A DNA stretch of 50,485 bases from Bacteroidales bacterium. Its GTDB lineage: Bacteria > Bacteroidota > Bacteroidia > Bacteroidales > UBA1556. Positions within the stretch are counted from its first letter, which is position 1. Each line of letters begins with the position of its first letter. Position numbers and translations under genes: made by a program. Positions 1-50,485 of this stretch are shown in pieces. The stretch lies in contig WGCS01000192.1 of assembly GCA_015493685.1 (NCBI GenBank), forward strand, positions 1 to 50,485, given 5' to 3'. The notes under the pieces were generated by a model. That model searched no databases and was not told the DNA's origin. It saw only the letters and a program-made list of their open reading frames with translations.

Positions 1-1
1 A

Positions 2-331
2 CCTAAATATACTGATTTAGGGATAGATAGCACAGATGTCAGGGCAGATTTAAACTATCTTGAAATAATAAATGAATGGGAAAAACAAAATGGGAAAATA
101 ATATTAGATAGTCTTGATTTGAATACACCATTTACTGATAAATTTGATAAAAATCTTAAATATACAAATAAACAATTTAAAGCCATTTTTATTGAATATA
201 GAAATAAACACTTAATTAATTTGATTAAAAATAGTTCTTACAAGAAAATTATAGTGATATATGGTGAAGGACATCGTAAAAATTTTAAAAAGCAACTTAA
301 ACAAATCAAAAGGAATAACAACGCAGGGTAA
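2..331 (+). CDS. C-terminal part of an unidentified protein (5' end outside window)
   Basis: The frame is open from base 2 to a TAA at 329-331, giving 109 codons, and no start codon is needed because the gene enters from the left edge. The fragment is Lys/Asn-rich. It ends with a hydrophobic strand and the motif IIVIYGEGHRKNF about 20 residues before the C-terminus. That YGxGH ending recalls the end of TraB-like/DUF5694 proteins, but the match is from memory and weak. An internal TTG at 119 could serve as a start, but the uninterrupted frame upstream makes a truncated longer gene more likely. Function not assigned. Confidence 0.55.
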   Translation, partial: PKYTDLGIDSTDVRADLNYLEIINEWEKQNGKIILDSLDLNTPFTDKFDKNLKYTNKQFKAIFIEYRNKHLINLIKNSSYKKIIVIYGEGHRKNFKKQLKQIKRNNNAG

Positions 332-530
332 CAAAATGTAAAAGTAATAGCTTTATGGTAGAAAATTGTAGCATTAGTTCACATATTCAGCCCCGCCAAA
401 TCTTTGATTTGACGTATTTATTGGAAAAGATTTGGCTATTTGGTAGATTTGAAGATTATCGCTTTGAAAACCGCTACTACTCGATCATCAGCCGTTGGAT
501 ATTCAGTTTTTAATTTTAGTAAATATTATT

Positions 531-2615
531 TTGCGAATTATAAAGAGTATAGGGATAATTGTTTTGTCGGTATTTATTGGCCACTTTACCTATGCCCAAG
601 ATGGAGCAACAAAAGCGGTAATCAGTAAGTATAAATTGCCTGTCAATAATGATTCCTTAGCCTTTGAGATTGTATATGGTAAAGTTTGGCAGCTTTTTGA
701 ATCTGACATTAATAATGTATTGCCCTTGATTAATACTATGCGGTATTTTAATGGTAGAATGCAAAACAAAACCAATAAGGTATTTTATAAGGGAATGCTA
801 TACAATACATTAGGTAAATATTATTATCTAATTGCCCGTTATGATTCTTCCATTTTTTATTTTGAAAAATCCATTAGTGTTTTAAAAAAAGATTCCTCTT
901 CTAAGCTATTCTCTTACCATCATGTTTATTATTTGCCTTCTTATTATAATAATCTGGCATTGGTATATGATGAAATTGGATTCTATGAAAATGCAATTCA
1001 TTACCAGTATCTGAGCCTTAATGAAGTAGAAAAGATATGGAAGTATGATACTACCGTTGTTCCTCTTAATCAATTGTATATTACCGATTTTGTGGAATTA
1101 GCAATGATGTATTCCAATATTAATGATACTGCTAAGTCGATAAGTTTGTTTGAGAAAGGTTTGCACTTGGCTCAAAAAAGTAAGAGTGAGGAAATAATTC
1201 ATTATTCAGAATTTAATTACGCCATCTTTTTAATTGACATTGATAGCCTGAGAATTGGTAAGCTTTATTTGGATTCGAGTCTTAAGTATTATAAGAAGAA
1301 TAGTCTTAATTATAACGTAACAGTAGGCTATGCTAATAAAGCTTTATTATATAAAAAGCAGCATTATAATGATAAGGCAAAGGCTTTGTTAAACAGGGCT
1401 TATCTGCTATCAGATTCTTTGGGCTTTGAAGAATTACATCAGCAAATAATGTATCAGCAGTTTTATCTTTATTATGATTTAAAGGAATATAATAAAGCAT
1501 TGAATATAGTCAATAGTTATCTTAAGGTAAATAGGACTATCGATATTGAGCTGTCAAATCTTTGTAGTGCGATGGCTGATATATACAGGAGTAGAAATAA
1601 CACAGCAAAGGAATTTTATTATCTAAATAAAGCGTTTGATATTTCAGACTCAATTTTTCAGGCAGATAGAATTTCTAAAGCAGAAATATTTAATTCTAAA
1701 TATGAATTGGATAAAGTAAACTATAAGAATGAAAAACTAATAGATAGAAATAAAAAACTCGATGAGTTTATTGTAAAGCAGCGTTTTAATAATCGAGTGA
1801 TACTTGCGCTATTGTTTATTGTAAGTGTTTTCGCTTATATTATCTACCTAAGCTTTAGGAGTAAGTCGAAAAAAAACAAGGAAATAGCAATAATAAATGC
1901 GGAGCTAAATAAGAAGACTCAAGAACTGACTAATTCAAATCAGATGCTTGAGAAGATATTTAGTGTTATCTCTCACGATCTTAAAGGCCCCATTGGTACG
2001 GCTGATGTGTTTTTTGATTATTTGAATGATGAGAGTGCCAATATATCAGCACAAGAGCGGAATGAATACATCAATACTATAGGTAAATCGGTTAAGTCAA
2101 CTCATATTTTGTTGGAAGAGATACTCAATTGGTCGCGTAATAGGCTTGGGAAGAAAGTTGCTATTATTGAGGTTGACTTGCGATGGATGGTAAATAATAT
2201 TTTCAAGAGTTTGGATGATACAATACATACAAAAGACATATTATTCAACAATGATGTGCCACAGCTAACAAAGATAAAAACCGATAAGGGCTATTTAAAT
2301 ATTATTTTGAGAAATTTAATTTCCAATGCCATTAAATTTACGAATCCTGGTGGTGAGATAAAGGTGAGTTGTGTAAATGTTCAAGGAAAAAATATCATCT
2401 CAGTGATGGATACGGGCATTGGAATGTCAAAGGAATTTGTTCAAAATCTGCTTAAATCATCCTCTTTTCAATCTACTGAAGGAACTAATAAGGAAAGAGG
2501 GTTTGGTATGGGAATAATGATTTGCAAGGAACTTACGGATAGTCTTGGAGGAAATATTCGTATTGATAGTGAGCAGGGGCAAGGAACAACTGTTTATATA
2601 GAGCTTCCGGTTTAG
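531..2615 (+). CDS. TPR-containing membrane sensor histidine kinase
   Basis: Orphan two-component sensor kinase; no response regulator gene lies next to it. It has an N-terminal signal peptide ending at TYAQ, then a TPR-rich sensor region (about residues 40-390). One membrane segment follows at about 423-445, with a short coiled coil. HisKA has its phosphoacceptor in ISHDLKGP (His482). The HATPase_c domain shows RNLISNA (594-600), DTGIGMS (627) and GFGMG (657) before the typical Leu-Pro-Val end. The TPR domain should be periplasmic. No ATG gives this N-terminus: TTG at 531 yields a well-formed signal peptide (MRIIKSIGIIVLSVF), whereas TTG at 495 adds 12 residues. The architecture is common in Bacteroidota. 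The signal sensed is unknown. Confidence 0.9.
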   Translation: MRIIKSIGIIVLSVFIGHFTYAQDGATKAVISKYKLPVNNDSLAFEIVYGKVWQLFESDINNVLPLINTMRYFNGRMQNKTNKVFYKGMLYNTLGKYYYLIARYDSSIFYFEKSISVLKKDSSSKLFSYHHVYYLPSYYNNLALVYDEIGFYENAIHYQYLSLNEVEKIWKYDTTVVPLNQLYITDFVELAMMYSNINDTAKSISLFEKGLHLAQKSKSEEIIHYSEFNYAIFLIDIDSLRIGKLYLDSSLKYYKKNSLNYNVTVGYANKALLYKKQHYNDKAKALLNRAYLLSDSLGFEELHQQIMYQQFYLYYDLKEYNKALNIVNSYLKVNRTIDIELSNLCSAMADIYRSRNNTAKEFYYLNKAFDISDSIFQADRISKAEIFNSKYELDKVNYKNEKLIDRNKKLDEFIVKQRFNNRVILALLFIVSVFAYIIYLSFRSKSKKNKEIAIINAELNKKTQELTNSNQMLEKIFSVISHDLKGPIGTADVFFDYLNDESANISAQERNEYINTIGKSVKSTHILLEEILNWSRNRLGKKVAIIEVDLRWMVNNIFKSLDDTIHTKDILFNNDVPQLTKIKTDKGYLNIILRNLISNAIKFTNPGGEIKVSCVNVQGKNIISVMDTGIGMSKEFVQNLLKSSSFQSTEGTNKERGFGMGIMICKELTDSLGGNIRIDSEQGQGTTVYIELPV

Positions 2616-2678
2616 CTTGGAATTAGTGATGAGAGGAAATTATGATTTTGTAAATACCTGGTAAATAGTAGTTTAATT

Positions 2679-3746
2679 CTATTCTTGTGTTGGTAGTTTG
2701 AAATAGCTGTCAATTCTTTCCTTTACATTGTTTTTGAAATTGAGATAAAACATATTATAATCATAAATATGATAGATGCCGAGTGCAATGGTTAATCGGA
2801 TTTCAAGTTTATTGGGAATAGGAGTAACCTTAAGGTGCCCGTTAACATTTTGTGCTCCCACATAATGAATTATGGTATCAGGAGGAGAATTAAAATGAAA
2901 GAATACAGCCCCAATATTGCTATCTTTGGGAACGAAATCTTCATTGGTACTCCAATTCAAAGGATTAACAGATATGCTTGGTTTGTCAACCAGGCTGCCT
3001 TTGGCATCACGAGCCTCCGTATTCCACGAAATTAAGCAGCCTGTTTGTTTCGCATTTTCGCATACTTTAATCTTGGGATTTTGTTTTAGGTATTTTTTAC
3101 CAATGGGCCAGCCGATAGCATAAATGGCTACAATACGTTTGGAAAGAGCACTGTCTTTCATAATTTCCGGTAGCAGACGTAATATTATCATCGATCCTTG
3201 TGAGTGTCCGGCTAAAATTATTGGCCTGTTTTTGTTAATGTGTTCTAAATAATAATTCCAAGCCTTGTGAATATCTTCAGTGGCAAGGTTTAATGCCTTC
3301 TTGCCGTTTGCTGATTTAGTAAAGAAAGAGTAAAATGTTGCTTGGCGATAATTTGGAACGTAAGTATTGCAATATTCTTCAAAAACTCCCAACTGGCTTT
3401 GTATTGACCATTTATATATCATTTTTATGGCAAAACTATCATTGATAGGCATATTCCAATTCATTGGGCTGACATAGGTGGTGGGATGTACAAAGAAAAC
3501 ATCTACCTTTTTATTATTGTTATGATGAACAAGCCAAGCAATAGTATCAGCATAATTGGGAGGATTGGCACTATCCTTTGCACCAAAATTACGAAGAGGT
3601 CTGATGGCAATTAATGAAGACCTTGAGAGTAAAGACTTTCGTGTTAGAGGCTGTGAGTTTTCACAGGAGGAGAGTATAAAAGTTAGGAATAGAATAAGTA
3701 GGCTAACTGGTATATAGTGGGTTGAAACTCTTCCTAATCTAATCAT
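2679..3746 (-). CDS. DUF3089-family alpha/beta-hydrolase lipoprotein
   Basis: Predicted lipoprotein of 355 residues. The N-terminal hydrophobic segment ends in a lipobox with Cys28 (LSSC), so export and lipid anchoring are expected. The body matches DUF3089 from memory: a VDVFFVHPTTY strand near residue 81, then LAGHSQGSMI with the nucleophile elbow Ser182, then an AIGWPIG segment. This family is an alpha/beta-hydrolase group with lipase/esterase-like folds and poorly known substrates. The gene converges on the sensor kinase at its left and is transcribed from its own promoter at 3833-3840, leaving a leader of about 80 bases. Hydrolase activity is inferred from the GHSQG elbow only. Confidence 0.88.
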   Translation of the reverse strand: MIRLGRVSTHYIPVSLLILFLTFILSSCENSQPLTRKSLLSRSSLIAIRPLRNFGAKDSANPPNYADTIAWLVHHNNNKKVDVFFVHPTTYVSPMNWNMPINDSFAIKMIYKWSIQSQLGVFEEYCNTYVPNYRQATFYSFFTKSANGKKALNLATEDIHKAWNYYLEHINKNRPIILAGHSQGSMIILRLLPEIMKDSALSKRIVAIYAIGWPIGKKYLKQNPKIKVCENAKQTGCLISWNTEARDAKGSLVDKPSISVNPLNWSTNEDFVPKDSNIGAVFFHFNSPPDTIIHYVGAQNVNGHLKVTPIPNKLEIRLTIALGIYHIYDYNMFYLNFKNNVKERIDSYFKLPTQE

Positions 3747-3832
3747 AGAATGTTATTTTTAGTATAAATGGAATTGTAGGCTGCGATATAAGAGTATAAC
3801 AACAGGTTAAAAACTAGCATTTAGTATTTTTA

Positions 3833-3840
3833 CAAAGATA
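3833..3840 (-). promoter_or_regulatory. Promoter -7 box for the DUF3089 gene
   Basis: The plus strand reads CAAAGATA, so the minus strand carries TATCTTTG, a perfect fit to the Bacteroidota TAnnTTTG element. It points at the start at 3746, about 85 bases away. Confidence 0.55.
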
Positions 3841-3896
3841 ATAATTAATACTATGAACTTGATATAAAATTTCAATTACGGAGAGTCTGGCGGAGA

Positions 3897-4012
3897 TAAC
3901 TTTGCGGCAGGGATAGAAGCGGCAGCTCCTCAATATAGGGAGGCTACTGAAGTAGGCTTGGTGACGCCATTGGAACAAGGCGCACACCGAGCCGTATCAA
4001 GGCCGTTTTTTC
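3897..4012 (+). ncRNA. Candidate small RNA, copy 1 of an intergenic RNA-like family
   Basis: A perfect -7 box TAACTTTG (3897-3904) runs straight into the GC-rich motif ending AGGGATAGAAGCGGCAGCT (up to 3927). Next comes a small hairpin around 3925-3946 (CTCC/GGGAG). A long stem follows: GGCTTGGTGACGCC (3955-3968) against GGCGCACACCGAGCC (3979-3993), about 13 pairs with one small internal loop. A T6 run lies at 4006-4011 within GGCCGTTTTTTC. Promoter, structure and T-run on one strand, in a gap with no coding frame, suggest an RNA of about 100 bases. The same motif follows a TAnnTTTG box at 27382-27417 on the other strand. No RNA family is recognised with certainty. Confidence 0.5.
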
Positions 4013-4277
4013 ATTAAATTATCCCTAAGCTGAATGTGAGTTATAATACTGGTATGATAGTGTTTCTTGCTGGATTAAATAATCAGTAGATTAAGGACTA
4101 AGTTGGGATAGTATTCTGTTTATTCTATTGCTGTAGTTTCTTGTAACGGCCTTGTTTCTGAAGTCCTGCATATATTGAGGACTATAGCGTATAGCCCTTT
4201 AAGCCGCCCCAAAAAAACAGGAAAGTAAGCGCATAAAATAATTTAAAGGTGTCGGATTTAGCAAGTCAAAATAATCG

Positions 4278-4285
4278 TATCTTTG
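4278..4285 (+). promoter_or_regulatory. Promoter -7 box for bcp
   Basis: TATCTTTG matches the Bacteroidota TAnnTTTG element and lies 45 bases before the bcp ATG. recA follows 76 bases after bcp on the same strand and may share this promoter. Confidence 0.55.
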
Positions 4286-4329
4286 GCATTGGAAATTAAA
4301 TTAAAAACTACATCATTAATAGCTTAATT

Positions 4330-4791
4330 ATGACACATTTGAAGGTGGGAGATATGGCTCCTGATTTTGAGACGGTAGATGAAAAGGGTAATACCATAAA
4401 GTTGGATGATTTCAGAGGAAAAAAACTTATACTTTTTGCATATCCCAAGGCGATGACACCGGGTTGTACCAATGAGGCATGTAATTTGCGCGATAATTAT
4501 CAGATACTTAGTGATATGGGTTTTGTAATGTTGGGATTGAGTGCCGATGATGCGAAGAAACAAATCCGTTTTAAGGAGAAATATAATTTTCCATTTCCAT
4601 TGATTCCTGATACAGAGAAGACAATTTTGAAATTGTATGGGATATGGGGACTCAAGAAACTTTATGGTCGTGAGTATGAAGGCATAAATCGTATGACTTT
4701 TATTATTGATGAAGAGGGTAAAATTGAGAAGATTTTCAATAAAGTGAAGACCAAGGAGCATGCAGAACAAATTATTGCTGCTTATAAATAG
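4330..4791 (+). CDS. bcp: Thioredoxin-dependent thiol peroxidase (Bcp/PrxQ peroxiredoxin)
   Basis: Cytoplasmic peroxidase that reduces hydrogen peroxide and organic hydroperoxides with electrons from thioredoxin. The 153-residue length is normal for the family. The active-site segment AMTPGCTNEAC gives Thr43, the peroxidatic Cys46 and the resolving Cys51, the CxxxxC spacing of the PrxQ group. The start GDMAPDFETVDEKG and the later DTEKTILKLYGIWG segment are standard AhpC-TSA fold landmarks. It stands 76 bases upstream of recA on the same strand, an order I recall from other Bacteroidota. No oddities seen. Confidence 0.96.
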   Translation: MTHLKVGDMAPDFETVDEKGNTIKLDDFRGKKLILFAYPKAMTPGCTNEACNLRDNYQILSDMGFVMLGLSADDAKKQIRFKEKYNFPFPLIPDTEKTILKLYGIWGLKKLYGREYEGINRMTFIIDEEGKIEKIFNKVKTKEHAEQIIAAYK

Positions 4792-4867
4792 CTTTTGGTA
4801 TTATTGAGAAAGGAAGAAATTGATAAAGTATATAGATTAATAGAAATTTAAATAAGAATAATATAAT

Positions 4868-5869
4868 ATGGCAAAAGAAGCAAACAAAGAGAAACTTAAG
4901 GCCTTACAGCTAACGTTGAGTAAGATAGAGAAAGATTACGGTAAAGGAGCCGTAATGCGTTTGGGCGATAAAGCCGTTGTAGATATTGATGTTATCCCAA
5001 CGGGTAGTATAGGATTGGATTTAGCATTGGGGATAGGAGGTTTACCACGAGGTAGAGTAATAGAAGTTTATGGTCCTGAATCATCGGGAAAGACAACATT
5101 GGCAATTCATGCCATAGCCGAAGCGCAGAAGTTGGGTGGTGTTGCTGCTTTTATTGATGCTGAGCATGCTTTTGATCGCTTCTATGCAGAGAAATTGGGC
5201 GTCGATATTGAGAATTTATTAGTATCGCAGCCGGATTATGGTGAACAAGCCTTGGAGATTACCGATAGTTTAATTCGCTCAGGTGCAATTGATATTATTG
5301 TTATTGACTCGGTTGCAGCACTTACGCCAAAGAGTGAGATAGAGGGTAATATGGGGGATTCGAAAATGGGATTGCAGGCACGACTGATGTCGCAGGCATT
5401 ACGGAAACTTACCGGTACCATTAGTAAAACTGGAGCTACGTGCATATTTATTAATCAGCTGCGTGAAAAAATTGGCGTTATGTTTGGTAATCCTGAGACT
5501 ACTACCGGTGGTAATGCCCTTAAGTTCTACTCTTCGGTACGAATAGATATTCGTCGTTCTACCCAGATAAAAGATGTGGATAAGGTTATGGGAAACAGGG
5601 TGAAGATAAAGGTGGTTAAGAATAAAGTAGCCCCACCATTCAGGACTGCTGAATTGGATATTATTTATGGAGAAGGTTTCTCGAAAGTAGGCGAGTTGGT
5701 TGATTTGGGAGTAACCTATAATATTGTTAAGAAAAGCGGATCCTGGTTTTCGTATGGAGAAACTAAACTTGGTCAGGGAAGAGAATCGGTAAAGCAGCTG
5801 CTGCGCGATAATCCGGAATTGGCTGAAGAGATCGAAATGAAAATTAAGGATGCAGTAAAGTCGAAATAG
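4868..5869 (+). CDS. recA: Recombinase RecA
   Basis: ATP-dependent strand-exchange protein for homologous recombination and the SOS response. The 333 residues include the Walker A motif GPESSGKTT (69-77), Walker B strand [12 protein letters not shown] (141-152), the DNA-binding loop region around [19 protein letters not shown] and the [10 protein letters not shown] signature. The C-terminal tail is short and ends in Lys-rich residues rather than a long acidic tail. The 76-base gap after bcp has no obvious independent promoter or SOS operator that I can see. A structured RNA candidate or terminator begins 12 bases after the stop codon. Confidence 0.99.
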
Positions 5870-5881
5870 AAAATAGAACTT

Positions 5882-6022
5882 GAAGGGAGGAGACGCACGG
5901 TAATACTTTAAGAGATGACCTTGACTTTTACCTATTGCGAGGTGAAAAATAAGACTCTTACCAAATCCGATAAGGGAAGTATTTCGGTATAAGGTACTGA
6001 GAGTATCCTCCTTTCTTTTTTT
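5882..6022 (+). ncRNA. Structured RNA candidate downstream of recA (6S-like rod?)
   Basis: Four nested helices are readable. P1 is GAAGGGAGGA (5882-5891) with TCCTCCTTTC (6006-6015). P2 is AATACTT (5902-5908) with AAGTATT (5977-5983). P3 is TAAGAG (5909-5914) with CTCTTA (5955-5960). P4 is TTTTACCT (5926-5933) with AGGTGAAAA (5940-5948). T7 follows at 6016-6022, so termination on the plus strand is expected. The rod shape, closing stem and asymmetric internal loops recall 6S RNA, and Bacteroidota have a 6S-Flavo class, but I cannot confirm membership. At minimum it is the recA transcription terminator in an unusually long form. Confidence 0.5.
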
Positions 6023-6052
6023 GTTATTTATATAATTAATAGGCAGTGTATT

Positions 6053-7051
6053 ATGAATAGAATTTTATTTGTTGTACTAATTTTTGCTCTTGGAAGTTTA
6101 GGCGCTTGTAAGAATAATAGTAAAATAAAACTAAGTAAAAAGAGTAGTTTAGAGCAACTTAATGCAGCGATAGAAGCTAGCCCTAATCAAATAGATTTGC
6201 TGGAGAAGAGAGCCAAATACTATATGAGCAAAAAGAATTATGATAGGGCTGCTCAAGATTACCAGTCGGCGATAAAACTAGCTCCCGATAGCGTAAATTA
6301 TTATATACAGATTGCTAATTTGTTTATGCAATCAGGGAAAATTAAAAACGCCATTGGCATTCTTAAAAGAGTAATCAAAATCAAACCTGATTACCCCGAT
6401 GCTTATTTGAAATTAGGGGAGATAAGTTTATTTTTAAGAAAATATCAGGATGTTTTTAATTATGCCAATAAGGCATTGGAAGTAGATCCATATAGCGATA
6501 AGGCCTATTTTTTGAAAGCCTATGCCTATAAAGAAAATGCTGATACTAACAAAGCTATCGATAGTTTTCAGAAATGTTTGAGAAATAATAGTAATAACTA
6601 TGAGGCCAATGTGGAGCTGGGAATTCTATTTATGAATTTAAAAAATAAATTGGCAGTTACCTACTTTAATAATGCCATTGCTCTTGATTCCACTAAGCTT
6701 GATGCCTATTACGATTTGGGCCTTTATTACCAGAATAATGATCAACTGAATAAAGCCTTAGCGACCTATAAAAATATAGAAAATATTGCACCTGACTTTC
6801 CCAATAGTTATTATAATATTGGCTATATTTATTTGCAGTTACTCAATATCCCCGATAAGTCCATCCCTTATTTTACCAAAGCTATAATAGCCTCTCCCAA
6901 TTATTATCAAGCCTATTACAATAGAGGACTTGCCTATGAGCGATTAGGCGATGTATTTAATGCAAAATCCGATTATAAGGAAGCGCTAAAATTACATTCT
7001 AATTATGAGAAGGCCATTGAAGGACTTAATAGAGTGGAGAAACCTTTATGA
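6053..7051 (+). CDS. TPR-repeat lipoprotein
   Basis: The 332-residue protein begins with a signal peptide and lipobox (LGAC, Cys19), so it is probably a lipid-anchored periplasmic or outer-membrane protein. From about residue 35 to the end it is a tandem array of roughly eight TPR units with the usual pattern of small and aromatic residues (for example NYEANVELGILFMN, YYNIGYIYLQL, YYNRGLAYERLGD). TPR arrays serve as protein-binding scaffolds; no partner can be read from the context. It stands alone after the recA RNA candidate and is followed by a hairpin at 7082-7103. Confidence 0.9.
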   Translation: MNRILFVVLIFALGSLGACKNNSKIKLSKKSSLEQLNAAIEASPNQIDLLEKRAKYYMSKKNYDRAAQDYQSAIKLAPDSVNYYIQIANLFMQSGKIKNAIGILKRVIKIKPDYPDAYLKLGEISLFLRKYQDVFNYANKALEVDPYSDKAYFLKAYAYKENADTNKAIDSFQKCLRNNSNNYEANVELGILFMNLKNKLAVTYFNNAIALDSTKLDAYYDLGLYYQNNDQLNKALATYKNIENIAPDFPNSYYNIGYIYLQLLNIPDKSIPYFTKAIIASPNYYQAYYNRGLAYERLGDVFNAKSDYKEALKLHSNYEKAIEGLNRVEKPL

Positions 7052-7081
7052 TAAGTAGGAAATAGCGCTAATGTTGGCCGG

Positions 7082-7103
7082 GATATAAATTAGGCTTTAT
7101 ATC
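7082..7103 (+). terminator. Possible terminator after the TPR lipoprotein gene
   Basis: GATATAAA pairs with TTTATATC across a 6-base loop, with flanking GGC/GCC pairs possible. It is followed by the T-rich stretch TTGCCTTGCTTTT rather than a clean T-run, so this is a weak call. Confidence 0.35.
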
Positions 7104-7191
7104 TTGCCTTGCTTTTAGAGTAGAAGAATTTAATACTAGTGTAATGCCGAATTAATATATTTCATATCACCAAATCAACAAAATTTAATCT

Positions 7192-9297
7192 ATGAAACAA
7201 AGTATATTTTTATTTCTATCAATGATTGTTGTTTTATTCTCGTGTAAGAATATTACTACAGAAAAGCTTGAGCAAAGTACTATTAATGCTCCTCTTGAAA
7301 TCCCTCAAAATGACAGCACACTATTCTCGGCAGGTATTATGACTCCCGAAGTATTATGGAAATTGGGAAGGGTATCGGATATACAAGTATCGCCTGATGG
7401 TAAAAACATAGTGTATGGTATAAGCCGCTACAGCATTAAGAAAAACAAAGGGGAGCGCGATTTATATGTGCTCAATATTAACAGTGGCAAAGTACATAGA
7501 CTTACAAATTTCAAAGGAAGTGAATACAATGGTCTTTGGAGACCCGATGGAAAGAAGATTGGTTTTTTGAGGCACTTAAATGGAAGTACACAACTTTGGG
7601 AAGTAAATCCCAATGGGAGTAAAGCCAGACAAATTAGTCATATAAAAGGAGGTATTACGGCCTTTAAATATAGTCCTGATGGTAAGCATATACTTTATAC
7701 TGCTAATGTAAAAGTAGATAAAACAATACATGACAGATATCCCGATTTACCCAAAGCCAATGCGAAAATTTATGATGAGTTGATGTATCGCCATTGGGAT
7801 CATTGGAGAGATGCCTATTACAGTCATGTATTTGTCAGTAAGTATAATTCCAATACTATTAAGGCTGGTACAGACTTAATGAAAGGGGAGAGGTATAATG
7901 CACCTCGAGAGCCTTTTAATGGTATGGAAGATATTAATTGGAGCCCTGACGGAAGTAAGATATCCATTAGTTATAAAAGACTTACAGGAAAAGATTACGC
8001 TTTGAGTACCAACTCTGAAGTGTATATTTATGATATTTATACCGGCAAGAGTTACAATCTTACCAAGGATGGTTTTGAGGGCTATGATGATGGAGCAGTA
8101 TGGTCTCCCAATGGCAAGATGATAGTATGGAGCAGTATGAAGACTCCCGGTTTTGAGTCAGATAAAAATCGTATTATTGTTTATAATTTTGTAACAGGTG
8201 ATACCACCGATTATAGCAAGGGATTTGATCAGAGTTCAACGGGATTTGTTTTTAGTCCCGATTCCAAGACAATCTATTTTATCTCAGGAGTTAATGCTAC
8301 CTATCAGGTATATGCTTTAGATTTAGCCACTAAAAAAATTAAACAACTTACCCACGGCGATCATAACTATACTAGCATAGCTCTTGCTGATGGTAAGTTG
8401 GTGGGTACTAAGATGAGCATGAAAGAGCCTACTGAAATTTATTCCATAGATTTCAATGGTAATGAAAAGCAGTTAAGCTTTACCAATAAATCAATTCTTG
8501 ATAGAATAATGCCGGCAGAAGTAGAGAAGCGCTGGGTTGCGACCACTGATGGAAAAAAAGAGCTTGTTTGGGTTATTTATCCACCCCATTTTGATAAAAC
8601 TAAGAAATATCCAACCTTGCTCTATTGTCAGGGAGGACCTCAGTCAGCGGTAAGTCAATTCTTTAGCTATCGTTGGAATTTTCAGGTTATGGCTTCCAAT
8701 GGATATATTGTAGTAGCACCAAACCGAAGAGGATTGCCTACTTTTGGACAAGCATGGAACGACCAGATAAGTGGTGACTACGGTGGGCAAAATATGAAAG
8801 ATTATTTATCAGCTATTGATGCAGTATCTCAGGAGCCATACGTCGATAAAGACAGGTTAGGAGCTGTTGGTGCAAGCTATGGCGGGTATAGCATTTACTG
8901 GTTGGCGGGGCATCATCAAGGAAGATTCAAAGCGCTGATTGCCCATTGTGGTATTTATGATTTACCAAGTATGTATGCTTCTACAGAAGAGACTTTTTTT
9001 GTGAAACATGATTTGGGTGGTGCTGTTTGGGATAAACCTCAACCTAAAAGTTATACTAAGTTTAATCCGGCTAACTTTGTGGGGCAATGGGATACTCCAA
9101 TATTAGTGATTTCAGGAGGTAACGATTTTAGAATTCCTTATTCTCAATCGATGCAAGCATTTAATGCTGCCCGATTACATAATATTCCCAGTAGATTTTT
9201 GTTCTTTCCCGATGAATCCCATTTTGTTGTGCAACCACAGAATTCTATTTTATGGCAAAGAGAATTTAAGGCTTTCTTAGATAAATATTTAAAATAA
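7192..9297 (+). CDS. S9-family prolyl-oligopeptidase-type serine peptidase (lipoprotein)
   Basis: The 701-residue protein has a lipobox (LFSC, Cys18). A beta-propeller region (about 50-430) contains PD40/WD40-like blades, each with a SPDGK-type turn (VSPDGKN, YSPDGKH, WSPDGSK, FSPDSKT). The C-terminal alpha/beta hydrolase carries the nucleophile in GASYGGY (Ser562), then GGNDFRIP (Asp645) and DESHFV (His677), a full catalytic triad. Enzymes of this group (DPP IV / acylaminoacyl peptidase-like) cut short peptides, so a periplasmic role in peptide scavenging is likely. It is transcribed alone and followed by a terminator. Confidence 0.93.
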   Translation: MKQSIFLFLSMIVVLFSCKNITTEKLEQSTINAPLEIPQNDSTLFSAGIMTPEVLWKLGRVSDIQVSPDGKNIVYGISRYSIKKNKGERDLYVLNINSGKVHRLTNFKGSEYNGLWRPDGKKIGFLRHLNGSTQLWEVNPNGSKARQISHIKGGITAFKYSPDGKHILYTANVKVDKTIHDRYPDLPKANAKIYDELMYRHWDHWRDAYYSHVFVSKYNSNTIKAGTDLMKGERYNAPREPFNGMEDINWSPDGSKISISYKRLTGKDYALSTNSEVYIYDIYTGKSYNLTKDGFEGYDDGAVWSPNGKMIVWSSMKTPGFESDKNRIIVYNFVTGDTTDYSKGFDQSSTGFVFSPDSKTIYFISGVNATYQVYALDLATKKIKQLTHGDHNYTSIALADGKLVGTKMSMKEPTEIYSIDFNGNEKQLSFTNKSILDRIMPAEVEKRWVATTDGKKELVWVIYPPHFDKTKKYPTLLYCQGGPQSAVSQFFSYRWNFQVMASNGYIVVAPNRRGLPTFGQAWNDQISGDYGGQNMKDYLSAIDAVSQEPYVDKDRLGAVGASYGGYSIYWLAGHHQGRFKALIAHCGIYDLPSMYASTEETFFVKHDLGGAVWDKPQPKSYTKFNPANFVGQWDTPILVISGGNDFRIPYSQSMQAFNAARLHNIPSRFLFFPDESHFVVQPQNSILWQREFKAFLDKYLK

Positions 9298-9306
9298 TTA
9301 TTCTTG

Positions 9307-9358
9307 GCAGGAGAAGATAAGGCTTGTTCTAAGTCGGATTTTTCTCCTGCTATTTTTT
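9307..9358 (+). terminator. Terminator after the S9 peptidase gene
   Basis: GCAGGAGAA (9307-9315) pairs perfectly with TTCTCCTGC (9342-9350) across 26 bases and is followed by TATTTTTT. The loop is long for a classical intrinsic terminator. Confidence 0.5.
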
Positions 9359-9380
9359 ACCTAAACAGCAAGAGTACATC

Positions 9381-10679
9381 ATGAATTATATCATTAGTAT
9401 TTTTTATCTGGCATTGGCTATCTTTATGCTTTATAAAATAAAGATGTATCAAGTTAGCGGTATATCAAAGCATTGGTTTGCGGCTGCCTTTGGCTATAAG
9501 GTGATTCTTGCTGTAGCTATGCTTTTTATCTATACTCGCTCTGCTGATATCAAAGAGAAAGCCGATATCTTTAGGTTTTCTAATGATGCCCAAGTTCTCT
9601 ATAGAAGTATAAAAGTAGAGCCAAGTGCTTATTTTAAAATTATGAGTGGTGTTGACGCTGACGATTTAAAGCTCTTTGGCATCTACGATCGGATGAATAA
9701 TTGGGATTATAGTAATGGAAGCCAGTTGTTTTCTAACAATAGAATGCTTATTCGCTACTTAGCTTTTATAAACCTAATTACTTTTGGCAGTTATGGAGCT
9801 GATTTAATAATTACTTTATTATTGGCTTTTACCGGTCTTTTTTGGATTTTTAAATTTTTTAATTCCAAGTTAAAGCAAAAAAAGTGGCTTCTTTTTGTGC
9901 TTATCTTTTTTACTCCTTCCGTCGCTTTCTGGACCTCTGGAATTCTAAAAGAAAGTTTGCTGATTTTTGCCATAGGCCTAATTTTCAACTGTGGCAATTA
10001 TGCTTTAAAAGGAAGGAAACCCATTGCCAGAATAGGAATAGTGCTTTTGGCTTTGCTTCTCATTTATAATATCAAAGAATTTGCTTTCTTTCTGCTGCTG
10101 CCACCATTGCTAGCCTATGTGTGGAATCATTTTCGGTCGAAGCAGCGCCCAATTTTACCCTATTTGGCTCTGATAATTCTTGGATTGGCTATTGCCAATG
10201 AATCGGGAAAATTTGGAAAGGAGAATATCTATAAAACCATGATTGAAAAGCAGTTGTCTTTTTACAATTTAGCAGAACAGGATAACGCAAACAGCAGTAT
10301 TAGCCCTATTGTATTTGATGCAACTACTCAGTCAGTACTGCTAAACTCACCCATTGCTTTGATTAATAGTCTTTTTAGACCCATGTTATGGGAGGCAAAT
10401 AATCCATTAATGATAGTTAGTGCTTTGGAGAATCTGGGAATATTAGTGCTAGTACTATTGGTTGTATTATTTCCGGTGAAGAAACTGGAGAGCCCAAATC
10501 TTTTTTGGTTTACGCTGGTCTTTTCCATAAGCTATCTTATTGTAATCGGGCTTACAACTCCTGTACTGGGCGCCATTTCGCGTTATCGTGTGCCCGCACT
10601 CTTATTCTTTCTCTTGGCTTTGCTTCAATTGATTGATGTGGAATCTATCAAAACTTTACTGCAAAGAAATAAAGTTTGA
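9381..10679 (+). CDS. Polytopic membrane protein, possibly GT-C/polysaccharide-polymerase-like
   Basis: A 432-residue integral membrane protein with about nine or ten hydrophobic segments. Between the second and third segments is a large hydrophilic loop (about residues 52-130), rich in Asp, Asn and aromatics. Later comes the phrase TPSVAFWTSGILKESLL, which recalls Bacteroidota membrane proteins related to GT-C glycosyltransferases or O-antigen/exopolysaccharide polymerases. That resemblance is from memory. wecB (UDP-GlcNAc 2-epimerase) lies just downstream on the opposite strand, which agrees with a surface-glycan role but is not proof. No catalytic residue can be identified. Confidence 0.8.
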   Translation: MNYIISIFYLALAIFMLYKIKMYQVSGISKHWFAAAFGYKVILAVAMLFIYTRSADIKEKADIFRFSNDAQVLYRSIKVEPSAYFKIMSGVDADDLKLFGIYDRMNNWDYSNGSQLFSNNRMLIRYLAFINLITFGSYGADLIITLLLAFTGLFWIFKFFNSKLKQKKWLLFVLIFFTPSVAFWTSGILKESLLIFAIGLIFNCGNYALKGRKPIARIGIVLLALLLIYNIKEFAFFLLLPPLLAYVWNHFRSKQRPILPYLALIILGLAIANESGKFGKENIYKTMIEKQLSFYNLAEQDNANSSISPIVFDATTQSVLLNSPIALINSLFRPMLWEANNPLMIVSALENLGILVLVLLVVLFPVKKLESPNLFWFTLVFSISYLIVIGLTTPVLGAISRYRVPALLFFLLALLQLIDVESIKTLLQRNKV

Positions 10680-10871
10680 AATGTCCGCTTATAGTTGAGG
10701 CTATTAAGGATTTTACTTATAATCATTTTCATTGTTGTTAGGTAAATACATTTAAACTAAACTTGAATCCTTATGATTAAAGGCTAGTAGAAGTTTAAGT
10801 ATTATAGTGCCTTCCTTTTGGATTAATTACCAATAATTTACATCCCCTTAATTTTTATCGGATAATAGTGA

Positions 10872-11936
10872 TTAATAATTTAAAAGGTCGGTGGCGATTT
10901 TGTCAGAAGCATTACCTGTGCCATAGAGATTGATATCAAATTTTAAATCGAAATTCTGCTTATTAAAAGCTTCTACTATTCTAGTTTTATTTGCTCCAAC
11001 AATGGTGTTAAACCCATTTTGTACCAGTTCAACCCATTCGGTTTCTTCGCGGAGAGTGATGCAGAATTTCTTAAAGAAAAAAGCTTCTTTCTGAAGTCCA
11101 CCACTATCTGTCATTACCATTTTGCAATTTTGTAGTAGATAAACCATTTCCAGATAACCCACCGGCTCAATAATCTTAATGTTATTCTCATTAATTTTAA
11201 TGTTGTTTTTGCTGATAATTTGTCGTGTACGAGGATGTAAAGGAAGAATAATTGAATTGTTCTTTCCAATTTCATCAAAGGCATCAATAATGGCTTTCAA
11301 TCGAGAAAGATCATCGGTGTTTTCGGCTCTGTGAATGGTAGCGAGAATGAAATTATTGGGAATATCAAAATTAGGCTTTCTGCTTTTTTTCGAGTAAAAT
11401 AGTGCGGCATCTTGCATTACATCACCCGATTTGACAAGTTTGTTGGGTAAATTATCGTAGCCTTCAGCCTTAAGATTTGCAATGGCAGTATCTGTTGGAC
11501 AGAATAGAATATTGGAGATTCTATCGGTAAGAATACGATTTATTTCTTCGGGCATATTCATATTGAAAGAGCGTAAACCAGCCTCCACATGGGCTACCTT
11601 GATATGTAGTTTTGCCGCTGCCAATGCTCCGGCTATGGTGGAATTGGTATCTCCATATACCAGTACCCAATCGGGTTTCTCTTCCAAAAGTACTTTTTCT
11701 ATCTTTTCCAACATCTGCCCTGTCATGGCTCCATGGCCTAAGCCATTAATGTCAAGGTTGTAATGTGGTTTGGGAATTTCCATTTCTTGGAAAAATATAT
11801 CCGACATATTGGTGTCAAAATGCTGCCCTGTGTGAACAATTACCTCTTCAATATTAGTTTGCTTTGCAAAGGCTCGACTAACGGCGGCAGCTTTAATAAA
11901 CTGAGGCCTTGCTCCAACTATTGTTATTATTTTCAT
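10872..11936 (-). CDS. wecB: UDP-N-acetylglucosamine 2-epimerase (non-hydrolysing)
   Basis: Cytoplasmic enzyme that interconverts UDP-GlcNAc and UDP-ManNAc to supply ManNAc-type sugars for surface polysaccharides. The 354 residues fit the family. It starts with MKIITIVGARPQFIK, and shows HTGQHFD (36-41), YGDTNST (94-100), VEAGLRSFN (117-125), TIHRAEN (200-206) and TDSGGLQKEA (276-285), the residues that bind and turn over the UDP-sugar. It is the last gene of a five-gene minus-strand run (DUF493, YbaB, argS, orphan, wecB), 38 bases after the orphan. The neighbours are not glycan genes, so co-transcription may be incidental. Confidence 0.96.
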   Translation of the reverse strand: MKIITIVGARPQFIKAAAVSRAFAKQTNIEEVIVHTGQHFDTNMSDIFFQEMEIPKPHYNLDINGLGHGAMTGQMLEKIEKVLLEEKPDWVLVYGDTNSTIAGALAAAKLHIKVAHVEAGLRSFNMNMPEEINRILTDRISNILFCPTDTAIANLKAEGYDNLPNKLVKSGDVMQDAALFYSKKSRKPNFDIPNNFILATIHRAENTDDLSRLKAIIDAFDEIGKNNSIILPLHPRTRQIISKNNIKINENNIKIIEPVGYLEMVYLLQNCKMVMTDSGGLQKEAFFFKKFCITLREETEWVELVQNGFNTIVGANKTRIVEAFNKQNFDLKFDINLYGTGNASDKIATDLLNY

Positions 11937-11974
11937 GGACTTAGGTTTGCTTGTTTTTGATAGTAATTAGTGAT

Positions 11975-12298
11975 TTACAGCATGTCTTTATGAATCGATT
12001 CTACCAGCCTGTTTTTAATTAACTCGGCATAGATATCGACAACGATTTGCCGGTATTGAAAAATAATTATACTTACTGCTTTGGTAATAGTAATACTGCT
12101 ACGTTGTTGCTGGTTGAATTGCTTTTTCAAAACTTTGGGAAGCAATTCATCCAATAGCTCAATGCGGGCAGCTATTTCATATCTTCTAAAGAGGTCATGT
12201 TCTTTTAGTAATGTAGATTCCAACTCCATATTAATCTCTTGAAGTATACGTATAAAAGCATCAAGCTCTTCCTTATTATTAAGCTGAAATTTCATCAT
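11975..12298 (-). CDS. Small hypothetical protein in the argS-wecB run
   Basis: A 107-residue protein starting with two Met codons, 23 bases after the argS stop codon and 38 bases before wecB, all on the minus strand. It is almost wholly helical in appearance: acidic Leu-rich N-terminal half (MKFQLNNKEELDAFIRILQE), then a basic, Gln-rich middle and a hydrophobic-basic C-terminal helix. There is no signal peptide or cysteine motif. The tight spacing and good composition favour a real gene. Family not recognised; function unknown. Confidence 0.7.
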   Translation of the reverse strand: MMKFQLNNKEELDAFIRILQEINMELESTLLKEHDLFRRYEIAARIELLDELLPKVLKKQFNQQQRSSITITKAVSIIIFQYRQIVVDIYAELIKNRLVESIHKDML

Positions 12299-12321
12299 GG
12301 CGGAGTATCTTTGTCTTACTA

Positions 12322-14106
12322 TTACATCCTATTGGGAACTTCAATGCCAAGTAAAAGCATTGCCGATTGGATAATATTCGCAGTAATATGTGATAGATCC
12401 AAGCGGAAAGCAGCTTTAGTTCGGTCTTCTTCCTTAAGGATTTGATTGTCGTGATAAAACTGATTGTATTCTTTAGCAAGATCATATACATAAGAAGCTA
12501 CCATTGCGGGACTATAGAGTTTTGCTGCGTTGGCAATAATCTCAGAATAATTGTAAATTAATTTCAGTAAGCTTTTTTCCTTATTGTTAATGATAAGCTC
12601 TTGATTCCACTCGGTGAATTCGTAGTTGGCAGACTTGCGCAATACCGACTGAATACGTGCATGGGTATATTGAATAAAAGGACCGGTATTGCCATTAAAA
12701 TCAATGGATTCTTCCGGGTTAAAAAGCATTTTCTTTTTTGGGTCAACTTTAAGGATAAAGAATTTCAATGCGCCTAGGCCAATTTGATTAAAAAGGGTAT
12801 CGGCTTCTTCTTTGGAGAGGCCTTCAATTTTGCCAAGTTTAGAAGTTATTTCAGCAGCATTCTTAACGATATCATCGATTAGGTCGTCGGCATCAACTAC
12901 TGTCCCTTCGCGTGATTTCATTTTCCCATGAGGCAGCTCTACCATGCCATAAGAGATATGGTGAATTTTCTCTGCCCAATTGTAGCCTAATTTTTTAAGT
13001 ACAATTTTCAGTACGTCAAAGTGATAATTCTGTTCGTTGCCTACCACATAGAGCAATGCAGATGGATTATAATCTTGGATACGTAATTTTGCTGTGCCAA
13101 TATCCTGGGTCATATAAACAGAGGTTCCGTCAGCTCTAAGAAGTAGCTTTTGGTCCAAGCCTTCGCCGGTGAGATCTGCCCAGATAGAACCATCATCCTT
13201 TTGATAAAGAATACCTTTCTTAAAGCCGTCGATAACAATCTCTTTGCCCAAGAGATAGGTTTCTGATTCGTAATATATTTTGTCAAAATCAACGCCTAAT
13301 CGTTTATAGGTTATGTCGAAGCCTTTATATACCCACTCATTCATGGTTTTCCACAGCTGATATACTTGAGGTTCTTTGGCTTCCCATTCGCGAAGCATCT
13401 GCTGTGCTTTTTTGATGATAGGAGCCTCCTTAGCTGCAACTTTTTCTTCTTTACCGGCTTCGACAAGTTGTTTAATCTCTTTTTTGTATTCCTTGTCAAA
13501 TTGAACATAATATTTCCCTACCAAATGATCGCCCTTCTCACCGGTACTTTCCGGGGTCTCACCATGGCCAAATTGTTGCCATGCCAGCATCGATTTACAG
13601 ATGTGAATTCCTCTATCATTGACTAGATTAACCTTTTTTACATTCTGCCCACTGGCCTTCAATATTTCGGCTATGGAATAGCCCAAAAGATTATTGCGAA
13701 TATGGCCAAGGTGTAATGGTTTGTTTGTGTTTGGTGAGGAATACTCAATAACAACAGGTGCTGTCTTAGTATCTACAGTTTTGTAACCATAAGATTCTTC
13801 CCTTAGCGCTTGCTTGGCATTATTGAGCCAAAAAGAATTGTGAAGGACAAGATTTAAGAAGCCTTTTATCACATTAAAAGAGTTAACCTCTTTAAGTTCT
13901 TTTACCAACTCTTCTCCCATAGTTTGGGCTAGCATTTCCGGCTTTTGTTTGGCAAAGCGTACAAAAGGGAATACATTGACGGTGAAATCTCCTTCGATCT
14001 CTTTTCGCGTTTGTTGTAAAATAAGCTCTTCATTACTTAGATGATGCTTATAATGCTTCTCGAAAACTGCTGCAAAAGCTGTTTTTATTTGTTGTTCTAT
14101 GTTCAT
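12322..14106 (-). CDS. argS: Arginyl-tRNA synthetase
   Basis: Class I aminoacyl-tRNA synthetase that charges tRNA-Arg. The 594 residues include the Arg-tRNA synthetase N-terminal domain (about 5-85), the HIGH-type signature as HLGH (132-135) within SSPNTNKPLHLGH, and the catalytic Rossmann core. A KMSKS-equivalent loop reads KMKSREGTVV. The DALR anticodon-binding domain begins near YTHARIQSVLR and ends with LLGIEVPNRM. The full length is normal. Six bases separate it from YbaB upstream and 23 from the small orphan downstream, so it is part of a tight operon. Confidence 0.98.
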   Translation of the reverse strand: MNIEQQIKTAFAAVFEKHYKHHLSNEELILQQTRKEIEGDFTVNVFPFVRFAKQKPEMLAQTMGEELVKELKEVNSFNVIKGFLNLVLHNSFWLNNAKQALREESYGYKTVDTKTAPVVIEYSSPNTNKPLHLGHIRNNLLGYSIAEILKASGQNVKKVNLVNDRGIHICKSMLAWQQFGHGETPESTGEKGDHLVGKYYVQFDKEYKKEIKQLVEAGKEEKVAAKEAPIIKKAQQMLREWEAKEPQVYQLWKTMNEWVYKGFDITYKRLGVDFDKIYYESETYLLGKEIVIDGFKKGILYQKDDGSIWADLTGEGLDQKLLLRADGTSVYMTQDIGTAKLRIQDYNPSALLYVVGNEQNYHFDVLKIVLKKLGYNWAEKIHHISYGMVELPHGKMKSREGTVVDADDLIDDIVKNAAEITSKLGKIEGLSKEEADTLFNQIGLGALKFFILKVDPKKKMLFNPEESIDFNGNTGPFIQYTHARIQSVLRKSANYEFTEWNQELIINNKEKSLLKLIYNYSEIIANAAKLYSPAMVASYVYDLAKEYNQFYHDNQILKEEDRTKAAFRLDLSHITANIIQSAMLLLGIEVPNRM

Positions 14107-14112
14107 ATTTTC

Positions 14113-14418
14113 TTAAAAATTAATTCCGGGAATAGTTGGCATTACATCTTTAGCCATTCCTTTCATCTCCTCATTATAAATAGCTTCAGCCTTTTCTAAG
14201 GCTTTATTTACTGCTACTAATGTCAATTCTTCTATTGCTTCTTTATCACCCAGATTAAATAATTCCTCGCTGATATAGATTTGCTTAATAACCTTATTGG
14301 CATTGGCTACAACCTTTACATTTCCGTTATCGGCTTGCCCATCTACCAGTATTTGCTCCATTCGATTCTTTGAATCCTCTTGAGCTAGTTTTAGTTTGCT
14401 TACTAAATCTCCAAACAT
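14113..14418 (-). CDS. YbaB/EbfC-family nucleoid-associated protein
   Basis: The 101-residue protein fits the YbaB/EbfC fold, a small dimeric DNA-binding protein. It has an N-terminal helix (MFGDLVSKLKLAQED), a central strand region (VKVVANANKVIKQIYISEEL) and a C-terminal amphipathic helix with AVNKALEKAEAIYNEEMKGMAKD. In many bacteria it sits next to recombination genes; here it lies between DUF493 (12-base gap) and argS (6-base gap). The role in nucleoid organisation is known for the family only. Confidence 0.92.
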   Translation of the reverse strand: MFGDLVSKLKLAQEDSKNRMEQILVDGQADNGNVKVVANANKVIKQIYISEELFNLGDKEAIEELTLVAVNKALEKAEAIYNEEMKGMAKDVMPTIPGINF

Positions 14419-14430
14419 ATCTTATTCTTA

Positions 14431-14706
14431 TTATATTGCTATTATATTATCTAATTTCTCTGCTTGCTTATAAATGGCAATTACTTCATCAGGATTATCC
14501 ATCATTTGTATTGCCGTAAAACTAATGTACTTTGACGACTTTGATATACGGTGACTAATTTTAGCTTCACCATTGAATAGTATCTTCAAATGATTTAAAT
14601 TGTGTGCATCAAATGGTATCACAAACTTGAACATATATTCCGTTGGCCAAGAAAAATCTTTGACCAATAGTTCTAGTAATTTACTGTAATCTCCTGTCTT
14701 ATTCAT
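14431..14706 (-). CDS. DUF493 family protein (YbeD-like)
   Basis: The 91-residue protein matches the DUF493/UPF0250 pattern: an N-terminal helix, then W-P-T-E-Y-M-F-K-F-V-I-P as the first strand, a central S-x-x-S-K-Y-I-S-F-T-A strand, and a final helix with a DEVIAIYKQAEKLDNI motif. The fold is a ferredoxin-like alpha/beta sandwich resembling regulatory ACT-type domains. The molecular role is unknown. It is the first gene of the argS run. A near-consensus box GACCTTTG on the minus strand (14723-14730) lies just upstream. Confidence 0.85.
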   Translation of the reverse strand: MNKTGDYSKLLELLVKDFSWPTEYMFKFVIPFDAHNLNHLKILFNGEAKISHRISKSSKYISFTAIQMMDNPDEVIAIYKQAEKLDNIIAI

Positions 14707-15003
14707 AGAGTGAAAATTTGCGCAAAGGTCGGAAAAAAATCAAAATTACAGAGGTTTATTTCTCATCCTCGACAGTCCTAATATTTTAGTACATAAAGAA
14801 CATATATCGTGCTACAATTATGCACTCAAAGTTTAGTATAGAGTCTGCTTAAAAACTCAGAAGTGCCTCTGCTTTTTACTGCTTATTTATTATCCTTTTT
14901 CCTTTTTAACCAATCGTAACTATTATTAATGGTAGAGTTTTTAGTGTCATTATATAGAATATAACTATTTATGTATTAGTAAAATACCAATTTAATATTG
15001 GCC
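14707..15003. other. Gap between DUF493 and M16 genes
   Basis: No coding frame. It holds the near-consensus promoter box for the DUF493 run and, at 14837-14866, one copy of a dispersed repeat (GAGTCTGCTTAAAAACTCAG) also seen near 38654 and 25322. Confidence 0.5.
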
Positions 15004-17925
15004 TTAATACTTGATAATATTTTTGAGTTTAAGAAGATGAAAGTTAGTGTTAATCTTATTCAAATTAATCTTACGGCTATCTCCAACAATGCTCATTAAG
15101 TAATTTCTTTTTTGCACATTAGCATCATAGAAGTTGGCGATATCGGTTTTTGTTAGTTCCTGATACACTTGATATGATTTCCTTCGCGGATCAGTAGTAT
15201 AGCCTTCTAATATCCACTTCTGCACAATATAAGAGCGGTATCTGAAATCAGGAATTGTTGCATTAAAGGAACGTAAGAGGTATTTCTGTAGGCTGGCAAG
15301 TTGATCTTCGTTGATATTAACGGAATCTATCAGCGATAACATTAAATTCACAGCTTCATTGGTTTTGTCGGCTTGCGTACTCATGCCGGCTTTGAGCATT
15401 CCTCGCTTATCATATCGATAGGGAATGCTATAATAGGCCCATGCCCCATAGGCTAAAGCTCGGTATTCGCGTATTTCTTTGAAGACTACAGAATTCATTC
15501 CCAAACCAAAATATCTATTAAAAGGTTTTATGTATTCTCTTTGACTTTCATCTAACTTCCGAGATGGAACGCCTATTCTTATGTGCGATTGTATTGCATT
15601 TTTATTGTTTAAGAAATACACTTCATTGGTAGATAGTTTCGGAATAGCCCTAATAATAGGAGAAGCGGTATGGACTAACTTAGGAGCAAAAGTAAGCTTT
15701 TCTTTTATTAACTTCGTGAGCTCTTTTTGGTCTGCTCTTCCCACATAATGTATGTATGATTCAACCGCTAACAGTTGGCGTATCATATTTTTATAGTCCG
15801 ATAATTTTAATTTCTTAATTTCTTTGGTGCTTGCATTATTTAAATAAATACTTTTATTACCATAAGTAGCGTATTCATTGACTATCGCAATCTGACTGCT
15901 AACCTCTTTTTTTATCATCTTTTTATTGAGTTTTCTTTCTCGAATATACTTTTTGATGGTATTGCTGCTATAGTTTGGTGAACTAAGAAGGCTGTTTACC
16001 GCAGATAATGCTTCGGGTAAATCGTTATCAAAACCATTTAGTGCAATGGTAAAATAATTATTGTTAACATATATGTTTATACTAATTCCTTTTCCCTGAA
16101 GGTTTTTAGCAAACTCTTCATGGGATAGTTTTCCTGCGCCGGCATTATTCAATACAAAGGCTAATGCTCCCAATTGTGGATTTTGCAATTTGCCCATGCC
16201 TATCCTAATATTCATACTGAAGATATTATTCATTGGGTTTTTAACATAGTATAAATGGAGTCTGTTTTCAATATCAGAAACGATAACCTCTTTATTAAAG
16301 TCGATATAAGAGGGCTTTATTTGCCTCAAAGGCATGGATTCTATTTTTTTGGCTTCTACAGATATGGCATTCTTATTTATGGGATTAAGAGGGGTGATAG
16401 TTGGTTTACTAATTTTGATTTTCTTGGGAAAACCAATCTTAGAATGGAAAGCTAAATAATTATCTCCAAAGTATTTGTTGGCAATACTAATAATATCAGC
16501 CTTGTTAATTTCTTTTAATCTATTATTGTAGTTCAATTCTCGACTCCATTTTGTTTCTGACATATAGGAATTTAGAACTTTAGTTAAACGATAGGAGCTG
16601 TTTTCCATATTAAGGGTTTCGTCTTTCATCATGGATACCTTAACCGCTGATAATAGCTCTTCTGAGAAGTTTCCGGTCTTCAGCCGGTTTATTTGGGCTA
16701 AAACCTTACGTTCAGCATTGTTTAGCGATTGTATTATTGGCTTAGGTACATAAAAAACGAATACGCCTCCTTTGTCGAAATGTTTATCAACAATTACTTT
16801 AGCTCCAAGTAGCTGCTGGTTGTTAGTTAATGAATCTATCAGCCCTGTATTATTATCATTAGTGAGTATATTTGCTATCACATCAATGGCTAGTTCATCC
16901 TTGTTTCCGTATGCAACGCTACGATATCCCACTGCCCCGACAGGTATAGGTGCCAGTTTTTTATTAACCAAAACTCTTCCCTTAAAACTATTTTCTTTGG
17001 CACTGGGAAGAACGGCTTTTTCTCCTTTACGCCATTTAGAAAACTGTGCTTTAATCAAAGGAATGACTTTTTGGGTGTCGAAATCCCCAATTAGAACCAA
17101 GGCCATATTGTCAGCATTGTAGTATTCCTTGAAGTAGGTCTCCATGGCAGAAAGACTTGGATTCTTAAGGTCATCAATGCTCCCCAAAACACTACGCCTC
17201 CCGTAAACTGATTTGGGATAGAAGCTCTTGTATAAGGCTCTGTATATGCGTCTAAAAGTATTATCCATTGACATATTTTTTTCCTCATAAACTGTTTCTA
17301 ATTCCGATTGAAACAGACGGAATACAGGATTCTCAAAGCGATCTCTGTATAATTCAATCCACTGGCTAATGCTTTGCTTGGGAAAGCGATTGTGATATAC
17401 AATATTTTCGTAATTGGTATAGGCGTTAACATTAGTAGCTCCCAGTTCGCTCACTACCTTATCAAACTCATTGGGGATAGCATAACGAGCTGCTACAACA
17501 GAAAAGCTGTCAATTTTCTTTAGTATTCTTCTGCGAAAAATTTCATTATGTCTGTCAAGACGCAAAAGGTCATACAGTTGGCTAATGCTGTCGAGATAGG
17601 GCTTCTCCTTTTTATAGTCAATGGTTCCCAAAGTCTTCGTGCCTTTAAACATCATGTGTTCAAAATAGTGTGCTGTGCCGGAAGCATTCTTAGGATCGAG
17701 TTTTGCTCCTCCACGAACGATAACAGCACCTAAAATATCTTTCTGGCTGTGATCTTCGTTGAGGTAAATCTGTAACCCATTGTTAAGCGTAAACGATGTT
17801 AGGCTATAAGGTGTCTTTATTTTAGGCTTGGGCTTAATACGCACTTCATTGGTGAATTGAGCTTGTAAAGTAGCTGAGAAAAAAATGAGAATAAAACTAA
17901 CGATAAAAATGGGGTGTGTTTTCAT
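15004..17925 (-). CDS. M16-family zinc peptidase, two-domain, secreted
   Basis: The 973-residue protein begins with a signal peptide ending near QAQ (residue 23). The inverted zinc motif is HYFEH (His86, Glu89, His90). The third ligand lies in ELETVYEE, where Glu215 fits the E-x6-E spacing of insulinase/pitrilysin proteases. Two M16 halves follow: an active N-terminal half and an inactive C-terminal half, with M16_C domains at about 240-430 and 700-890. Substrates are short or unfolded peptides, so a periplasmic cleanup role is expected. It has its own promoter (17951-17958) and is transcribed away from tatD. Confidence 0.94.
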   Translation of the reverse strand: MKTHPIFIVSFILIFFSATLQAQFTNEVRIKPKPKIKTPYSLTSFTLNNGLQIYLNEDHSQKDILGAVIVRGGAKLDPKNASGTAHYFEHMMFKGTKTLGTIDYKKEKPYLDSISQLYDLLRLDRHNEIFRRRILKKIDSFSVVAARYAIPNEFDKVVSELGATNVNAYTNYENIVYHNRFPKQSISQWIELYRDRFENPVFRLFQSELETVYEEKNMSMDNTFRRIYRALYKSFYPKSVYGRRSVLGSIDDLKNPSLSAMETYFKEYYNADNMALVLIGDFDTQKVIPLIKAQFSKWRKGEKAVLPSAKENSFKGRVLVNKKLAPIPVGAVGYRSVAYGNKDELAIDVIANILTNDNNTGLIDSLTNNQQLLGAKVIVDKHFDKGGVFVFYVPKPIIQSLNNAERKVLAQINRLKTGNFSEELLSAVKVSMMKDETLNMENSSYRLTKVLNSYMSETKWSRELNYNNRLKEINKADIISIANKYFGDNYLAFHSKIGFPKKIKISKPTITPLNPINKNAISVEAKKIESMPLRQIKPSYIDFNKEVIVSDIENRLHLYYVKNPMNNIFSMNIRIGMGKLQNPQLGALAFVLNNAGAGKLSHEEFAKNLQGKGISINIYVNNNYFTIALNGFDNDLPEALSAVNSLLSSPNYSSNTIKKYIRERKLNKKMIKKEVSSQIAIVNEYATYGNKSIYLNNASTKEIKKLKLSDYKNMIRQLLAVESYIHYVGRADQKELTKLIKEKLTFAPKLVHTASPIIRAIPKLSTNEVYFLNNKNAIQSHIRIGVPSRKLDESQREYIKPFNRYFGLGMNSVVFKEIREYRALAYGAWAYYSIPYRYDKRGMLKAGMSTQADKTNEAVNLMLSLIDSVNINEDQLASLQKYLLRSFNATIPDFRYRSYIVQKWILEGYTTDPRRKSYQVYQELTKTDIANFYDANVQKRNYLMSIVGDSRKINLNKINTNFHLLKLKNIIKY

Positions 17926-17950
17926 TGAAAATAATTTGGTGATTCAAGGG

Positions 17951-17958
17951 CAAAGGTA
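17951..17958 (-). promoter_or_regulatory. Promoter -7 box for the M16 peptidase gene
   Basis: Minus strand TACCTTTG, perfect TAnnTTTG, 25 bases before the start codon at 17925. Confidence 0.55.
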
Positions 17959-18041
17959 TTAAAAAACATAGCCTGAAAATAGAAAATTCAAGGTAGATGA
18001 AATCATAGAGTTACGGAGTTAAAACAAAAAGAATATAGCTT

Positions 18042-18049
18042 ATCTTTGC
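18042..18049 (+). promoter_or_regulatory. Promoter -7 box abutting the tatD-like start
   Basis: TATCTTTG ends only four bases before the ATG at 18054. If it works as usual, the transcript would start at or within a few bases of the ATG, giving a leaderless or near-leaderless mRNA. Confidence 0.55.
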
Positions 18050-18053
18050 ATCT

Positions 18054-18713
18054 ATGCCGGCAGCTTATATTAATATTCATTCTCACCATGAGATAGTAAG
18101 CCCTCATTTGGGAATACAAAATTTTCATGCGCATGAATTGCTTAAGCAGAATCATTTTCCGTCTTCTTATTCCATTGGCTTACATCCCTGGTTTATAAAG
18201 CATGAGGATCATAATGTGATATTGTCACAGATGCGGAATATTATTAATAATCCTGATATTAAGGCTATTGGCGAGTGTGGATTGGATAGAGCAATTTCTG
18301 TAGATATTGAATTGCAAAAGGAAATTATGATTGCACAACTTGAAATGGCAGATCAGCATGGCAAAGCATTAATAGTGCATAACGTTAGAGCTTTCTCTGA
18401 TATGCTAGCTATCTTAAAGAAATATCGTCCCAGTATTCCAATACTGTTTCATGCTTATTCAGGCAATAAGGATATAATGCAGAGACTAATGCAGTTTAAT
18501 GTTTATTTCTCTTTTGGCCATGCCCTTTTCAACGAAGAGAGTAAAGCTAGTCGTGTTCTAACGGACATTCCTTTGAATAGATTATTTTTTGAAACCGATG
18601 ACTGGGATGGGGATATAGAGGAAATATATTCCATCGCTTCGCAGCGTATTGGCAGAAGTATTATCGAACTCCGCAACCAAATATATTATACTTACAAAAG
18701 CTTATTTTTATAA
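18054..18713 (+). CDS. TatD-family metal-dependent hydrolase
   Basis: A 219-residue amidohydrolase-fold protein, somewhat shorter than the usual 255-265. Predicted metal ligands are His9 and His11 (NIHSHH), Glu74 (AIGECGLD), His109 (LIVHN), His133 (FHAYSG) and Asp182 (FETDD). TatD proteins are metal-dependent DNases/phosphoesterases, and the substrate here is unknown. The stop codon is 3 bases before the tcdA start, so the two are co-transcribed. The start is fixed by the promoter box immediately upstream. Confidence 0.9.
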   Translation: MPAAYINIHSHHEIVSPHLGIQNFHAHELLKQNHFPSSYSIGLHPWFIKHEDHNVILSQMRNIINNPDIKAIGECGLDRAISVDIELQKEIMIAQLEMADQHGKALIVHNVRAFSDMLAILKKYRPSIPILFHAYSGNKDIMQRLMQFNVYFSFGHALFNEESKASRVLTDIPLNRLFFETDDWDGDIEEIYSIASQRIGRSIIELRNQIYYTYKSLFL

Positions 18714-18716
18714 AAA

Positions 18717-19466
18717 ATGAATTCTGAAAATTGGCAAGAAAGGACAGAACTCCTATTGGGAAAAGATAAATTATTGTTACTAAATAAGGCTAAAGTATTG
18801 CTGGTAGGTCTTGGAGGTGTGGGGGCTTATTCCGCTGAGATGTTAGCAAGGGCAGGTGTGGGGGAGTTGCATATTATCGATGGAGATAATATTCATCCCA
18901 GCAATTGCAATAGGCAGCTGTTGGCTTTGGGAAGTACTAACGGCCTAAGTAAAGCGGTACTTATGGAACAACGTCTTATGGATATTAATGCAGCCATTAA
19001 AGTAAAGGCACAGCATCTATATATTAATAAGGAAAATACACCTCAAATTTTGGAAGGAAACTATGATTATATCGTTGATGCCATTGATACATTAAGTCCT
19101 AAGATAGCTCTTATTTCCAATGCGTTAAAAAGTAATATTCCTATTATTAGTTCCATGGGCTCCGGTGGTAAAACTAATCCTTCCCTTGTTAGAATTGCTG
19201 ATTTTGAAGAAACATATAATGACAAACTGGCTCGGATGCTTCGTAAACGGATGCATAAAAGGGGAATTTATGGTGGTTTTAAGGTGGTTTTCTCTCCGGA
19301 ACAAGTAAATCCTTCGGCATTGAAATTTGTGGAAGACGAAGAAAATAAAAAAACGACTTTAGGAACAATTTCTTATATGCCTACCTTGTTTGGTACTCTT
19401 ATGGCTGCTGAAGTTATCAGAAACCTTTGCCAAATAACAGATTATCAATATAATAAATCCGTATAA
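18717..19466 (+). CDS. tcdA: tRNA threonylcarbamoyladenosine dehydratase (ThiF/E1-like)
   Basis: Adenylating enzyme of the E1/ThiF family that cyclises the t6A37 modification of tRNA to ct6A. The 249 residues show the nucleotide-binding GLGGVGAYSAEMLARAGVG (31-49), the Asp of IIDGD (56), the N-x-x-R-Q segment NCNRQ (63-67), YIVDAIDTL and the SSMGSGGKTNPS stretch. The family end PTLFGTLMAAEVIRNL is also present. It overlaps functionally and physically with tatD (3-base gap). No cysteine pair for sulphur transfer is seen, which separates it from ThiF/MoeB. Confidence 0.92.
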   Translation: MNSENWQERTELLLGKDKLLLLNKAKVLLVGLGGVGAYSAEMLARAGVGELHIIDGDNIHPSNCNRQLLALGSTNGLSKAVLMEQRLMDINAAIKVKAQHLYINKENTPQILEGNYDYIVDAIDTLSPKIALISNALKSNIPIISSMGSGGKTNPSLVRIADFEETYNDKLARMLRKRMHKRGIYGGFKVVFSPEQVNPSALKFVEDEENKKTTLGTISYMPTLFGTLMAAEVIRNLCQITDYQYNKSV

Positions 19467-19555
19467 AATTGCAGTACTCAATATAGTTGTAGGATAAATC
19501 AGCAAAAAGAATAATGAATTTATTCATTGCTTGATATACAGTTTAATAGGTGTTA

Positions 19556-20200
19556 CTAACGCAAATCTACTACTTCGTAATCAGGGAAGTCCTTTGGATT
19601 AATAACAAAGTAATTCTTAGGAAGTTTTAAGTTTGAAGAAAAGTGGACAACAGTAAATATATATTCAGTATTGTTTTTCTCATAAATGGTGGCTTCAGTA
19701 ACCCAGTTGTTTGTCTTATCAATTTTCAAACGTACTTTGTAATAGGATTGAGTTTTGTTGGGTTTTAGGTCAATGATATAATATGCTTTCCCTTTTTCCT
19801 TTTTTGTCGCTATTAACTTGGCGCTATAATCGTTATTCACCGTTGTTAAAAGCTTTAAAAAGCTAAAAGCATTCTTTGTTGGATCGGCAGTGTTAATTTG
19901 AATTTCTTCGGCATCAGGATCTTGTGTCCAAACTATTTTCCCATTGGAAACCACATTGCGCCCCATCATGTGGAGGTTGTAGTTATCTCCTTCCATTACA
20001 ATAGTGCCTTTCAGTTGATTATCCACATCGTGGGCTTTGTCAATCATACGATAGGTATAATCAAACTTCATATTTTGATAAGTCTTGGCTTTCTTGGCAA
20101 TTTTTTCTAAAATATTGCGTGCTTTTGTATTATTCACTTGGGCAAAAGATGATCCGCTAAGAAGGAAGGTGAATAGAATTATAGAGATATATTTGTTCAT
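19556..20200 (-). CDS. LolA-like outer-membrane lipoprotein carrier
   Basis: Periplasmic protein of 214 residues with a signal peptide ending SSFAQ (about residue 21). The rest fits the LolA fold from memory: a helical start (NILEKIAKKAKTYQNMKFDYTYRM), GTIVMEGDNYNLHMMG, NGKIVWTQDPDAEEIQINTAD, then strands ending FSSNLKLPKNYFVINP. LolA shuttles lipoproteins from the inner to the outer membrane. It has its own promoter between it and ftsK, which lies 55 bases upstream on the same strand. Confidence 0.85.
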   Translation of the reverse strand: MNKYISIILFTFLLSGSSFAQVNNTKARNILEKIAKKAKTYQNMKFDYTYRMIDKAHDVDNQLKGTIVMEGDNYNLHMMGRNVVSNGKIVWTQDPDAEEIQINTADPTKNAFSFLKLLTTVNNDYSAKLIATKKEKGKAYYIIDLKPNKTQSYYKVRLKIDKTNNWVTEATIYEKNNTEYIFTVVHFSSNLKLPKNYFVINPKDFPDYEVVDLR

Positions 20201-20234
20201 AATAAGCTTGTTTTAATATAAAAATTAAGGTTGG

Positions 20235-20242
20235 CAAAAGTA
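20235..20242 (-). promoter_or_regulatory. Promoter -7 box for the lolA-like gene
   Basis: Minus strand TACTTTTG, perfect TAnnTTTG, in the ftsK-lolA gap and 34 bases before the start at 20200. Confidence 0.55.
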
Positions 20243-20255
20243 ATAAAATTATCGA

Positions 20256-22823
20256 TTACGAATTGCTGTTGCGCATATCATCCAAATATTGTTCCAAAGA
20301 AACAATATCTTTTATTAAAACATCACGTGCTTTTGAGCCGCTAAAGGGGCCGACAATGCCGGCAGCCTCCAATTGGTCGATAATTCTGCCGGAACGATTA
20401 TATCCTAATTTCATTTTTCGTTGAATGAGGGAGGTGCTTCCCTGTTGATGATTTACTATTACTCGTGCAGCATCTTCAAAGAGTACATCTCTATCGGCAA
20501 CATCAATATCTGATTTTCCACCATCGTCATCGCCAATAAATTCGGGCAGATTAAAGGCAGAAGCATAGCCTCTCTGATTGCCAATGTAGTCTACAATATC
20601 TTCTACCTCAGGAGTGTCAACAAAGGCACATTGCAGACGAACAAGTCCATCCCCTTTGGAAAACAACATATCACCACGACCAATAAGCTGATCGGCACCA
20701 CCGGAATCAAGAATGGTTCTGGAGTCAATTTTTGAAGTTACTCTAAAGGCTATACGTGCTGGGAAGTTAGCTTTTATTAGCCCCGTTATTACATTCACTG
20801 ACGGCCGTTGGGTTGCTATTATTAGGTGAATACCTATGGCTCGGGCAAGTTGTGCTAAACGGGCTATAGGTCCTTCAACTTCTTTTCCTGCAGTCATAAT
20901 TAAATCGGCAAATTCATCAACCACAAGGACAATATAAGGTAAGAATCGATGCCCATTCTCAGGATTTAACTGCCGCTTGATAAATTTAGCATTATACTCC
21001 TTTATATTCTTTGCCCGCGCTGTTTTTAGTAATTCATATCGGTCGTCCATTTCAATGCAAAGCGAGTTAATAGTAGCAACCACTTCTTTGTTATCAGTAA
21101 TAATAGCATCTTCACGATCGGGTAGTTTAGCTAGATAATGGCGCTCTATTTTTGAGAATAAGGAAAATTCGACTTTTTTGGGATCAACCATGACGAATTT
21201 TAGCTGTGCAGGGTGTTTTTTATAGAGTAGTGAAGTGATAATTGCGTTTAATCCTACTGACTTCCCTTGTCCTGTCGCTCCTGCTACAAGCAAGTGAGGC
21301 ATTTTTGCCAAATCAAAAACAAAGGTCTCGTTGGAGATGGTTTTTCCAATGGCAACAGGAAGGTCAAATTTGGAATTCTGAAATTTTTCGCTGGCAATAA
21401 TAGTACGCATGGAGATAATCTCCGGATTTTTATTGGGGACTTCTATTCCAATGGTTCCTCTTCCCGGTATTGGTGCTATTATTCTAATGCCTAAAGCAGC
21501 TAAACTCATGGCGATATCATCTTCCAAGTTTTTAATTTTTGAAATACGAATGCCGGGGGCGGGAACTATTTCATAAAGTGTTATCGTTGGACCAATGGTG
21601 GCTTTTATCTTGTCAATTTGTATATTGTAATTTGCTAACGTTTTTACGATTTTGTTTTTGTTTTCCTGAAGCTCCTCCTGATTGATGGTGATGTCGTTAT
21701 TAAAACTATGCTCGCGAAGTAAATCAATGCCCGGATTTTTAAAATCAAAAAGATCTTCTGTCGGATCGTAAGGGGTGTCAATGCCATGGGATTTATTAAG
21801 CTCTTTATCACTAAGACTATCGTCCTTGACGGGTGCGTCAATGGCTAAATCTATCTCCACTTCTTCTTTTTCTTCTTGCTCTTTCGCTATATCGTTAGCA
21901 ATGGTCTTTTCTTCTATGGGTTGGTTTATTTCAAAGTTTAAATCTGGGGTTTCAGCTTTTGTTGATTTCTCTTTTTTAATGCTATCATCAATGCTTAATT
22001 CAAAATCAAAGTTATTGTTTTCTTCATCAGGGTTTTCTTCATTCTGTTTTTCCAAGGCTGCTAACTGGTCTATATTTAAGCCGTCAACTTCGTAATTTGA
22101 AAGATTATGTTCTTCGGTTTTAGCTTGCGAGTCTTTAAGTGCGCTCTTGCCTGAAAACCACTGGCTAATGTTAAAGGCAAATACCAGAAAACTTATCAAA
22201 CTAAAAGTTATTAATAGTATAAGCCCCGGCTTTCCTACCAATCCAATAAAATATTGACTTACTTCATAACCGAAAATCCCTCCAAAGATGGAACTTTTTG
22301 GACCGATAAAGAAGAATCCCAATGTTATGGGCAGCCATATTAGGGCAAATAGACTGTGTTTTGCAGCGCGTTTTATTGATAATGCCCTAAAGTTAAACAT
22401 TATCCTTAGTGATATTAATGTGCTTAGGTAGAGTATAAAGAAAGAGGCTATGCCGAAGTAGTCCTTAATAAATAGTTGGGACAGCGCCGCTCCAAATCTT
22501 CCTGTGATATTATGGACCACAAGGCTTTGGTCAAAGAGTACTCTCCCTATACCGATATTGCTAAATATATCGTCAGCATCCCAGCTAAACCAGCTTATAA
22601 AGTATGAGATAAAGGCTATAAAAAGATAAAGCGTAAACAGAAACAGAAAAAGACCGCTAAGCTTTTTAAAACGCACATCCTGAAATTTATCTCCCCATAA
22701 GGATAATTTAAATTTAGAATTACTCTTTTTTGCCTTCTTGCCTTTTTTGCCTCTTCCTTTGCTTGCTTTCTCTTCAGAGCTTATCGCGTTCTTTACCGAT
22801 TTTTTTCCTTTTCCTTTTGCCAT
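20256..22823 (-). CDS. ftsK: DNA translocase FtsK/SpoIIIE
   Basis: Hexameric motor that pumps DNA at the division septum and resolves chromosome dimers. The 855 residues begin with a very basic Lys-rich head, then four or five membrane segments (about 55-215). An acidic low-complexity linker (about 240-350) is shorter than in E. coli. The motor domain has Walker A GATGQGKS (515-522, Lys521), Walker B VLVVDEFADLIM, and IIATQRPSVNVITG. The winged-helix gamma domain at the C-terminus (RKMKLGYNRSGRIIDQLEAAGIVGP) reads the orientation signals. No truncation is seen. Confidence 0.97.
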   Translation of the reverse strand: MAKGKGKKSVKNAISSEEKASKGRGKKGKKAKKSNSKFKLSLWGDKFQDVRFKKLSGLFLFLFTLYLFIAFISYFISWFSWDADDIFSNIGIGRVLFDQSLVVHNITGRFGAALSQLFIKDYFGIASFFILYLSTLISLRIMFNFRALSIKRAAKHSLFALIWLPITLGFFFIGPKSSIFGGIFGYEVSQYFIGLVGKPGLILLITFSLISFLVFAFNISQWFSGKSALKDSQAKTEEHNLSNYEVDGLNIDQLAALEKQNEENPDEENNNFDFELSIDDSIKKEKSTKAETPDLNFEINQPIEEKTIANDIAKEQEEKEEVEIDLAIDAPVKDDSLSDKELNKSHGIDTPYDPTEDLFDFKNPGIDLLREHSFNNDITINQEELQENKNKIVKTLANYNIQIDKIKATIGPTITLYEIVPAPGIRISKIKNLEDDIAMSLAALGIRIIAPIPGRGTIGIEVPNKNPEIISMRTIIASEKFQNSKFDLPVAIGKTISNETFVFDLAKMPHLLVAGATGQGKSVGLNAIITSLLYKKHPAQLKFVMVDPKKVEFSLFSKIERHYLAKLPDREDAIITDNKEVVATINSLCIEMDDRYELLKTARAKNIKEYNAKFIKRQLNPENGHRFLPYIVLVVDEFADLIMTAGKEVEGPIARLAQLARAIGIHLIIATQRPSVNVITGLIKANFPARIAFRVTSKIDSRTILDSGGADQLIGRGDMLFSKGDGLVRLQCAFVDTPEVEDIVDYIGNQRGYASAFNLPEFIGDDDGGKSDIDVADRDVLFEDAARVIVNHQQGSTSLIQRKMKLGYNRSGRIIDQLEAAGIVGPFSGSKARDVLIKDIVSLEQYLDDMRNSNS

Positions 22824-22924
22824 TGATTACCTTGTTTCTATTATCCTATTGCTGTGCTTGCCTTTATTTTGTTTGCTTCTTGTTTGTATTCTATGCTCGG
22901 CTGTTTTTAATATAAGACATAAAT

Positions 22925-22964
22925 GATAACTCATTGGCAAAATGTGTTAGGCCAATGAGTTATC
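22925..22964. terminator. Perfect 14-base inverted repeat after the secreted-protein gene
   Basis: GATAACTCATTGGC (22925-22938) and GCCAATGAGTTATC (22951-22964) are exact inverted repeats with a 12-base loop. They lie between the 3' end of the minus-strand gene at 22985 and the start of ftsK. The T-tract is poor, so it could equally be an operator for ftsK. Confidence 0.5.
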
Positions 22965-22984
22965 CTAATACCACTGCAATATAT

Positions 22985-23686
22985 CTATTGTCCCATTAGG
23001 TATTTTTGCATATCCTCCAAATTGCTAAACTCCTTATAGTCACTGGGCATTAAAAAATCAAGGTCCTTAACTTTTCCTTTTTTAACTTCAGTGGCTACCA
23101 TTTTAGTAATTAATCCGGGTTTCACATCATAACTTTCCATCAATAAACCGTTGATGCCGGCATAAGGACCATCAATATTGTCTTCTTTATTGCCTAATTC
23201 CGGTGAATAATAAATGGAATAGGTATGCTCTTCGTCTTCAACGCCCTTTTTGGGAGTAAATGTTACTACGGCCTTATTACAAGTATAGCCTGCAATTACT
23301 TTTGTGTCTTTTGATAGGTCGATTTGGGTGGTGTATTTGCGAAGTGAATCGCTATTGGTTTCACTGTATTTTTTTACTAGGGCGGCTTTTTTGTCTCCTA
23401 GTTCTATCAGGATAGTGAATTTGTCAGCCTTTGGGCGAGTGATATAAGTATATATGACAGGTCCCATTACCATGTCGAACATACTCATGCCGTCATACAT
23501 CTTTACTTTCATTGATGTGGGAAGTTTTGCCAGCTGAACATCGCTCATTTTGCTGCTTTCATAACTTACATCATAAGTTACCGTTCCTCTGAATTGTTTC
23601 GACTTCTTCCTTTTGCGGGGAGCTAGTGAACTTAAGAGTACAAATGATAATACTGCAACAGAGACTAAAATAAGATTTCTTTTCAT
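22985..23686 (-). CDS. Secreted protein, DUF4412-like
   Basis: A 233-residue exported protein: signal peptide about residues 1-21, then a basic patch (RKRKKSK). Beta-rich segments follow (FRGTVTYDVSYESS, MKVKMYDGMSMFDMVMG, IAGYTCNKAVVTF). The IAGYTCNKA phrase and the overall plan resemble DUF4412-type periplasmic proteins from memory; the ligand is unknown. It is a single gene ending in a perfect inverted repeat. The 354-base gap upstream has a 12-base palindrome. Confidence 0.8.
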   Translation of the reverse strand: MKRNLILVSVAVLSFVLLSSLAPRKRKKSKQFRGTVTYDVSYESSKMSDVQLAKLPTSMKVKMYDGMSMFDMVMGPVIYTYITRPKADKFTILIELGDKKAALVKKYSETNSDSLRKYTTQIDLSKDTKVIAGYTCNKAVVTFTPKKGVEDEEHTYSIYYSPELGNKEDNIDGPYAGINGLLMESYDVKPGLITKMVATEVKKGKVKDLDFLMPSDYKEFSNLEDMQKYLMGQ

Positions 23687-24040
23687 AATTATTAATTTTA
23701 CTTGATATTTTATTAGGGTTATTAAAAAATATGATGTTATTAATAATTTAATCTATTGTAAATCAATAGATTAAATCTGTATTCAAATAAGCTTAATGCT
23801 ATTTTCATATTAGGTAAAAATACAAATAATACCACGGCTGCTTCCTTGTGTATACGCAACTTTTCACCATCTGAATGTGGAAAAAAGAAAGCCGATTTTT
23901 CACTACTTTTGCGGCCTGTTGTTACTATTCAAAAGGAATGTAAACCCCAAGCTTTTACTGTAGCATTAAAAGTACAGCTAGCAATATAGTGCAATAAGAG
24001 ATAAATTATTTATGATAATAATACAAACTAAAATAAGATA
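23687..24040. other. Divergent intergenic region with a 12-base perfect palindrome
   Basis: No coding frame. TTTAATCTATTG (23747-23758) and CAATAGATTAAA (23764-23775) form a perfect inverted repeat with a 5-base spacer, suitable for a dimeric regulator or a hairpin. The methyltransferase promoter box lies at 23904-23911, leaving a leader of about 125 bases in which I recognise no riboswitch. Confidence 0.5.
23904..23911 (+). promoter_or_regulatory. Promoter -7 box for the rRNA methyltransferase gene
   Basis: TACTTTTG, perfect TAnnTTTG, about 130 bases upstream of the start at 24041. Confidence 0.5.
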
Positions 24041-25225
24041 ATGTCGCGTACTAAGATAATATTAAAATCGGGTAAAGATGATGCTGTATTGCGTCAGCAT
24101 CCATGGGTGTTCTCCGGCGCCATAAAAAAAATGCATGGCGATCCTCAAGAAGGGGATATTGTGGATGTTTATAATAATAAAGATAGGTTTCTAGCTTGTG
24201 GACATTGGCAAAATGGTTCCATTGCAGTACGAATTTTTAGCTTTCAAGCGGTAGAACCTGATTACGATTTTTGGAAATTGAGGCTCCTTCAGGCTTATAC
24301 TATGCGCAAGGCTATTGGTTTAGTTGATAGCAAAACAACCAATGTTTATCGCTTGGTTTTTGCAGAAGGCGATAGCTTGCCCGGTCTGGTGATTGACTTT
24401 TATAATGGAGCAGCCGTTATTCAAGCGCACTCCATTGGGATGTACCTGCTTCGTAAGGATTTTGCCAACGCATTAAAAGAAATTTATGGTGATAAATTGC
24501 ATACCGTTTATTCCAAAAGTAAAGAATCTCTTCCTAAAAATTTAACCTTTGAAGTGGAAAACGAATTTCTATTGGGCGATAAGGAGAAAACAGTGGTGCT
24601 GGAAAATGGTAATGAATTTGAAGTTAATTGGGTTAATGGTCAAAAAACGGGCTTCTTTATTGATCAGCGCTTTAATAGGGAACTTGTTGGAAAATATTCC
24701 AAAGGTCGAAAAGTGCTCAATACTTATTGCTATACCGGAGGTTTTAGTATCTATGCCCTTAAAGAAGGTGCCGCATTGGTCCATTCAGTGGATAGCTCAG
24801 CCAAAGCCATTGACCTTACCGACAATAATGTGGCTCTTAATCAATTTACTTCGGTTCAGCATCAATCCTTTTCTATCGATACAATGAGCTATTTGCAATC
24901 CATGGAAGAGAGTTACGATCTTATTATTCTCGACCCTCCGGCTTTTGCCAAGCATCGAGACGTAAGGCATAAGGCAGTGCAGGGATATAAAAGGCTTAAT
25001 GCCATTGCTTTTAAGAAAATTGCACCGGGAGGAATACTCTTTACCTTTTCATGCTCGCAGGTGGTTGATCGACGACTTTTTGAATCTACCATTTTTGCTG
25101 CGGCAATACAAAGCGGTCGTAAAATAAAAATACTGCATCATCTTTCTCAACCGGCTGATCATCCGGCAAGTATATATCATCCCGAAGGGCAGTATCTTAA
25201 AGGATTAGTGCTTTACGTAGAATAA
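24041..25225 (+). CDS. SAM-dependent rRNA methyltransferase, RlmI/RlmK-like with PUA domain
   Basis: A 394-residue cytoplasmic enzyme that methylates a cytosine of 23S rRNA if it follows E. coli RlmI (m5C1962). The N-terminal PUA domain (about 1-75) includes HPWVFSGAIKKM. The Rossmann methyltransferase begins with GQKTGFFIDQR and NTYCYTGGFSIYAL. Motif IV is LDPPAF (Asp298) and a TFSCSQ motif carries the likely catalytic Cys338. Length and order match the family. The site methylated is inferred from the family and not visible here. Confidence 0.9.
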   Translation: MSRTKIILKSGKDDAVLRQHPWVFSGAIKKMHGDPQEGDIVDVYNNKDRFLACGHWQNGSIAVRIFSFQAVEPDYDFWKLRLLQAYTMRKAIGLVDSKTTNVYRLVFAEGDSLPGLVIDFYNGAAVIQAHSIGMYLLRKDFANALKEIYGDKLHTVYSKSKESLPKNLTFEVENEFLLGDKEKTVVLENGNEFEVNWVNGQKTGFFIDQRFNRELVGKYSKGRKVLNTYCYTGGFSIYALKEGAALVHSVDSSAKAIDLTDNNVALNQFTSVQHQSFSIDTMSYLQSMEESYDLIILDPPAFAKHRDVRHKAVQGYKRLNAIAFKKIAPGGILFTFSCSQVVDRRLFESTIFAAAIQSGRKIKILHHLSQPADHPASIYHPEGQYLKGLVLYVE

Positions 25226-25321
25226 GCAAGCATGGTTTTATTGGTTTAATGATTGCTTAATTTCTAGTAACTTATTATGCGGAATACAGTTATAAATAGC
25301 AGTATATTACTATTTTATATA

Positions 25322-25343
25322 CTTTTCAGCAGACTCTATTTAC
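25322..25343 (-). repeat. Partial copy of the GTCTGCTGAAAA dispersed repeat
   Basis: The minus strand reads ATAGAGTCTGCTGAAAAG, sharing 16-18 bases with 14837-14866 and 38654-38677. It lies in a convergent gap. Confidence 0.45.
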
Positions 25344-25368
25344 AGCTATTTACGGTGGATTGACAAAA

Positions 25369-25399
25369 AATAAGGCTGCCTTAAAAGGGCAGCCTTATT
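25369..25399 (-). terminator. Terminator of the acyl-CoA synthetase gene
   Basis: AATAAGGCTGCC (25369-25380) pairs with GGCAGCCTTATT (25388-25399). On the minus strand a T-run follows the stem, a classical intrinsic terminator for the gene starting at 27191. It may also serve the convergent methyltransferase gene. Confidence 0.8.
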
Positions 25400-25427
25400 C
25401 TAACGAAAGATAGGAGCAAGAAACAAT

Positions 25428-27191
25428 CTAGGAGAACATATCTTCCACCACAGTAGCATAAGCCTTCATCACGCGAGGCCTTCGTACACTCATTTTGGCG
25501 GTTACCAATCCCGATTCAACGGTCCACTCGTCAGCAATTAGACGAAAAACTTTTATCTGTTCATGACTTCCAAATAACTTATTAAAAGCCCCAATTTCTT
25601 CTTTTATCTTTTTCAATACATCCGGTCGCTTTATTATCTCTTTATGGGTTTTGCATTCTTCCTCTGTTGCTTTACACCAGTGTTTGATATGCTCAAAGTT
25701 AGGGACAATTAATGCACCTGCAAATTTTTTGTTTTCACCCACAACAACCGGAATATCAATAAAAGGTGATTCCTTTAACTTTGCTTCCAAATGCGATGGC
25801 GCCACATATTTTCCCATAGAAGTTTTAAATAAATCTTTCTTCCGCCCTGTTATTTTCAGGAATCTCCCTTCAATCATCTCTCCTAAATCACCCGTATGCA
25901 TCCAGCCGTCTTCAATGGCCTCAGCAGTAAGTACCGGTTCCTTATAATATCCCAACATTACATTTGGTCCCTTTGCCAGCACCTCCCCATCTTCGGCGAT
26001 TTTTATTTCGCAATTCATTATCTTTGGGCCTACTGTGCCAATATAACTATTGTTTTTCCCCCAGTCATTAAGGGCTATTACCGGAGAGGTCTCTGTCATT
26101 CCGTAACCTTCAATAGTAGGTATTCCTGCCGCGTTAAATAGTTTTGCCAGACGAGGTTGTAATGCTGCTCCCCCTGAAATCAGCACCTTTATATTGCCTC
26201 CCAAGGCTTCTTGCCACTTGCTGAAAACTAATTTTCTGGCGATGCCAAGTCTGAAATTATACCAAGCGCTATTCTCTCCCTTGGGATCATAAGCCAGTCC
26301 TAGTTCCAGTGCCCAGTCGAAAATTTTCTTTTTAGGACCCGTTAATTTTGCCCCTTTAGCTTCTATCTTATCATATACTTTCTCCAATAATCGTGGTACT
26401 GTAGGCATTATGTCGGCCTTAATATCATTCAAATCGTTAATGATTGTAGCCATATTTTCAGCATAGTAAATCGAAATACCTTTATATTGAAAAATATAGT
26501 TAATCATTCGTTCGTAAATATGACATAAAGGCAAGTAACTTAATGCTTTACCTTTTGAGTCGGCAGGAGGTACGTGCTGCAAGGCAAGTACATTAGAGAT
26601 AATGTTCAAATGGCTGAGCATTACACCCTTCATTTGCCCTGTAGTTCCAGAAGTATAAATTAGTGTAGCTGTCTCATTGGTCGAAATACTCTGCATTATT
26701 ATCTCCAGCTTTTCACGCTGTGGATTTTCTCTCCCCAATTTAGCTACCTCCATATATTCGTTTACATCTTCATGGGGCGTAAAGGAATATACAGCCTTAA
26801 CACTTGGCGCTTCGGGTAGTATGTCTTTAACTTTGTAATAAAGATTCTTGGCGTCCATAAAAATCATTTTTACTTCCGCATGATTAAGAATATATTTATA
26901 ATCACTAGAGCCAACAGTGGCATAAATAGGCACATGAATTGCACCCACCTGCATTATCGCCATATCCATAAAATTCCATTCCGGCCTATTCCCTGATATT
27001 GTAGCGATATGATCTCCTTTTTGAACGCCTAAATTAATCAGTCCATAGCTAAGTTCATTAACGATACGTACATACTCAGCGCTTGAATATCGGCGCCATT
27101 CGCCATCCACTTTTCCTGCTAATGCATCCTCTTTGTCAGCATATTTTTCCAAATAAACCGGCAATACATCAAATAATCTTTCAAAAGTCAT
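25428..27191 (-). CDS. Long-chain fatty acid--CoA ligase (AMP-forming synthetase)
   Basis: Activates fatty acids to acyl-CoA through an acyl-AMP intermediate, for beta-oxidation or lipid synthesis. From MTFERLFDVL it has 587 residues. The P-loop is TLIYTSGTTGQMKGV (176-190). The YGMTETSP motif, a TGDLGEM segment and the GRKKDLFKTSMGKYVAP hinge all fit the FACS/FadD type. A longer frame reaches 27242, but the promoter box TATTTTTG (27218-27225) lies inside that extension, so ATG 27191 is preferred. It is a single gene with a strong terminator at 25369-25399. Confidence 0.94.
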   Translation of the reverse strand: MTFERLFDVLPVYLEKYADKEDALAGKVDGEWRRYSSAEYVRIVNELSYGLINLGVQKGDHIATISGNRPEWNFMDMAIMQVGAIHVPIYATVGSSDYKYILNHAEVKMIFMDAKNLYYKVKDILPEAPSVKAVYSFTPHEDVNEYMEVAKLGRENPQREKLEIIMQSISTNETATLIYTSGTTGQMKGVMLSHLNIISNVLALQHVPPADSKGKALSYLPLCHIYERMINYIFQYKGISIYYAENMATIINDLNDIKADIMPTVPRLLEKVYDKIEAKGAKLTGPKKKIFDWALELGLAYDPKGENSAWYNFRLGIARKLVFSKWQEALGGNIKVLISGGAALQPRLAKLFNAAGIPTIEGYGMTETSPVIALNDWGKNNSYIGTVGPKIMNCEIKIAEDGEVLAKGPNVMLGYYKEPVLTAEAIEDGWMHTGDLGEMIEGRFLKITGRKKDLFKTSMGKYVAPSHLEAKLKESPFIDIPVVVGENKKFAGALIVPNFEHIKHWCKATEEECKTHKEIIKRPDVLKKIKEEIGAFNKLFGSHEQIKVFRLIADEWTVESGLVTAKMSVRRPRVMKAYATVVEDMFS

Positions 27192-27217
27192 ATAAATCTG
27201 TTTGTGTTTAGTGGGCG

Positions 27218-27225
27218 CAAAAATA
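27218..27225 (-). promoter_or_regulatory. Promoter -7 box for the acyl-CoA synthetase gene
   Basis: Minus strand TATTTTTG, perfect TAnnTTTG, 26 bases before ATG 27191. It decides against the upstream start at 27242. Confidence 0.55.
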
Positions 27226-27317
27226 TATAAATATTTTAACATGGATTTTTTTTAAGTTTTTTGGCGGTTTTACGGGCTGTATGCTTTAGTATATATTTGC
27301 AATAGAAGCTTTATAAC

Positions 27318-27417
27318 GTCTTGATAGGAGCCCTCTTGGTGCTCTATCAAGACTATAAATGCTATTCTATTGCAAATGTATAGCTGCCGCTCCCATCCCT
27401 ACCGCTTATCAAAAGTA
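27318..27417 (-). ncRNA. Candidate small RNA, copy 2 of the intergenic RNA-like family
   Basis: On the minus strand a box TACTTTTG (27410-27417) is followed by AAGCGGT and AGGGATGGGAGCGGCAGCT (27382-27400), the same 19-base motif as at 3909-3927 with one purine change. Downstream is a long hairpin: GTCTTGATAG (27344-27353 on minus) against CTATCAAGAC (27318-27327), extended by inner GAGC/GCTC and CC/GG pairs to about 15 pairs. The order box, motif, long hairpin is the same as in copy 1. No clean T-run follows. Confidence 0.45.
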
Positions 27418-27539
27418 TTCATTGTTGCCCGATTAAAACAGTGATTGATTATAGGTTTTTCTGCTGTAGATTAAAAATGATATAAAAACTCCCACTGCTC
27501 CAAATAAAAATTAGAGATAATAATTGGACCTCATTAACC

Positions 27540-27744
27540 GGCATTATAAGGAATATAGTCTGGCACGAAGTAGAAGACTTTATTCCTTATCAAGCCTTGA
27601 ACTTTTTGCTTCCTTTTTGTTTCAAGACAAAAAGGAAGAGCCCGCCCGGCTTGAGGGAAAAATAAACATAAGATAATCCTCTGAATGTAAATCGAAAGCC
27701 TAATCCCACTTTTGCTAAAAGAGGGAATCCAAAGGAGGATTAGG
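27540..27744. repeat. Composite three-hairpin repeat, copy A
   Basis: Hairpin 1 is an inverted repeat with arms 27540-27561 and 27575-27596 (19 of 22 pairs). Hairpin 2 is CTTCCTTTTTGT (27609-27620) with ACAAAAAGGAAG (27627-27638), a perfect 12-base stem. Hairpin 3 is CCTAATCC (27699-27706) with GGATTAGG (27737-27744). Bases 27594-27707 are nearly identical to 27910-28023. Confidence 0.85.
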
Positions 27745-27779
27745 TTAAGAATAAAAGTAAAAATTAACATTCTAGGAAT

Positions 27780-28064
27780 GGCATTATAAGGAATGAAGTT
27801 TGGAGCGCCGGCAAAGACTTAGAAAGAGCGGGAAGTTAATCGGTGGATACCGATTAAATCACCCGTTCGTCTTAGTCTTTGGCAAGTGGAAAACTTTATT
27901 GCTTATAATGCCTTGAACTTTTTGCTTCCTTTTTGTTTCAAGACAAAAAGGAAGAGCCTGCCCGGCTTGAGGGAAAAATAAACATAAGCTAACACCCTGA
28001 ATGTAAATCGAAAGCCTAATCCCCCTTTTTCAGGAAATTAAGGAACCCGATGAGGGGGATTAGG
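27780..28064. repeat. Composite three-hairpin repeat, copy B (enlarged first hairpin)
   Basis: Hairpin 1 is a 133-base near-palindrome: outer arms 27780-27801 and 27891-27912 (20 of 22 pairs), middle arms CAAAGACT (27812-27819) and AGTCTTTG (27874-27881), and core TTAATCGG/CCGATTAA (27836-27843, 27850-27857). Hairpin 2 is the same CTTCCTTTTTGT stem as in copy A. Hairpin 3 is CCTAATCCCCC (28015-28025) with GGGGGATTAGG (28054-28064). Confidence 0.85.
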
Positions 28065-28417
28065 TAAGAAACAAATCATTAGTTTATACTACGAATTCAA
28101 AAGAGAATAATAAGCTGAGTTTGCCAAAAGACAAAACAACTACCTTAAATGCTAGGGAGGCATTAGAGGAATTTGTTTTTAGGAGGACCGACTTATTTAC
28201 CTTATAAGCTGCCGCGCAAAACTTAAGAATAAGCTCCGGCACTAGCTCTTGCTGCGCCAATAATAGGCCTGACGTGGCACTTACAGCGGCTTTTTTGCCT
28301 ACTTTTTCAGCTGCTGGAAAAAGTATGAAAGAAAGGTTTATAACAATAAGTTCCAGTGTAAATTGTTAATCTTGTCTTTTGTGCTAAATATAGAAACCAT
28401 AAAGCAGGAGGAAAGGT

Positions 28418-28497
28418 GGAACGCGAAGGGATTGACTGCGTCGAATCTTCGATTTCGCGCACCAGCGTGAGATAATGGAACGCGAAAGGATTGATTG
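28418..28497 (-). repeat. Fragments of the GCGAATCCTTTCGCGTTCC repeat
   Basis: The plus strand shows GGAACGCGAAGGGATT at 28418, ending with TTTCGCGCACCAGC by 28466, and a second piece GGAACGCGAAAGGATT at 28477. These are reverse-orientation relatives of the repeats at 45265, 47016 and 47227. Confidence 0.7.
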
Positions 28498-28521
28498 AGG
28501 TTTTTTTCTGGAAAAAGAGTT

Positions 28522-30285
28522 TTATTTGGTGATAAAAACCTTTCTATTCATAATAATTATATTATTGATAGCAAATGAAAGAAAATAAATACCGGGCTTT
28601 TGATTCGAGATATTTATACTTAGTTTTTGGCTGGTTTTACCCGTAGAATAAACGGTTTTCTGTATTATTTGTTGACCTAATGTATTGCTAATGCTGATGT
28701 TAATTATACCTGAAGGCAAATTGGAATACTTGATATATAATTGTGATTGCGCCGGATTAGGAAAAACAGTAAAATCAGTGGGTTTAATTGTTAAAGGCAG
28801 TGATGTAATACTTCCTGTATGAATATAAATATTGATGCTGTCTTTATGTTCATTTGCTGTGGTAATTATTGTTGATGAGGGGCTGATGACATGGTTTATT
28901 ATATCGGCATATAAGAAATACTTTTGATTAGTTAAATTTGGAAAATTATAGGAGCCATCGTCAGCACTATATTGAAAATCAACAACAGACTTATTGTTGT
29001 CTAATAAATAAACAGGTACTGCTGCCACAGGATCACCGTGGTCCACTTTGCTTTCTTGATAAACAAAACCGGATATGGAAGCACTTCCTTGTGATTTGTA
29101 TAAATGGGTTAAATTGATTTGCATATTAGTACTCACCTGATTCAAATTTTGCACCATACTTTTGTCCCAATATATGGTGTTGCCGGAATAAGCCGGGGCA
29201 AAATTATTGCGCAATGTTGAGTTTGCCATTAGCCTTATATAGGTTGCATATTTACCATATTCTAATCCTGCAAATACATAATAACTAATGTTTAAACTAT
29301 CTACTTTAATACTAAATGTTGAGTCCTGCAATTGGAGTTCGTGATTGTTATTATAATGATAAAGATAAACCATTGCTCTATCAACAGTTCCGGTATCAGC
29401 AAAAACCTGTCCCCATAAACCGGCAGTAGGAGCTCCGTTAACGTGAATTTGTTGTTGCGAAAATGAGATACATGTATCCATGCTTTGTGGCTGATAGGAA
29501 GTGCTTTGTAATTTGACAGTATAAATTCCGGGCTGTAAATAGTGATGCTGTACTTGCCTGCCGTTACCATAAGTCATATCCCCAAAGTTCCACTTATAAA
29601 TAGTTGGATATGCGTTATTTATGGAGCCAACGAAGGAATATTTTTTGGAACTTATTAAGGTATATGTAAAATTATTTGTGCAATTAATAGTAGGACTAAC
29701 ATCAATATCGTCACAATAAGTATCGCTGCAACTGGTGTTTGAATCGAGAATGCTTAAACAAACGTGATAACTGCCCATATTGTAATGGTGGGTAACATTA
29801 AAAGAAGTGGATGTTTGCCCATCACCAAAATCCCATAAATAAGAAGTTGCGTTATTAGAAGATAAATTATAGAAGTGAATCTGCTGATAATCTGCCGTAT
29901 CAGGATAAGCAACGAAATCAGATAAGCACATATTTATTCCTCCGGTACAAATAGTTAAGCTTACAGCCGTAGGATATACCGAAAAAACTGAATCTGTTAC
30001 CGGGTTTTGATTGCAATCTAAAGTAAGCACATAAAATTTGAATAAACCGGAAGGTATAAAAATAGTATCAGTAAAAAAACCTTGATTATTAGTGGTTATA
30101 ATATTGGAATACTGAAAATTATTGGCATTGGTAGTATCGGAGAATATAAGTACTTGATGATTGGGAACGCCAACAAAACTGATGCTGTCACGCACTTGAC
30201 CTTGAATGATAAGTTGAGCTTTGCCAATGTTGAAAGTAAATAGCAATATTAAATTGATAAGAAAGATACCGGTTCGAGTTTTCAT
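28522..30285 (-). CDS. PKD-domain surface protein with T9SS type A sorting tail
   Basis: The 587-residue exported protein has a signal peptide (about 1-23) and an N-terminal Ig/CarboxypepD_reg-like module. Two PKD domains (about 135-195 and 205-270) carry the marks YLWDFGDGQTS and YKWNFGD. Two more beta-sandwich modules follow (GLWGQVF and SISGFVYQES). The C-terminal sorting domain begins FTVFPNPAQSQLYI and ends GIYFLSFAINNIIIMNRKVFI. T9SS sorting implies secretion across the outer membrane and probable surface anchoring. It starts 7 bases after the beta-barrel anti-sigma gene, so it is in the sigma operon, possibly as its output or signal partner. Confidence 0.92.
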   Translation of the reverse strand: MKTRTGIFLINLILLFTFNIGKAQLIIQGQVRDSISFVGVPNHQVLIFSDTTNANNFQYSNIITTNNQGFFTDTIFIPSGLFKFYVLTLDCNQNPVTDSVFSVYPTAVSLTICTGGINMCLSDFVAYPDTADYQQIHFYNLSSNNATSYLWDFGDGQTSTSFNVTHHYNMGSYHVCLSILDSNTSCSDTYCDDIDVSPTINCTNNFTYTLISSKKYSFVGSINNAYPTIYKWNFGDMTYGNGRQVQHHYLQPGIYTVKLQSTSYQPQSMDTCISFSQQQIHVNGAPTAGLWGQVFADTGTVDRAMVYLYHYNNNHELQLQDSTFSIKVDSLNISYYVFAGLEYGKYATYIRLMANSTLRNNFAPAYSGNTIYWDKSMVQNLNQVSTNMQINLTHLYKSQGSASISGFVYQESKVDHGDPVAAVPVYLLDNNKSVVDFQYSADDGSYNFPNLTNQKYFLYADIINHVISPSSTIITTANEHKDSINIYIHTGSITSLPLTIKPTDFTVFPNPAQSQLYIKYSNLPSGIINISISNTLGQQIIQKTVYSTGKTSQKLSINISNQKPGIYFLSFAINNIIIMNRKVFITK

Positions 30286-30292
30286 AAATGCT

Positions 30293-31993
30293 TTAGAGCT
30301 TTACATTAACACCTAATCGCAGACTTAAGCTCTGGTATGATACTGAAAGCTTGCTCAAATCCTTTAAATTAGTTTTATAAGTTGGTTGGAATAGAATAGA
30401 TAATCGGTTTGTAATGGCATAAGAAAGGCCAATGCTTGCAATACCATTGGTGGTGAAATCGGAATAAGGAGAGGAGGATTGATAAATATTATTTAGCGTG
30501 CCTCTGTCGATATATTTTCCTTGCTCGGCGACTTTAAAGCCATACGAAATACCGGCGGCAAACTGAAATCCCCATTTTTTGTATTCTGTTTGGTAACCCA
30601 ACATAATGGGAATTTCGATATAGCGAAAGCGATTGTTGGATTTGTTTTTATTAATATTAAAATAAAGGCTATCCTGTGAATTCCATGCAGCAACAGTGGT
30701 GTCGGTATGCATTACTGAACTTAATTGAGGCACCAAAACACCGGGTTGTAAAGGGTCATCAACCCATGCTACGGTATCATAAGTGTAATAAGTGTTAATG
30801 TTGTATGAGAAATATCCTCCGCTGGTATCATGTAATTCATTGTTTAATTGGAATGTTCTCTGTTCCCCAAAATTGCTATAAGCCATACCCGATTGAATGA
30901 AAAATTGGTTGTAGTGAAATTTGAGGTTAAGGCCAAAACTGTAATCAATGCAATAAGGACTTACTTTTTCCAGTACCAACGATTTGTTGAAAGAGGCATC
31001 TTTCATGGTTGTATTAGCTATTATTTCCGGACCGCCAAAAATATCGATGGAGAATCCTGTTGCCGCTCTCAGTTGAATAAAATGTGAAGGTGAGGCTAAT
31101 TTTTCTCCCATATCGGAATTGCTTAAACGAAAATTATCGCTTGGATTTTTTAACTTCATCTTTTTTACCTCTGCGACTGCTGATGTAAAATCTGAATTCG
31201 TACTATTATTTTGCTCTTGCTTATTGCTTGTTATTTCTTCTATTTCAGCGTGTTTGCTTAAATTTTGGGATTTTGTATTTATGGACTTTGTATTGCCGGC
31301 AATGTATTGTTTATTATTTCCTTTGGCACTTATTGCATAGGTTATTTCCTGTTTCGCCTTAGCGGTATTAGGTTTAATTTCTACTACTGTTTGTTGAGTT
31401 GCTGTTCGAGTTAAGCTGTTTTTATTAATTTTCTTCGTTGATTCTAGAGGTGTATTTATCTCTGAGGTAGAAATTAATGTTTGATGTTTTGTGCTCTTGA
31501 TTGTATTTGTTGTAGTGAAAGGGAAATTGTTTGCATTGTTTTCCAAGCCGGGCATATAGCGATAGGTTATAAAGATAAGCATTGCTGCAATACTTGCGGT
31601 AATAACGAAAAGTTGCATTATCTGTTTTGATAAGTATTCGTTGGCAGCCTCAATACCATCGAGCTTATTGGATATGGACGTCCATAGATTAGAGGAAGTA
31701 TTATATTGTGCATTGTCAAGGGTTTCTTTAACCTGACTATCGAAACTAAGGCTGGCAGCAGTAGCAGCAGCGGCGGCAGATTCTAAGTGGGCATCAATAT
31801 TGGACCATATTTTTGAAGATGGTTTCCCTTTTAAGTCGCGCAAACTATTCTCAATCTGTTGATCAATAGTACTGGCAGCAGAGGGCGTAATATCTAGCCC
31901 ATGACTGATATTATCCCACACACCAGCCGATGGTTTTGCCTTTAAACTATCGAGGGATGCTTCAAATAATTTATCAATATCTACTTCTGTCAT
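30293..31993 (-). CDS. Putative dual-membrane-spanning anti-sigma factor (IM segment plus OM beta-barrel)
   Basis: The 566-residue protein has no signal peptide. The cytoplasmic N-terminus holds three copies of a 27-29 residue motif (6-34, 44-71, 84-112), each with a Leu-rich helix, a conserved P/S-S step and W-x-x-I-x-x-x-L. A single membrane segment lies at about 126-144, then a long Asn/Lys/Thr-rich linker (about 150-310) that could cross the periplasm. A beta-barrel-like C-terminus (about 315-566) alternates aromatic strands and ends LSLRLGVNVKL. This is the plan of the Dma anti-sigma factors I recall from Bacteroides thetaiotaomicron. It starts 5 bases after the sigma gene. Sigma inhibition is inferred from this context. 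Confidence 0.8.
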   Translation of the reverse strand: MTEVDIDKLFEASLDSLKAKPSAGVWDNISHGLDITPSAASTIDQQIENSLRDLKGKPSSKIWSNIDAHLESAAAAATAASLSFDSQVKETLDNAQYNTSSNLWTSISNKLDGIEAANEYLSKQIMQLFVITASIAAMLIFITYRYMPGLENNANNFPFTTTNTIKSTKHQTLISTSEINTPLESTKKINKNSLTRTATQQTVVEIKPNTAKAKQEITYAISAKGNNKQYIAGNTKSINTKSQNLSKHAEIEEITSNKQEQNNSTNSDFTSAVAEVKKMKLKNPSDNFRLSNSDMGEKLASPSHFIQLRAATGFSIDIFGGPEIIANTTMKDASFNKSLVLEKVSPYCIDYSFGLNLKFHYNQFFIQSGMAYSNFGEQRTFQLNNELHDTSGGYFSYNINTYYTYDTVAWVDDPLQPGVLVPQLSSVMHTDTTVAAWNSQDSLYFNINKNKSNNRFRYIEIPIMLGYQTEYKKWGFQFAAGISYGFKVAEQGKYIDRGTLNNIYQSSSPYSDFTTNGIASIGLSYAITNRLSILFQPTYKTNLKDLSKLSVSYQSLSLRLGVNVKL

Positions 31994-31998
31994 TATTG

Positions 31999-32628
31999 TT
32001 ATTGAGTGTTCCTTTTGTGCTTAATATGTACTAGCGACTTTTGTAAAAAAGTACGAGCTTTCGAGAGTTGTGATTTGGAGGTGTTTACTGATATATCTAG
32101 CATTTCTGCAATTTCTCTATGTTTATATTTCTCAAATACATAGAGATTAAAAATCATATTATATCCGGCTGGTAAAGTACGAATTGCTTCTAACATCTCC
32201 ATTTGAGTATAAGGCAATTTCCGCTCAGGTTCGTAATCATCAATGATAGTATTTTCTCTAATTTCATCAATGTTCTGATGACGGTTCTTTTTGCTTTTTT
32301 GATAATAATTCAACGCTGTATTTACCATTATTCTCTTAATCCAGCCTTCGAATGAACCTTGGCGCCTAAAACCTTCAATATTAGTAAAGACTTTGATAAA
32401 ACCATCTTGCATAATATCTTCAGCTTCATCTTGCGATTTGCTATAGCGCATACAAATCCCCATCATAGTAGGTGAATATCGGTCGTAAAGTAACTTCTGG
32501 ATTTTTCTGTCACCGGCAATACATCCATCAATAATACGCTCCTCATCACTTACCCAATCTCGCTTCTCTGAGAGTGCGGATTTGATAAATGGTTGCCTTA
32601 TTGCAAATGTATTAGAGTCTGAGGACAT
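31999..32628 (-). CDS. ECF-family RNA polymerase sigma factor
   Basis: The 209-residue sigma-70 family protein recruits RNA polymerase to a dedicated regulon. Region 2 (about 40-110) includes LLYDRYSPTMMGICMRYSK, EAEDIMQDGFIKVF and GSFEGWIKRIMVNTALN. Region 4 (about 140-195) ends in a helix-turn-helix (YKHREIAEMLDISVNTSKSQ). A 35-residue N-terminal extension precedes region 2. The YDRYSPxMMGxCxRY style is typical of a large Bacteroidota ECF group. It is the first gene of a three-gene operon with the anti-sigma (5 bases) and the PKD protein. Confidence 0.95.
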   Translation of the reverse strand: MSSDSNTFAIRQPFIKSALSEKRDWVSDEERIIDGCIAGDRKIQKLLYDRYSPTMMGICMRYSKSQDEAEDIMQDGFIKVFTNIEGFRRQGSFEGWIKRIMVNTALNYYQKSKKNRHQNIDEIRENTIIDDYEPERKLPYTQMEMLEAIRTLPAGYNMIFNLYVFEKYKHREIAEMLDISVNTSKSQLSKARTFLQKSLVHIKHKRNTQ

Positions 32629-33360
32629 ATTACTAATTTATACCACCTTGCTTTTTTCTTTTATTAAGAAAAAAATGGGAATTAATTCCTATCGTAATAA
32701 TGAATATATCACTGATAATTAGTAACTTAAATAATATGCTGATGGCGTTACTTTAACGTATTCAATATTCATTATTACCGATGAACATAAACTATAGACA
32801 CCATAAGTATAAAAAAGGTTGGAATAAATTAATATTAAAAAGTAATATTGTGCTCAAAATAGGATGATAAATTATCGAAATAAAGCAGTTAAACGAGAGA
32901 AAATAAAAAAATTGACTTGCTCGTTGTTTACATCTAGTATGCCTTTGGTTCTTAGTACTAATTCCAAAAAGTATCAAAAGTTTATTCTAATTCGTGCTTG
33001 TCAGATAAATATATGGAGTAATTTTAGTTTACTATTTTTTTCAATAGGAAGCTTAATTCCTTTTTTCGCAAAAAGGAGGTAGGGGGATTGGGTAAGAAAA
33101 ACTATCTTCAGATTCTTTACTTTAAAAAAAGGAAGATAACGTTATTCTTTAGGTACAATAAGTGTGTTTGAAGAGATTTAATATATTTCCTTGGCGATAA
33201 CGAAAATAGTATAAAAATACAGATGTATTGCCTATTAATAGCTAACTTGTTAATGATATTATGCTATTAGAGCGCAGCCTAAATAGGTGGATTTTTGTCA
33301 AAAATTTCTGACAACGCAGAGTTTGGCAACAAAAACCCTTTTTAGACTAGACTCATATTA
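32629..33360. other. Gap between the sigma operon and asd
   Basis: No credible gene in 730 bases; short frames here lack codon structure. It holds a small hairpin CCTTTTT/AAAAAGG near 33059-33076 followed by a solo piece (GGGGGATTGGGTAAG) like the third hairpin of the 27.5-28.1 kb repeats. A weak inverted repeat TTGTCA/TGACAA at about 33296-33316 could end the asd transcript. The sigma promoter was not recognised. Confidence 0.5.
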
Positions 33361-34353
33361 TTATGCCAATTTATTATGGATAAGATATTGTGCAATTTGC
33401 ACCGCATTAGTGGCTGCTCCTTTGCGTAAGTTGTCGGCTACAATCCACATATTAAGGCCGTTATCGATACTCTCATCCCTTCGAATTCGCCCTACAAAAA
33501 CTTGATCTTTCCCCTTTGAAATAATGGGCATAGGATAAATATTAGCTTGTGGAAAATCCAATACTACCACGCCGGGCATCATTCCAATAAGTTTTTTGGC
33601 CTCATCAATATCAAAACTTCTTTCAAACTCAATATTTACAGCTTCTGAATGTCCTCCTGTAACAGGCACTCTGGCCACTGTAGTTGTTATTGCCATTTCT
33701 GGTGCCGATAATATTTTTCGTGTTTCATATACCAGTTTCATTTCTTCGCTGGTATAATCGTTTTCAATAAAATCTCCTCCATGAGGAATTATATTTTTAT
33801 CAATGGCATAAGGATAGGCCATTTCCTCGGGCTTCTCTCCTTTGCGTTCGCTCTCCAACTGATGAATTCCCTTAATACCGGAACCTGTTACCGATTGATA
33901 GGTGGAAATTACCAATCGCTTTATTCCATAAATATGTTGTAATGGTTTTATGGCTATAACTAACTGTATGGTTGAGCAATTTGGATTAGCAATAATTTTG
34001 GTTTCTTTATTGATGTGGTCGGTATTAATTTCAGGAACTACCAAAGGAACATTTTTATCCATTCGCCATGCCGAAGAATTATCAATAACGTAAATACCCA
34101 ATGCAGCATATTTTGGTGCCCATTCTTTGGAAACACTGCTGCCGGCACTAAATAAAGCGATATCAACCTGCGACTGTAGCGCTTCCTCCATGCTAATGAC
34201 AGTATGTTCTTTACCGTTGTAAATTAATTTTTTTCCTTCAGACTTGGATGATGCTGTAAGAACTAGTTTGTCAATGGGTATCGACATTTCTTCCAATACT
34301 TTAATCATCATTCGTCCCACCAATCCGGTGGCTCCTACGATAGCTATTTTCAT
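33361..34353 (-). CDS. asd: Aspartate-semialdehyde dehydrogenase
   Basis: NADPH-dependent enzyme that reduces aspartyl phosphate to aspartate semialdehyde, the branch point for lysine/diaminopimelate, threonine and methionine. The 330 residues show the NAD-binding VGATGLVGRMM (6-16), SAGSSVSKEW (69-78), catalytic Cys126 in NPNCSTIQL and His235 in GGHSEAVN. A Shine-Dalgarno-like GGAGGAAAG precedes the start, which is rare in this window. The promoter box TATTTTTG (34451-34458) lies about 100 bases upstream and is divergent from the next gene. Confidence 0.97.
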   Translation of the reverse strand: MKIAIVGATGLVGRMMIKVLEEMSIPIDKLVLTASSKSEGKKLIYNGKEHTVISMEEALQSQVDIALFSAGSSVSKEWAPKYAALGIYVIDNSSAWRMDKNVPLVVPEINTDHINKETKIIANPNCSTIQLVIAIKPLQHIYGIKRLVISTYQSVTGSGIKGIHQLESERKGEKPEEMAYPYAIDKNIIPHGGDFIENDYTSEEMKLVYETRKILSAPEMAITTTVARVPVTGGHSEAVNIEFERSFDIDEAKKLIGMMPGVVVLDFPQANIYPMPIISKGKDQVFVGRIRRDESIDNGLNMWIVADNLRKGAATNAVQIAQYLIHNKLA

Positions 34354-34450
34354 TTGGCTTTCCTCCTCTGTTATAAATTTAATTATTCGTTCTTATCGGC
34401 TTGCTACTGTTGCGTGCAAATCTTCTTATTAAAAAGATAATTTACGAGCA

Positions 34451-34467
34451 CAAAAATATTACTTTTA
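34451..34467. promoter_or_regulatory. Back-to-back promoter boxes for asd and the lamin-tail gene
   Basis: The minus strand has TATTTTTG (34451-34458) for asd. The plus strand has TACTTTTA (34460-34467), one mismatch from TAnnTTTG, for the gene starting at 34506. The two boxes are adjacent, so polymerase binding could be mutually exclusive. Confidence 0.45.
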
Positions 34468-34505
34468 TGTTCTATTTTATAAATACATCTTTTTATTTCG
34501 TTATT

Positions 34506-37115
34506 ATGATTCGATTTTTATTAATATCCTGTGTATTATTTATTTATAGCTACTCTAATGCTCAACTTCAGGATGATTTCTCCGATGGAAACTTTACACA
34601 AAACCCGATATGGGTTGGAAATACTTCTGATTTTGATATTAATTCTCAATTTCAACTTCATTTGAATGCCTCCGGTTCCGATACTTCCTATTTGGCTACT
34701 GCCAATCATCTAGTGAAAAATACAGAATGGCAATTTTATGTAAAACAATCATTTAATTCTTCTTCAAATAATTATTCCAGAGTATATTTAGTGGCCAACC
34801 AAAGCAACTTAAAGGCTAATTTAAATGGATATTATGTTCAAATAGGCAGTACTCAGGATAATATTAGTTTATGGCGTCAAGATGGGGCCACATTAAGTAA
34901 GATTATTGATGGGACACAAGCCACGACAGCTAATTCGGTAAATAAATTTAATATAAAAGTACTCTGTGATACTGCCGGTCATTGGTCGTTGTTCTCTAAT
35001 GATGCCAATGGTAGTAGTTATGTGTTGGAAGGAACGGCAACAGATAATACGTATTCCTCTTCTTCCTACTTCGGTGTATTTTGTAAATATACTTCAAGTA
35101 ATTCTACTAAGTTTTATTTCGATAATTTTTATGTAAGAACAATTCAGAGGGATACTATTGCTCCCAGAATACTTAATGTAAAGATTAAATCAGCTAATTC
35201 TTTGGAATTGCAATTTGATGAAACAGTGGAGAAACCTTCTGCGGAAAATTATCAAAATTATCAAATTAATGAAAATATTGGACATCCTATTTCTGCCTTC
35301 CGTCAGGCCAATGATTCTTCAATAGTGATTTTAACTTTCAATCAAAATTTCACCTATGCTCAACATTACCTATTGAGTGTGGAAAACGTTAAAGATCTGA
35401 ATAATAATTCAATGCAATTAACATCCTATCCCTTTATTTTATATTATCTTAAAACAGGTGATGTCGTTATTAATGAAATTATGGCTGATCCTTCTCCTGT
35501 GGTTGCCTTGCCTGATGCAGAATATATTGAGTTGTACAATCGCTCTCCATTGAAAGTGAATCTTCACAACTGGACATTGAAAATAGGAAGTGTAACACGA
35601 GTACTTCCTGAGGCTACTATTCTCCCTGATTCATTTATTATTGTTGCTAAGCAAAGTAATGAAAACGTATTGGCTCCTTATGGAAATTTTGTTGGTTTAT
35701 CCTCATTTTCCATTACCAATTCAGGAGCTGATATTCTCCTTAGGACAGATAGCAATAGGCTGATGCATTATATTAGTTTTAAGGATTCGTGGTATCATAA
35801 TGATGCTAAAAAAAGTGGTGGTTGGGCATTGGAACAAATAGATCCTGCCAACTATTGTGGAGGAATTAGTAACTGGACAGCCTCGGTTTCTGTCCTTGGT
35901 GGTACTCCCGGATATACCAATTCCGTGAAAAGAATTAATCCTGACACCCAGCCTCCAAGTCTTCAGGGAGTTGTAGTATTAGATACAGTACATATTAAAC
36001 TGTTGTGGAGCGAAACCATTGATTCGACAACGGCTTTGAATTTGGCTCAATATACAATTTCCAATGGTCTGGGGTCACCCTTGGAAGTAAACTCTTCCTT
36101 TCCCGATTACAAATCGTTTACGCTAAAACTTGCCGCTCCGTTGCAAAAGGGGAAATTATATAAAATAACAATACATAGAGGTATCACCGATTGTGCTGGC
36201 AATAATATCAGTAGTGAGATAAGTAAAGAATTTGGACTATCACAATTGGCTGATTCTAATGATGTTTTGGTTAATGAGGTTCTTTTTAATCCCCGATTCA
36301 ATGGGGTAGATTATGTGGAATTATATAATCAATCCAATAAAATTATTGATTTGAAAACCCTTAGATTAGCCAATTATAATCCTGAAACAGGCTTCTATGA
36401 AAATAGTAAGATAATTACTACAGAAGGCTTTCAGCTGTTTCCTAAAACTTATTGTGTGTTAAGTAGTTCTACAGCAAAGGTTGAGCAACAGTATTATGTT
36501 CCTAATCCTTCTCAAATGGTACAATTAGTTTCGATGCCGAGCCTAAACAATACTTCGGGTAATCTGTTTTTACTCACCTATGCTTTGCAGTTTATCGACG
36601 GAATGAATTATGATGAGTCAATGCAGTATGCGCTCCTAAATAATCCGGAAGGTGTTAGTTTGGAAAGGATAAGTCATAAAATATCAGGTTTTGTAAAAGA
36701 TAATTGGCGGTCAGCGGCTACTCCGGGTAAAAATGCGGAGGGCTTCGGAGGTACGCCAACTTATAAAAATAGTCAGGCAGAAATTGGAGGCATCTCTTCC
36801 GCTAAATGGAGTGTTGATCCTGAAATATTCTCTCCCAATAATGATGGTATAGATGACTATTTGCAAATAAAATACAAGCTTAAACAGGAGGATTATACCG
36901 CTAGAATAATGATTTATAACTCAAGAGGACAGCTTGTTAAAACGCTTGCTAATAATGAACTTCTTGGAACGCAAGGACAAATTATTTGGGATGGTTTGGA
37001 TGATAATAATCAAAAAGCAGCCATTGGTATCTATGTTATTTATATCGAAATGTTTAATGTAAAAGGGAATACAGAGCATTTTAAACTAACCGCAGTGCTG
37101 GGCGAAAAGTTTTAA
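34506..37115 (+). CDS. Secreted protein with two lamin-tail domains and FlgD/CHU_C-like tail
   Basis: From ATG 34506 the protein has 869 residues with a clean signal peptide (MIRFLLISCVLFIYSYSNAQ); the frame extends 35 codons further upstream but ATG 34506 fits the export signal. It has a jelly-roll-like N-terminus (about 22-215), a Big-like module, lamin-tail domain 1 (from DVVINEIMADP, about 318-430), another Big-like module, and lamin-tail domain 2 (from VLVNEVLFNP). The C-terminal module FSPNNDGIDDYLQI...IWDGLDDNN resembles FlgD/gliding-associated (T9SS type B) tails. Probably a surface or extracellular protein; a nuclease or phosphatase partner domain is not visible. Confidence 0.9.
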   Translation: MIRFLLISCVLFIYSYSNAQLQDDFSDGNFTQNPIWVGNTSDFDINSQFQLHLNASGSDTSYLATANHLVKNTEWQFYVKQSFNSSSNNYSRVYLVANQSNLKANLNGYYVQIGSTQDNISLWRQDGATLSKIIDGTQATTANSVNKFNIKVLCDTAGHWSLFSNDANGSSYVLEGTATDNTYSSSSYFGVFCKYTSSNSTKFYFDNFYVRTIQRDTIAPRILNVKIKSANSLELQFDETVEKPSAENYQNYQINENIGHPISAFRQANDSSIVILTFNQNFTYAQHYLLSVENVKDLNNNSMQLTSYPFILYYLKTGDVVINEIMADPSPVVALPDAEYIELYNRSPLKVNLHNWTLKIGSVTRVLPEATILPDSFIIVAKQSNENVLAPYGNFVGLSSFSITNSGADILLRTDSNRLMHYISFKDSWYHNDAKKSGGWALEQIDPANYCGGISNWTASVSVLGGTPGYTNSVKRINPDTQPPSLQGVVVLDTVHIKLLWSETIDSTTALNLAQYTISNGLGSPLEVNSSFPDYKSFTLKLAAPLQKGKLYKITIHRGITDCAGNNISSEISKEFGLSQLADSNDVLVNEVLFNPRFNGVDYVELYNQSNKIIDLKTLRLANYNPETGFYENSKIITTEGFQLFPKTYCVLSSSTAKVEQQYYVPNPSQMVQLVSMPSLNNTSGNLFLLTYALQFIDGMNYDESMQYALLNNPEGVSLERISHKISGFVKDNWRSAATPGKNAEGFGGTPTYKNSQAEIGGISSAKWSVDPEIFSPNNDGIDDYLQIKYKLKQEDYTARIMIYNSRGQLVKTLANNELLGTQGQIIWDGLDDNNQKAAIGIYVIYIEMFNVKGNTEHFKLTAVLGEKF

Positions 37116-37175
37116 AAATTTTGCGTTGTTGAGTAAGTTGAGATATAAAAATTACTACTAGGGTTTGATGTCCTT

Positions 37176-38477
37176 TTATTTATAGTTGATAAAGGTTCTA
37201 TGTTTAATTTTTCGGTATAAATATTCCACTAATAAAGCAACAGCAAAAATTATAATACTGGCATAAAAGGCATTTTTTTGTGTATTCCATTGATAGCGCA
37301 TTAGGGCTAAAAACACGAGGAATAATACAATTATATTAAAGCCTAGAATGATTCTATTGCCACCATATTCTTTCGAAATTTTAAAATGCGATAATAAAAC
37401 AAAAATATAAATAACTGTAAATACAGTGCTGGTAATAATAGCAATAGCACTAAGGTCGAAGAGTAAGGCCATTAATAAACCAATACCGGCAGTAATATAC
37501 AATCCCTCAGTGGAATTAAACCATATTTTTCGTTCAAATTTTTCGGGTAGCTCACCATCTTTTGCAAGTGAATAGGCGATATTAGCTCCTCCAAAAATAG
37601 TTGCATTTAAGGCTGATGAAATGGAGAATAATGCCCCTATGGAAATAAGAATAAAACCAAAGTTGCCTAGAAATGGTTTGGCGGCTATTGCTAAAGCATT
37701 TTCTTGTGCTTTAACAATTTCAGCTAAGGGTAAATTCCCTAAGGTAACGACTGAAATTCCAACATAAAATAGCATCACAAGAAAAATACTTATAAATATG
37801 GCGCGAGATATATTTTTTTTGGGATTTTTAATGTTTTCGGAAGCATTGGTTATCAGTCCAAAACCCATATATGATAAGAAAAAGATAATGGAACCATTGA
37901 GTAAACCATTGGAGTGAGTTTTGTCGAATATTGGTTGAACATTGGTCCAATTAATAGATAAAAAACCAGCGAGAATAAAGGTTAAGAGTATGGATAATTT
38001 AATGAGAACAATATAAAATTCAGCCTTTCCGACAGCCTTACTACCAAAGAAATTTAATGCAGTAAAAAAAGATATTACTCCTACTTCAACTATGCCTATT
38101 GACAGTGCTGTAGTTTTTAGGTGTACTAAAGGTAGGAAATATCCGGCAAAACCTTTTACAAATAGAGAGATAGAAATAATGAAGGTAAACCAGAGTAAAA
38201 TACTTAATGCTCCGGTAATTACATTATCTCCAAATCCTTTTAGTATAAAAGCTACCGGGCCCGCGTTGGAAATAATTTTAGAACCTAATATGGAATACGA
38301 ATAAGCAACAATAAGTGCATAAAATCCTGATAGCAAGAATGCCAATGGTAAATCCTGACCGGCAATAGTGGCCCCTAATCCAAAAATGGAGAATATACTG
38401 GCTCCAATCATGGTTCCTACAGCCATAGAAACAACCTCTACTAAACTTAATTTCTTTTGTTGTGAATTGTTTTTCAT
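37176..38477 (-). CDS. APC-family amino acid permease
   Basis: A 433-residue inner-membrane transporter with about 12 hydrophobic segments. The first segment holds the family signature VVSMAVGTMIGASIFSIFG (14-32), and ENIKNPKKNISRAIFIS is the usual basic loop after segment 6. The C-terminal tail is short and basic. APC transporters exchange or import amino acids or polyamines, and the substrate cannot be read from sequence. It has its own promoter (38498-38505) and converges on the lamin-tail gene. Confidence 0.93.
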   Translation of the reverse strand: MKNNSQQKKLSLVEVVSMAVGTMIGASIFSIFGLGATIAGQDLPLAFLLSGFYALIVAYSYSILGSKIISNAGPVAFILKGFGDNVITGALSILLWFTFIISISLFVKGFAGYFLPLVHLKTTALSIGIVEVGVISFFTALNFFGSKAVGKAEFYIVLIKLSILLTFILAGFLSINWTNVQPIFDKTHSNGLLNGSIIFFLSYMGFGLITNASENIKNPKKNISRAIFISIFLVMLFYVGISVVTLGNLPLAEIVKAQENALAIAAKPFLGNFGFILISIGALFSISSALNATIFGGANIAYSLAKDGELPEKFERKIWFNSTEGLYITAGIGLLMALLFDLSAIAIITSTVFTVIYIFVLLSHFKISKEYGGNRIILGFNIIVLFLVFLALMRYQWNTQKNAFYASIIIFAVALLVEYLYRKIKHRTFINYK

Positions 38478-38497
38478 AAGTCATTTTTGGTGATGTG

Positions 38498-38505
38498 CAA
38501 AAGTA
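38498..38505 (-). promoter_or_regulatory. Promoter -7 box for the APC permease gene
   Basis: Minus strand TACTTTTG, perfect TAnnTTTG, 20 bases before the start at 38477. Confidence 0.55.
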
Positions 38506-38653
38506 CTTATTTATGTAAGCAAAATTAGTTGTTATCTTAATTCGCAAATAAATATTTTCTTTATAAATTAGCCAATATAATTTAGTTGGATGGACTGTCA
38601 GAACAACTAAGTTTTATTGATAGAGACTTACAACAAATTTTATCTAATTTATG

Positions 38654-38677
38654 GTCTGCTGAAAAGCTCAGAAGTGC
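38654..38677 (+). repeat. Copy of the GTCTGCTGAAAA dispersed repeat
   Basis: GTCTGCTGAAAAGCTCAGAA and the following GTGC match 14843-14866 with two changes. It abuts the 3' end of the giant beta-helix gene, about 9 bases from its stop codon. It may be an old insertion-element end. Confidence 0.5.
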
Positions 38678-38685
38678 ATGTATTT

Positions 38686-41600
38686 TTATAGCTTTATTAC
38701 CTTAACAGCAAGAGTTTGCCCAGACAAGTCAACTACTCTAAGGTAATAAACTCCTGGAGCACCTATTATTTTTGTGCTAATATAATCTGTAGAGCTAATC
38801 TTTTGTCGCAATACAAACTGCCCGATAGAGTTCATGATAATGATTTCTGCATCTCCAATTTCACGATTGAAAAACAGCTCTACTTTACCCTTTGTAGGGT
38901 TAGGAAATATGCGAAACCCTAATTCATATTCAATTGTTTCAATACCAATCCCTGTGATATTAAAACAGGCAGAAGTATCCGTACAATTATTCTCATTTAT
39001 TTCCACTGCATAAACTCCATTTGCTGTAGCAATAAACTGGCGATAGGATTCACCCGGAATAATAGCATACCCATTGTTACAGTTAAGCCATTGGTAAGTA
39101 GCATTTAGTGTATTGGCAAAAAGGGTATCTCCCGTTTGTGTTACACTACTGTTTACTGTATTAATTGTTAAATCAAGGTGCATTATAGAGTCACATCCTA
39201 CGCTATTGGTTAAAGTGTAAGTCGCGGAATTATTATTAGCGTAATAGGTAATGCCATCGACCCAAGTAAAGCTGTCACAAGCAGTATGAATATCAGTCCA
39301 ATTTGTACTATGATTAATTGTCAGGTCTAGGCTAATAACGCTGTCGCAACCAACGGCATTACTCTGAGTATAGAAAGCGGTATTGTTGTCTGAATAATAA
39401 GTATTTCCATCAATCCAAGTGAAGCTATCGCAGGCTATTTGCTGATCAGTACTGAAAGTGCTATAGTTTATAGTTAGGTCTAAAGTAACAACACTATCGC
39501 AACCCGCAGCATTGCTCAGAGTATGAGTAATATTATTGATACTTGAATAGTATGTAATTCCGTTAATCCAAGTCAGGCTATCGCAGGCCACTAGCACATC
39601 GGTTCCTGATGAATTGTTTATCGTTAAATCAAGTGTGATCACACTATCGCATCCAGCAGTATTTGAAATAGTATAAGTAGCGCTATTGTTATTTGTATAA
39701 TAAGTATTTCCATCAATCCAAACTAAACTATCACAAACGGTATGCACATCAGTATAATAGGTACTATTATTAATTGTTAAATCTAGGGTTATTACGCTAT
39801 CGCATCCTACAGCATTAGTCAATGTGAAGCTGGCTGAGTTGTTATTTGTGTAATAGGTGTTATTATCGATCCAGGTAAAACTATCACACGCAATTTGTAC
39901 ATCTATTGCATAGGTGCTATTTGTTATTGCTAAATCGAGTGTTACTACACTGTCGCATCCCAAATAATTTGTAATGGTATAAGTGGCAATGGTATCATTT
40001 GCATAATAAGTATTTCCATCGATCCACACAAAACTATCACAGGCAACCTGCTGATCAACTCCATAAGTGCTATGATTTAAGGTAAGGTCCAGAGTAACTA
40101 TACTATCTCCACCTGTTGAATTTGGGAGAATATAGATGGCTGAATTATTATTGCTTGTATATGTATTTCCATCAATCCATGTATATGAGTTGCAGGCTGT
40201 TTGATAATCTGTTCCAAGAGTACTTGTAGCAATTGGTCCAGAACCATACTCATAACATCCTATATCAATAGTTCCTGTAGCAATTCTATGATTGTAATCT
40301 AAATCGAAATCAGGAATAAACAAAGCTGTAGTATCTCCTGCGTTTATTGCTGGCGATATTGCTGATAAATGAATATTTAAGTTGACTGTATCAACGAAAG
40401 CAGGGAATGAGTCAATATTATTGCCGCCATCTGTACCAAATGCGGTTTTCCAGTTAGCACTACCGCTGCCTTGAATAAGGCAGTTTGCAAATGTAGGACT
40501 GCTCGTACTTGTATTCATAACCTGAGCAGAATCAAGTCCCCACAAAATACAGTTAGTTAGTATAGGGCTACTTTCATCATTAAATATGGAACCACTTTTT
40601 GAATGCCAAGAAGTATTATTGAAAAATGTACAATTGGTGATTATTGGACTACAAACGCCTGTACTGTAGATATCGTTTGCTATAGCCCCTCCATAGTTTC
40701 CTGAAGTGTTATTGATAAAACTACAGTTAATGATATTAGGTTTGCATTCTCCGTTGCTACCCGCATAGTTAAGTATTGCTCCTCCATTATAGGAGTTAGA
40801 ATTTCCTTGAAAAATACAATTCAATATCAACGGATTACATTCAGTGTAATAGAAAGAAGTATTCACCAAAATACCCGCATTATAGCTGGTATTATTTATA
40901 AATTTACAATCTATAATGGAAGGGTTTGTTTTGCCAAAATAATTAGCATAATTCTGTAAAACTCCATTCGAAGAGATCTGATTATTTTTAAAGGTACAGT
41001 TTCGAATAACTGGAGAAGATTCAACCCGTTTACCCTCAGCCACATTATAAAATCCACTTGAAACACCTCCTGTGATTACTAGCCCATTAATTTCAGTTTG
41101 ACTACTAACATCTTCAGTAACAATAATTTTATGGGAGTTGTTTGAATACAAGGTATCCTGTTGTATTTCACCAGAAAGAATTGTCAAAATTGAATCTGGA
41201 TTTCTCACTCCACCACCGGAAGGATATCCTCCCATTACTTTTACACTGTCGGGTATATTGAAACTTTCATATTGATTATTGTTGGTAACAGCAAAGCCTT
41301 GATCAGGAAAATAAGTGCCTTTTGCCATATGTATAGTATAGTCAGCTTTTGCGTGATATAAAGCATCTTGAAGGTTATTATAAGCATTGGCCCAATCACA
41401 GCCGGTATTATCACCTGTAGCAGCAGAGTCAACATAAATATGATCATTGAAATATTTGTTTATCGAAAATTCTAAAGAGTCGGTACAGCCACTCGTGTTT
41501 GATACAACTACCTTATTATGAATATTTTGCAAATAGATAGCTGGATTTACTGTCTCAGCATCATCCCAAAGTATACTGTAGGCACCACCCATGGAAGTTA

Positions 41601-43245
41601 GCGTGAGTCTTGCTGTAGCCGTGGTGTCCGAACAAGTATAATGTTCCATAATATCCAATGAATCAATTACTATATAAATTGGGTTTCCCGAATATTCAAT
41701 TGCGCCAATATCCACAGTTTGATTGTTGTAAATTCTTGGATTGCCGAGGAAATCATATTGAATCCCTATTGGCAAACTGTCATTTCTACCTGCATTAATA
41801 ACTGGTGAACACGCCAATACATTATAATCACCATTTGCAGGATCAGAAAACATAGGGTCTTTAAATTGGTTTCCACCTCCATCAAATCCCAGATTGTCAT
41901 CCCATAACAATCTATACTTATCACTTAAAATTAGGCTGTTTGAAATGTAAACAGTACTATTTGTATCCATTACTAATTCTTCAACTAAGTTATCCCACAA
42001 GATACAATTCGTTATATAAAGATTCGAATAGTTGGCATATAAAGCAGCATTACCATCATTACCTGAAAAAGTACAATTGACGTAAGAAACATCACAAACC
42101 GAATTAAAAACTGCACTACCTTGATAGGAAGAATAATTTTTATCAAAAACACAATTAATGATATCGGCGCCATAGTTTCCCTGATATCCGTTTAGTGCCA
42201 ATCCGCCACCATAAGTACTGGCAATATTACCAGTAAAGCGACAGTTTTTAATTGTAGCTCTACCCTGACCCAAATAGGTATTAAGCATAATAGCACCTCC
42301 ACGGTTCAGACTAGTTTCATTGTAGTTAAAAATACAGTTTTCAAATATTGGATTGCTTATGCCTGTAGTGGAATAAAAGTAAATAGCACCACCTTGATTG
42401 TAAGAGTAACAGCTGTCAAACACACAGGAATCGAAATATGGAGTAGCGGTAGAATAGCTTCCATTTCCAACATAAATAGAACCACCTGCTCCACCACTAT
42501 ATGAGTTTAAGAAAGAACAGTTTTTTATATCTGGGGAGCTAACACCATGATGATGAGCATTAAAATAGATATCACCACCCCAGCTGTTCGCTCTGTTATC
42601 AATAAATTTACAGTTCTCAATTTTCATGCTTGAAGCGCCGTAGCTGGTGGCATCATCATAAATCGCTCCACCGCCTTCTGCTTTATTACTTATGAAAGTA
42701 CAATTTCTCACTTGGGGTGAAGAAGCATTCCTATTCCCAGATCCTTTATTATACCATCCACCGCCTCTCTTATCAAAAGTAACAGAGCCGTAGCTCGCAT
42801 ACCCCATAGTAATTGTAAAACCATCAACAATCAGTTCTGATGACACATTTTCAGTAAAAATTACATGAGAAGCATTTCCACTAATGTAGCCGTTCTGATT
42901 TATATCTCCAGAAAGGATAGTGAGATTCTGAACCCAATCACGAGGGCCTCCTCCATTTGGATAACCGCCTAATACTACTACACTATCGGGGATTTCAAAA
43001 TGCTGTAGTCGGTTATTATTGGTAAAACCAACACCCTCATCAGGAAAGTACGTTCCTTTTGCCACAAAGATTGTATCATTTGCCTGCACTACCGTCAGAG
43101 CATCCTGCAGTTTAGTATACGCTGTATTCCATGTATTTCCATTGCATGTAACAGTACAGGTGCTGGCAGAATCAACATACAAACTCTGTGAGAAGACAAG
43201 TGTAGAGAAAATAAATGCGGACAAAGTAAATATCAATTGTTTCAT
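38686..43245 (-). CDS. Giant secreted beta-helix protein with seven tandem repeats and T9SS tail
   Basis: From ATG 43245 it has 1519 residues; the promoter box at 43264-43271 overlaps the longer start at 43266, so the shorter one is chosen. A signal peptide (1-20) precedes two homologous right-handed beta-helix regions, each opening with a YVDSA...LQDAL...AKGTYFPD block (about 20-560 and 600-1010). Seven tandem units of about 50 residues follow, of the form TxxxxACDSFTWIDGNTYY...GCDSVxTLDLTIN (about 1020-1370). Then comes a type A sorting domain (FRIFPNPTKGKVELFFN). Probably a large surface adhesin or polysaccharide-binding protein; enzymatic activity is not evident. Confidence 0.93.
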   Translation of the reverse strand: MKQLIFTLSAFIFSTLVFSQSLYVDSASTCTVTCNGNTWNTAYTKLQDALTVVQANDTIFVAKGTYFPDEGVGFTNNNRLQHFEIPDSVVVLGGYPNGGGPRDWVQNLTILSGDINQNGYISGNASHVIFTENVSSELIVDGFTITMGYASYGSVTFDKRGGGWYNKGSGNRNASSPQVRNCTFISNKAEGGGAIYDDATSYGASSMKIENCKFIDNRANSWGGDIYFNAHHHGVSSPDIKNCSFLNSYSGGAGGSIYVGNGSYSTATPYFDSCVFDSCYSYNQGGAIYFYSTTGISNPIFENCIFNYNETSLNRGGAIMLNTYLGQGRATIKNCRFTGNIASTYGGGLALNGYQGNYGADIINCVFDKNYSSYQGSAVFNSVCDVSYVNCTFSGNDGNAALYANYSNLYITNCILWDNLVEELVMDTNSTVYISNSLILSDKYRLLWDDNLGFDGGGNQFKDPMFSDPANGDYNVLACSPVINAGRNDSLPIGIQYDFLGNPRIYNNQTVDIGAIEYSGNPIYIVIDSLDIMEHYTCSDTTATARLTLTSMGGAYSILWDDAETVNPAIYLQNIHNKVVVSNTSGCTDSLEFSINKYFNDHIYVDSAATGDNTGCDWANAYNNLQDALYHAKADYTIHMAKGTYFPDQGFAVTNNNQYESFNIPDSVKVMGGYPSGGGVRNPDSILTILSGEIQQDTLYSNNSHKIIVTEDVSSQTEINGLVITGGVSSGFYNVAEGKRVESSPVIRNCTFKNNQISSNGVLQNYANYFGKTNPSIIDCKFINNTSYNAGILVNTSFYYTECNPLILNCIFQGNSNSYNGGAILNYAGSNGECKPNIINCSFINNTSGNYGGAIANDIYSTGVCSPIITNCTFFNNTSWHSKSGSIFNDESSPILTNCILWGLDSAQVMNTSTSSPTFANCLIQGSGSANWKTAFGTDGGNNIDSFPAFVDTVNLNIHLSAISPAINAGDTTALFIPDFDLDYNHRIATGTIDIGCYEYGSGPIATSTLGTDYQTACNSYTWIDGNTYTSNNNSAIYILPNSTGGDSIVTLDLTLNHSTYGVDQQVACDSFVWIDGNTYYANDTIATYTITNYLGCDSVVTLDLAITNSTYAIDVQIACDSFTWIDNNTYYTNNNSASFTLTNAVGCDSVITLDLTINNSTYYTDVHTVCDSLVWIDGNTYYTNNNSATYTISNTAGCDSVITLDLTINNSSGTDVLVACDSLTWINGITYYSSINNITHTLSNAAGCDSVVTLDLTINYSTFSTDQQIACDSFTWIDGNTYYSDNNTAFYTQSNAVGCDSVISLDLTINHSTNWTDIHTACDSFTWVDGITYYANNNSATYTLTNSVGCDSIMHLDLTINTVNSSVTQTGDTLFANTLNATYQWLNCNNGYAIIPGESYRQFIATANGVYAVEINENNCTDTSACFNITGIGIETIEYELGFRIFPNPTKGKVELFFNREIGDAEIIIMNSIGQFVLRQKISSTDYISTKIIGAPGVYYLRVVDLSGQTLAVKVIKL
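39150..40230 (-). repeat. Seven tandem ~150-base coding repeats
   Basis: In-frame units of about 50 codons, each encoding a Cys-Asp-Ser start, a W-[IV]-[DN]-G turn and a G-C-D-S-[VI] end. The first (N-terminal) unit is the most diverged (Cys to Asn-Ser and GGDS). The array could expand or contract by recombination. Confidence 0.8.
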
Positions 43246-43263
43246 ATATTCGCTAAATAGTGT

Positions 43264-43271
43264 CAAAGTTA
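43264..43271 (-). promoter_or_regulatory. Promoter -7 box for the giant beta-helix gene
   Basis: Minus strand TAACTTTG, perfect TAnnTTTG, 18 bases before ATG 43245. Confidence 0.5.
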
Positions 43272-43498
43272 CTTAAAAACCTTTACATATAACAAATTAG
43301 TCAATTTACTTGTTAACAACTTTCTGATTTAATGTATTTTAAGACCTATGAAACCTGATATTTACGACTAATTTTCAATTTGTATTCAAATACGCTACCC
43401 ACAAAGAATGTTCTTTCTAAAACTAGTATATTGTTATCAATTTTATTGTTTTAAAGGAAGAAAACTAATAGCGCAAATATCTGGTCTATAGTCACTAA

Positions 43499-43744
43499 GT
43501 ATATGATTTTACATTCGCTTCATCTTCTCAGGGATATCATAGTACTACTTGTGCTAGAAACTATATCGATCCAGGAAGAAAAGAATTAGTGGAATTGGTG
43601 AATGTGTTTTCTATAAACAAAGCAAAGGCAATTATCGATGAGATAAAGGGCGCCATCGATTGTTGGAGAATATATGCTGAATTGTCTGGTGTTTCTAAAG
43701 CTTCAATAATAATTATAGATACTAGTCTGAAGACCATTAACTAA
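43499..43744 (+). pseudogene. C-terminal relic, possibly of an Rhs-type toxin tail
   Basis: An 81-codon frame runs from just after a TAA (43496-43498) to TAA 43742-43744 without any usable start codon. It reads ...RNYIDPGRKELVELVNVF and then IDEIKGAIDCWRIYAELSGVS. It looks like the last part of a larger protein. The DPGRKELVE...W...A...GVSKAS style and the Rhs remnant 660 bases downstream suggest the toxin tail of a polymorphic toxin, but this is inference and I cannot name the toxin class. Confidence 0.4.
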
Positions 43745-43795
43745 AAATATTAGAGAATTATAATTTCATATCTTTACTTAACTTATTGCCAAGTT

Positions 43796-44068
43796 GTGGG
43801 GTATATAGACGAAGCTATAATAAACGGAGAAGTAATGATTGTAAAGTCTGAAAATAATAAACGGAGGGAATATAAAGGTACATCATTCGATGTATTAACT
43901 TTAAGCGACAAGTCAATGTTTACTATAATTCATTATGGAGGAATAACCGAAAGAATTAAATCAGGTGATTGTTATTGTAATTCAGAAAATGTAGTCAATT
44001 CTTGGGAAGTTCTAGAGGCTGGAGAAGTTATAGGAGTGTTTACTCATCCGAGAATAGAGAATTTATAG
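43796..44068 (+). CDS. Small ORF in the decayed Rhs region, possible immunity gene
   Basis: A 90-residue frame with GTG at 43796; an ATG lies 13 codons in, at 43832-43834 or nearby. It is an acidic-to-neutral soluble protein without a signal peptide, containing SFDVLTLSDKSMFTIIHYGG and a C-terminal EVLEAGEVIGVF. Its place directly after the toxin-tail-like relic is where an immunity protein would sit. It ends 11 bases before the broken GNAT gene. No family is recognised, and it may itself be a remnant. Confidence 0.4.
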   Translation: MGYIDEAIINGEVMIVKSENNKRREYKGTSFDVLTLSDKSMFTIIHYGGITERIKSGDCYCNSENVVNSWEVLEAGEVIGVFTHPRIENL

Positions 44069-44079
44069 ACTTTAAGAGT

Positions 44080-44403
44080 ATGATTATTAAAACAGAAAAA
44101 TTTCAAGTAAGAAGAATTTTTGATGAAGATATTGATAGTTTGTTGGCAGTTTACCAAGATTCAAAAAATATGAAGTTCATTCCTAATTCCGTTTCCAATT
44201 GGAATAAGAAAAAACTATCTAAGAAATATGAAAGAATAAATTGCGATTATGAAAATGGCTTTGGGATTTTTGTAGTTGAACTTCTTGAAGGGAAAATTAT
44301 TGGAGAAGCTTGATTATTTAATTCATTTAATGAATTGAATCATTTAGAATTGGAGTATATAATAGACCAAGGATATTGGGGGAAAGGATATGGTAAAGAC
44401 GCT
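44080..44403 (+). pseudogene. GNAT N-acetyltransferase, broken by an in-frame TGA and truncated
   Basis: ATG 44080 starts IIKTEKFQVRRIFDEDIDSLL, a classical GNAT opening. The frame reads to IIGEA, meets TGA at 44311-44313, then continues in the same frame with LFNSFNELNHLELEYIIDQG and the acetyl-CoA loop motif YWGKGYGKDA, ending at 44403. Related proteins normally have a Gly there (GEAGLFN), so TGA is most simply GGA changed by one base. After GYGKDA the GNAT ends and Rhs sequence begins in frame, so the last third of the enzyme is missing. Confidence 0.8.
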
Positions 44404-45264
44404 AATAGTAGTGAAATAAACTCTATGGTAGCAAAAGATGCAATGGGCTTTTCATTAAATTATTTTGATAAAGATTATGTAAAAATAAATTCATCAATAA
44501 ACAATCCAATTTCTAATAAGCTTAGCATTAAAGATCTAAGTAGCAAAGCGCCACAGCTGTATAATGGAAATATTAGTGCAATGGTTACAACATTATTCGA
44601 TAAGAGATTAGAAGCATTTTCACCACAACTCTCGGCATATAAATACGACCAGCTTAATAGAATAGCTGCAATGGAAACATATGGCGAACTAAATATGAAT
44701 TCCAATGAATGGAATGCAGGATATATTGGCACCAACAAAAAATATAACACAACTTATACTTATGATGCCAATGGTAATATACACACTTTACAGCGAAATG
44801 ATTATTCAGGAATTAAACTAGGTGAATTAGCTTATAATGACAATGATGCTAAAGGTAGACTTCTTAATAATCAATTAGTCTCTGTAAGCGATGCCGAAAT
44901 AACAGATTATAAAGATGACTTTGAAGATTCAAGCAAATATGAGTATGACACAATAGGTAATTTAATAAAAGATGATGGAGAAGAAATAGAAAACATTGAA
45001 TGGACAGTAAGTGGTAAAGCCAAAAGTATCACTAGGGATACATACCCTATAAAACCAGATTTAGAATTTAGTTACGATGCCATGGGCAATAGAATTTCAA
45101 AAACTATTAAACCAAGAAATGGCTATAGTTTGGACGGAACATCAGTAACTACTTATTATGTACGCGATGCCTCAGGAAATGTAATGGCAACATATAAAGT
45201 TAGTAGGGACGCAAGGTCTAATGTTACAGCTAAAGAACTAAGTGAATTTAATATTTTTGGAAGT
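44404..45264 (+). pseudogene. Rhs/YD-repeat protein fragment
   Basis: The frame continues from the GNAT relic without interruption. It reads Rhs core features: FSLNYFDKDY, LYNGNISAMVTTLFD, YDQLNRIAAME, TYTYDANGNIHTLQRNDY, YEYDTIGNLIKDDGEEIENIEWT, LEFSYDAMGNRISKTI, YYVRDASGNVMATY. It stops at EFNIFGSS, where Rhs proteins normally continue into the hyperconserved core end and variable toxin. There, at 45265, the GCGAATCC repeat begins and the frame runs only to 45342 in nonsense. The fragment lacks a start, a secretion signal and the toxin tail, so it is a pseudogene. Confidence 0.8.
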
Positions 45265-45432
45265 TCCCTTTGCTGGTGTGCGAATCCTTTCGCGTTCCAT
45301 CTGAATACCCCTCCGCTGGTGCGCGAACCGATAGCAATCTGATTTTGTATGGATTCAATAAATTAGCTAACTCATGTGGCAATTTAATGGGTTTTTTATT
45401 AAAAGCCACACGAAAGGATTCGTGCGGCAGCG
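45265..45432 (+). repeat. Dispersed palindromic repeat, copy 1
   Basis: Block one, TGCTGGTGTGCGAATCC followed by TTTCGCGTTCC, spans 45265-45298, with a second half copy (CGCTGGTGCGCGAACC) at 45314-45329. Block two (45359-45432) contains TTAGCTAACTCATGTGGC and the hairpin GCCACACGAA-AGGA-TTCGTGCGGC. Both blocks recur in the same order and orientation at 47227-47346. Confidence 0.85.
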
Positions 45433-45543
45433 GGGATTTTTGAAAGATATATAGTGATTTATGTAAACCATGCGAAGGGATTTGCAGCGGGGCAACTCGA
45501 ATCCTTAATTTACCTAAAGAAAACCGTAATTTAGTAATTCCCA

Positions 45544-46866
45544 CTATTTGGGAATAGATGTCTGAATAGCTGGTAAAGTAAATTTGAAACTACTGCCCTT
45601 TCCCTCTTCGCTTTCTACACGAATATTACCTTTATGACGATCAATAAACTCTTTACAAAGAATTAATCCTAAACCTGAACTTGGCTCATTTTCGGTACCC
45701 ACTCTTTGCGTTTGATTATAGAGTTTAAATAAATTGGCAATAGTGTCTGCACTCATACCTATTCCATTATCATTAATTGAAATTTCAATCTCATTATTTT
45801 CAATTCTATGTGCTGAGATTGACACTTCTCCTCCTTTTGCAGTATATTTAATGGCATTAATAATAAGATTTCTTAAAATAGTCTGCAGCATATATTTATC
45901 TGCAAATACAAGCAAGTTGTTGGGTATATTATTTGTGGTTTTGATTTTTTTATTATTAGCCATTTCCTGCATTACATCTAAATGCTTTGATGCAAAGCTT
46001 TTCAATGGAATTGAAGTAGGATTATAGGCAATCATTCCTTGATTCATTTTAGCCCAGTCTAATAAATTCTCTAAAAGATTAAATGTGGTTTCTGCAGATT
46101 TACTTAGTTTTCCAGATAAGTCCTGAAGGTTCTCCTTACTAAGTCCTGTAGATTTATCTGACATTAAGTGAGTTAGTACAATCATACCATTGAAAGGCCC
46201 CCTTAAATCATGAGCTATTATAGAAAAAAACTTATTCTTTGCTTCATTTAATTTTTCCAGTTCTCTTTTCTGTTTTGTAATCGTTTCTAGCGAATTATCA
46301 AATACCATTTTTATGTAACTAACAAATAAATAAATTGAGATAACTGATACTATTAGAGTGAAGGAGATATCTAGGTCGTGATAGAATTTGTTGGGATATT
46401 GTACTATATATTTTCCATATTTTGACTGCTCAACTAGGAATAGACCCACTATATTTCCAATGGAAATTAAGAGATATAAAATGTGGTATTTTGAGTCGGC
46501 AATTACAGTGAATACAATGATAGCTATTACAAATAAGGGTATAACTGGACCACTTAACCCACCCTCGCTATACCACGACATTGCGAGGCCTAATTGGCTT
46601 ATAAGTACAAAAATATTTTTAAAATAGAGATTCTTGAATCGAGCAAATAAGTAGAAAGCAGCATAGGAAATAGCAATAAATAATATGCTTAGATTAAATA
46701 AAGTTGAAAGAGATATAATAATATTGAAGCTAATCCCAACAATTGCAGCTGAAAAGGCAATAAGACTTGCCACAATATATATTTTATTGCTTAAACGAAT
46801 GTTCTTAGAATCACCAATTAACAATCTGTTTAACTTAAAGGTTGTTTCTATTTGATCATTATTCAT
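45544..46866 (-). CDS. Membrane sensor histidine kinase (six-TM type)
   Basis: The 440-residue kinase has about six hydrophobic segments in residues 28-185, a short coiled coil (about 190-213), and HisKA with phosphoacceptor His219 in FFSIIAHDLRGPFNG. The HATPase_c domain has RNLIINAIKYT, NDNGIGMSADT and GLGLILCKEFI, ending in a normal SFKFTLP strand. There is no response regulator next to it and no periplasmic sensor domain, so the signal may be sensed in the membrane. It lies between two direct copies of a palindromic repeat in a zone of decayed genes, which suggests arrival or retention by recombination. The promoter is at 46927-46934. Confidence 0.93.
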   Translation of the reverse strand: MNNDQIETTFKLNRLLIGDSKNIRLSNKIYIVASLIAFSAAIVGISFNIIISLSTLFNLSILFIAISYAAFYLFARFKNLYFKNIFVLISQLGLAMSWYSEGGLSGPVIPLFVIAIIVFTVIADSKYHILYLLISIGNIVGLFLVEQSKYGKYIVQYPNKFYHDLDISFTLIVSVISIYLFVSYIKMVFDNSLETITKQKRELEKLNEAKNKFFSIIAHDLRGPFNGMIVLTHLMSDKSTGLSKENLQDLSGKLSKSAETTFNLLENLLDWAKMNQGMIAYNPTSIPLKSFASKHLDVMQEMANNKKIKTTNNIPNNLLVFADKYMLQTILRNLIINAIKYTAKGGEVSISAHRIENNEIEISINDNGIGMSADTIANLFKLYNQTQRVGTENEPSSGLGLILCKEFIDRHKGNIRVESEEGKGSSFKFTLPAIQTSIPK

Positions 46867-46926
46867 AATATTAGGTATATCATAAATACTAGTGAGCTGT
46901 TAAAAGAATTGTATTTAATTTAGTGT

Positions 46927-46934
46927 CAAAAGTA
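46927..46934 (-). promoter_or_regulatory. Promoter -7 box for the sensor kinase gene
   Basis: Minus strand TACTTTTG, perfect TAnnTTTG, about 60 bases before the start at 46866. A TTG lies about 20 bases further upstream. Confidence 0.55.
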
Positions 46935-47015
46935 CTAAAAACACCCTATATATCAATAATTTATAAAATAGTATTAATAACTGATTGAGATTGTGTTTTT
47001 TAAGTCTCTAAGAAT

Positions 47016-47046
47016 CCCCTGCTGGTGCGCAATTTTATCGCATTCC
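47016..47046 (+). repeat. Dispersed palindromic repeat, degenerate copy
   Basis: CCCCTGCTGGTGCGC followed by AATTTTATCGCATTCC is a worn copy of the block at 47227-47259, on the other side of the T9SS-tail relic. Confidence 0.6.
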
Positions 47047-47074
47047 AATAAACCAATAAACAAACCAAATGAAC

Positions 47075-47227
47075 CTAAGAATATTCGCTGCTATTGGAAA
47101 CGATGTAGTGTATCTCGATTATTCTAATAAACTTAATTACTTTTTGTTTATTTAAACCTTGTATTTTTAATAAATAAATACCGGCAGCTAAATCATTAAC
47201 ATCAATCTTTATATATTGTTTATTTTT
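47075..47227 (-). pseudogene. T9SS sorting-domain relic
   Basis: The minus-strand frame reads NKQYIKIDVNDLAAGIYLLK, then IQGLNKQKVIKFIRI, ending at TAG (47075-47077). The pattern I-D-V-x-x-L-A-x-G-I-Y-L-L-K-I is the last half of a type A sorting domain. Nothing upstream continues the protein: the frame runs into the GCGAATCC repeat at 47227. This is the 3' end of a lost secreted-protein gene. Confidence 0.65.
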
Positions 47228-47346
47228 CCTTTGCTGGTGCGCGAATCCTTTCGCGTTCCTCTGCTGTTCAGTAAATTAGCTAACTCATGTGGCAAATTTA
47301 ATGGTTTTTTTATTAAAAGCCACACGAAAGGATTCGTGTGGCAGCG
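47227..47346 (+). repeat. Dispersed palindromic repeat, copy 2
   Basis: Block one (TTGCTGGTGCGCGAATCC then TTTCGCGTTCC, 47227-47259) contains the small palindrome GCGAA-TCCT-TTCGC. Block two (47272-47346) ends in a perfect 10-base stem, GCCACACGAA (47319-47328) with TTCGTGTGGC (47333-47342). It is about 75 bases shorter between blocks than copy 1. Confidence 0.85.
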
Positions 47347-47533
47347 AAGGATTGCCGCCTGAAAAAGGCGGCTATCCTTGGTGGGGAGGCATATCAATGA
47401 TTATTAAAATACGCTTTTGAGAAAAACAAAAGCTATTTTTTATCCCCAATATTTTCTTTTTCAAGCGCGCTTGAAAGAAAATATTGGGAATAAAAAAAGC
47501 ATCAGCCTTAGGCTGATGCTTTTAATAATCATT
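47347..47533. repeat. Cluster of nested hairpins downstream of tRNA-Val
   Basis: Hairpin AAGGAT-T-GCCGCCT / AGGCGGC-T-ATCCTT lies at 47347-47379. An enclosing pair AATGATTATTAAAA (47396-47409) / TTTTAATAATCATT (47520-47533) follows. Inside it is a 44-base near-palindrome around TCAAGCGCGCTTGA (47445-47488) and the tRNA terminator (47495-47523). Confidence 0.75.
47495..47523 (-). terminator. Terminator of tRNA-Val
   Basis: AAAAGCATCAGCC (47495-47507) and GGCTGATGCTTTT (47511-47523) form a 13-base stem with a TTA loop. On the minus strand T-rich bases follow, 12 bases past the tRNA 3' end. Confidence 0.8.
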
Positions 47534-47534
47534 G

Positions 47535-47609
47535 TGGGCGATGAGGGATTCGAACCCCCGACCCTCTCGGTGTAAACGAGATGCTCTGAACCAACTGAGC
47601 TAATCGCCC
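47535..47609 (-). tRNA. tRNA-Val (anticodon TAC)
   Basis: On the minus strand the acceptor stem GGGCGAT pairs with ATCGCCC. The D arm starts TAGCTCAGTTGG. The anticodon stem is TCTCG/CGAGA with loop TTTACAC, so the anticodon is TAC (reads GTA, Val). The T arm GGGGGTTCGAATCCCTC is canonical, and the discriminator base is A. The length is 75 bases with a short variable loop and no encoded CCA. It has its own promoter and terminator and stands alone. Confidence 0.96.
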
Positions 47610-47622
47610 TTAAACGGGAGTG

Positions 47623-47651
47623 CAAATGTAATATTTATTTTCATTTGACAA
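47623..47651 (-). promoter_or_regulatory. Promoter of tRNA-Val
   Basis: On the minus strand TTGTC (47647-47651) is followed, about 17-18 bases later, by TACATTTG (47623-47630), a good -33/-7 pair, 14 bases before the mature tRNA 5' end. Confidence 0.65.
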
Positions 47652-47904
47652 TACACTTTTTTTATTTTTTTTGGATGCTAATGCCTTTTTATCGCTTATT
47701 AGCTGATATACAATACCATATATCAATATAATATTTTTATCAATTTTTTATGGTCTAAATTGTAGCTTTTTATAAAAGAGTGAGGAGGAGAGTAATTGAA
47801 CCACCAAAATCCCTACTTAGATAGAATAATTTTGTTCAAAGCTTCGGGATATTGAATTTATGGTGTTATTATGAATTAAGCAGCGTTGGAATACATACTT
47901 TTTT

Positions 47905-47912
47905 TACCTTTG
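47905..47912 (+). promoter_or_regulatory. Promoter -7 box abutting the ruvB start
   Basis: TACCTTTG ends five bases before ATG 47918, so the message is probably leaderless or nearly so. It rules out the longer reading from 47852. Confidence 0.6.
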
Positions 47913-47917
47913 TAGCG

Positions 47918-48946
47918 ATGAATGAATATTTGAATGCAGATACTGAAAACCTCTCCTCGTCGGAGCAGGAATATGAAAAGGCGTTAAGACCGGGAACTTT
48001 TTCTACTTTTAAAGGACAGCCTCAGGTAGTCGAAAATTTGGAGGTCTTTGTTAAAGCCGCAACACAGAGGGGAGAAGCCCTTGACCATGTATTATTACAT
48101 GGCCCTCCCGGACTGGGAAAAACTACCTTGTCAAATATTATTGCCAATGAATTGGGAGTAGGAATTAAAATAACTTCAGGTCCTGTTCTTGATAAACCTG
48201 GTGATTTGGCCGGCTTATTAACCAACTTAGAAGAGAATGATGTGTTATTTATTGATGAAATACATCGTCTTAGCGCCATCGTTGAAGAATATCTTTATGC
48301 CGCCATGGAGGATTTTAAAATTGATATTATGCTCGAGACGGGTCCCAATGCCCGTACAGTGCAAATCACTTTAAATCCCTTTACTCTTATTGGAGCAACT
48401 ACTCGTTCTGGCTTGTTGACTGCTCCTTTGCGATCGCGTTTTGGTATTAATTCTCGTCTGGCATATTATAATGCTCAGGTTTTGGCTACTATAATAAAAC
48501 GTTCTGCCGATATTCTTGGCGTTCCTATCAAAGATCAAGCGGCTCTGGAAATAGCACGCAGAAGTAGAGGTACGCCTCGTATTGCCAACGGCTTGCTTCG
48601 CCGTGTACGCGATTTTGCGCAGATTAAAGGGGATGGTACTATTAATATCAAAATAGTTAACTATGCACTTGAAGCGCTAAATGTGGATAAAAATGGTTTG
48701 GATGAAATGGATATTCGTATCTTAACGACCATTATTGACAAATTTAAAGGAGGTCCTGTAGGCCTTACTACTATTGCCACTGCTGTGGGAGAAGATCCCG
48801 GAACGATAGAAGAAGTTTATGAACCCTTTTTGATAATGGAAGGCTATATTATGCGAACTCCGCGAGGCAGAGAAGCCACTGAAGCTGCCTATCTTCATCT
48901 GGGTAAGAGTAAGCTGCCTGACCAAAAAGATCTTTTTAATTTATAA
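47918..48946 (+). CDS. ruvB: Holliday junction branch migration ATPase RuvB
   Basis: Hexameric AAA+ motor that, with RuvA, drives Holliday junction migration. From ATG 47918 ([11 protein letters not shown]) it has 342 residues, the family length; a frame extending to 47852 would add 22 unrelated residues ahead of the promoter box. Walker A is [10 protein letters not shown], Walker B FIDEIHRL, with sensor [12 protein letters not shown] and the arginine-finger region [17 protein letters not shown]. The C-terminal winged helix ends [15 protein letters not shown]. queG starts immediately after the stop codon, so they form an operon. Confidence 0.98.
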
Positions 48947-49882
48947 ATGGATACGCTTTCTTTTTCACAACAGATTAAAAATAAAGCCCTTGAACTTGGC
49001 TTTGATGCCTGTGGCATATCAGGAATAGAAGAGTTGAGCAAAGAAAAGAGTTACATTGAGACCTGGTTGTCGAAAGACTTTCATGGCGATATGGCTTATA
49101 TGGCGCGTAATCTCGATAAGCGTACCGACCCTTCTAAATTGGTTGAAGGTGCCTTATCCGTAATTTCAGTATTGCTTAATTATTATCCGGCAAAACAGCT
49201 TCACCCTCAAAGTTATTACAAAATATCAAAATACGCCTTAGGTATTGATTATCACTATATAATAAAGGATAAACTTAAGGAATTGATGGCGTTTATCGAA
49301 ACCAAAAAGCCAAATACTGTAATGCGAGCTTTTACTGATTCGGCGCCAATTTTAGATAAAAGCTGGGCGCTAAAATCAGGCTTGGGATGGATGGGGAAAA
49401 ATACGCTGCTCTTAAATAAGAAATTGGGCTCTTTTTTCTTTATTGGTGAAATTATTGTTGGTGTAAATCTTCATAATGACAGCCCTCTTAATGCCTCCTA
49501 TTGTGGTACTTGTACCAAATGTGTAGATGCTTGTCCTACCGGAGCCCTCTTGGGAAATTATACTATGGATGCTACTCAATGTATTGCTTATTTGAATATT
49601 GAATCAAAATCTGAAATACCTGATGACTTGAAACCTAAACTTAATAATTGGATTTTTGGATGCGATATTTGTCAGGATGTGTGTCCGTGGAATAGTAAAG
49701 CTACGCCCAATACGGTAGCTAATTTTGACATACGAAATGAGCTTGCCTTAATGAAAAAAGAAGACTGGGAGAATATACAAAAGCCTCAGTTTAAACGATT
49801 ATTTAAATCAACACCGGTGCAGCGAAGCGGTTATAAACGCCTTAAAATGGTAATTGATATTTGTAAAAACAATAATCTTTAA
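48947..49882 (+). CDS. queG: Epoxyqueuosine reductase QueG
   Basis: Cobalamin- and [4Fe-4S]-dependent enzyme that reduces epoxyqueuosine to queuosine at tRNA position 34, the last step of the pathway. The 311 residues show the QueG N-terminal part (DACGISGIEEL, GDMAYMARN). Two iron-sulphur cluster motifs follow: CGTCTKCVDACPTGAL and CDICQDVCPWN, each with the 4-Cys pattern. It lacks the C-terminal HEAT-repeat extension of some homologues, as usual for the short form. It directly follows ruvB with no gap. Confidence 0.96.
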   Translation: MDTLSFSQQIKNKALELGFDACGISGIEELSKEKSYIETWLSKDFHGDMAYMARNLDKRTDPSKLVEGALSVISVLLNYYPAKQLHPQSYYKISKYALGIDYHYIIKDKLKELMAFIETKKPNTVMRAFTDSAPILDKSWALKSGLGWMGKNTLLLNKKLGSFFFIGEIIVGVNLHNDSPLNASYCGTCTKCVDACPTGALLGNYTMDATQCIAYLNIESKSEIPDDLKPKLNNWIFGCDICQDVCPWNSKATPNTVANFDIRNELALMKKEDWENIQKPQFKRLFKSTPVQRSGYKRLKMVIDICKNNNL

Positions 49883-50485
49883 TAAAGAGCCTTCCCATTC
49901 CTTTGATTTAATAAATTCAAGCATTTTACCCATGTCATTCAGGTTGTTTCACACTTGATATCAACCTAAGCAATAGCCTAAATTTGTTTTATTATAAATA
50001 ATTTATCACCAATAAAATTATATATCAATGAAAGGTCTTATTGTTTTGTTCAAATTCTCTCTTGGAATTATTGTTCTTGTTCTCCTTAGCCTCTGTATTG
50101 TTTAATGTTAATTGACTCAACCTATTCAATCAGTACTATTTAGTGGAGTTTCTGGTATTTATTCTTTGTTTAAGTTCGTTCTTCTATTGCTGCTTGAATA
50201 TGGTCAGAAGCTCTACTCTACTTTGTCAATAGATAAAATCACACTATTGCCTGATAAGGGTATAATGCGCTAAGGAGTAATAATATATTGCATTATCAAT
50301 GCTTTTGTACGAATTATACACTATTATGCTCGTAAACTTTGCACTTATTATGTAGAATACATTCATAAATACCTAATAGACTAATATCGTATGTGTTTTT
50401 CAGCAAACCCCAAATAGTTGAACCTACCGTTTATATTGTAATTGAAAACAGGGAAATATAGTATTGATTTTTCATCCTTTTAGAG
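49883..50485. other. Right-end gap
   Basis: AT-rich and without a credible gene except the tiny peptide at 50028. At about 50398-50411 a TTTTTCAGCAAAC stretch faintly resembles the reverse of the GTCTGCTGAAAA repeat. Confidence 0.5.
50028..50105 (+). CDS. Possible 25-residue membrane peptide
   Basis: ATG 50028 opens a frame reading MKGLIVLFKFSLGIIVLVLL and then SLCIV before TAA. It is a basic start followed by one hydrophobic segment, which fits a small membrane peptide or a stray signal sequence. A frame this short can occur by chance, and no ribosome-binding site or -7 box is evident. Confidence 0.2.
   Translation: MKGLIVLFKFSLGIIVLVLLSLCIV

Follow-up and report, generated by a model that had tools for sequence, protein, structure and literature searches.

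How a surface protein exported by the type IX secretion system (T9SS) comes to share an operon with a sigma factor, and which of the two would act on the other, is the question raised by three adjacent minus-strand genes of a Bacteroidales bacterium (assembly GCA_015493685.1). They lie in the window analysed here, the whole 50,485-nucleotide stretch of contig WGCS01000192.1. Their open reading frames (ORFs), separated by gaps of 5 and 7 nt, encode an ECF sigma factor, a middle protein and a PKD protein (Table 1). The first-pass annotation had read them as one operon of an ECF sigma factor, a tripartite anti-sigma factor and a T9SS-exported PKD protein, and the ORFs, the gaps and the domain matches agree with this. 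The operon ties a recently described regulator class, the Dma proteins, to the T9SS. The reading considered probable is that of a Dma-type switch, built from an ECF sigma and its anti-sigma, which would act chiefly on its own operon and have the T9SS-exported PKD surface protein as its product.

Table 1. Features of the sigma/anti-sigma/PKD operon, with positions in the window
Feature	Position	Strand	Evidence
ECF sigma factor, 209 aa	31999..32628	-	Sigma70_r2 4e-18, Sigma70_r4_2 5e-14
Sigma N-terminal extension, codons 1-25	32554..32628	-	Alignment; overlaps promoter
Predicted sigma-dependent promoter GGCAACC-N17-TCT	32571..32597	-	Upstream-region comparison
Promoter -35, GGCAACC	32591-32597	-	Inside 5' end of sigma ORF
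Promoter -10, TCT	32571-32573	-	Inside 5' end of sigma ORF
Dma-type anti-sigma candidate, 566 aa	30293..31993	-	AF2; proteins with dma2 synteny match its profile
Anti-sigma-domain unit 1, aa 6-34	31892..31978	-	Unit HMM 7.7e-14; AF2 helix pair
Anti-sigma-domain unit 2, aa 43-71	31781..31867	-	Unit HMM 4.9e-12
Anti-sigma-domain unit 3, aa 84-112	31658..31744	-	Unit HMM 4.3e-10
Predicted single inner-membrane helix, aa about 123-146	31556..31627	-	Hydropathy; AF2 helix 103-146
Predicted disordered periplasm-sized tether, aa 151-308	31070..31543	-	AF2 pLDDT mostly <50
Predicted 8-stranded outer-membrane barrel, aa 313-565	30299..31057	-	AF2, OmpA-like
T9SS type A PKD surface protein, 587 aa	28522..30285	-	Pfam domains, sorting domain
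T9SS type A C-terminal sorting domain, aa 507-585	28531..28767	-	PF18962 42.5 bits, TIGR04183 32.3 bits

Sequence search of the middle protein returned a sole match, to OMP_b-brl_2, which is sub-threshold (9.3e-5). Its AF2 model features paired N-terminal helices and barrel strands mostly at pLDDT 80-97, and both Foldseek and VIA match residues 308-566 to OmpA, NspA and OmpW barrels (NspA, Z 18.3 over 154 residues at 3.3 A; OmpA-type, Z up to 18.0; OmpW, Z 16.7). The first-pass annotation had described three N-terminal repeats and a barrel in residues 315-566; the repeats are recovered by the unit HMM with domain E-values of 8e-14, 5e-12 and 4e-10, and the barrel is placed at about 313-565 by AF2 and the structure matches. 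The copy number of the N-terminal unit ranges from 1 to 6, three being found in the 566-aa protein. A single model of sigma with this N-terminus, built without a lone-sigma control or PAE, reached pTM 0.70 and, uncontrolled as it is, resembles sigma in the SigW-RsiW and CnrH-CnrY complexes. Natural sigma-anti-sigma fusions (Dma3-like) were absent from the fetched loci that were checked.

Dma proteins, studied so far in gut Bacteroides, are encoded with an ECF sigma factor directly upstream, and are composed of an N-terminal sigma-binding domain, one membrane helix, a long disordered tether and a C-terminal barrel, while the dma2 operon has the order das2-dma2-DUF4943 (PMC13088901). The adjacent ECF sigma, the single transmembrane helix, the disordered tether and the C-terminal barrel all recur here, as does a third operon gene. 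Moreover, Bacteroidales proteins in the same sigma-X-DUF4943 order at loci L218 and L219 match the anti-sigma profile (5e-15 and 6e-9), and the sigma in the das2 position, ECF21 being the group to which Dma partner sigmas are assigned, matches the sigma profile at 9e-44. The Dma plan initially proposed for the middle protein is thus supported by all four sequence regions and by the match between its profile and the dma2-synteny proteins; homology to Dma2 is indicated through these proteins, which stood in for B. thetaiotaomicron Dma2 in the comparison. The two systems differ in three respects. The third gene encodes a T9SS type A PKD protein here and DUF4943 in the dma2 operon; the N-terminal unit, of which there are three copies here, occurs once, by eye, in dma2-type proteins, whose N-terminal motif looks similar by eye and gives no match to the unit HMM; and the promoter of the present operon lies inside the sigma ORF.

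The PKD protein carries a signal peptide (read by eye), two stretches matching PKD_4 (2.4e-20), a carboxypeptidase-regulatory-like domain below the cut-off (5.2e-6) and a Por_Secre_tail (7.9e-11), the cut-offs for the sorting domain being 27 bits for PF18962 and 23 bits for TIGR04183. The T9SS machinery is present in the genome (SprA, 2670 bits), together with 104 type A sorting domains. Within the genus, conservation of this cargo peaks outside the PKD domains, in the part from about residue 285 on, with the conserved region GQVFADT...YSGNTIYW at residues about 285-395; in the cargo of locus L022 the part from about 285 is retained and the PKDs are lost.

Relatives of the operon were located using the sigma alignment as search query; a single-sequence scan of the genome contigs yielded none. 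In the genus, where the window sigma is 54-78% identical to its orthologues in the alignment, a T9SS type A gene follows the barrel-type operon in 14 of the 14 cases found, against a background of 5%, and this recurrence argues that the trio is more than a chance association. Among the 14 is a second barrel-type operon of the same genome, likewise with a T9SS type A gene downstream. In other Bacteroidales families, a family sigma adjoins 80 of 88 matches, and a T9SS type A gene comes next after 26 of 72 operons, compared with 12 of 287 background genes (4%; p 5e-12). At most of these loci (46 of 72) no T9SS gene adjoins, and the cargo is hence no inherent component of the switch. The trees of sigma, anti-sigma and cargo (SIG/MID/T9) are congruent, with Mantel r of 0.87-0.91. 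The first-pass annotation had staked its proposal on the PKD gene not being absent from homologous loci; instead of such an absence, a T9SS gene is kept in every barrel-type operon found in the genus and in part of the loci elsewhere, and on this comparative evidence the third gene is judged to be part of the unit.

The predicted promoter emerged on comparing short-sigma relatives. An alignment of the sequence upstream of the four loci with a long sigma revealed no shared promoter, because there the site lies inside the ORF. Its general form occurs in 14 of 14 operons of the genus, where shuffles gave no more than 2, and at 93 of 159 sigma genes of the wider family, compared with 38 of 1232 other genes (p 1e-69); three sigma subgroups have subgroup-specific versions of it in the upstream comparison. 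An exact search, by which weaker regulon members are missed, found the motif twice in the genome, at the operon and inside a transporter gene. Genome G005 has one further exact-motif site, ahead of a gene, and over the remainder of these genomes its frequency is about that of a reversed control. Since the motif's only other exact occurrence in the genome is inside the transporter gene, the chief output of the sigma factor is probably the PKD protein. Among the three roles first proposed for this protein, namely external ligand, barrel partner and output, it is therefore the last that gains direct sequence support, from the operon's own conserved ECF promoter and the near-unique exact motif.

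The N-terminal extension of sigma in which the promoter lies is found in the window and in L020, L021 and L024, and is missing from the short-sigma relatives in the alignment. Its codons differ from those of L020 by 10 synonymous and 6 non-synonymous changes, where about 23% synonymous would be expected without constraint, and from those of L021 by 3 and 12, respectively. After the promoter and before region 2, the window sigma ORF has no in-frame ATG, GTG or TTG. The idea that a merely wrong start codon places the promoter inside the ORF was rejected on the mostly synonymous differences from L020 and the lack of a later in-frame start, although the comparison with L021 disagrees.

In the proposed mechanism, the 566-aa protein would at rest keep sigma at the inner membrane through its N-terminal units, while the far end, to judge from the sequence, the model and the Dma precedent, would be inserted in the outer membrane as a small barrel. 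Some change there or at the cell surface would act on the barrel and alter the N-terminal grip. The freed sigma would then drive transcription from GGCAACC-N17-TCT, giving more anti-sigma, as negative feedback, and more T9SS PKD protein, as output. An additional feature of the subclade is the position of the predicted promoter inside the sigma ORF. RNA started there by sigma would not contain the start codon of sigma, and in this species activation should consequently raise anti-sigma and cargo but not full-length sigma. From the anatomy we infer sigma binding, two-membrane topology and the direction of the signal, an arrangement in which surface-to-cytoplasm signalling without TonB or proteolysis is possible. 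In FecIRA-type signalling, an outer-membrane event is relayed to an ECF sigma via an inner-membrane anti-sigma. The proposed order of events is alike, with the difference that here the anti-sigma has the barrel as a domain of its own; neither the three proteins nor those adjacent neighbours that were searched gave a Pfam match to FecR or a TonB receptor.

The PKD protein could conversely be the input: once exported by the T9SS, it would bind the outer loops of the barrel and hold the switch off (or on), so that the circuit gauges cargo delivery and attachment. The tight co-inheritance of cargo and barrel protein, with congruent trees, is consistent with this, as are the peak of conservation from about residue 285 on, retained in L022 despite the PKD loss, and the place of PorA, a T9SS CTD protein, upstream of PorXY-SigP in Porphyromonas gingivalis (PMC7712824), but many related sigma/barrel pairs are without any T9SS neighbour, and we regard the input role as unlikely. 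The PorA pathway and the present operon both link a T9SS CTD protein with an ECF sigma factor. There, a two-component system stands between the surface protein and sigma, whereas here sigma has a candidate membrane-spanning anti-sigma of its own; furthermore, the targets of SigP are T9SS component genes, whereas the motif of the present sigma points to its own operon.

It is less probable again that the circuit monitors the T9SS machinery itself, whether blocked or idle, and uses the cargo as a substrate that reports on it. The barrel anti-sigma has no sorting domain, and no feature ties it physically to the translocon, even though a version of the same sigma/ASD module, in the genome (L293) and in the genus, has an anti-sigma with a T9SS type B sorting domain at its end; on complete contigs, type B cargo lies two genes downstream of it. 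General control of the outer membrane or of vesiculation, with the third gene as a passenger, is very improbable, for although Dma1 and Dma2 mutants hypervesiculate and DUF4943 is dispensable for that (PMC13088901), a T9SS protein in 14/14 genus and 26/72 other operons over a 4-5% background is unexpected for a passenger.

Alongside the favoured reading, that of a switch with its own operon as main target, the sorting-domain design deserves attention as a sister system, which is also present in other families and lies near M16-like proteins and type B cargo. Only this sister system would work like FlgM/sigma28, in that export state would set sigma, if the T9SS engages the sorting-domain anti-sigma; the secretion system is a different one, and the T9SS-domain anti-sigma is membrane anchored. 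It may be speculated, with little confidence, that the T9SS has twice been linked to a single sigma/anti-sigma module, once through a barrel with type A PKD cargo and once through an anti-sigma with a type B sorting domain. Both would read cargo export or surface delivery and tune its expression, in a T9SS equivalent of what FlgM does, and the tandem units and internal promoter would tip the subclade circuit towards shut-off. A literature search, whose coverage did not extend to the original Dma1 paper, found no account of T9SS-linked Dma proteins or sorting-domain anti-sigmas.

These observations bear on how Bacteroidota relay surface information to transcription without FecR/TonB. Operons that couple the switch to a single secreted protein, and combine a defined promoter with very few predicted targets, would make a simple test bed, and the promoter motif offers a means to list the targets of this sigma group across the phylum. 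In turn, the sister design connects anti-sigma factors directly with a T9SS sorting signal.

The three genes described by the first-pass annotation were recovered as minus-strand reading frames with gaps of 5 and 7 nt, and their coordinates agree with that description (see table). The middle protein was modelled with AlphaFold2 on a 29-sequence alignment, which gave paired helices at the N-terminus, a helix holding the membrane segment (residues 103-146), a disordered stretch (151-308) and, at 313-565, a barrel with strands mostly at pLDDT 80-97; the tether and loops bring the mean for the whole protein down to a weak 63. In structural alignments the barrel matched NspA (Z 18.3, 154 residues, 3.3 A), and also OmpA and OmpW.

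Features of the operon, its surroundings and related loci (L, fetched relative loci; G, genomes; G000, own genome; C, contigs)
Feature	Location	Strand	Description
Sigma gene	31999-32628	minus	Sigma70_r2 and r4_2 family matches
Middle protein gene	30293-31993	minus	only a sub-threshold barrel match by family search
T9SS PKD protein gene	28522-30285	minus	PKD_4, sub-threshold carboxypeptidase-regulatory-like domain, Por_Secre_tail
904-aa protein	34401-37115	plus	lamin-tail domains and CHU_C type IX signal; divergent from semialdehyde-dehydrogenase gene
T9SS type A protein, 1526 aa	38686-43266	minus
Lone 66-aa frame	47126-47236	minus	partial sorting domain; possibly a gene remnant
Second sigma / barrel anti-sigma / T9SS PKD operon, own genome	L051:5507-9537 (G000:C277)		promoter variant TGCAACG-N17-GTC
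Six-unit barrel anti-sigma	L030:5693-7702 (G020)
Sorting-domain anti-sigma, 363 aa, own genome	L293:4739-5830 (G000:C171, L053/L293)		adjoins same-group sigma; N-terminal unit, membrane helix, CHU_C / TIGR04131
Sigma/anti-sigma pair, own genome	L054:4366-4938		same N-terminal unit, apparently twice in the anti-sigma; no barrel
Sigma/anti-sigma pair, own genome	L055:4332-5153		same N-terminal unit; no barrel

Dma anti-sigma factors are defined by an N-terminal sigma-binding domain, a transmembrane helix, a disordered tether and a C-terminal barrel, beside an ECF21 sigma, and the dma2 operon has the order das2-dma2-DUF4943 (PMC13088901). When DUF4943 (PF16301) was used to locate dma2-like synteny, the order sigma - protein - DUF4943 was present in two genomes, both of one family; the middle proteins of these loci match the family profile (5e-15 and 6e-9) and carry, by eye, one copy of the N-terminal motif. 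Because of its four-part plan and the profile match to these proteins, the middle protein appears to share the sequence features and homology of Dma factors, bearing out the plan proposed at first pass. A read-through construct of sigma and N-terminus from the relative L172 gave a model (pTM 0.70) in which the N-terminal helices are well predicted; in this model, made without PAE or control, the sigma resembles its anti-sigma-bound form, which is only compatible with the N-terminus holding it.

In the N-terminus a 29-residue unit, with the consensus ID.LF...L......P....W..I...LD, occurs three times. Copy number in the Bacteroidales set is 1 (81 proteins), 2 (10), 3 (2), 4 (2) or 6 (1), and reaches 5 in the phylum-wide set; within the genus, L022, L023, L025 and L026 have one unit, L021 and L024 two, the window and L020 three. 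In G020, a barrel anti-sigma has six tandem units, the inner ones from a 120-nt direct repeat with copies 87-89% identical, a sign of recent amplification; this protein is a copy-number-variable regulator.

The own genome has a T9SS, as shown by its SprA gene and by the 104 type A sorting domains among its proteins. It had been asked at first pass whether the PKD gene persists at homologous loci: in the genus, each of the 14 barrel-type operons recovered, the second operon of the own genome among them, has a T9SS type A gene directly after it, against a background of 4/78 in the operon loci. In other Bacteroidales families, with sorting domains recognised by a simple pattern, such a gene comes next in 26 of 72 assessable operons, and among background genes the count is 12 of 287 (p 5e-12). 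Pfam served to check the pattern on nine proteins, eight of which have PKD domains. Among the loci seen, the cargo is less common outside Bacteroidales. The sigma, middle-protein and cargo trees agree (Mantel r 0.87-0.91), which shows co-inheritance rather than contact, as r measures shared descent. Judging from this sequence evidence, the third gene belongs to the sigma/anti-sigma unit.

In L021 and L024, too, the operon adjoins neighbours similar to the lamin-tail/CHU_C and semialdehyde-dehydrogenase genes. A different neighbour set recurs in L028, L034, L178, L190, L201 and L205, where the barrel anti-sigma is followed by a secreted protein of ~310-340 aa and then one of ~940-957 aa, possibly unrelated housekeeping genes.

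Comparison of the regions 5' of sigma genes yielded a predicted promoter that differs between subgroups: the window's has GGCAACC-N17-TCT, that of the second operon TGCAAC[GT]-N17-GTC, and a third subgroup TGCAACT-N17-TCA. The general form occurs at 14/14 genus operons (at most 2 in shuffles) and, in other families and phylum-wide, 5' of 93/159 group sigma genes vs 38/1232 other genes (p 1e-69, uncorrected for kinship). The exact motif has two sites in the own genome, one at the operon and the other within a transporter gene; further exact matches in other genus genomes are few, their count close to a reversed control. From the motif at sigma genes and its two sites in the own genome, we infer that the sigma autoregulates a small regulon with the PKD protein as main output; the exact-motif search may have overlooked weaker sites.

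In short-sigma relatives the motif lies ~40 nt upstream of the sigma start. The window, L020, L021 and L024 have an N-terminal sigma extension, and GGCAACC-N17-TCT lies 28-31 nt into the reading frame. Against L020, the extension codons of the window differ by 10 synonymous and 6 non-synonymous changes (~23% synonymous expected without constraint), and one arginine codon, AGG, is fixed in 4/4 loci while four other conserved arginines differ in codon. The extension looks translated, on evidence that is moderate because the ratio against L021 is 3:12. If the promoter is indeed internal and the extension translated, transcripts driven by sigma would not include the sigma start codon, and only anti-sigma and cargo would be made from them. 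The four are also the loci with two or three units; being close relatives, they may reflect one event, not a correlation.

The profile search also recovered barrel-less anti-sigmas. One, in the own genome, has a type B sorting domain for T9SS at its end (1.5e-18; 54.9 bits, cut-off 35). The gene order 411-aa M16-like protein (both M16-like names by eye), sigma, sorting-domain anti-sigma, 429-aa M16-like protein and secreted type B cargo is kept, whole or in part, in genus members L283-L285 and L287, and in L288; L291 has a similar layout, L290 is without type B cargo, and L286, L289 and L293 are cut by a contig or region end. Throughout L283-L292, further same-group anti-sigmas end in such a domain (CHU_C/TIGR04131). 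Since such an anti-sigma would sit in the inner membrane and carry a T9SS export signal, it may sense T9SS. This sister system is in line with repeated links between the sigma group and T9SS. For the operon in the window, the most likely arrangement is a Dma-type switch that governs the genes encoding it and has the PKD surface protein as output; this protein may also be the ligand.
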